Below, piece by piece: positions 1 to 26,106 of a stretch of DNA of 26,106 bases. Origin of the DNA: a bacterium (GTDB lineage: Bacteria > UBP18 > UBA7526); NCBI GenBank assembly GCA_030615855.1, contig JAUWYL010000019.1:1-26106 (forward strand), written 5' to 3'. Position numbers and translations under genes: made by a program. The notes below the pieces were generated by a model, which worked only from the letters and a program-made list of their open reading frames with translations, had not been told where the DNA came from and did not search any database. Position 1 is the stretch's first letter. Every line of letters starts with the position of its first letter.

Positions 1-36
1 CATCTCTTCATCCCGTTTTTTCTAACATAGGTCGCT

Positions 37-621
37 TCACAAATAAAGAGGAAAGACAATATCACTTACACAACAAGGAATCCAGACGGCAAGGAATAAG
101 AATAAGAAAGTAATAACAACCGAGATCCAATTTATTACCCCGCTCAAAGCCATCATAATGTGAAATAATGATGCCCAGGTGCTCAGTAAAACATGGCCTG
201 CATGGGGAAATTTGGTAGTCGGCTTGAGATAGGCAAGGGCAATACCAATAATTGCTAAAGGATTTACCAGCCACCATTTCTCAATAAAACCAATATGGAT
301 TTCCTTATTAGGAAGACGGAGCAAGGTCTCTCCTAAATAAGGAATTAGGGAATCGCTTAAGGTGGCGATACCGATTGAGCCAACATAACCAATGATAAGT
401 AAAATCCAGATTCTAACTTTACCCTTCCGATAGAGCTTATACATAGATGCCGTGACCAGGGCGCTTAAAACGACATGGATGGGATGTAAGGTATAGAAAA
501 TATTATAGGAAACCCTGGAAGGGAGACGGTAAAAAAGGAACATAATGATAATTCCGGTAACGGCACCGAAAGCAGTGAATGGGGCATGTCTCTTTAATTC
601 TTTGACTATGTGCTTAGACAT
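37..621 (-). CDS. Polytopic membrane protein of unknown function
   Basis: This 194-residue protein is not one I recognise. It has about five or six hydrophobic segments: residues near 15-30, 45-60, 70-90, 115-130, 145-160 and 162-185. Several polar residues of the sort that bind metals sit in or beside the helices: HPIH near residue 46, a PHAGH stretch followed by STWASLFH near 140-154, and CCVSD near the C-terminus. The start codon lies 2 nt after the yggS stop, with a purine-rich AGAAGAG sequence upstream, so it is the last gene seen of the run that begins at 5999. Position in the operon says it is co-expressed with YggS and the ferredoxin ATPase; no function can be assigned. Reality of the gene is well supported by spacing and hydrophobic pattern. 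Confidence 0.8.
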   Translation of the reverse strand: MSKHIVKELKRHAPFTAFGAVTGIIIMFLFYRLPSRVSYNIFYTLHPIHVVLSALVTASMYKLYRKGKVRIWILLIIGYVGSIGIATLSDSLIPYLGETLLRLPNKEIHIGFIEKWWLVNPLAIIGIALAYLKPTTKFPHAGHVLLSTWASLFHIMMALSGVINWISVVITFLFLFLAVWIPCCVSDIVFPLYL

Positions 622-623
622 CT

Positions 624-1280
624 TTAATCTCTTCTGCCGAATACCAAGGTTCCTATCCTTACCATATTAGCCCCTTCCTCAATAGCAATCTTATAAGAAT
701 TGGTCATGCCCATAGAGAGGTATTTCATCTCAACACCTGGCAGATTAAGCGATTTAATCTTCTCAAATATCTTTCTGGTTTTTATAAAATAGGGTCGGGA
801 ATCCTCGGGATTCCCAAAACGAGGACCCATGGTCATAAGACCCATTATCTTTATATTGGAAAGAGCAGAGATCTCTCTTATTAACTCTAAAGCATCCTCA
901 GGGAAAATACCCGCTTTCTGCTCTTCCCTACCACTATTTATTTCAATCAATACCGGCATTATCTTACCGATTGCCCTACACCTCTTATCGATTTCTCTTG
1001 CTATCCTTACAGAGTCAACGGTTTCTATCATATCAAATATCTCTACGGCTTTCTTGGCCTTATTCCTCTGTAGTGGTCCGATGAGATGCCACTTTGCCCT
1101 TCTTCCAATTACCCTGAATGCCCTCTCTGCCTCCTGGACATAGTTCTCTCCAATAATCTTCACCCCGACATCTACGGCCTCTTGAATCTCTTCTGCTGTC
1201 CTGGTCTTTGCGGCTCCTACCAATGTCACACCTTCTGGCAATTCACTCAATATCTTCTCTACATTCTCTTTAATTGTCAT
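624..1280 (-). CDS. yggS: YggS/PLPBP family pyridoxal phosphate-binding protein
   Basis: A 218-residue single-domain alanine-racemase-fold protein of the YggS (PLP homeostasis protein) family. Members bind pyridoxal 5'-phosphate without known catalytic activity and help maintain vitamin B6 and amino-acid balance. The PLP lysine is K25 in LVGAAKTRT; other family landmarks are IGENYVQE, WHLIGPLQRNK, SGREEQKAGI, LMTMGP, LSMGMTNSY and VRIGTLVFG. An upstream in-frame non-ATG start would add 30 residues that are not family-like; I chose the ATG at 1280, which has an AGAGGG ribosome site upstream and overlaps the end of the ATPase gene by 11 bases. Length matches the family. The overlap suggests translational coupling with the ATPase gene. 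Confidence 0.96.
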   Translation of the reverse strand: MTIKENVEKILSELPEGVTLVGAAKTRTAEEIQEAVDVGVKIIGENYVQEAERAFRVIGRRAKWHLIGPLQRNKAKKAVEIFDMIETVDSVRIAREIDKRCRAIGKIMPVLIEINSGREEQKAGIFPEDALELIREISALSNIKIMGLMTMGPRFGNPEDSRPYFIKTRKIFEKIKSLNLPGVEMKYLSMGMTNSYKIAIEEGANMVRIGTLVFGRRD

Positions 1281-2118
1281 GAAAAACCCTCTTAAATAGT
1301 TCTTTGAATTTTGCTTTGTATTCTGGTCTTTCTTCAATAATTGGAGTACCTTTTGAATAAGCAAAAGCAATCTCTTTACTATAAGGAATCTTAAGGAGGA
1401 CGAGGATTTTGTTCTCCCGACAGAATTCTTCTACTCTTTCATCTCCAATACCATCCCGGTTGATAATCACTCCAAAGGGAATTTTTAGTTTCTTAACTAC
1501 TTCTACTGCCATCTTCAGATCGTGCAATCCAAAGGGGGTAGGTTCGGTTACCAAAAGACAGAAGTTGCTTCCCCGGATGGACTCCACCATAGGGCAGGAA
1601 GTTCCTGGAGAGATATCGATAATAACTATTTTGTCCTTCTTTATCTCTCTTTTCAAGCTGCGAATAATAGGTACTGCCTGGGCCTCTCCTACATTGAGCC
1701 TTCCCTGAATAAAATCTATCTCCCCCGCCTTACCTTTCTCCACTACACCAATAGGTCTTTCTATTTCTCTGATTGCCTTCTGGGGACATAAAAGACTGCA
1801 CCCCCCACAACCCTTGCATAATTCAGGAAAAATAAGAACCTTTTCTTTAACCAAAGCTAAGGCATTGAACTGGCAGACCTTAACACAGATTCCACAGGCG
1901 TTACACTTCTCTTGATCGACCTGAGGAACGGGAATATTAACTGACTGGCTTTCTGTTAAGGTGGGTTTTAAGAATATATGAGCATCCGGCTCTTCCACAT
2001 CGCAGTCTAAGAATTGTACCCCATTTTTAATGCTTAAAGCCAGATTAGTAGCCACGAAGGTCTTTCCCGTTCCTCCCTTGCCACTAGCTACAGAAATAAT
2101 CATCTGAGAGTTATTCAT
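1270..2118 (-). CDS. MinD-superfamily P-loop ATPase with inserted 2x[4Fe-4S] ferredoxin domain
   Basis: A 282-residue cytosolic ATPase. A deviant Walker A motif (GKGGTGKT, residues 13-20) is followed by DCDVEEPD, then an inserted ferredoxin domain with two CxxCxxCxxxC clusters (C72, C75, C78, C82 and C101, C104, C107, C111). The ATPase fold then resumes with IIDISPGTSCP (switch II-like) and a closing Rossmann region. Proteins of this build accompany MTH1175/orange-protein genes in anaerobes such as Desulfovibrio and are thought to take part in metal-cluster assembly or redox-coupled ATP use; that role is inference here. The longest frame begins at a TTG; I prefer the ATG at 2118, which has AAGAGAAG upstream and overlaps the preceding stop by 8 bases. 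An ATG at 2103 is also possible. Confidence 0.93.
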   Translation of the reverse strand: MNNSQMIISVASGKGGTGKTFVATNLALSIKNGVQFLDCDVEEPDAHIFLKPTLTESQSVNIPVPQVDQEKCNACGICVKVCQFNALALVKEKVLIFPELCKGCGGCSLLCPQKAIREIERPIGVVEKGKAGEIDFIQGRLNVGEAQAVPIIRSLKREIKKDKIVIIDISPGTSCPMVESIRGSNFCLLVTEPTPFGLHDLKMAVEVVKKLKIPFGVIINRDGIGDERVEEFCRENKILVLLKIPYSKEIAFAYSKGTPIIEERPEYKAKFKELFKRVFHDN

Positions 2119-3106
2119 TGAACTTCTCTTCAAAATAATTCCTGAAGAAATCCACGATTTTTTTATTTCTTATTAGAATGTCACTATTGTGCCAGAGTTC
2201 CAGGCCCCCATAAGACCAGTTTGTAGAACCTAAGAATACGCTATCGTCAATAATAACTACCTTGGCATGAGTGATAATATCTTCATTATCAAGCCTTGCT
2301 TCAATACCATTTTCTTTAAAATATTCTATTGTCTTACCATTCATCCTATTCAACCATTCATTGAAGTCACTTTTTTCCAGGATTACTTTTACTTTTACCC
2401 CTCTTTTTCTTGCTTTTATCATCTCATCGGCTAAGATATCGGCTCTGGTATCTTTTGAACTACTTAGTTGAAATCCATAAACCATGACCAATGTTCTTTT
2501 ATTCGCTTTCTTCATCATTGCCCGAACAATATCGAAGTATTCTCTGTCAATAATAGGGATTATCTCCCCTCTGAAACTTTTAAAAGGGGAAATATCTTTT
2601 GAAGAATCTTTCCATAGATAATCGAAATATTCTTGGAAATATTCGGCCATTTTTCTATCTTCTATCATTACATTTGCCTCATTGGCATAACCTAACGACA
2701 TTTCTGTCCAGTTTGTCGAACCAATTAAAACAATTTTTTCATCAGAGATAATTATTTTGTTGTGGGTTGTCTTTTTTGGGGAATCAAACCTCGCCTCAAT
2801 ATTCTTCTTTTTCTCTAGGGATTTTATAGTCAGTCGATTGGCTGCTAAGCGGTCATCGAGCAGTATCCTTATCTTTACTCCTCTTTGAGCCGCTTCCCTC
2901 ACCTCTTTTATTAAAGTATCTACCTTTCTCCCTTTCTTCGCCACGAACATAGCAATAGAGATGGATTCTTTAGATTCCCTTATTAGCCTCTGGGCATAAG
3001 GAAGATATTCCCTATCAATAACTGGAATGGTTTTGGATGATACTTCAGCCAAACCAGAAAACAAAAGAAGAGTAACTAAAAGGAAAATTCTACAATGTTT
3101 CGTCAT
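2111..3106 (-). CDS. Exported phospholipase D-fold protein with two HKD motifs
   Basis: A 331-residue protein with an N-terminal signal peptide (hydrophobic residues 6-20, likely cleavage near 24) followed by two PLD domains. Each domain begins with a similar I-D-R-E-Y segment (residues 30-34 and 186-190), showing an internal duplication. Both catalytic motifs are intact: H115/K117/D122 and H280/K282/D287, each followed by GSTNW. Family members include periplasmic Nuc-type endonucleases and phospholipases; the bilobed pattern fits a non-specific nuclease or phosphodiesterase acting outside the cytoplasm. It starts 54 nt after the DUF5320 gene with AAAGGA upstream and overlaps the ATPase gene, so an exported enzyme is embedded in an otherwise cytosolic operon. 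Substrate is unknown. Confidence 0.9.
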   Translation of the reverse strand: MTKHCRIFLLVTLLLFSGLAEVSSKTIPVIDREYLPYAQRLIRESKESISIAMFVAKKGRKVDTLIKEVREAAQRGVKIRILLDDRLAANRLTIKSLEKKKNIEARFDSPKKTTHNKIIISDEKIVLIGSTNWTEMSLGYANEANVMIEDRKMAEYFQEYFDYLWKDSSKDISPFKSFRGEIIPIIDREYFDIVRAMMKKANKRTLVMVYGFQLSSSKDTRADILADEMIKARKRGVKVKVILEKSDFNEWLNRMNGKTIEYFKENGIEARLDNEDIITHAKVVIIDDSVFLGSTNWSYGGLELWHNSDILIRNKKIVDFFRNYFEEKFNE

Positions 3107-3160
3107 TTCATCCTTTAGCCCTTTAGGTTCTCATCATCTTTGTCCCACATTTTCTCTATA

Positions 3161-3334
3161 TCAAGGACGGCCGCCTCGCATTCTTCCTTTTCCTCTACCA
3201 CCACGACGACCTCTACCAGCACCACCGCGTGGTGTTCCGATACCAGCACCCATGGGTCTACCGGCTCTTCTTCCCAGTCCTCTTCCTGTTCCTGGGCCTT
3301 GACCTTCCGGTCCCGTTCCGTTTCCAAGTGGCAT
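3161..3334 (-). CDS. Small Gly/Arg-rich DUF5320-type protein
   Basis: A 57-residue protein starting M-P-L-G-N-G-T-G-P, the hallmark opening of DUF5320 proteins, followed by Gly/Arg-rich low-complexity sequence (RGGAGRGRRGGRGKGR). It lacks the coiled coil seen in the relative at 7264-7659. The ATG at 3334 is fixed by a near-perfect AAGGAGGTGATT ribosome site 8 nt upstream; the longer frame beginning at 3358 would place its start inside this site region. Several overlapping long frames in this GC-rich stretch are by-products of composition. Function is unknown; related genes accompany MTH1175-like genes. Its leader is almost the same as that of the DUF5320 gene at 7659. Confidence 0.8.
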   Translation of the reverse strand: MPLGNGTGPEGQGPGTGRGLGRRAGRPMGAGIGTPRGGAGRGRRGGRGKGRMRGGRP

Positions 3335-3402
3335 TTCAATCACCTCCTTTTTAAACACAGATTATCACAGATTTATTACAGATTAGCACAGAGCATAGAT
3401 AC
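3335..3402 (-). repeat. ATCTGTG repeat forming the DUF5320 leader (copy 2)
   Basis: Minus-strand ATCTGTG-type units (…AATCTGTAATAAATCTGTGATAA…-like) run straight into the AAGGAGGTGATT ribosome site of the gene at 3334. A 19-nt core at 3365-3383 is identical to 7688-7706 in front of another DUF5320 gene, and the ribosome site and start context match too. Confidence 0.75.
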
Positions 3403-3408
3403 TCGATC

Positions 3409-3897
3409 TTAATTTTTATTCGTTATTTCTTTTATGATTTGGATGTGGCTGGAAAAGGGGATATGGGGTAATTTCTTTATAGGAAAGAACCTTGCTTCCT
3501 GGGCATCATCCCCGGCTGCAAGTTCCTTCTTCTTCACCTCTACTTCATAGGCTACAACCAGTATATTCTTATACATTTTACTTCTTTGTCTATAAACCCC
3601 AATTAATCCTGAGATTCTTCCCTCTAAATTTGTCTCCTCTTTTAATTCTCGCAGACAGGCTTCCTGAGATGTTTCCTCAATCTCGATGAAACCAGAAGGA
3701 AGGGTCCATCTCCCTTTATGGGGCTCAATGCCTCTCTTAATCAGAAGAATTTTTTTATCATCTTTGACAACTGCTACCACTGCCGGAAAAGGATTTTCAT
3801 AATTTATCCAACCACATCTTATGCAAACCAATCGTTTCCGTTTATTAATATTAATCTTTCTTAAAGGATATCTGCACTGGGGGCAGTACTTAATCAT
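3409..3897 (-). CDS. Nudix hydrolase with N-terminal zinc ribbon
   Basis: A 162-residue protein. Residues 5-28 hold a zinc ribbon (C5, C8, C25, C28), as in NudC-like and ADP-ribose pyrophosphatase-like Nudix proteins. The Nudix box starts at G69 and keeps every catalytic position: E75, then R83, E84, E87 and E88 (RELKEET). The family hydrolyses nucleoside diphosphates linked to another moiety (NADH, ADP-ribose, damaged nucleotides); the substrate cannot be read from the sequence. Its ATG overlaps the deformylase stop in an ATGA arrangement, indicating coupled translation. It is shorter than NudC, so I would not give it that name. Confidence 0.92.
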   Translation of the reverse strand: MIKYCPQCRYPLRKININKRKRLVCIRCGWINYENPFPAVVAVVKDDKKILLIKRGIEPHKGRWTLPSGFIEIEETSQEACLRELKEETNLEGRISGLIGVYRQRSKMYKNILVVAYEVEVKKKELAAGDDAQEARFFPIKKLPHIPFSSHIQIIKEITNKN

Positions 3898-4385
3898 CTC
3901 TTTTTCTCTATCTTTCTCAGCTGCTTTCTGATAGACTTTAATTTCTTACGCGAGATATGGTCGATAATTAATATCCCGTTTAGATGATCAATCTCGTGTT
4001 GTAGGGCACGAGCAAAAAGGCCTGCGGCGCCAATCTGTTGTGTCTCTCCATTCTTATCTATTCCCTCTACAATGACCTCCTGGGAACGCTTTATCTCCAA
4101 GAAGATTCCTGGCAGGCTCAGACACCCTTCGGGACCTGTTGCCTTTCCCTGGCGCCAGAGAATTTTGGGATTGACCAGAGCAGTCAGCCCCTCTCCCACA
4201 TCAACCACAATGGCCCTCTTCAGAACTCCAACCTGGGGAGCCGCTAAACCTATTCCTTCATCATGATACATGGTATCTGCCATATTATTCAAGAGTTTTT
4301 TGATTTTTCCATCGACTTCTTCTATCTCCTGGCATTTCTTTCTTAAGGCCGGATTGCCATATAGTCTAACCTTCAAAACTCCCAT
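3894..4385 (-). CDS. def: Peptide deformylase
   Basis: A 163-residue peptide deformylase, which removes the N-formyl group from nascent proteins using a metal (usually Fe2+). All three signature motifs are present: GIGLAAPQ (44-51), EGCLS with metal ligand C88, and HEIDH with ligands H130 and H134 and catalytic E131. The start ATG has a GGAGG site 8 nt upstream and gives the usual family length. It lies 22 nt after the metallo-beta-lactamase-fold gene and overlaps the Nudix gene. In many genomes def adjoins fmt; here it does not within the window. Confidence 0.98.
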   Translation of the reverse strand: MGVLKVRLYGNPALRKKCQEIEEVDGKIKKLLNNMADTMYHDEGIGLAAPQVGVLKRAIVVDVGEGLTALVNPKILWRQGKATGPEGCLSLPGIFLEIKRSQEVIVEGIDKNGETQQIGAAGLFARALQHEIDHLNGILIIDHISRKKLKSIRKQLRKIEKKR

Positions 4386-4407
4386 TCTTAAAACCTCCTG
4401 GAATCTC

Positions 4408-5118
4408 TTAATCTATTCTCGTCTCTAATCCGGCGCCTACCCTGATAAAATTCTCCTTGAACTTTTTCTCAAATAGAGCAATTGCTCTATTCCCGGTACA
4501 GTGACAGGGACCAGCCTTTTCCACCCCTAATCTTTTGAACTCTGAAATTACTCTATTCGCCCTCAGAGAAAATTCCAGATGGAAACCGCCCAGGACTAAA
4601 TAGACTTTTTTCTTTAAACTTTCCTTAATTTCTTTTACCATTCTTGCAATGCCCGGGTGGGCACAGCCAGTAATGATGGCAAGACCTTTATCCGTTTCTA
4701 TAGTTAGGGGGATCTCTTTGGGTCCCAATCCTCCCATCTGGGGACCAACCAGGATTCCCTCCGAGATATTAGCCATTCCACTTACGGGAGAAAACTTTAT
4801 ACCTTTTTCTTTCAAGTTCTGTTTAAAAGTCTCCGGAAAGGTATCTCCAAAATAGACTGCTACCTCTTTATTTCTGTCAATAATTGCTTCCAGACCACCG
4901 GTATGGTCCCAGTGAATGTGGGAGAGAACAACGGTATTAATACTTTCCGGCTCTACTTCTAAAGCCTGTAGATTAAAGAGAAGTCCTTGGCCATCGCCAC
5001 CGGTATCGAAGAGGACTCTCTTTCCTTGATGGTCAATGAGGCAGGAGAAGCCCCACCCGGTCTTCAATCCTTCTCGATGTAATCGATTATCGTAAACTAT
5101 TCTTAGTAATGTGCTCAC
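4408..5118 (-). CDS. Metallo-beta-lactamase-fold hydrolase (DHPS-like MBL family)
   Basis: A 236-residue MBL-fold protein with the metal motif H67-x-H69-x-D71-H72 (SHIHWDHTGGL). Later ligand regions are TGCAHPGI and GGFHLEF, and a CHCTG segment follows near residue 210. This pattern matches the archaeal/bacterial subfamily annotated as 7,8-dihydropterin-6-methyl-4-aminobenzene-phosphate synthase-like, whose true reaction is unclear in bacteria. The start is a GTG whose bases overlap the DUF89 stop (GTGA). Such MBL proteins are often found beside MTH1175-like and ferredoxin-ATPase genes in anaerobes, which fits the surroundings. Confidence 0.9.
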   Translation of the reverse strand: MSTLLRIVYDNRLHREGLKTGWGFSCLIDHQGKRVLFDTGGDGQGLLFNLQALEVEPESINTVVLSHIHWDHTGGLEAIIDRNKEVAVYFGDTFPETFKQNLKEKGIKFSPVSGMANISEGILVGPQMGGLGPKEIPLTIETDKGLAIITGCAHPGIARMVKEIKESLKKKVYLVLGGFHLEFSLRANRVISEFKRLGVEKAGPCHCTGNRAIALFEKKFKENFIRVGAGLETRID

Positions 5119-5999
5119 TTTCTCACTTTCTCATCTGCTCCACCTGATGCTTTAAGAACCGCGCCCCCTACCCTTACTCCAATATGGCGGGCGATGACCG
5201 GGCACTTCACTTGTAATAGAAAATAGATTCTATCGTCTTCTTCGTCACTCAATGATTCGTAATTCCCCTGCCCCTTGGCAATAATTATATCTGCTTTACC
5301 ATAAATTTCTAAGAAATTTTTAGAACATGAATTCAGGATAGTGCCTGGAATATCAGAGCCGTTAGAAACGACTCGGGCCACTTCACTCATAGAGACTTCT
5401 TGGGCATCATTCAAGGTAACATCATTAATGATTGGTGCTCCACGCACTACATAGTAAACTTCTTGCCCTTGATCTCTTTTATCAATCTCTTCAATCAAAA
5501 TTTTATCAAAGACAATCTCTCCCGCATTGTCACCCAGATAGAGAATAGTCCTGGCCTTATCCAAAGATTGAACAAATTCTCGGTAATGGTCAATAGTCAA
5601 ATTTGCTTTTAATGTTTTTTCTTGAGTCTTTTCCAGATCAAAATATCCCTTTGCTGCTGAATCCATGATATTTCCGACAATGGCCAATTTTATTGCAGTA
5701 AGTAAAGGCTCCTGAGAATTCTTAATAATTCCTTTAAATTCGGAATATTTTCTTAGAACCAACTGGTTATATTTACTTTTAACTTCCTTATAAGGATCGG
5801 AACAATAGGTTAGCTCCTTCAGTGTCTTATGAATGAAGTGACCAATCTGAGGAGGGGGAGTACGGGGATTCATGCGACAGAGATTGAACATTACCTGATT
5901 AAGAACCATTCTTTGGATGGTTTCATCATCTGTTGCCAAACGAGCTGCTTCCAGGGCTTGCCTTAAGAAACAGGGAAAGCATTCTAAGTAGGTTTTCAT
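5115..5999 (-). CDS. DUF89 (ARMT1-like) damage-control phosphatase family protein
   Basis: A 294-residue protein that opens with the subfamily signature of DUF89: C7-x-x-C10 followed by LRQALEAAR. The metal-dependent phosphatase core is visible as YLGDNAGEIVFDK (about residues 155-167), with VRGAPIINDVTLNDA and AKGQGNYE downstream. Family members remove phosphate from damaged or toxic sugar and cofactor phosphates, including phosphopantetheine derivatives; the substrate here is unknown. It heads the transcription unit that runs to the window start. Its last codons (D-E-K-V-R-K) fall in an AGTGAGA-type tandem repeat that also supplies the GTG start of the next gene. No clear promoter was seen in front. 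Confidence 0.9.
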   Translation of the reverse strand: MKTYLECFPCFLRQALEAARLATDDETIQRMVLNQVMFNLCRMNPRTPPPQIGHFIHKTLKELTYCSDPYKEVKSKYNQLVLRKYSEFKGIIKNSQEPLLTAIKLAIVGNIMDSAAKGYFDLEKTQEKTLKANLTIDHYREFVQSLDKARTILYLGDNAGEIVFDKILIEEIDKRDQGQEVYYVVRGAPIINDVTLNDAQEVSMSEVARVVSNGSDIPGTILNSCSKNFLEIYGKADIIIAKGQGNYESLSDEEDDRIYFLLQVKCPVIARHIGVRVGGAVLKASGGADEKVRK

Positions 6000-6053
6000 G
6001 GAAATACCCCAATTAGTTGGTTAGTCAGTTTTCCAGTTGCCAGTTGAGATTTT

Positions 6054-6089
6054 AAAAAGAATGGCTGTGGCCTTTAAAAGCCACAGCCA
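6054..6089 (-). terminator. Rho-independent terminator after the MTH1175-like gene
   Basis: A perfect 10-bp stem (TGGCTGTGGC, 6062-6071, with GCCACAGCCA, 6080-6089) with an 8-nt loop. On the minus strand it is followed by a U-rich tract (TTCTTTTT). It lies 25 nt after the stop at 6114 and separates this unit from the DUF89 gene. Confidence 0.85.
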
Positions 6090-6113
6090 GCGCAAAAAAT
6101 TTCCTTCATCTTG

Positions 6114-6737
6114 CTATTTCTTCTTCTTTTTTTTCTTCTTGTTCAACTCGGCGATTCTCTTCTGGATCTGGTCCATCTGTTGCTTTAGCATCTGAGCCTG
6201 ATCTTCAAGCATCTGGAGTTCGTCTTCCTTACTTATCTGAGGAGCTTGGGGTGGTTGAGAAGGAAAGCCCATGGGCTGCTGCCATCCCATGCCCATTCCT
6301 CTGCCCATACCCATGCCTCTTCCCATACCCATGCCACGGCCCATTCCCATGCCAAAACCCATTCCAGAGCCCATTCCCATGCCGAACTTAGCCCCCACAC
6401 TGGGACCAGTGGTGGGTTGTAACTTTCCACCCTTATAGGCATTGAGCGCTTCTTGGACAGTGCCGCTCACTCCTACAATGACCTTTACTCCTGCTTGAGA
6501 AAGGACCTGGAAGGCATTGGGACCACAAGCACCAGTCAAAACAACCTCTGCCCCTTCATTAACCACTAACTGGGCGGTCTGGATCCCGGCTCCACCCAAT
6601 GCAGCGACATTTGGATTCTGAATGGCCTTGAACTTCATGGTTTTTGGGTCAACGATGATGAAGTACTGGCACCTTCCAAACCTGGGATCTACCGGGCTGG
6701 ATAAATTCTGTCCGGTAGAACTTACTGCTATCTTCAT
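6114..6737 (-). CDS. MTH1175/NifX-like (orange-protein-type) protein with Gly-Met linker and C-terminal coiled coil
   Basis: A 207-residue three-part protein. Residues 1-108 form a dinitrogenase iron-molybdenum cofactor-binding fold of the MTH1175 type (MKIAVSSTG, SPVDPRFGRC with C23, VLTGACGPNA with C71). Residues 118-152 are a Gly/Met/Arg repeat (units of GMGMGR). After a Pro/Gln stretch, residues 168-199 form an amphipathic coiled coil (EDELQMLEDQAQMLKQQ…), and the protein ends in eight lysines. The fold binds metal clusters; the Desulfovibrio orange protein of this family carries a Mo-Cu cluster. The coiled coil is nearly the same as that of the DUF5320 protein at 7264-7659, so the two probably pair or dock on a common partner. 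A strong AAGGAGG site precedes the ATG. Confidence 0.92.
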   Translation of the reverse strand: MKIAVSSTGQNLSSPVDPRFGRCQYFIIVDPKTMKFKAIQNPNVAALGGAGIQTAQLVVNEGAEVVLTGACGPNAFQVLSQAGVKVIVGVSGTVQEALNAYKGGKLQPTTGPSVGAKFGMGMGSGMGFGMGMGRGMGMGRGMGMGRGMGMGWQQPMGFPSQPPQAPQISKEDELQMLEDQAQMLKQQMDQIQKRIAELNKKKKKKKK

Positions 6738-6744
6738 TCTTATA

Positions 6745-6826
6745 CCTCCTTTGCAACCGCCAAAACGCTAAACTAAACTTAAAGATGCCAAATTTTCGCG
6801 CTTTAGTGGATATTCTGCGCTTTATT
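6745..6826. repeat. Intergenic repeat X, copy of the segment at 7181-7260
   Basis: About 80 bp beginning in the ribosome site of the downstream gene (CCTCC on the plus strand) and matching 7181-7260 at roughly 85% by eye. Shared blocks include TTGCAACCGCCAAAACGCTA and GCCAAATTTTCGCGC. The unit ends at the stop codon of the upstream gene. Confidence 0.75.
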
Positions 6827-6827
6827 T

Positions 6828-7172
6828 TTACCAACCATAGAACCAGCGGCCACGACCTCTACCCCATCCGCGGCCAAAACCACGACTCCAACCGCAGCCA
6901 AAGCCACGGCCAAAGCCTCGACCAAATCCCCGGCCAAACCATGGTTGTGCCATGCCAGGATAAGGCAATCCCCCATAAGGCATAACCGGCCTATATGGAT
7001 ATCCTGTTCCTGCATAGCCATATGGCGCTGTTGCTCCATAGGGATATCCCATTCCGGCATAGCTATATGGGGCACCTGCTCCCGCACCGTAAGCTGGCAC
7101 GGCACAAAAACCCATGCCACGACCAGTCATCGGCCCCATGCCCATCGGTCCAGTTCCATTTCCAAAAGGCAT
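6828..7172 (-). CDS. DUF5320-type Gly/Tyr-rich protein
   Basis: A 114-residue protein opening with M-P-F-G-N-G-T-G-P-M-G-M-G-P-M-T-G-R-G-M-G-F-C, an excellent match to the DUF5320 N-terminus including its Cys (C23). The middle has tandem units of A-P-Y-[SG]-Y-A-G-x-G-Y-P-Y (residues 34-60), and the C-terminal third is Gly/Arg/Phe/Trp-rich (RGFGRGFGRG, C93 in GFGCGW). It lacks the coiled coil of its neighbour. The ATG at 7172 is fixed by an AAGGAGGTGAG site 8 nt upstream; a GTG frame starting at 7181 lies inside that site. Long frames on other strands here reflect the Gly-rich composition. Function is unknown. Confidence 0.85.
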   Translation of the reverse strand: MPFGNGTGPMGMGPMTGRGMGFCAVPAYGAGAGAPYSYAGMGYPYGATAPYGYAGTGYPYRPVMPYGGLPYPGMAQPWFGRGFGRGFGRGFGCGWSRGFGRGWGRGRGRWFYGW

Positions 7173-7180
7173 ATTTCTCA

Positions 7181-7260
7181 CCTCCTTGCAACCGCCAAAA
7201 CGCTAAATTAAACTCAAAGACGCCAAATTTTCGCGCCCTGGCGGATATTTTGCGGTTTTG
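7181..7260. repeat. Intergenic repeat Y, copy of the segment at 6745-6826
   Basis: Second copy of the segment described at 6745. In this copy the outer bases CCGCCA (7192-7197) and TGGCGG (7239-7244) are exact complements, so it can fold back. It fills the whole gap between the two DUF5320 genes. Confidence 0.75.
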
Positions 7261-7263
7261 CGT

Positions 7264-7659
7264 CTACTTCTTTTCTTTGCTCAGTTCTGCGATTCTTTCG
7301 TTGATAGCCTCCATCTCTTGCTGGAGGGCTTGAGCATTATCCTTCAGCATCTGGAGTTCCTGTTCCGGGGGAACTTGTCCGGTGGGAAAACCAGCTCCAT
7401 ATGGTGCAGCATACCCCATTCCGTAATAGGGGTAGTCATATCCCATCCCTAAATATGGATTGAAATAGGGATAAGCCCCCCATCTTCCGAAGCTTCTACC
7501 ACGACCTCTGCCGAATCCACGGCCAAGGCCAAATCCTCTGCCAAATCCAAAGCCAAATCCTCTGCCAAGGCCAAGTGGTCCTGGTATTTGACCAGACATC
7601 CAGAGTGGCGTGCACCAGCCTCCCGTTCCCCAGGGTCCTGTTCCATCTCCCCATGGCAT
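7264..7659 (-). CDS. DUF5320-type protein with C-terminal coiled coil
   Basis: A 131-residue protein: residues 1-15 carry the DUF5320 opening (M-P-W-G-D-G-T-G-P-W-G-T-G-G-W, then C16), residues 30-60 are Gly/Phe/Arg repeats (GRGFGLGRGFGRGRG), residues 62-90 are Tyr/Pro-rich, and residues 98-131 form a coiled coil (EQELQMLKDNAQALQQEM…). That coil aligns almost residue for residue with the C-terminus of the MTH1175-like protein two genes downstream. The ATG at 7659 follows AAGGAGGTGATT by 8 nt; the longer frame uses a GTG inside the site. It is the first structural gene after the Fur-family regulator at 7902. Role unknown; a scaffold or partner of the metal-binding protein is inference. Confidence 0.88.
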   Translation of the reverse strand: MPWGDGTGPWGTGGWCTPLWMSGQIPGPLGLGRGFGFGFGRGFGLGRGFGRGRGRSFGRWGAYPYFNPYLGMGYDYPYYGMGYAAPYGAGFPTGQVPPEQELQMLKDNAQALQQEMEAINERIAELSKEKK

Positions 7660-7725
7660 CTTAATCACCTCCTTTCAACACAGATATTCACAGATTTATT
7701 ACAGATAGACACAGATCACAGATGT
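7660..7725 (-). repeat. ATCTGTG repeat forming the DUF5320 leader (copy 1)
   Basis: Same arrangement as at 3335-3402: several ATCTGTG units on the minus strand, an exact 19-nt core (7688-7706), then AAGGAGGTGATT and the ATG of a DUF5320 gene. Confidence 0.75.
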
Positions 7726-7750
7726 TGGAAATCGATTCTTCCGGTTAAGT

Positions 7751-7880
7751 TTTTAGGTTAAGGTTAGGTTGTTGGTTTAGTTGTTAGGTTAGGTAGTTGG
7801 TCTTAAACACCTAACCCTTACCAAACTATCAAACTCACTACTTTATCCTAACCCAACTACCCACTATCTTAGACTTTAGT
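7751..7880. repeat. Foldback element, family C, copy 1
   Basis: About 125 bp rich in GGTTAG on one arm and CTAACC on the other, able to form a long imperfect hairpin around 7804-7812. Its first 49 bp (7756-7804) are identical to 23483-23531, and the right arm is also closely similar. It starts about 20 nt after the stop codon of the Fur-family gene at 7902. Confidence 0.85.
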
Positions 7881-7901
7881 AACTTTTATCTCTCCTACTG
7901 A

Positions 7902-8351
7902 TCATCGGCATTTATCGCATAATCCATAAAATTGCAACTGGTGGGTGTTAATCTTGAAATTATACTTCTTTGATAGCGTTTTTCCAATCATACTTAAGAA
8001 TTCCACTTCATCATCTATGAAGTCAGTATAATCGATTATCCTTCCGCAGCTGATACAGATTAAATGGTGATGGTGTTCACTTCCCGGTCCAGCGGTTAAC
8101 TCATATCTGTTCCTGCCGTCTCCAAAGTCAAACTTAGAGATCAACCCCATCTGGGCTAAGAGATCCAGGGTTCTATAGACGGTAGTGAGGCCAATGGCAG
8201 GATATATCCTGCGCACCGCCATATAGACCTCTTCTGCACTCAGATGTCTCGATGTTCGACTTAATACATCCAGGATAATCTGTCTCGGCAGAGTCAACCT
8301 ATATCCATATCCTTTAAATCTTCTCTGCCACCAAGGAGGCCCACCAGGCAT
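7902..8351 (-). CDS. Fur-family metalloregulator (paralogue 1)
   Basis: A 149-residue Fur-superfamily repressor. A winged-helix domain (recognition helix region IGLTTVYRTLDLLAQMGL, residues 53-70) is followed by the dimerisation domain with a His cluster (EHHHHLICISCG, residues 92-103). Structural-zinc pairs are present at C99/C102 and C145/C148. I use the ATG at 8351 (GGAGGG 5 nt upstream) rather than a TTG at 8363. It has its own consensus promoter with an overlapping palindrome, suggesting autoregulation. It precedes the DUF5320/MTH1175 genes, which it may control. Fur, PerR and Zur roles cannot be told apart here; the recognition region differs from the paralogue at 11527. Confidence 0.93.
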   Translation of the reverse strand: MPGGPPWWQRRFKGYGYRLTLPRQIILDVLSRTSRHLSAEEVYMAVRRIYPAIGLTTVYRTLDLLAQMGLISKFDFGDGRNRYELTAGPGSEHHHHLICISCGRIIDYTDFIDDEVEFLSMIGKTLSKKYNFKINTHQLQFYGLCDKCR

Positions 8352-8370
8352 AAATCCCTCCAATAGTTAT

Positions 8371-8419
8371 TGAAAATGGTTTCCATTATCATTATATTAC
8401 GCAAAAATCCATTTGTCAA
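8371..8419 (-). promoter_or_regulatory. Consensus sigma70 promoter with Fur-type operator for the regulator at 7902
   Basis: TTGACA (8414-8419), a 17-nt spacer and TATAAT (8391-8396), all exact consensus. Overlapping the -10 region is a 21-bp dyad (8371-8391): TGATAATGG, AAA, CCATTTTCA, with one mismatch in nine pairs. It resembles the classical GATAATGATAAT Fur-box pattern. Confidence 0.85.
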
Positions 8420-8439
8420 GTCTTTTTTTGTACCGCGGA

Positions 8440-8529
8440 TTTCTTTGGATTGCAGACTGTGTAGGCATAAACATCGCAGATTATTGCGGATGAATTCCTT
8501 GACACAGATTAACGCGGATTTGTGCAGAT
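8440..8529. repeat. Degenerate CAGATT/GCGGATT repeat region
   Basis: Upstream of the regulator promoter, with scattered units such as GCAGATTATTGCGGAT, ACACAGATTAACGCGGATT and GTGCAGAT. It belongs to the same loose family as the CACAGATT repeats elsewhere in the window. No gene is seen. Confidence 0.5.
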
Positions 8530-8565
8530 AAAAAGAAAGGCCCCGATTCATTACGAATCGGGGCC
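8530..8565 (-). terminator. Rho-independent terminator after the barrel gene
   Basis: A perfect 11-bp GC-rich stem (GGCCCCGATTC, 8539-8549, with GAATCGGGGCC, 8555-8565) and a 5-nt loop. On the minus strand it is followed by TTTCTTTTT. It lies 16 nt after the stop at 8581 and closes the iron module. Confidence 0.95.
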
Positions 8566-8580
8566 CTCCAAAGACGCTAA

Positions 8581-9330
8581 CTAAAACTCGTAGGTGAGAC
8601 CAAAGGTGACCGTGCTATCCGGACTGGCCGAAGTCAGGCCTACCCCATAACCAGCATCCAGGATGATGCCATTTGGTAGCTCGTAGTTGAAACCGGCCAG
8701 GGCAGAACAGGGATTTCTAGAGACTGTAGGATCGACCTGTCTCTCACCAGTAACCTCGGCTACCAGATTGAACTTGTCTGTCAGGGCATATTCCCCGGCT
8801 GCTCCATAGGTGAGGCGCTCATCCCTGGAGCCGGTCTTTGCTCCCGTAAGGAAGATATAGCCAAAGTTCAGATGGGTGGTGAAGCGATCAGATCCCTTGG
8901 TCAGGATTCCGGTGATGGTGTGTTCTACATTTCCGGTGCCCCGCCCATCAGCCACCGAACCAGTATCCCATTTTTGGGTCCACTTTAAAGCTAATGAGGG
9001 CCTCTTCCTCTTCTCATCCAAGAAGCGGTACTTAATCTTGGTGGTCATATCCCCAAACCCATCCTCGGCAACCTCAGGAGATTCATAGGGTATCTCTAGG
9101 CCGATATCGATCCTCTTGGTTATCCCGGTGGTAAGGGCCATGGTGGTTGTCCAGTCCTTGGTATGGGTGCTGTGGGTGTGGGAATACTCCTCACCCAGTT
9201 CCACCTGGAGATGGCCGGGTTCTACGGTTCCCGTATCGTCTGTGGCCAAGGGTCTTCCAGCAAAAGCAATGGATGTTCCTCCTAAGATCAAGATGCTTGC
9301 CAAACTAACTACTATCCAGACTTTCTTCAT
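8581..9330 (-). CDS. Outer-membrane beta-barrel protein (MetA-pathway/Phenol_MetA_deg-like)
   Basis: A 249-residue exported protein. Residues 1-24 are a signal peptide ending AFA, then GRPLATDDTGTVEPGHLQ, an opening typical of the transporter family annotated as a MetA-pathway phenol degradation protein. The rest shows alternating amphipathic strands (such as TTKIKYRFLDEK, GIILDAGYGVGL), and the chain ends in Tyr-Glu-Phe, the usual C-terminal signal of outer-membrane barrels. A His cluster (H51, H53, H56 in SHTHSTHTKDW) follows the first strand. GGAGG lies 8 nt upstream of the ATG. It follows feoB and has its own copy of the 23-bp operator found before feoA and fur, so it is probably metal-regulated. 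Substrate unknown; the family name need not reflect its function. Confidence 0.88.
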   Translation of the reverse strand: MKKVWIVVSLASILILGGTSIAFAGRPLATDDTGTVEPGHLQVELGEEYSHTHSTHTKDWTTTMALTTGITKRIDIGLEIPYESPEVAEDGFGDMTTKIKYRFLDEKRKRPSLALKWTQKWDTGSVADGRGTGNVEHTITGILTKGSDRFTTHLNFGYIFLTGAKTGSRDERLTYGAAGEYALTDKFNLVAEVTGERQVDPTVSRNPCSALAGFNYELPNGIILDAGYGVGLTSASPDSTVTFGLTYEF

Positions 9331-9353
9331 TCATTTCACCTCCTCTCTTTTTA

Positions 9354-9381
9354 TTGCAATTGCATCTCATTCTCAACTATA
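9354..9381 (-). promoter_or_regulatory. Fur-type 23-bp operator and likely -10 for the barrel gene
   Basis: The 23-bp site 9354-9376 reads TTGAGAATG, AGATG, CAATTGCAA on the minus strand. It differs from the feoA site at four positions. A TATAGT hexamer (9376-9381) abuts it, at the same spacing as the -10 boxes of the other two sites. A -35 match is poor. Confidence 0.75.
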
Positions 9382-9416
9382 TCTTAAAAAAATTTGCTCC
9401 TATTTATTTCTTTTAA

Positions 9417-11123
9417 TTATAAAATTAAATTCAGGATGCCTCCTACCAAAAAGGCACTAACAATCATGATCCCGGTAGCCTTGAGCATATCCTTTAACCC
9501 TAACTCTTTCAGAAGCACGATAAAAGTAGCGATACAGGGAAAAGACATGGCTAAGACTACGCTACCCACTACTAACTGCTGAGCAGTGAGATTCAAAGGC
9601 CCGAGCATCCCCAGGGCAACATCCTTTCTCAAGAAACCGATGACTAAAGCAACTACTGCTTCTTTGGGAAGGCCTAAAATTCCATGGATGAGAGGTGCCG
9701 TGAGATTGGCCAGAAAGTCAAATACTTTCAAGAAATAGAGGATATTGACTACTAGAACACCTAATAATACGAGAGGTAGAGCTTCTCTCAAGAAGCTAAG
9801 GATGCGCATCCAGAGTTTCTTTACCGTTGTTCGCCAGGGAGGCAGGCGATAGGGTGGAACCTCGATCAATAGCGGAGGGCTGAAACCCTTCAAAACACGA
9901 TTTAGAATGAGTCCCAGGAGAAGCCAGACGAGGAATAATGTTCCATAGACCATAGAGACATACTGGCCGCCATGCTTCCCTACAAGACCGAAGATCATGG
10001 CCTGAAGCGCAGCACAGGGAACACCAATGGAGATGAGAGCGCTGGCAATGAACCTTTCCCTCTTCGATTCCAGGATGCGAGTGCTCAATATTCCAGGGAC
10101 GTTACATCCCAAGCCCAATAGGTTGGGAATGATGGCATAGCCGTGGAGACCAAGTCTGTGCATCAGATTATCTAGAAGAATGGCTAAGCGGGGAAGGTAG
10201 CCGGTGTCCTCCAAGATTCCTAAGACAAGATAGAAAGAGAGGATATAGGGAAGGACCATGGCCAGGGGCACATAGAGCCCGGTGGTGAGAAGGCCGAAGG
10301 ACTGGACGAAATCAATCCCGCCCTCAATCAGTTTACCAATTAAAATGTCGTGGAGGAAGCCTCCCCTACCAAGAAAGAGGCTCAATTTCGTTATTAGGGG
10401 AAGATAGAGCTTGGTGAAGAAGGGCTCTAAGAGATAACCGATGAGCCCCTCACCAATGAAGCGAATTATCTTGAAGGAAAGGAAGAGGACAAGCATTGCT
10501 ATGGGAAGGCCGCTTAGGGGTCTCGTACTCGCTTCTTCTAGCACCTCCCGGAGGGTGTGATGGCGATGGGTGAGGATCTGAACTTCATGAGTGATTTTAC
10601 CTATATTGTCCCACCTCCGGTGTTCTGTGCGCTTTATTGGTTTCTTTCTCTTTGCCTCTTCCAGACGGGAGAACAATTCCTTTATTCCTTCACCCGTTAT
10701 CCCTACCGTAGGAACAACGGGAACACCCAAAAGTTTCTCTAACTTCTCAACATCGATATTTATTCCCCTATGTTTTGTCTCGTCCCAGATATTAAGAGCA
10801 ATTACTGTGGGAACTCCCCTCTCAATGAGCTGTAGGGCCAGATTCAGGTTTCTCTCAAGGTTGGTGGCATCTACGATATCGATGACCAAATCCCCTTCTT
10901 TAAGCATCTCTACCGCCACCTCTTCGGCCTTAGAGGTGGGCTCTAAGGTATAAGCACCAGGAACATCGATGACTTCTACCCTCTTCCCTTTATACTCTGT
11001 CCAGCCCTTGGTGAACTCCACTGTAGTTCCCGGATAATTGCTGGCGATAACATGAACCCCGGTCAAACGGGAAAAGATGACGCTCTTCCCCACATTGGGG
11101 TTTCCCATAAGGAGAATTCTCAT
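9417..11123 (-). CDS. feoB: Ferrous iron transporter FeoB
   Basis: A 568-residue inner-membrane Fe2+ transporter. The N-terminal G domain shows G1 GNPNVGKS (7-14), G2 around PGTTVEF, G3 DVPGAY and G4 NIWD, with G5 as VGITGEG. The membrane part contains both Gate motifs: LEDTGYLPRLAILLDN with PNLLGLGCNVPGI, and GVPCAALQ and SFPCIATF in the later helices. It is shorter than the 700-770-residue proteobacterial form, mainly in the linker and C-terminus, but no key motif is missing. The ATG shares one base with the feoA stop (TAATG), so the two are translated together. No feoC is seen; instead a co-regulated outer-membrane barrel gene follows. Confidence 0.97.
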   Translation of the reverse strand: MRILLMGNPNVGKSVIFSRLTGVHVIASNYPGTTVEFTKGWTEYKGKRVEVIDVPGAYTLEPTSKAEEVAVEMLKEGDLVIDIVDATNLERNLNLALQLIERGVPTVIALNIWDETKHRGINIDVEKLEKLLGVPVVPTVGITGEGIKELFSRLEEAKRKKPIKRTEHRRWDNIGKITHEVQILTHRHHTLREVLEEASTRPLSGLPIAMLVLFLSFKIIRFIGEGLIGYLLEPFFTKLYLPLITKLSLFLGRGGFLHDILIGKLIEGGIDFVQSFGLLTTGLYVPLAMVLPYILSFYLVLGILEDTGYLPRLAILLDNLMHRLGLHGYAIIPNLLGLGCNVPGILSTRILESKRERFIASALISIGVPCAALQAMIFGLVGKHGGQYVSMVYGTLFLVWLLLGLILNRVLKGFSPPLLIEVPPYRLPPWRTTVKKLWMRILSFLREALPLVLLGVLVVNILYFLKVFDFLANLTAPLIHGILGLPKEAVVALVIGFLRKDVALGMLGPLNLTAQQLVVGSVVLAMSFPCIATFIVLLKELGLKDMLKATGIMIVSAFLVGGILNLIL

Positions 11124-11362
11124 TATTCTTTTACCTCGACTATTATTCTACTTGCCATGCCGAAGCCTATAGCGATCTCGGTGCCCCCAATCCTTACGGT
11201 AACTGGGCCTCTCATAAACATGGCACTTACCTTGGTTACTTTCTTTCCTGGCCTAATCCCTATGGCGGAGAGCCTGCGGGTCATACCAAAGCCTCCCATA
11301 ATCTGAATTACCCGACCGCTCTGGCCTCTTCTTAATTGGGTTAAGGGAATTTGTTTCGCCAT
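11123..11362 (-). CDS. feoA: Ferrous iron transport protein FeoA
   Basis: A 79-residue SH3-like FeoA, the small cytosolic partner of FeoB. Typical landmarks are LTQLRRGQSGRV, then MGGFGMTRRLSAIGIRPG and a closing GGTEIAIGFGMASRIIVE. The ATG follows AAGGAG by 5 nt. It is the first gene of the feoAB unit, with a promoter and operator at 11480-11530 and an unusually long leader of about 130 nt that can form nested helices. Confidence 0.97.
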   Translation of the reverse strand: MAKQIPLTQLRRGQSGRVIQIMGGFGMTRRLSAIGIRPGKKVTKVSAMFMRGPVTVRIGGTEIAIGFGMASRIIVEVKE

Positions 11363-11377
11363 ATATTCTCCTTTTTA

Positions 11378-11475
11378 CCCCGTTAGATAGTAAATGTTGT
11401 TAGATTTCAAATATTATCCTAATGGAGAGTACCCCTTTGATAAAAGAATATTTACGTGTTAAACATCTAATGGGG
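11378..11475 (-). other. Possible structured 5' leader of feoA
   Basis: The minus-strand leader begins with CCCCATTAGAT (11465-11475) and ends with ATCTAACGGGG (11378-11388), which pair over 11 positions with one mismatch. Inside, AAATATT can pair with AATATTT, and GGGG-TACT-CTCC can form a small hairpin. I do not recognise it as a known riboswitch class; AT-rich sequence makes chance pairing possible. Confidence 0.35.
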
Positions 11476-11479
11476 CAAG

Positions 11480-11530
11480 TTGCAATTGCGTCTCAATTAC
11501 AAATATATCTTAAAAAAATTGTTTTGTCAC
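11480..11530 (-). promoter_or_regulatory. feoAB promoter with Fur-type 23-bp operator
   Basis: GTGACA (11525-11530), 17-nt spacer, TATATT (11502-11507). The dyad 11480-11502 reads TTGTAATTG, AGACG, CAATTGCAA on the minus strand, its arms complementary at eight of nine positions. It starts right at the -10, so binding would block transcription. The -35 overlaps the stop codon region of the upstream regulator. Confidence 0.85.
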
Positions 11531-11973
11531 GCATTTTTTAAGATTTTTTTTTGACATTTCCTACAGTATCCTTTGATTCCTAACCTGTGCTCTATGGGTT
11601 CAAATCTATACTTTTTACAGATTTTATTTTGCAGTTTTTCTATCCGATTTTCTTTAAATTCGATAACCCTGCCACATTTTATGCAGAGCAGGTGATCGTG
11701 ATGGGGATGGCCAAAGACATGTTCATAGTAGACCCTATCCCGGCAGCGAAGGGCCTCCCTGATTAGGCCACTCTCAATTAGTAGGGGGAGGGTGCGATAG
11801 ATGGTAGCCCGGGAGATGATCCTGTCCTTCTTGCGCAGTCTTCCAAAGAGCTCTTCTACATCGAAATGCTTATGAAAGGAGAAAACCTCTTTTAGAATAA
11901 GTTCCCTTTCCGGGGTGAATTTCAATCCCTTCTTTTTCAGGTGATCCCTGAATCTATCTTCCTCAGTAATCAT
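11527..11973 (-). CDS. fur: Fur-family ferric uptake regulator (paralogue 2)
   Basis: A 148-residue Fur protein. The winged helix (ISRATIYRTLPLLIESGL, residues 53-70) is followed by the canonical sensing region (YEHVFGHPHHDHLLCIKCG, residues 83-101), with zinc pairs C97/C100 and C137/C140. The long frame extends upstream to 12099, but that part overlaps gcvPB and the promoter. The ATG at 11973 has AGGAGGG just upstream and lies 13 nt after the operator. Its own promoter carries the 23-bp operator shared with feoA and the barrel gene, which points to an autoregulated Fur repressor of iron uptake. Fur rather than PerR or Zur is inferred from the feoAB linkage. Confidence 0.94.
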   Translation of the reverse strand: MITEEDRFRDHLKKKGLKFTPERELILKEVFSFHKHFDVEELFGRLRKKDRIISRATIYRTLPLLIESGLIREALRCRDRVYYEHVFGHPHHDHLLCIKCGRVIEFKENRIEKLQNKICKKYRFEPIEHRLGIKGYCRKCQKKILKNA

Positions 11974-11985
11974 ATTCCCTCCTAG

Positions 11986-12036
11986 TTGCAATTCGGTCTC
12001 AATTACAATTATACCCTTATGTTCTGTATTTGTCAA
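11986..12036 (-). promoter_or_regulatory. fur promoter with 23-bp operator, embedded in the end of gcvPB
   Basis: TTGACA (12031-12036), a 17-nt spacer and TATAAT (12008-12013) match consensus exactly. The operator 11986-12008 reads TTGTAATTG, AGACC, GAATTGCAA on the minus strand and touches the -10. The -35 lies inside the last codons of gcvPB. Confidence 0.9.
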
Positions 12037-13507
12037 GTTTTTTCCAGCGGAGGTTGGGTCTTCGGGCAGCGGTGACCGCATCGAGTCTTCTCCGTCCACC
12101 TTTGGTGGACGGATGGGTTCGTCCGCCTTCAGCGGTCGGATGGGGGGCGGTCTTTACTATCTCTGGATTCTCTTCTGTTTCTTTGGCGATTCTTATCATT
12201 GCACTAGCGAATTCATCCAGGGTTTCTTTCGATTCTGTCTCCGTGGGCTCAATCATAATGGCTTCAGAGACGATTAGAGGAAAATAGATGGTGGGGGCAT
12301 GAAAGCCATAATCTAAAAGCCTCTTTGCAATATCATTGGTATGGACACCTTCCTCAAGTTGCCTTTTACCAGAGAGAACGAACTCGTGCATACAGACCCT
12401 ATCAAAAGGAAGGTAATAATAGGATTTTAACTTCTTCATGAGGTAATTAGCATTCAAAACCGCATTCTCCGCTACCTCTCTCAGGCCTTCTGGTCCCAGA
12501 GTCCTCAGATAAGCATAGGCCTTGACCATCACTCCAAAGTTTCCATAGAAGGTCTTTATCTTGCCGATAGATAAGGGTCTATCATAATCTAACCTATATC
12601 TATCCTTTTCCTTCTCAATAGTCGGTTTAGGTAAGAAAGGAACCAGAGATTTCTTTACCCCTACTGGACCAGAGCCCGGACCTCCCCCACCATGAGGGGT
12701 GGAAAATGTCTTATGGAGATTAAGATGGATGATATCAAAGCCCATATCCCCTGGTCGAGCAATCCCCAAGAAGGCATTCATATTCGCCCCATCGCAATAG
12801 ACTAAAGCGCCCTTCTGATGTGCTATAGCAGTAATTTCTAATATCTCCTCTTCAAATAGGCCCAGAGTATTGGGATTAGTGAGTATAATGCAGGCAACTT
12901 CTTCATCCAAAACCTTCTTCAGCTCTTTTAAATCGACTGTTCCTTTTTCATTTGATCTGATGGTGATTGATTCATATCCGCATAAGGTAGCGGAGGCGGG
13001 ATTCGTTCCATGTGATGAATCAGGAACGATGACCTTGGTCCTCTTCTCTTTCTTATGCTCGAAGTAGGCCTTTACCATCATCAGGCCAGCCAGTTCTCCC
13101 TGAGCACCGGCTGCTGGCTGTAGAGTAAATCCATCCATCCCGGTGATCTCACATAAGACTTTTCCAAGATGATATATGAGTTCCAGGGCCCCCTGGGATA
13201 ATTCCTCGTCCTGTAAGGGATGGGATGATCTAAAACCAGGAAGTTTTGCTATCTCCTCATTTACCTTGGGGTTATACTTCATAGTGCAGGAACCTAAGGG
13301 ATAGAATCCAGTATCTATCCCATAGTTCTGAGTAGATAACTTAGTATAGTGTCTTACTACTTCTACTTCGCTTACTTCTGGCAGGTTGAGTTTAGAACGT
13401 AGGGAATCCTTTGGTACTAGTTCTTCTATCTTCTTCTCTGGAACATCGCAATCAGGAAGGCTTATGCCCACTCTTCCCGGACGACTCTTTTCAAAAATCA
13501 ATTTCAT
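12017..13507 (-). CDS. gcvPB: Glycine decarboxylase subunit 2 (GcvPB)
   Basis: A 496-residue PLP-dependent P-protein subunit; with GcvPA it decarboxylates glycine and passes the aminomethyl group to lipoyl-GcvH. The PLP lysine is K266 in [17 protein letters not shown]. Other landmarks are [20 protein letters not shown] and [10 protein letters not shown]. Near the C-terminus, where relatives read roughly KTAPH-xTPV-RRLDEV, two 9-residue units (456-473: HPTAEGGRT and HPSTKGGRR) are inserted. After the usual final RPNLRW the frame continues for KKLDKYRT, which encodes the -35 of the fur promoter. AAGGA lies upstream of the ATG. The gap to gcvPA is only 43 nt and contains an 8-bp tandem repeat. 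Confidence 0.97.
12089..12142 (-). repeat. Duplicated 27-bp palindromic unit inside gcvPB
   Basis: Two adjacent 27-bp units (12116-12142 and 12089-12115), each able to form a hairpin. The second has a perfect 8-bp stem: CGTCCACC (12093-12100) with GGTGGACG (12104-12111). The first has a similar stem with one mismatch. Stem differences between the units are partly compensatory. Both are read in frame. Confidence 0.85.
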
Positions 13508-13522
13508 TTTGCTTCCTTTGCT

Positions 13523-13613
13523 TCCGTCAGTCCGTCAGTCCGTCGGTCCGTCAGGCCGTCGACGGATTCAACGGATCAGACGGGTCAACGGGTTTAACGG
13601 GTTCAACGTCTTT
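13523..13613. repeat. Tandem 8-bp and 9-bp repeats at the gcvPA/gcvPB junction
   Basis: On the plus strand, TCCGTCAG-type 8-mers repeat five times (13523-13562) across the gcvPA stop and the gap. They are followed by 9-mers of the ACGGGTTCA type (about 13570-13613), which encode V-x-P triplets at the gcvPA C-terminus. Confidence 0.85.
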
Positions 13614-14945
13614 ACTTCTCAAAACACTAACTAACTTATCGATCTCTCCCCTGGAGTTCATCTCTGTGGTGCAGAATAGAAGATGATTCTTTAATTCCGG
13701 ATAGTATCTCTCCAATTCTAAAGGACCAATGATCTTCTCCTTTACTAGAACTTGATTTATCCTTTTGGCATTTTTGCATTTGACGACAAATTCATTATAG
13801 AACGGGGAAGAAAAAACTTCTTCAAATTTTTCTATTTCCTTTATTTTTCCAAAAGCATAGTGTGCCTTCTGGGTGGAGAGTTCTGCTACTTTTCTCAAGC
13901 CTTCTTTCCCTAAGGAAACCAAATAGATAGTGGCCGCCAGGGCACAGAGGGCCTGGTTGGTGCAGATGTTAGAGGTTGCCCTCTCCCTTCTGATGTGCTG
14001 TTCCCTCGCCTGTAAGGTTAGAATATATCCTCTTCTGCCCTTTGAATCCGTAGTTGCCCCAACTAATCTTCCGGGAAGTTTCCTCATATACTTATCTTTG
14101 GTGGCCATAAAGCCAAGATAGGGGCCACCAAAAGATATAGGATTTCCAAAGGATTGTCCTTCTCCCACCACAATATCTGCTCCTAATTCACCAGGAGGCT
14201 TCAATAATCCTAAAGAGGTAGGCTCAACTATTGCTACAATAAACAAGGACTTGTTCTTGTGAGCGATTCTTTCTATTTCCTTTAGATTTTCTAAAGAGCC
14301 GAAGAAGTTTGGGTTCTGGATTAAAACGGCTGCGGTTTTATCAGATACTTTCTTATTCAATTCTTCTAAAAATGTGATTCCATTCTCATATCCCACCTCT
14401 ATAATCTTTAAATCTTTCGCCTGAGCATAGGTTTTGACTACTTCTCTATACTCGGGATGAATAGTTTTTGAGATAATAATCTCTTCCCTTCCCGTAATAT
14501 GGAAGGCCATAATCATGGCCTCGGCAAGAGCGCTTGCTCCATCATACATACTGGCATTGGCCACATCCATTCCGGTTAACTCACAGATTAGGGTCTGAAA
14601 CTCATATATCGTTTGTAATAATCCCTGACTTGCCTCTGGTTGATAAGGGGTATAGGAGGTATAAAACTCACTCCTCCCCACTAGATGAGGAATGATTGCG
14701 GGAATGAAGTGATGATAGGCCCCGGCCCCTAAGAAGCAACTGTAATGCTCCAAATCGGCATTCTTCCCGCTTAAGAGGCGCATCTCTTTTACTAATTCTA
14801 TCTCAGAGAGGCCTTTTGGTATTTTAAGGTTTTTCTTTAATAAAAGTTCTTCTGGGATGTTCTTAAATAATTTTTTAATAGATTTAACACCCAGAAATTT
14901 GAGCATCTCTTTTCTATCTCGATCGGTATTGGGAATAAACTTCAT
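13551..14945 (-). CDS. gcvPA: Glycine decarboxylase subunit 1 (GcvPA)
   Basis: A 464-residue subunit corresponding to the N-terminal half of full-length GcvP. Family landmarks include FLGAGAYHHFIPAIIPHL, TSYTPYQPEASQGLLQ, LTGMDVANASMYDG, FGSLENLKEI, GEGQSFGNPISFGGPYLGF and a QALCALAA helix. It is about 20 residues longer than usual: after the normal end (DKLVSVLRSKDV) come V/S/L-x-P triplets (EPVKPVDPSDPLNP-STA) encoded by a 9-bp tandem repeat, and the stop TGA lies within the following 8-bp repeat. The ATG overlaps the gcvH stop (ATGA) and has GAGGAG upstream, so the genes are translationally coupled. Confidence 0.97.
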   Translation of the reverse strand: MKFIPNTDRDRKEMLKFLGVKSIKKLFKNIPEELLLKKNLKIPKGLSEIELVKEMRLLSGKNADLEHYSCFLGAGAYHHFIPAIIPHLVGRSEFYTSYTPYQPEASQGLLQTIYEFQTLICELTGMDVANASMYDGASALAEAMIMAFHITGREEIIISKTIHPEYREVVKTYAQAKDLKIIEVGYENGITFLEELNKKVSDKTAAVLIQNPNFFGSLENLKEIERIAHKNKSLFIVAIVEPTSLGLLKPPGELGADIVVGEGQSFGNPISFGGPYLGFMATKDKYMRKLPGRLVGATTDSKGRRGYILTLQAREQHIRRERATSNICTNQALCALAATIYLVSLGKEGLRKVAELSTQKAHYAFGKIKEIEKFEEVFSSPFYNEFVVKCKNAKRINQVLVKEKIIGPLELERYYPELKNHLLFCTTEMNSRGEIDKLVSVLRSKDVEPVKPVDPSDPLNPSTA

Positions 14946-15331
14946 TTCTCCTCGGCCTTGATAGATTTCTCATATTCCTCAGCACTCAGTAGGAAGTCGA
15001 GTTCCTTCGGGTTCTTTATTTTGATTTTAAAGATCCATCCTTTTCCATAGGGTTCCTCATTGATCAGTCCTGGTTTATTTTCTAATTCTTTATTTACCTC
15101 TAGTACTTCACCGCTTACTGGGGCATAAATGTCGGAGACAGATTTAACTGACTCTACGACTGCCACTGCTTCTCCTTTAGAAACAACCTTGCCGATTTGG
15201 GGTAGTTCAACAAAGACCACATCCGTCAACTGCTCCTGAGCATAATCCGTAATACCCACCGTTCCCATCTCTTTCTCAACCCTTATCCATTCATGGGTCT
15301 TGGCATATTTCAGCTCCTTCGGTATTTTCAT
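14942..15331 (-). CDS. gcvH: Glycine cleavage system H protein
   Basis: A 129-residue lipoyl carrier of the glycine cleavage complex. The lipoylated lysine is K63 in VVESVKSVSDIYAPVSGEV, flanked by the usual GITDYAQEQLTDVVFVELP and the C-terminal YGKGWIFKIK. Length is standard. The ATG has GGGAGGAAG upstream; the leader also contains one CACAGATT unit. It overlaps gcvPA by 4 bases and is separated from gcvT by a 223-nt repeat-filled gap. Confidence 0.98.
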   Translation of the reverse strand: MKIPKELKYAKTHEWIRVEKEMGTVGITDYAQEQLTDVVFVELPQIGKVVSKGEAVAVVESVKSVSDIYAPVSGEVLEVNKELENKPGLINEEPYGKGWIFKIKIKNPKELDFLLSAEEYEKSIKAEEK

Positions 15332-15349
15332 ATTACTTCCTCCCTTTCA

Positions 15350-15550
15350 TACACAGATTACCCAATGCGCTTCGCTGGCATTGGAGAGAGCATCAAATTG
15401 ATTAATACTTAATCATCAACGGCGGTGAACGAAGTGCGCCGTTCAATATTATGCATTGGCACAGATTATTTACAGATTACAGGATGCACTCTGTTAGCAT
15501 CCTAGAGAGCATAAATAGTTAAGCATTGCCACAGATCACAGATAAAACTC
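15350..15550. repeat. Cluster of three hairpins and CACAGATT units between gcvT and gcvH
   Basis: Hairpin 1: CCAATGC (15362-15368) with GCATTGG (15378-15384). Hairpin 2: AACGGCG (15418-15424) with CGCCGTT (15437-15443). Hairpin 3: AGGATGC (15481-15487) with GCATCCT (15497-15503). Hairpins 1 and 3 both have 9-nt loops and are followed by the same AGAGAGCAT; three stem pairs differ in a compensatory way. CACAGATT-like units lie between and around them. No gene is seen in this gap. Confidence 0.85.
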
Positions 15551-15554
15551 AAAA

Positions 15555-16655
15555 TTAAGCATTTTTTCTCTTATAGAAGGGGGTCTTTACGATTCTGGCT
15601 TTTACTGGTTCCTCTCTTATCTGGATTTGGATTTTAGTTCCTTCTTTGGTAAAGTCGGCTTTGACATAGCCTAAGCCAATGCCCTTCTTCAATGTGGGTG
15701 AAAAACTGCCACTGGTTACTATTCCAATTCTTTTCCCGTCTTTAAGAATGGGATAGTTATGACGGGGGATACCACGCTCAATAAGTTCGAAGCCTACTAA
15801 CCTTTGTTTAACTCCTTCTTCCTTTTGCTTTAGTAGAGCCTCTTTTCCGATGAAGTCTTCTTGATTAAACTTTACTGCCCAGGCGATGTTTGTCTCAAGG
15901 GGGGTCTTGGTCTCATCTATATCATTTCCATATAAGAGCATGGCACACTCTAACCTCAAAGTATCCCTCGCCCCTAATCCGATGGGCTTAATTCCTTCTT
16001 CCTTCCCGATTTCTAAGATTCTATTCCAAACTTTAGGGGCGTACTCGGGTTTAATGTAAATCTCGAGGCCATCCTCACCAGTATATCCGGTGCGAGAGAT
16101 AATCGCTTGGCTTCCTTCTACCGTCCCCTCTTGAAACCAGTAATATTTTATCTGGGAAAGGTCTAAATTTGTTACCTTCTGTAAGATTTCTTGACTCTTC
16201 GGACCTTGAAGGGCAAGGAGGGAGGTCTCATCGCTAATATCTTTAAGAACTATATCTTTGCCAAATCTTCTGGCAATCTCTTCTATCCATTTATAGTCTT
16301 TCTCAATATTTGAGGCGTTGACCACCAGCATAAAACGCTCATCACTAAACTTATAGACTAATAAATCGTCAATGATCGTTCCCTTATCATTACATATCGG
16401 AGTGTAGAGGGCTTGATTGTTATCTAAATGAGAGGTATCATTTGTAATGAGTCTCTGAACGAATACCAAGGCATCCTTCCCCTTGATGGTGAATTCCCCC
16501 ATATGGGAGACATCGAATAGGCCAACCCTATTCCTCACCGTATTATGTTCCTCAATGACCGAGGTATAATAAACGGGCATAAGCCAGGGACCGAATTCAA
16601 TAATCTTCGCCCCTAATTTTTTATGAATTTCAAAAAGTGGAGTCTTTTTAGGCAT
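15555..16655 (-). CDS. gcvT: Glycine cleavage system aminomethyltransferase (T protein)
   Basis: A 366-residue folate-dependent aminomethyltransferase that releases ammonia from aminomethyl-GcvH and forms methylene-tetrahydrofolate. Landmarks are GLFDVSHMGEF (45-55), ITNDTSHL, the substrate-side SRTGYTGEDGLEIY, GLGARDTLRLECAMLLYGNDI and the C-terminal VTSGSFSPTLKKGIGLGYV. The ATG at 16655 gives the normal length; upstream TTG codons in frame would add residues unlike the family. The ribosome site is weak (TGGAAAA). It begins the gcvT-H-PA-PB run. I looked for and did not find a glycine riboswitch in its leader. Confidence 0.97.
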   Translation of the reverse strand: MPKKTPLFEIHKKLGAKIIEFGPWLMPVYYTSVIEEHNTVRNRVGLFDVSHMGEFTIKGKDALVFVQRLITNDTSHLDNNQALYTPICNDKGTIIDDLLVYKFSDERFMLVVNASNIEKDYKWIEEIARRFGKDIVLKDISDETSLLALQGPKSQEILQKVTNLDLSQIKYYWFQEGTVEGSQAIISRTGYTGEDGLEIYIKPEYAPKVWNRILEIGKEEGIKPIGLGARDTLRLECAMLLYGNDIDETKTPLETNIAWAVKFNQEDFIGKEALLKQKEEGVKQRLVGFELIERGIPRHNYPILKDGKRIGIVTSGSFSPTLKKGIGLGYVKADFTKEGTKIQIQIREEPVKARIVKTPFYKRKNA

Positions 16656-16681
16656 AGTGATTTTCCAGTTATGTATGATCA

Positions 16682-16812
16682 ATAGCAAAGTGAAATAAGA
16701 ACCTGACTTCGTCAGAACTTTGTTTTACTTATTGAAGTTCCGATGCCTTAAAATAGGTGGATTGGTTGGATTAGTTGGATTTAAAATCCACCTAATCTCC
16801 TAATCCAACTAG
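16682..16812. repeat. Foldback repeat (family D) between gcvT and the flavoprotein gene
   Basis: At 16755-16812 arms of GGTGGATTGGTTGGATTAG and CTAATCTCCTAATCCAAC form a long imperfect hairpin centred on TTTAAAAT. A second small hairpin CTGAC-TTC-GTCAG (16702-16714) is nested in CAAAGT...ACTTTG. They fill the gap and may act as a weak terminator; no gene is seen. Confidence 0.65.
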
Positions 16813-16817
16813 TTTCC

Positions 16818-18149
16818 TTATTGACTTTTTAACTTCCTCAGAGCGAGATCAGTAGCGGCCAATAGAACATCTGGGATGTGGGAAGTGGCCGGAGAATAGG
16901 CAAATTCTACTTTACTTAAATCTTCCAGAGAGAGATTAGCCTTTATTGCTAAGGAAACGATATTTATCCTCCAGCCGGTTCCCTCCTCTCCAATCTCCTG
17001 GGCACCGAGTATCTTACCTGTTTTGGTATCTGCTATAATTTTAAAGGTAATCTCTTTTGCTTCCGGAAACCATTTGGGCCTGGTAAGACCCTTTACTTTG
17101 CCTTCCACTACTTCATAACCATAGGACTCTGCCTGAACCTTATTGAAACCGACAGAGGCTATCTCCAGATCGCTGATAAGGGAGACGAAGGTGGCTAAGG
17201 CTCCTTCATATCTTGCCTCACCACCACAGGCATTAATGGCTGCCACTTTTCCCTGCTCATAGGCCGGGGTAGCGAGATAGGCAGAAAAAGGTCTCTTATC
17301 TATTAGAGAAAAGACCTGGGCACAGTCACCAGCAGCATAGACATCCTTTATACTCGTCTCCATTCTCTCATCTGTTGCGATTCCATAACTACTGATCTTT
17401 ATTCCCGCCTTCTTCGCTAGTTCTGAGTTTGGTCTTACCCCACAGGAGATGATAATAATATCGTTAGGAATCTCTTTTCCATCTATGGTAACCGACTTCA
17501 CATCCACCCTTTCCACCCTTTTATTGAGGAGTATCTTGATCCCCTTTTTCTTTAATCGTTCTTCCAAAATCTCGCTCACATCGGGGTCAAGCGCCTTGGG
17601 CAAAAGGCTTTTTAGCGCCTCTACAATGATGACTTTCAGACCTCTCTTATTTAGGACAACTGCAGCCTCCAATCCCGTTGCCCCAGCGCCAATGACCAAG
17701 GCCTCCTTCGCCTTCTTAGCCACTCCCTTTATCTTCACTATATCTTCTAGACTCTTAATGACGAAGGCTTTCTTATCTTTTAACTCTCTTAGTCTTGGAA
17801 TAGGAGGAATAAAGGGAGTGGTTCCCGTAGCGAGGATTAAGGAGTCATAGGAGACATTCTCCCTTTCGCCACTTTCCAGATTCTCAATCTTGATGCTCTC
17901 CTTCTCAGGAATAATCCCGATTGCTTCACGATTTAGATGCTTCTTTATCCCAGAGATCTTTAAGGTATATTTCAATTTCTCCGGAGAATCTACTCTTCCA
18001 TCTAAGAGGAAGGGTAGGCCACAGGAATGAAGCAGATCGAACTCCTTCTTATCAATGATTGTAACCTCATTCTTAGGATATCTCTTCCTGATTGTTAAGC
18101 AGGCGCTTACTCCTGCTGTCCCCAGACCGATAATGACTATTTTAGCCAA
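16818..18149 (-). CDS. FAD-dependent NADH oxidase / CoA-disulfide reductase-like protein
   Basis: A 443-residue single-cysteine pyridine nucleotide-disulfide oxidoreductase. FAD-binding GLGTAG is at residues 8-13, the redox cysteine is C43 in HSCGLPF (equivalent to the active cysteine of CoA-disulfide reductase and NADH oxidase), NAD-binding GAGATGLEAA is in the middle, and AAGDCAQ precedes the C-terminal dimer domain (FAYSPATSHIPDVLLAA). It starts with TTG, preceded by AAGGAAGG, overlapping the acyl-CoA synthetase stop by 8 bases; no nearby ATG gives the complete FAD motif. It may reduce oxygen, persulfide or CoA disulfide; coupling with a CoA ligase favours a CoA-related role, which is inference. 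Confidence 0.92.
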   Translation of the reverse strand: MAKIVIIGLGTAGVSACLTIRKRYPKNEVTIIDKKEFDLLHSCGLPFLLDGRVDSPEKLKYTLKISGIKKHLNREAIGIIPEKESIKIENLESGERENVSYDSLILATGTTPFIPPIPRLRELKDKKAFVIKSLEDIVKIKGVAKKAKEALVIGAGATGLEAAVVLNKRGLKVIIVEALKSLLPKALDPDVSEILEERLKKKGIKILLNKRVERVDVKSVTIDGKEIPNDIIIISCGVRPNSELAKKAGIKISSYGIATDERMETSIKDVYAAGDCAQVFSLIDKRPFSAYLATPAYEQGKVAAINACGGEARYEGALATFVSLISDLEIASVGFNKVQAESYGYEVVEGKVKGLTRPKWFPEAKEITFKIIADTKTGKILGAQEIGEEGTGWRINIVSLAIKANLSLEDLSKVEFAYSPATSHIPDVLLAATDLALRKLKSQ

Positions 18150-19677
18150 TTCCTTCTTCCTTTTTTAATGTTCTTTTTAGTATCTTGCCCGTGAGGGTCT
18201 TGGGTAGTTCCTTCCTGAACTCTATTTTGTGAGGGACCTTATAGGAAGCTAATCTCTCCTGGCAGTACTTAATGATCTCTTTCTTAGAAAGTTTCCTTCC
18301 CTCCTTCAGAGCAAGAAAGGCCTTGGGCACTTCTCCCTTCACCTTATCCTCTACTCCAATAACCGCTACCTCAGCGATAGCGGGATGGGAGTATAATACC
18401 TCCTCTATCTCTCTGGGGTAGACGTTTAGGCCACGTACAATAATCATATCCTTCTTTCGGTCAACTATATAGATATAGCCCTCTTCGTCTATCTTGGCCA
18501 AGTCTCCGGTATAAAGCCAGCCCCTCTTCAGGGTCTCCTCTGTTTCCTGGGGAAGGTTGTAGTATCCTCTCATGACATTGGGACCTCTAACGATGAGTTC
18601 TCCCACCTCTCCCCTTTTGAGCGAACGGCCTTGGTCATCAACCACATCTACCTCCACCCCGGGCAAGGATAACCCAACAGAGCCCGGCTTTCTTATATCC
18701 TTAACCGGGTTCAAAGAAACTACAGGCGAGGCCTCCGATAGGCCATAGCCTTCGATCAAGGGGATACCGAACTTCTTTTCAAACTTCTTCAATACCTCAA
18801 CTGGTAGTGCTGCTGCCCCGGAGACAGCGAGTCTCAAAGGATTTAAGAATCTAAAGGGGCGGAAGGTGAGTATTCTGGGGAGAGAAAATTGGGTCAAGAT
18901 ATTATAGATGGTTGGGATACCGACAAAGATGGTGGGCCTTTTTCTTATGATCTCTTTTATCACCTCTTTGAAGGCTTTTAAAGATTCAATGATGGTTATC
19001 TTCGCTCCCAGATAGAGGGGAACCAGGATGCAGACCGTGGTAGTGAAGGAGTGGAACATGGGAAGAACTAATAAGAAGTTATCCCTCGGTCTCAGTTGGG
19101 CTGCTTCGGCACTGGAGATGGTGTTGGAGATAAGGTTATTGTGACTCAGGCAGGCGCCTTTTGGGTATCCAGTAGTTCCCGAGGTATAGATAATGACCGC
19201 GGTCTCGGTCTCTGCCACTTCAGGGAAGATAAAAGAGATTCCCGGAGTTACCAATTCTTCAAGGGTAACCGTTCCTGAGATGGATGATTTATTGCTAATG
19301 ATGATTCTTTCTAACTCCTCAAGCCGGGGACGCAAGGGCCCTACTGTTTTCATAAAACCCTTTGAGGTTATTAAAGTAGAAACTCCAGCATCATTCAAGG
19401 TATGTCTTAGTTCCTCTCCCTTCAGGAAATTATTCAGAGGAATAACGATTCCTCCCATCTTTAGAATGGCAAAATAACTTACGATAAACTCTGGACAGTT
19501 GCCCAATAAAATTCCTATCCTATCTCCCTTTCTGGCTCCTTTCCTCATCAATCCAGAGGCCAATCTATCGACCCTTTCTCCCAATTCCTTATAGGTAATC
19601 CTCTCCTTCTTAAAGAGAATGGCGTATCTTTTCCCATACTTCCTAATACTTTTCTCAAGCATTTCAGTTAGAGTCAT
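18142..19677 (-). CDS. AMP-dependent acyl-CoA synthetase
   Basis: A 511-residue adenylate-forming ligase of the FadD/medium-long-chain type; it activates a carboxylic acid with ATP and joins it to CoA. Core motifs in order: YTSGTTGYPKG (164-174), EGYGLSEASPV, YTGDLAKIDEEGY, the hinge DRKKDMIIVRGLNVYPREIE and the catalytic lysine region LPKTLTGKILKR near the C-terminus. The ATG has AAGGAG upstream. Substrate chain length is not readable. It shares an 8-base overlap with the flavoprotein gene, so the two are almost certainly co-translated. Confidence 0.95.
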   Translation of the reverse strand: MTLTEMLEKSIRKYGKRYAILFKKERITYKELGERVDRLASGLMRKGARKGDRIGILLGNCPEFIVSYFAILKMGGIVIPLNNFLKGEELRHTLNDAGVSTLITSKGFMKTVGPLRPRLEELERIIISNKSSISGTVTLEELVTPGISFIFPEVAETETAVIIYTSGTTGYPKGACLSHNNLISNTISSAEAAQLRPRDNFLLVLPMFHSFTTTVCILVPLYLGAKITIIESLKAFKEVIKEIIRKRPTIFVGIPTIYNILTQFSLPRILTFRPFRFLNPLRLAVSGAAALPVEVLKKFEKKFGIPLIEGYGLSEASPVVSLNPVKDIRKPGSVGLSLPGVEVDVVDDQGRSLKRGEVGELIVRGPNVMRGYYNLPQETEETLKRGWLYTGDLAKIDEEGYIYIVDRKKDMIIVRGLNVYPREIEEVLYSHPAIAEVAVIGVEDKVKGEVPKAFLALKEGRKLSKKEIIKYCQERLASYKVPHKIEFRKELPKTLTGKILKRTLKKEEGIG

Positions 19678-19693
19678 GGCGTACTCCTTAATA

Positions 19694-19897
19694 TTAAGTT
19701 AACAAGTTGATACGTTGATAAGTTAATAAAAAAATATCCGGTTACGGTTAGGGTCACGAGGCCCGTTTCGTTTAGGGGTTACGTAGTTCGTCTTTTAAAG
19801 ACGTAGCCTTTAGGCGTTACCGATACGGGCTTCGTTGCCGTAACCCTTTTACCTAACCTATATTTTATACCTTGTTAACTTGTATACTTGTCAACTT
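19694..19897. repeat. Nested foldback element, family A/B, copy A
   Basis: Outer arms rich in AAGTTAACAAG (19694-19725 and 19870-19897) enclose inner arms GGTTACGG...GGCCCGTTTCG (about 19740-19772) and CGATACGGGCTTCG...CCGTAACCC (about 19821-19850). A central palindrome CGTCTTT-T-AAAGACG lies at 19789-19803. Similar blocks occur at 24066-24175. The outer right arm runs into the nfi stop codon. Confidence 0.8.
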
Positions 19898-20571
19898 CTA
19901 TCTTGCGTTCTTAGCCGATTGACGAGAAGGTGGGCCTGACGGGTAGGCTCGGGCAGTCTATAGCCTCTCAGGCATTTTAGGACTATCTCTATGGAACTCT
20001 TCAAATCTATTCTGTGGCCAGGAGAAACAAATATGGGAGAAATATCCTCTTTAGTCCTCAAGACAGCACCGATGATTTCACCATCATCTTTTAATAGGGA
20101 ATAGGAACCTTTTTCTCTTTCTGGCTCTTGATAAGTGCCGATTAGTTTCGACTTGGCACAGCCAATGGTTGGCTTGTCTAATAGGATTCCCATATGGGTG
20201 GCCAGGCCCAATCTTTTAGGATGGGCTATCCCCTGGCCATCGAATATTATAACATCCGGCTCAATCTTAATCTTCTTGAAGGCCTCAACGAGAAGGGGTC
20301 CTTCCCGAAAGGTGAGAAGGCCTGGGATATAGGGGAACTTCAAACTGCCTATAGCGCGTTGTTCCTCTAAAATTTTTAACTCGGGAAAGGAGAAGACAAT
20401 GACTACTGCATAAGCCCTGTTGCTTTTTTTGGAAAAAGAAATATCTGCACCCGCGATTCTTTCAGTCTTAGAAAAGCCTTTCTTCAGGATAATCCTTTTT
20501 CTCAACTCTTCCTGTAACTTGCTCGCTTCTTGAGGACTTACATCCCAGGAATGAGAAAATACAGGCTTCAT
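19891..20571 (-). CDS. nfi: Endonuclease V (deoxyinosine 3'-endonuclease)
   Basis: A 226-residue repair nuclease that nicks DNA 3' to deoxyinosine (and other deaminated bases). Motifs: catalytic D in IAGADISF, the strand-separating wedge PYIPGLLTFREGP, DGQGIAHPKRLGLATHMG, GCAKSKLIG and GHRIDL, ending LPEPTRQAH. Length is standard. The ATG has AGGAAAATAG upstream. The last codons (DRS then TGA) lie within the AAGTTGACAAG arm of the adjoining foldback repeat. It is flanked by repeats on both sides and may be transcribed alone or with the upstream HU/tldD genes. Confidence 0.97.
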   Translation of the reverse strand: MKPVFSHSWDVSPQEASKLQEELRKRIILKKGFSKTERIAGADISFSKKSNRAYAVVIVFSFPELKILEEQRAIGSLKFPYIPGLLTFREGPLLVEAFKKIKIEPDVIIFDGQGIAHPKRLGLATHMGILLDKPTIGCAKSKLIGTYQEPEREKGSYSLLKDDGEIIGAVLRTKEDISPIFVSPGHRIDLKSSIEIVLKCLRGYRLPEPTRQAHLLVNRLRTQDRS

Positions 20572-20603
20572 CTATTTTCCTGAAAATACTAAACGAGCAA
20601 TCA

Positions 20604-20742
20604 AATTTCTAATTACTAATTTCTAACAAGATGTCCAATTCTTAAATGTCAAATGTCCAATCCAGATCATTGGAAATTGGGTATTGGATATTGGAAATTT
20701 TCCCACTTTCACACTTTCTCACTTGCTCACTTTCACACTTTC
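20604..20742. repeat. ATTGGA foldback and AAAGTG tandem repeats between nfi and the HU gene
   Basis: Two parts: arms of ATGTCCAAT and ATTGGAAATTGG/ATTGGATATTGGAAAT around 20630-20700 (family E), then a 7-bp-type tandem run of CACTTTC/TCACTTG units (20703-20745) that begins right at the HU stop codon. No gene is seen. Confidence 0.65.
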
Positions 20743-21018
20743 CTACTTTGCCAATCTATCCTTCAGTTTCTGGCTGGGCTTGAAGAAAGGCACCTTATGG
20801 GCTGGAATTTCGATCTCCTTTCCCGTGACCACATTCCTTATTTTGCGCGCTGCCCTCTCTTTTGTTTCAAACTTCCCCAAGCCCCTAATAATTACCTCAT
20901 CTCCTTTGGCCAGAGCCCCCTGGATGGTCCTTGTCAGACAATCGATGATGGCTAAGGCATCCTTCTGGAAGAGGTTTGTCTTTCGGGCAATATAGACCGC
21001 TAAATCCAATTTATTCAT
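20743..21018 (-). CDS. hup: HU/IHF-family DNA-binding protein
   Basis: A 91-residue HU-like nucleoid protein. It has the N-terminal helical pair (MNKLDLAVYIARKTNLFQKDA), the conserved GDEVIIRGLGKFETKERAARKIRN saddle, and the DNA-bending arm TGKEIEIPAHKVPFFKPSQKLKD. The arm has ALA-type substitutions but keeps the proline of the P-x-x-V/F-P-x-F-K-P motif. Its ATG overlaps the tldD stop (ATGA), so the two are coupled. The stop TAG is followed at once by AAAGTG tandem repeats. Confidence 0.97.
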   Translation of the reverse strand: MNKLDLAVYIARKTNLFQKDALAIIDCLTRTIQGALAKGDEVIIRGLGKFETKERAARKIRNVVTGKEIEIPAHKVPFFKPSQKLKDRLAK

Positions 21019-22400
21019 CCTTTCGTTCCTCCCACGATTATCTTTGGAATACGGAGGGTGGGCTGGCCATCTGAGATGGGAACCCCTTGTCCTTCTTTGC
21101 CACAGGTGCCGATCTCAAATCCTAAGTCATTCCCCACCATATCGATCTCTTTCAGAATCTCGGGGCCATTGCCTATTAAGGTTGCACCCCTCACTGGTTT
21201 AGTGATTTTACCATCTTCAATGAGATAACCCTCTTCAACCTCAAAGACGAAATCACCGTTGACGCTATCCACCTGCCCCCCGCCCATCTTCTTAACAAAT
21301 AGTCCTCTTTTTGTTGATTTGATAATCTCTTCTGGATTGCTTTTCCCAGAAGCGATATAGGTATTACTCATCCTGGGGATGGGTCTGTAGTGATAGGACT
21401 GCCTCCTTCCATTCCCTGTCGGGTTTATCTTATCTTTTTTGGCGGTCAGATAGTCATAGAGATAATTCTTTAATATTCCATTTTCGACTAAGACTGTCCT
21501 CTGGGAAGAATTCCCTTCGTCATCGAACCTATAGGAACCCCTCTTATCGGGAAGCGTGGGATCATCGATAACGGTGATTAAAGATGAGGCTATTCTTCTG
21601 CCTATCTTCCCACAGTATTTCGAAGCTCCCTTCTGGATGATGTCTGCCTCCAGGCCATGACCGATGGCCTCGTGAATCATCGTCCCTCCTGCAGAAGAAG
21701 ATAAGATAACGGTCATCTCTCCCGCTGGTGCCTTCTGGGCCTCTAACATTAGGATGGCCCCTTTCGCAGCAATGGTAGCGATCTCTTCTGGAGAAATAGC
21801 ATCGAATATTTCCCAGCCGATAAATCCTCCCTTGGTCTCCGTTCCTGTCTGTAGAATCTCTCTTTCTTTGACAACGACCGTTACGCTGAATAGAAGTTGT
21901 ATCCTTTCATCCTCTGCTAAGGTTCCATTTGAATTGGCAATAGTAATCTTCCTGATGCTATCCCCATAGCCGATCATCACCTGTTTAATTCTTTTGTCTA
22001 TGGAGCGAGCTTTCTTATTGGCTTCCTTTACAATTCTTACCTTATCTTCTATCTCGACTTCTGAAGGAGGTCTTTTTACTTTAAAATTAACATTTGCTTT
22101 AGCTGGCTTGAGATCGATCTTTATCTTCTTTGCTTTGCTAGATATTCCTTTACTCAGCGTTTTGGCAGTTTTGACGAGGCCTTCTTTGCTTAATTTATTG
22201 GTAGAAGTGTAGAATGTTTCACCTTTAGAGATTAGTCTCAAGCCGGCCCCGCTATCAGTTCCAGAGGAGACGACTTCAATCTTATTCTCCTCACAGGAGA
22301 TACTAATGGTCTCCTTCTCCTCAATGAAGACCTCAGCGAAGTTTTCCCCGCCAGAAAGGGTAGTTTCTAAAACTCGAGTTAGGATATTTTCAGAAAACAT
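21015..22400 (-). CDS. tldD: TldD-type metalloprotease
   Basis: A 461-residue TldD/PmbA-family protein. The metal-binding H243-E244-x3-H248 motif (MIHEAIGHGLE) identifies it as the catalytic TldD rather than the PmbA/TldE partner. Other features are FDDEGNSSQRTVLVENGIL, GNGRRQSYHYRPIPRMSNTYI and a closing GKEGQGVPISDGQPTLRI. TldD/TldE complexes cleave unfolded peptides and process some peptide natural products. No tldE is present in the window, so it is either elsewhere or this protein acts alone. The ribosome site is weak. Confidence 0.96.
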   Translation of the reverse strand: MFSENILTRVLETTLSGGENFAEVFIEEKETISISCEENKIEVVSSGTDSGAGLRLISKGETFYTSTNKLSKEGLVKTAKTLSKGISSKAKKIKIDLKPAKANVNFKVKRPPSEVEIEDKVRIVKEANKKARSIDKRIKQVMIGYGDSIRKITIANSNGTLAEDERIQLLFSVTVVVKEREILQTGTETKGGFIGWEIFDAISPEEIATIAAKGAILMLEAQKAPAGEMTVILSSSAGGTMIHEAIGHGLEADIIQKGASKYCGKIGRRIASSLITVIDDPTLPDKRGSYRFDDEGNSSQRTVLVENGILKNYLYDYLTAKKDKINPTGNGRRQSYHYRPIPRMSNTYIASGKSNPEEIIKSTKRGLFVKKMGGGQVDSVNGDFVFEVEEGYLIEDGKITKPVRGATLIGNGPEILKEIDMVGNDLGFEIGTCGKEGQGVPISDGQPTLRIPKIIVGGTKG

Positions 22401-22418
22401 TTTCTTATATGCTTTTTA

Positions 22419-22480
22419 TTCGTGTAGCTTCGTGTTTTGGTTCTTGCATTCTTGCCTAACGGTTCGTGTTTTTTCGTGTC
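22419..22480. repeat. TTCGTGT repeat over the 3' end of mltG
   Basis: Four TTCGTGT units (22419, 22429, 22463 and 22473) lie in the gap before tldD is... read on the plus strand; on the minus strand ACACGAA units encode the last residues of MltG and then continue past its stop. Confidence 0.75.
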
Positions 22481-23460
22481 TTCTGGTATTTCCATACCGC
22501 CCTATTATGCTCTTCTAAACTGGAAGAGAACTCGTGGGTTCCATCATTTCGAGAGACAAAGTAGAGGTAGTTGACATCTGCGGGATATAGGGCAGCCTGA
22601 ATGGCCTCTCTCCCCGGATTTCCTATGGGGCCAGGAGGAAGATCCCGATATCTATAGGTATTATAGGGAGAATCTATTCTAAGATGTTCCTTCTTCAGAT
22701 CTCCATCGAAGGCCTCTCCCAGGGCATAGATGACTGTGGGGTCGGATTGCAAGGGCCTTTTCGCTTTTAATCTATTGTGGAAGACAGCCGAAATAAGGGC
22801 CCTCTCTTCTGGAGCACTGGTCTCCTTCTCAATGATCGAGGCCAGGATAATAATCTCGTGAAAAGTAAACTCTAACTCTTCCGCTCTTCTCCTGTCTTCT
22901 TCGGTCACTTTTTTGTTGAATTGGAAGACCATGAGTTTAATAATCTCTTCTCCCCTCATCCCCTTGGAGACTCGGTAGGTCTCTGGAAAGAGATATCCTT
23001 CCAAGCTCTTTGCTGGGATGCTGAATTGAGAGATAAATTTAGAATCTTTTGTCAATTCGATGAATCTCTCTTTCTCTGCTAAACCTTTCTTCTCTATAAC
23101 TGAGGCAATCTGGCGAGTATTATAACCCTCTGGAATGGTGAAGGGATGGGCAAGGACCTCGCCCCTTTCTATCTTAGAGAGGATCCTGGAAAGGTTCAGA
23201 GAAGAACTTAGTTCATACTCTCCGGCCTGGAGCCTATCTTCTGTCCCTTTCATCTTGGCTAAGACTCTAAAGGTTAAACCATTTCTAATCAGTCTCTCTT
23301 CCTTTAAAAGGCGGGCGATCCTCTTAGCATTCATTCCCCTTGAAATCTCAATGACTTTAACTTGAGAGGACTTAGCATCCAGGGGGATATAAAGTTGGTA
23401 AATAACAATGCTAAGAATGATCAGAATAACGATAACGATTCCAGTATTTTTAAGGTTCAT
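22456..23460 (-). CDS. mltG: Endolytic murein transglycosylase MltG
   Basis: A 334-residue inner-membrane YceG-like enzyme that cuts nascent glycan strands and sets their length. One transmembrane segment (residues 7-24) is followed by a LysM-like region and the catalytic domain with E211 in LASIIEKET, then FHNRLKAKRPLQSDPTVIYALG and YNTYRYRDLPPGPIGNPG. I chose the ATG at 23460 over a TTG at 23472. Its final residues (KTRKNTNR) come from an ACACGAA repeat rather than family sequence. The ruvX-mltG order after alaS is common in bacteria. The ribosome site region (TTGGGGTATTCC) resembles that of the DUF89 gene. Confidence 0.96.
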   Translation of the reverse strand: MNLKNTGIVIVILIILSIVIYQLYIPLDAKSSQVKVIEISRGMNAKRIARLLKEERLIRNGLTFRVLAKMKGTEDRLQAGEYELSSSLNLSRILSKIERGEVLAHPFTIPEGYNTRQIASVIEKKGLAEKERFIELTKDSKFISQFSIPAKSLEGYLFPETYRVSKGMRGEEIIKLMVFQFNKKVTEEDRRRAEELEFTFHEIIILASIIEKETSAPEERALISAVFHNRLKAKRPLQSDPTVIYALGEAFDGDLKKEHLRIDSPYNTYRYRDLPPGPIGNPGREAIQAALYPADVNYLYFVSRNDGTHEFSSSLEEHNRAVWKYQKTRKNTNR

Positions 23461-23602
23461 GGAATACCCCAAATTTGGTTAGGGTTAAGGTTAGGTTGTT
23501 GGTTTAGTTGTTAGGTTAGGTAGTTGGTCTTTAAAAACCTAACCCTTACCCAACTACCAAACCCACTACTTAACCCTAACCCAACTACCGGAGACTTTAG
23601 GC
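23461..23602. repeat. Foldback element, family C, copy 2
   Basis: The GGTTAG/CTAACC foldback fills the whole gap between ruvX and mltG. 23483-23531 is identical to 7756-7804, and the right arm (AACCCTAACCCAACTACC) mirrors the left. It starts 2-3 nt after the ruvX stop, with GACTTTAG shared with copy 1, and ends near the mltG start. Confidence 0.88.
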
Positions 23603-24010
23603 TCAGGATTTTGTTCTTTGGCTGTCTAAGTAACTCTGGAGAATGAGCACTGCGGCCAATTTATCTATTACTTTTTTTCTCTTTGCCCGACTCAAGTCCG
23701 CTCTTAGGAGGACTCTTTCCGCCTCTTTTGTAGTAAGCCTCTCATCCCAGGTAAGAATGGGTAGATTAATCTCCTTCTTTAGTTCTTCGATAAAGTCCAG
23801 AACCTTCTTCCCCTGTTCCCCGATGCTTCCATCCATATTCTTAGGAAGTCCTACCACAATTTTCTCAATATTATAATCGCTTACTGTTTTCTTCAATTCC
23901 TTTATATTCTCGCGCTTTATAATAGAAATCCCCTGGGCAATGTAACCCAGGGGATCTGATACGGCAACCCCGATCCTCTTTTCACCAGCGTCCAATCCCA
24001 TTATTCTCAT
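23603..24010 (-). CDS. ruvX: RuvX/YqgF-type pre-16S rRNA nuclease
   Basis: A 135-residue RNase H-fold protein of the YqgF family, implicated in maturing the 5' end of 16S rRNA and formerly proposed as a Holliday-junction resolvase. Motifs: catalytic D7 in [42 protein letters not shown] and [14 protein letters not shown] with its acidic residues. Length is standard. AAGG lies 8 nt before the ATG. It sits between alaS and mltG, an order often seen in bacteria. Confidence 0.97.
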
Positions 24011-24022
24011 TGGTTTTACCTT

Positions 24023-24188
24023 AGTTAATAAGTTGATAAGTCATTGGGTTAGGGTTAAGGTTAGGATGCCCGTTTCGGTTACGTTATTCGGTTACGTAAC
24101 CGTAACCCCTAAACCCCGTTGATAGCGAAGCTTATCTACGGGGTAAACGATACGGGTTTCGTTACCGTAGCCCTTTAACGTAGCCTTT
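24023..24188. repeat. Nested foldback element, family A/B, copy B, overlapping the alaS 3' end
   Basis: Blocks GCCCGTTTCGGTTACG (24068-24083) and CGATACGGGTTTCGTTACCG (24148-24167) match copy A at 19694-19897. An inner hairpin pairs CCCCGT/GATA (24114-24124) with TATC/ACGGGG (24133-24143), one T-T mismatch. The element covers the alaS stop and last codons. Confidence 0.82.
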
Positions 24189-26106
24189 AATTATTTGGAG
24201 GACTTCTTTCAGGGCTTGAGAGAGTTCTGCCGGGTTCTTGCCTCCTGCTTGGGCAAAGTCCTTCCGTCCTCCTCCGCTCCCTTTAACAATCTTTGCTACC
24301 TCTTTTATAATCTGGTTGGCATCCAACTTATCTGTTAAGTCTTTGGTTACCACACAGACCAGTCCCACCTTTTTATCCATCACCGAACCTAAGACGATTA
24401 CTCCCGATTTCAGTTTATCCTTTAGGAGGTCAGAGGCATTGCGTAATTCCTTGATACCCAATCCTTCCATCCTACTTGAGATTACTTTAATTCCTTCTAC
24501 TTTAACTACTTTCTTTATTAACTCCTCTCTTTTCAAAAGGGATTCTCTGCTCTTTAATCTTTTGATCTCTTTCTCCAGTTCTTTTACCCTCTGAACTAAT
24601 CTCTCCACTCTCTCCAGAACTTGAGAGGGCGCTACCTTTAACTCTCTTGCTATCTTAGATAGCAGGCCCTCTCTCTCCTTCATAAATCTATATGCTCCTT
24701 TTCCCGTCAAGGCCTCGATCCTTCTTACTCCAGCGGCAATGCCGCTTTCGCTTACTAACTTAAATAAACCGATTTCGCCCGTGGCCTCTATATGGGTTCC
24801 TCCACAGAGTTCCAGACTAAAATCCCCTATTTTAACCGTCCTCACTCTCTTTCCATACTTCTCACCAACCAGGAAGATAGCCCCTTTCTTCTTTGCTTCC
24901 TCAAACTCCATCATTTTGGCTTCTACTTTAATATTCTCTCTTATCTTTTCATTGACCATCACCTCAACTTGGGAGATCTGTTTATCGGTCAAAGGAGCAA
25001 AGTGGGTGAGGTCAAAGCGCAGCCTGTCGAAAGAGACGAAGGAACCGGTCTGCCTCACGTGCTTTCCTAAGATTTTTCTTAATGCTCCCTGCAATAGATG
25101 GGTGGCGGTATGATTCCGGGCAGTTGACTCTCTCTTCCCTATATCGATACTTGCCTCTATCTTGTCTCCTTTTCTAATACTTCCTTTAACAACTTTTGCC
25201 CTGTGGACGATTATCTCTGGTAATGGCCTCTGGGTATCTAAGACCTCTATCTTAGTTCCTCTCTTAGTAATTATTCCTTTATCTCCTATCTGACCACCTG
25301 CCTCGGAATAGAAGGGAGTAGTATCAAGGATAATATCTATCTCATCCCCGGCCTTTGCCCTTTCTACCCTCTTATCAGCCTTAATGATTGCTAATATCTC
25401 TGCTTTCAAGGTGGCCTTATCATATCCCTTAAATTTTGTGGCCTTCAGTTCTTTCGCCAATCTATTATAGATGGTCTTTACCCTTGATTGGCCGATCTCC
25501 TTCCAGGCCATCCTCCCTCTTTTCCTCTGTTCTTCCATGGCCATATCAAATCCTCTCCTATCTAAGGTTAGGTTATGTTCTGCGGCGATCTCCTGAGTAA
25601 GATCAATAGGTATCCCATAGGTATCGTATAACTCAAAGACCTTCTCTCCTGGAATTTCTTTTCTCTTCTCTATTGATAGATGAAGAAGGAGATCATCGAA
25701 TATCCTCATTCCTTGCCCCAAGGTCTCCAGGAACCTTTTTTCCTCACCCAAGACAATCCTTTCCATATGTTCTTTATCCTTTGATAGTTCTGGATAGGGC
25801 TCTCTCATGATATCGATAACCACCGAGATTAACTTATGGAGATAGGGCTTAGCAAGTCCCAGGTTTCTTCCCTGGGAGAGGACCCTCCGGATAATCCTAC
25901 GAAGAACATATCCCCTTCCCACATTGGAAGGAAGGACTCCATCATAGATCAAGAAGGTAACGGCTCTTATATGATCTGCGATGATGCGCAGCGTCAGATC
26001 CTTTATTTTATCCTGGCCATATCTTACCCCGGATAGAGAAGTAGTATAGTCAATAATTGGCTTCAAGAGGTCGGTGTCAAAAGTATTCTCTTTCTCCTGG
26101 AGAATC
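24162..26106 (-). CDS. alaS: Alanyl-tRNA synthetase, 5' part outside the window
   Basis: The coding frame continues through the right edge, so the N-terminal aminoacylation core is mostly absent. The visible 647 residues begin with ILQEKENTFDTDLLKPIID, the end of the catalytic domain, then RAVTFLIYDGVLPSNVGRGYVLRRIIRR. The editing domain has the HTATHLL zinc motif and the C-G-G-T-H motif (SLELCGGTHIEATGE). The C-Ala region ends after GSGGGRKDFAQAGG. The final residues GYVKGLR and the stop TAA lie within a foldback repeat. It heads the alaS-ruvX-mltG string. Confidence 0.97.
   Translation of the reverse strand, partial: ILQEKENTFDTDLLKPIIDYTTSLSGVRYGQDKIKDLTLRIIADHIRAVTFLIYDGVLPSNVGRGYVLRRIIRRVLSQGRNLGLAKPYLHKLISVVIDIMREPYPELSKDKEHMERIVLGEEKRFLETLGQGMRIFDDLLLHLSIEKRKEIPGEKVFELYDTYGIPIDLTQEIAAEHNLTLDRRGFDMAMEEQRKRGRMAWKEIGQSRVKTIYNRLAKELKATKFKGYDKATLKAEILAIIKADKRVERAKAGDEIDIILDTTPFYSEAGGQIGDKGIITKRGTKIEVLDTQRPLPEIIVHRAKVVKGSIRKGDKIEASIDIGKRESTARNHTATHLLQGALRKILGKHVRQTGSFVSFDRLRFDLTHFAPLTDKQISQVEVMVNEKIRENIKVEAKMMEFEEAKKKGAIFLVGEKYGKRVRTVKIGDFSLELCGGTHIEATGEIGLFKLVSESGIAAGVRRIEALTGKGAYRFMKEREGLLSKIARELKVAPSQVLERVERLVQRVKELEKEIKRLKSRESLLKREELIKKVVKVEGIKVISSRMEGLGIKELRNASDLLKDKLKSGVIVLGSVMDKKVGLVCVVTKDLTDKLDANQIIKEVAKIVKGSGGGRKDFAQAGGKNPAELSQALKEVLQIIKGYVKGLR

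Follow-up and report, generated by a model that had tools for sequence, protein, structure and literature searches.

A predicted Fur operator of the non-GATAAT type at the fur, feoAB and barrel-gene promoters of a UBP18 bacterium, next to a second fur gene with a near-classical box

The nature of Fur operators has long been a matter of debate, since quite dissimilar sequences are read by a single protein family. In Magnetospirillum gryphiswaldense, the metal-dependent footprint of Fur (MgFur) on the feoAB1 promoter is TTAATCGCAACTCATTCGCAATTGC, the complement of which contains TTGCGAATGAGT (PMC4506495; PDB 4rb1 series). This operator is described by its authors as lacking the three GATAAT hexamers; the same report states that MgFur also binds the classical box in vitro and that its residues Tyr56 and Arg57 contact bases (PMC4506495). 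In Caulobacter crescentus, Fur is reported to repress feoAB and outer-membrane receptor genes from sites that overlap the -35 and -10 elements (PMC3751524).

Here, a stretch of 26,106 nucleotides of DNA (the window; contig JAUWYL010000019.1) from a bacterium of the UBP18 lineage was analysed. In it, fur-A, feoA, feoB, a barrel gene, a terminator, fur-B and then DUF5320 and NifX-like genes follow one another, all on the minus strand (Table 1). Three promoters in this cluster carry a 23-bp site, referred to here as A-type, with the consensus TTGcaAtTGAGaCTCAaTtgCAA and the form of an 11-1-11 dyad. An earlier note had placed these sites at 11986-12008, 11480-11502 and 9354-9376, and these coordinates are exact; the gapless 23-bp alignment and the arm patterns that it proposed hold as well. 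Self-complementarity is 8/11 for the fur-A site and 9/11 for the feoA site, and is weakest for the barrel site (6/11). As claimed, each operator touches a -10 hexamer (TATAAT, TATATT and TATAGT, respectively), the last base of the hexamer being the first base of the operator, and this overlap of one shared base with the -10/start region is predicted to lead to occlusion at all three sites. A 17-nt spacer and a good -35 element had been claimed for two of the promoters and were confirmed at fur-A (12 of 12 consensus positions) and feoA (10 of 12); at the barrel promoter, for which the note made no such claim, no good one was present. The fur-A promoter (12008-12036) is located within the 3'-terminal part of the preceding open reading frame, that for glycine dehydrogenase subunit 2 (12017-13507), which has a C-terminal tail with short repeated GTCCGCC-like segments.

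Table 1. Features of the fur-feoAB-barrel-fur-B region, in coordinates of the window
Feature	Position	Strand	Sequence or size	Remarks
A-type Fur operator (predicted), fur-A promoter	11986..12008	-	TTGTAATTGAGACCGAATTGCAA	conserved in G001 and G002
A-type Fur operator (predicted), feoAB promoter	11480..11502	-	TTGTAATTGAGACGCAATTGCAA	nearest to consensus; identical in G001
A-type Fur operator (predicted), barrel promoter	9354..9376	-	TTGAGAATGAGATGCAATTGCAA	12/19 against the classical box
fur-A promoter (predicted, sigma-70-type)	12008..12036	-	TTGACA-N17-TATAAT	12/12 consensus; kept in L064, L065 and L066
feoAB promoter (predicted)	11502..11530	-	GTGACA-N17-TATATT	10/12; TTGACA-N17-TATATT in G001
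Barrel promoter and operator	9354..9394	-	41 bp	88% identity to the feoA promoter
fur-B promoter (predicted)	8391..8419	-	TTGACA-N17-TATAAT	12/12
Classical-type (B-type) Fur box (predicted), fur-B promoter	8370..8392	-	ATGATAATGGAAACCATTTTCAA	15/19 against the classical box
fur-A, Fur-family regulator	11527..11973	-	148 aa	ATG at 11973; PF01475, E 4.5e-30
feoA	11123..11362	-		PF04023, E 2.9e-19
feoB, ferrous iron transporter	9417..11123	-	568 aa	TIGR00437, 371.8 bits, above cut-off; PF02421, PF07664
Outer-membrane beta-barrel-like protein, Phenol_MetA_deg family	8581..9330	-	249 aa	PF13557, E 1.8e-15
Intrinsic terminator between barrel gene and fur-B	8535..8569	-	16-pair stem and T tail	
fur-B, second Fur-family regulator	7902..8351	-	149 aa	PF01475, E 4.2e-34; clade separate from fur-A

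The A-type pattern was found to be rare. Within the window it was matched six times (three palindromes on both strands), against 0.07 matches expected from dinucleotide shuffles, and in the whole genome (1.375 Mb in 45 contigs, 93.6% complete) it was matched with up to three mismatches only at the fur, feoA and barrel promoters. The genome scan suggested in the earlier note therefore gave few matches, all upstream of iron genes, and other genomes behaved likewise; since the pattern occurs at three promoter sites and nowhere else in the genome, it is neither scattered nor located within gene bodies. When a looser pattern was used in this genome, matches other than the promoter sites remained at the control level, and the A-type regulon was not enlarged.

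In line with the claim that the site is not a GATAAT box, the A-type sites agree with the classical sequence GATAATGATAATCATTATC at 9, 10 and 12 of 19 positions, and they fail a test for three GATAAT-like hexamers with a good 19-mer match. The barrel site has a left arm that is intermediate toward the classical box. The MgFur operator at feoAB1, when scored with a matrix built from the three window sites only (matrix A), reached 16.3 bits, a score matched by 0 of 2,000 shuffles, against 1.9 bits with the classical matrix. This match assigns the three sites to an operator type already known from experiment. The A-type operator is thus not new in kind: its motif is divergent, yet it keeps the 11-1-11 register of the extended Fur box. 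The open-access literature yielded no relevant account of the A-type motif outside Magnetospirillum, nor of a pair of Fur paralogues each with its own motif, which is not proof of absence.

The probable ligand of the A-type operators is the product of fur-A. Its PF01475 domain scored 104.7 bits, against a gathering score of 23.1, and alignment to solved Fur proteins located the HHDH metal motif, two CxxC motifs (the structural zinc pairs) and the recognition-helix motif TxYR. None of the curated NCBIfam equivalog models was passed, the best being the Helicobacter-type Fur with 88.2 bits against a cut-off of 200; since these models are clade-specific, the missed cut-off lowers the label of the protein and not the mechanism proposed for it. 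The earlier note had assigned the sites to the adjacent Fur protein. Its Fur-type regulon stood, but it had overlooked that the window encodes two Fur proteins, the second of which (7902-8351) has a near-classical box.

This second box, at 8370-8392, passes the classical-box test (15 of 19 positions) and is the best genome-wide match to the classical pattern, with one mismatch. It overlaps the fur-B -10 hexamer by two bases. Both fur promoters are therefore perfect in sequence and overlapped at the -10 hexamer by an operator, and share the same layout with different operators. Downstream of fur-B, the region 6114-8351 encodes DUF5320 proteins rich in glycine and methionine, as well as a NifX-like protein that carries a DUF5320 tail; the fur-B gene of another genome (G043) also adjoins a DUF5320/NifX-type protein (L020 3-215). 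A second classical Fur box stands directly downstream of fur-B in 7 of 24 fur-B loci, which suggests that the fur-B/DUF5320/NifX cluster may itself be Fur-regulated.

To compare the operators of the two Fur proteins, regions around Fur-A and Fur-B orthologues from other genomes were scored with matrix A and with a matrix of the classical consensus (matrix B), using a threshold score of at least 18 and column-permuted palindromic decoys as controls. Among the fur-A upstream regions, which come from many families and are not a corrected phylogenetic sample, 15 of 38 reached the threshold with matrix A (decoy mean, 0.04; largest, 6), and 12 of 35 did so after the three closest relatives (L035, L065 and L066) were removed. 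The observed mean was reached by 0 of 300 decoys. Over half of these upstream regions are without an A-type site at this threshold, and matrix B detected 2 of the 38. Immediately after fur-A, where the next gene is commonly feoA or feoB, 9 of 36 gaps were positive with matrix A. At fur-B, 20 of 24 upstream regions were positive with matrix B and 0 of 24 with matrix A.

The separation of the two types persisted when sites were selected neutrally by their common core (TTGNNANTG...CANTNNCAA). Half-site positions 4 (C; P = 0.005), 7 (T; P = 0.003) and 11 (G; P = 0.00004) still differed, the two halves of one site being counted separately in these P values. The proteins also differ consistently at the start of the recognition helix, which reads SRAT in Fur-A and GLTT in Fur-B, and these residues are candidates for determining specificity. 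Within the helix, the Tyr and Arg of TIYR (Fur-A) and TVYR (Fur-B) occupy the positions of Tyr56 and Arg57 of MgFur. The two clades often occur in one genome, even divergently from one gap, as in G043, where a single intergenic region carries two sites, the A-type one nearer fur-A and the classical-type one nearer fur-B.

A-type sites also occur at other genes. In ten genomes, the A consensus was found at 29 places, compared with 6 for a reversed-pattern control, and sites were present at the fur and feo promoters of genomes bearing fur-A. The three best sites in G032 lie between fur-A and feoA, before a feoA-feoA-feoB cluster, and before a HutW-like radical SAM gene, which falls below the curated HutW cut-off and shares its contig with feoB. 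A near-perfect site, TTGCAATTGAGTGGCAATTGCAA, was found upstream of a TonB-dependent receptor gene in G315 (L193 1501-3020), and L065 has sites ahead of fur, of a second feoA and of a gene for an LbtU-like porin, a weak assignment below the family cut-off. In G063, four of five matches lie away from fur.

Within the window, a segment of about 105 bp that separates the feoA operator from feoA (11375-11479) is missing in the congener G001. This segment is flanked by 14-nt inverted repeats (11375-11388 and 11465-11478), its end matches G000:C44:68551 (20/20) and G003:C49:5645 (89%), and it has the appearance of a MITE-like insertion that extends the feoA leader to 118 nt. No family was found in an Rfam search of the window, and the leader folds barely better than shuffled sequences (z, -1.6).

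The barrel gene is probably an iron-regulated target. Its promoter and that of feoA are identical over AATTTTTTTAAGATATA outside the operator (17/17; 0 of 1,000 shuffles), and the feoA promoter and leader of G001 match window positions 9334-9394 with 83% identity over 64 bp. The barrel promoter is thus probably a copy of the feoA promoter, and the simplest reading would be that this promoter was copied to a newly placed barrel gene; alternatively, the shared stretch may reflect conservation of an A/T tract in the spacer, and similar tracts are found in the promoters of L065. Because the similarity of the two promoters (88% over 41 bp) extends beyond the operator, the feoA and barrel sites are probably not independent. 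In G001 (L064), def follows directly after feoB, and the barrel, fur-B, DUF5320 and NifX genes are missing. The block of about 5 kb that is missing there between feoB and def (window 4400-9400) encodes a metallo-beta-lactamase fold protein, an ARMT1-like phosphatase, a NifX/DUF5320 protein, two DUF5320 proteins, fur-B and the barrel protein. An iron role for the barrel is supported by G091 (L172 1384-2263), in which barrel, fur and feoB genes run in the same direction and classical Fur boxes precede the barrel (2241) and fur (1384) genes. The remaining barrel homologues have neither operator type nearby.

Other explanations for the three sites were considered. They might be acted on by Fur-B, or by both paralogues, with the two operator types representing grades of affinity within one overlapping regulon. 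Several observations are consistent with this: fur-B adjoins the barrel gene, whose operator has a left arm near the classical half-site, the 11-1-11 register is common to both types, and MgFur binds operators of both kinds (PMC4506495). However, the clades differ in the operator type found at their own fur genes, with the A-type at none of the 24 fur-B promoters, and the start of the recognition helix separates the clades consistently. In addition, the fur-A and feoA sites are retained in G001, a genome 75% complete in which fur-B was not found. On balance, we regard action by Fur-B, alone or together with Fur-A, as unlikely.

It is also conceivable that the regulator is another sensor of the Fur family, such as the peroxide sensor PerR, the zinc sensor Zur or the manganese sensor Mur, in which case the sites would not mediate an iron response. 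Fur-A does fall below every curated NCBIfam equivalog cut-off, but its best model scores are for Fur, and the targets are feoAB here and feoAB, HutW-like and TonB-receptor genes elsewhere. Moreover, an Asp at the position before HHDH is a trait of PerR, whereas Fur-A has Glu there; a different sensor is therefore highly improbable. The motif might also be suspected of being a dispersed repeat, or a palindrome arisen by chance, on account of the 41 bp common to the feoA and barrel promoters, since two of the three sites may have arisen by copying. Yet the motif is confined to three promoters genome-wide, the same genes carry it in other families, and between congeners (G001 and G002) the fur operator varied in 1 of 23 columns, compared with 8 of 17 in the adjoining 17-nt spacer (P = 0.002). 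This reading was refuted by the genome-wide rarity and the orthologue conservation, and we give it practically no weight.

Collectively, these findings make it very likely that the sites are non-GATAAT Fur operators through which Fe2+-bound Fur-A represses fur-A, feoAB and the barrel gene, with fur-B probably forming a parallel circuit. The conservation at fur and feo genes elsewhere, together with the recognition of the MgFur-feoAB1 operator, identifies them as Fur operators of a known non-GATAAT type. We infer Fur-A as the binder, Fe2+ as the corepressor and repression as the effect. When iron is plentiful, the Fur-A dimer would take up Fe2+ and occupy the dyad over the -10/start region, excluding RNA polymerase, and fur-A, feoAB and the barrel gene would thereby be repressed; when iron drops, the metal would leave Fur-A and the three promoters would open. 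Fur-B, with a near-classical box at its own promoter, probably acts in a circuit that is separate from or overlaps that of Fur-A. The earlier interpretation thus survives in its main point, a local regulon of the Fur type that comprises fur, feoAB and the barrel gene and has predicted autoregulation; it had missed the second Fur with its classical box, and the operator type is a known one. A bolder proposal, whose chances we put at somewhat below even, is that the orthogonal codes TTGCAATTGAG-A-CTCAATTGCAA and TTGATAATGAT-A-ATCATTATCAA insulate the two Fur clades through SRAT and GLTT, and that the new barrel gene was wired in by a copy of the feoA promoter. Since MgFur binds the classical box too, Fur-A and Fur-B need not divide the operators strictly between them.

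Two Fur paralogues 4 kb apart thus have distinct operators within an identical promoter layout, a split that is repeated across families, and matched fur-A/fur-B pairs offer natural material on how Fur proteins discriminate between operators. For uncultured groups in which searches with the textbook Fur box turn up little, the A-type matrix offers a usable means of locating iron genes. The analysis also links to iron control a family of barrel proteins that otherwise bears the label "phenol degradation".

Compared with known systems, the locus resembles Magnetospirillum feoAB1 in having a non-GATAAT operator at a feoAB promoter, but the window sites are nearer to a full 23-bp dyad, and the sections of the Magnetospirillum report drawn on here describe no second operator code. 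Like the Caulobacter crescentus regulon, it includes feoAB and outer-membrane targets, whereas the Caulobacter regulon is larger and has a 19-bp motif (PMC3751524). With the classical Fur box of Escherichia coli and Pseudomonas aeruginosa, the A-type sites share the 11-1-11 register and the promoter overlap; they differ at half-site positions 4, 7 and 11, which are C, T and G in place of A, A and T, giving 9 to 12 matches in 19, while the fur-B box at 8370-8392 matches the classical sequence at 15 of 19 positions.
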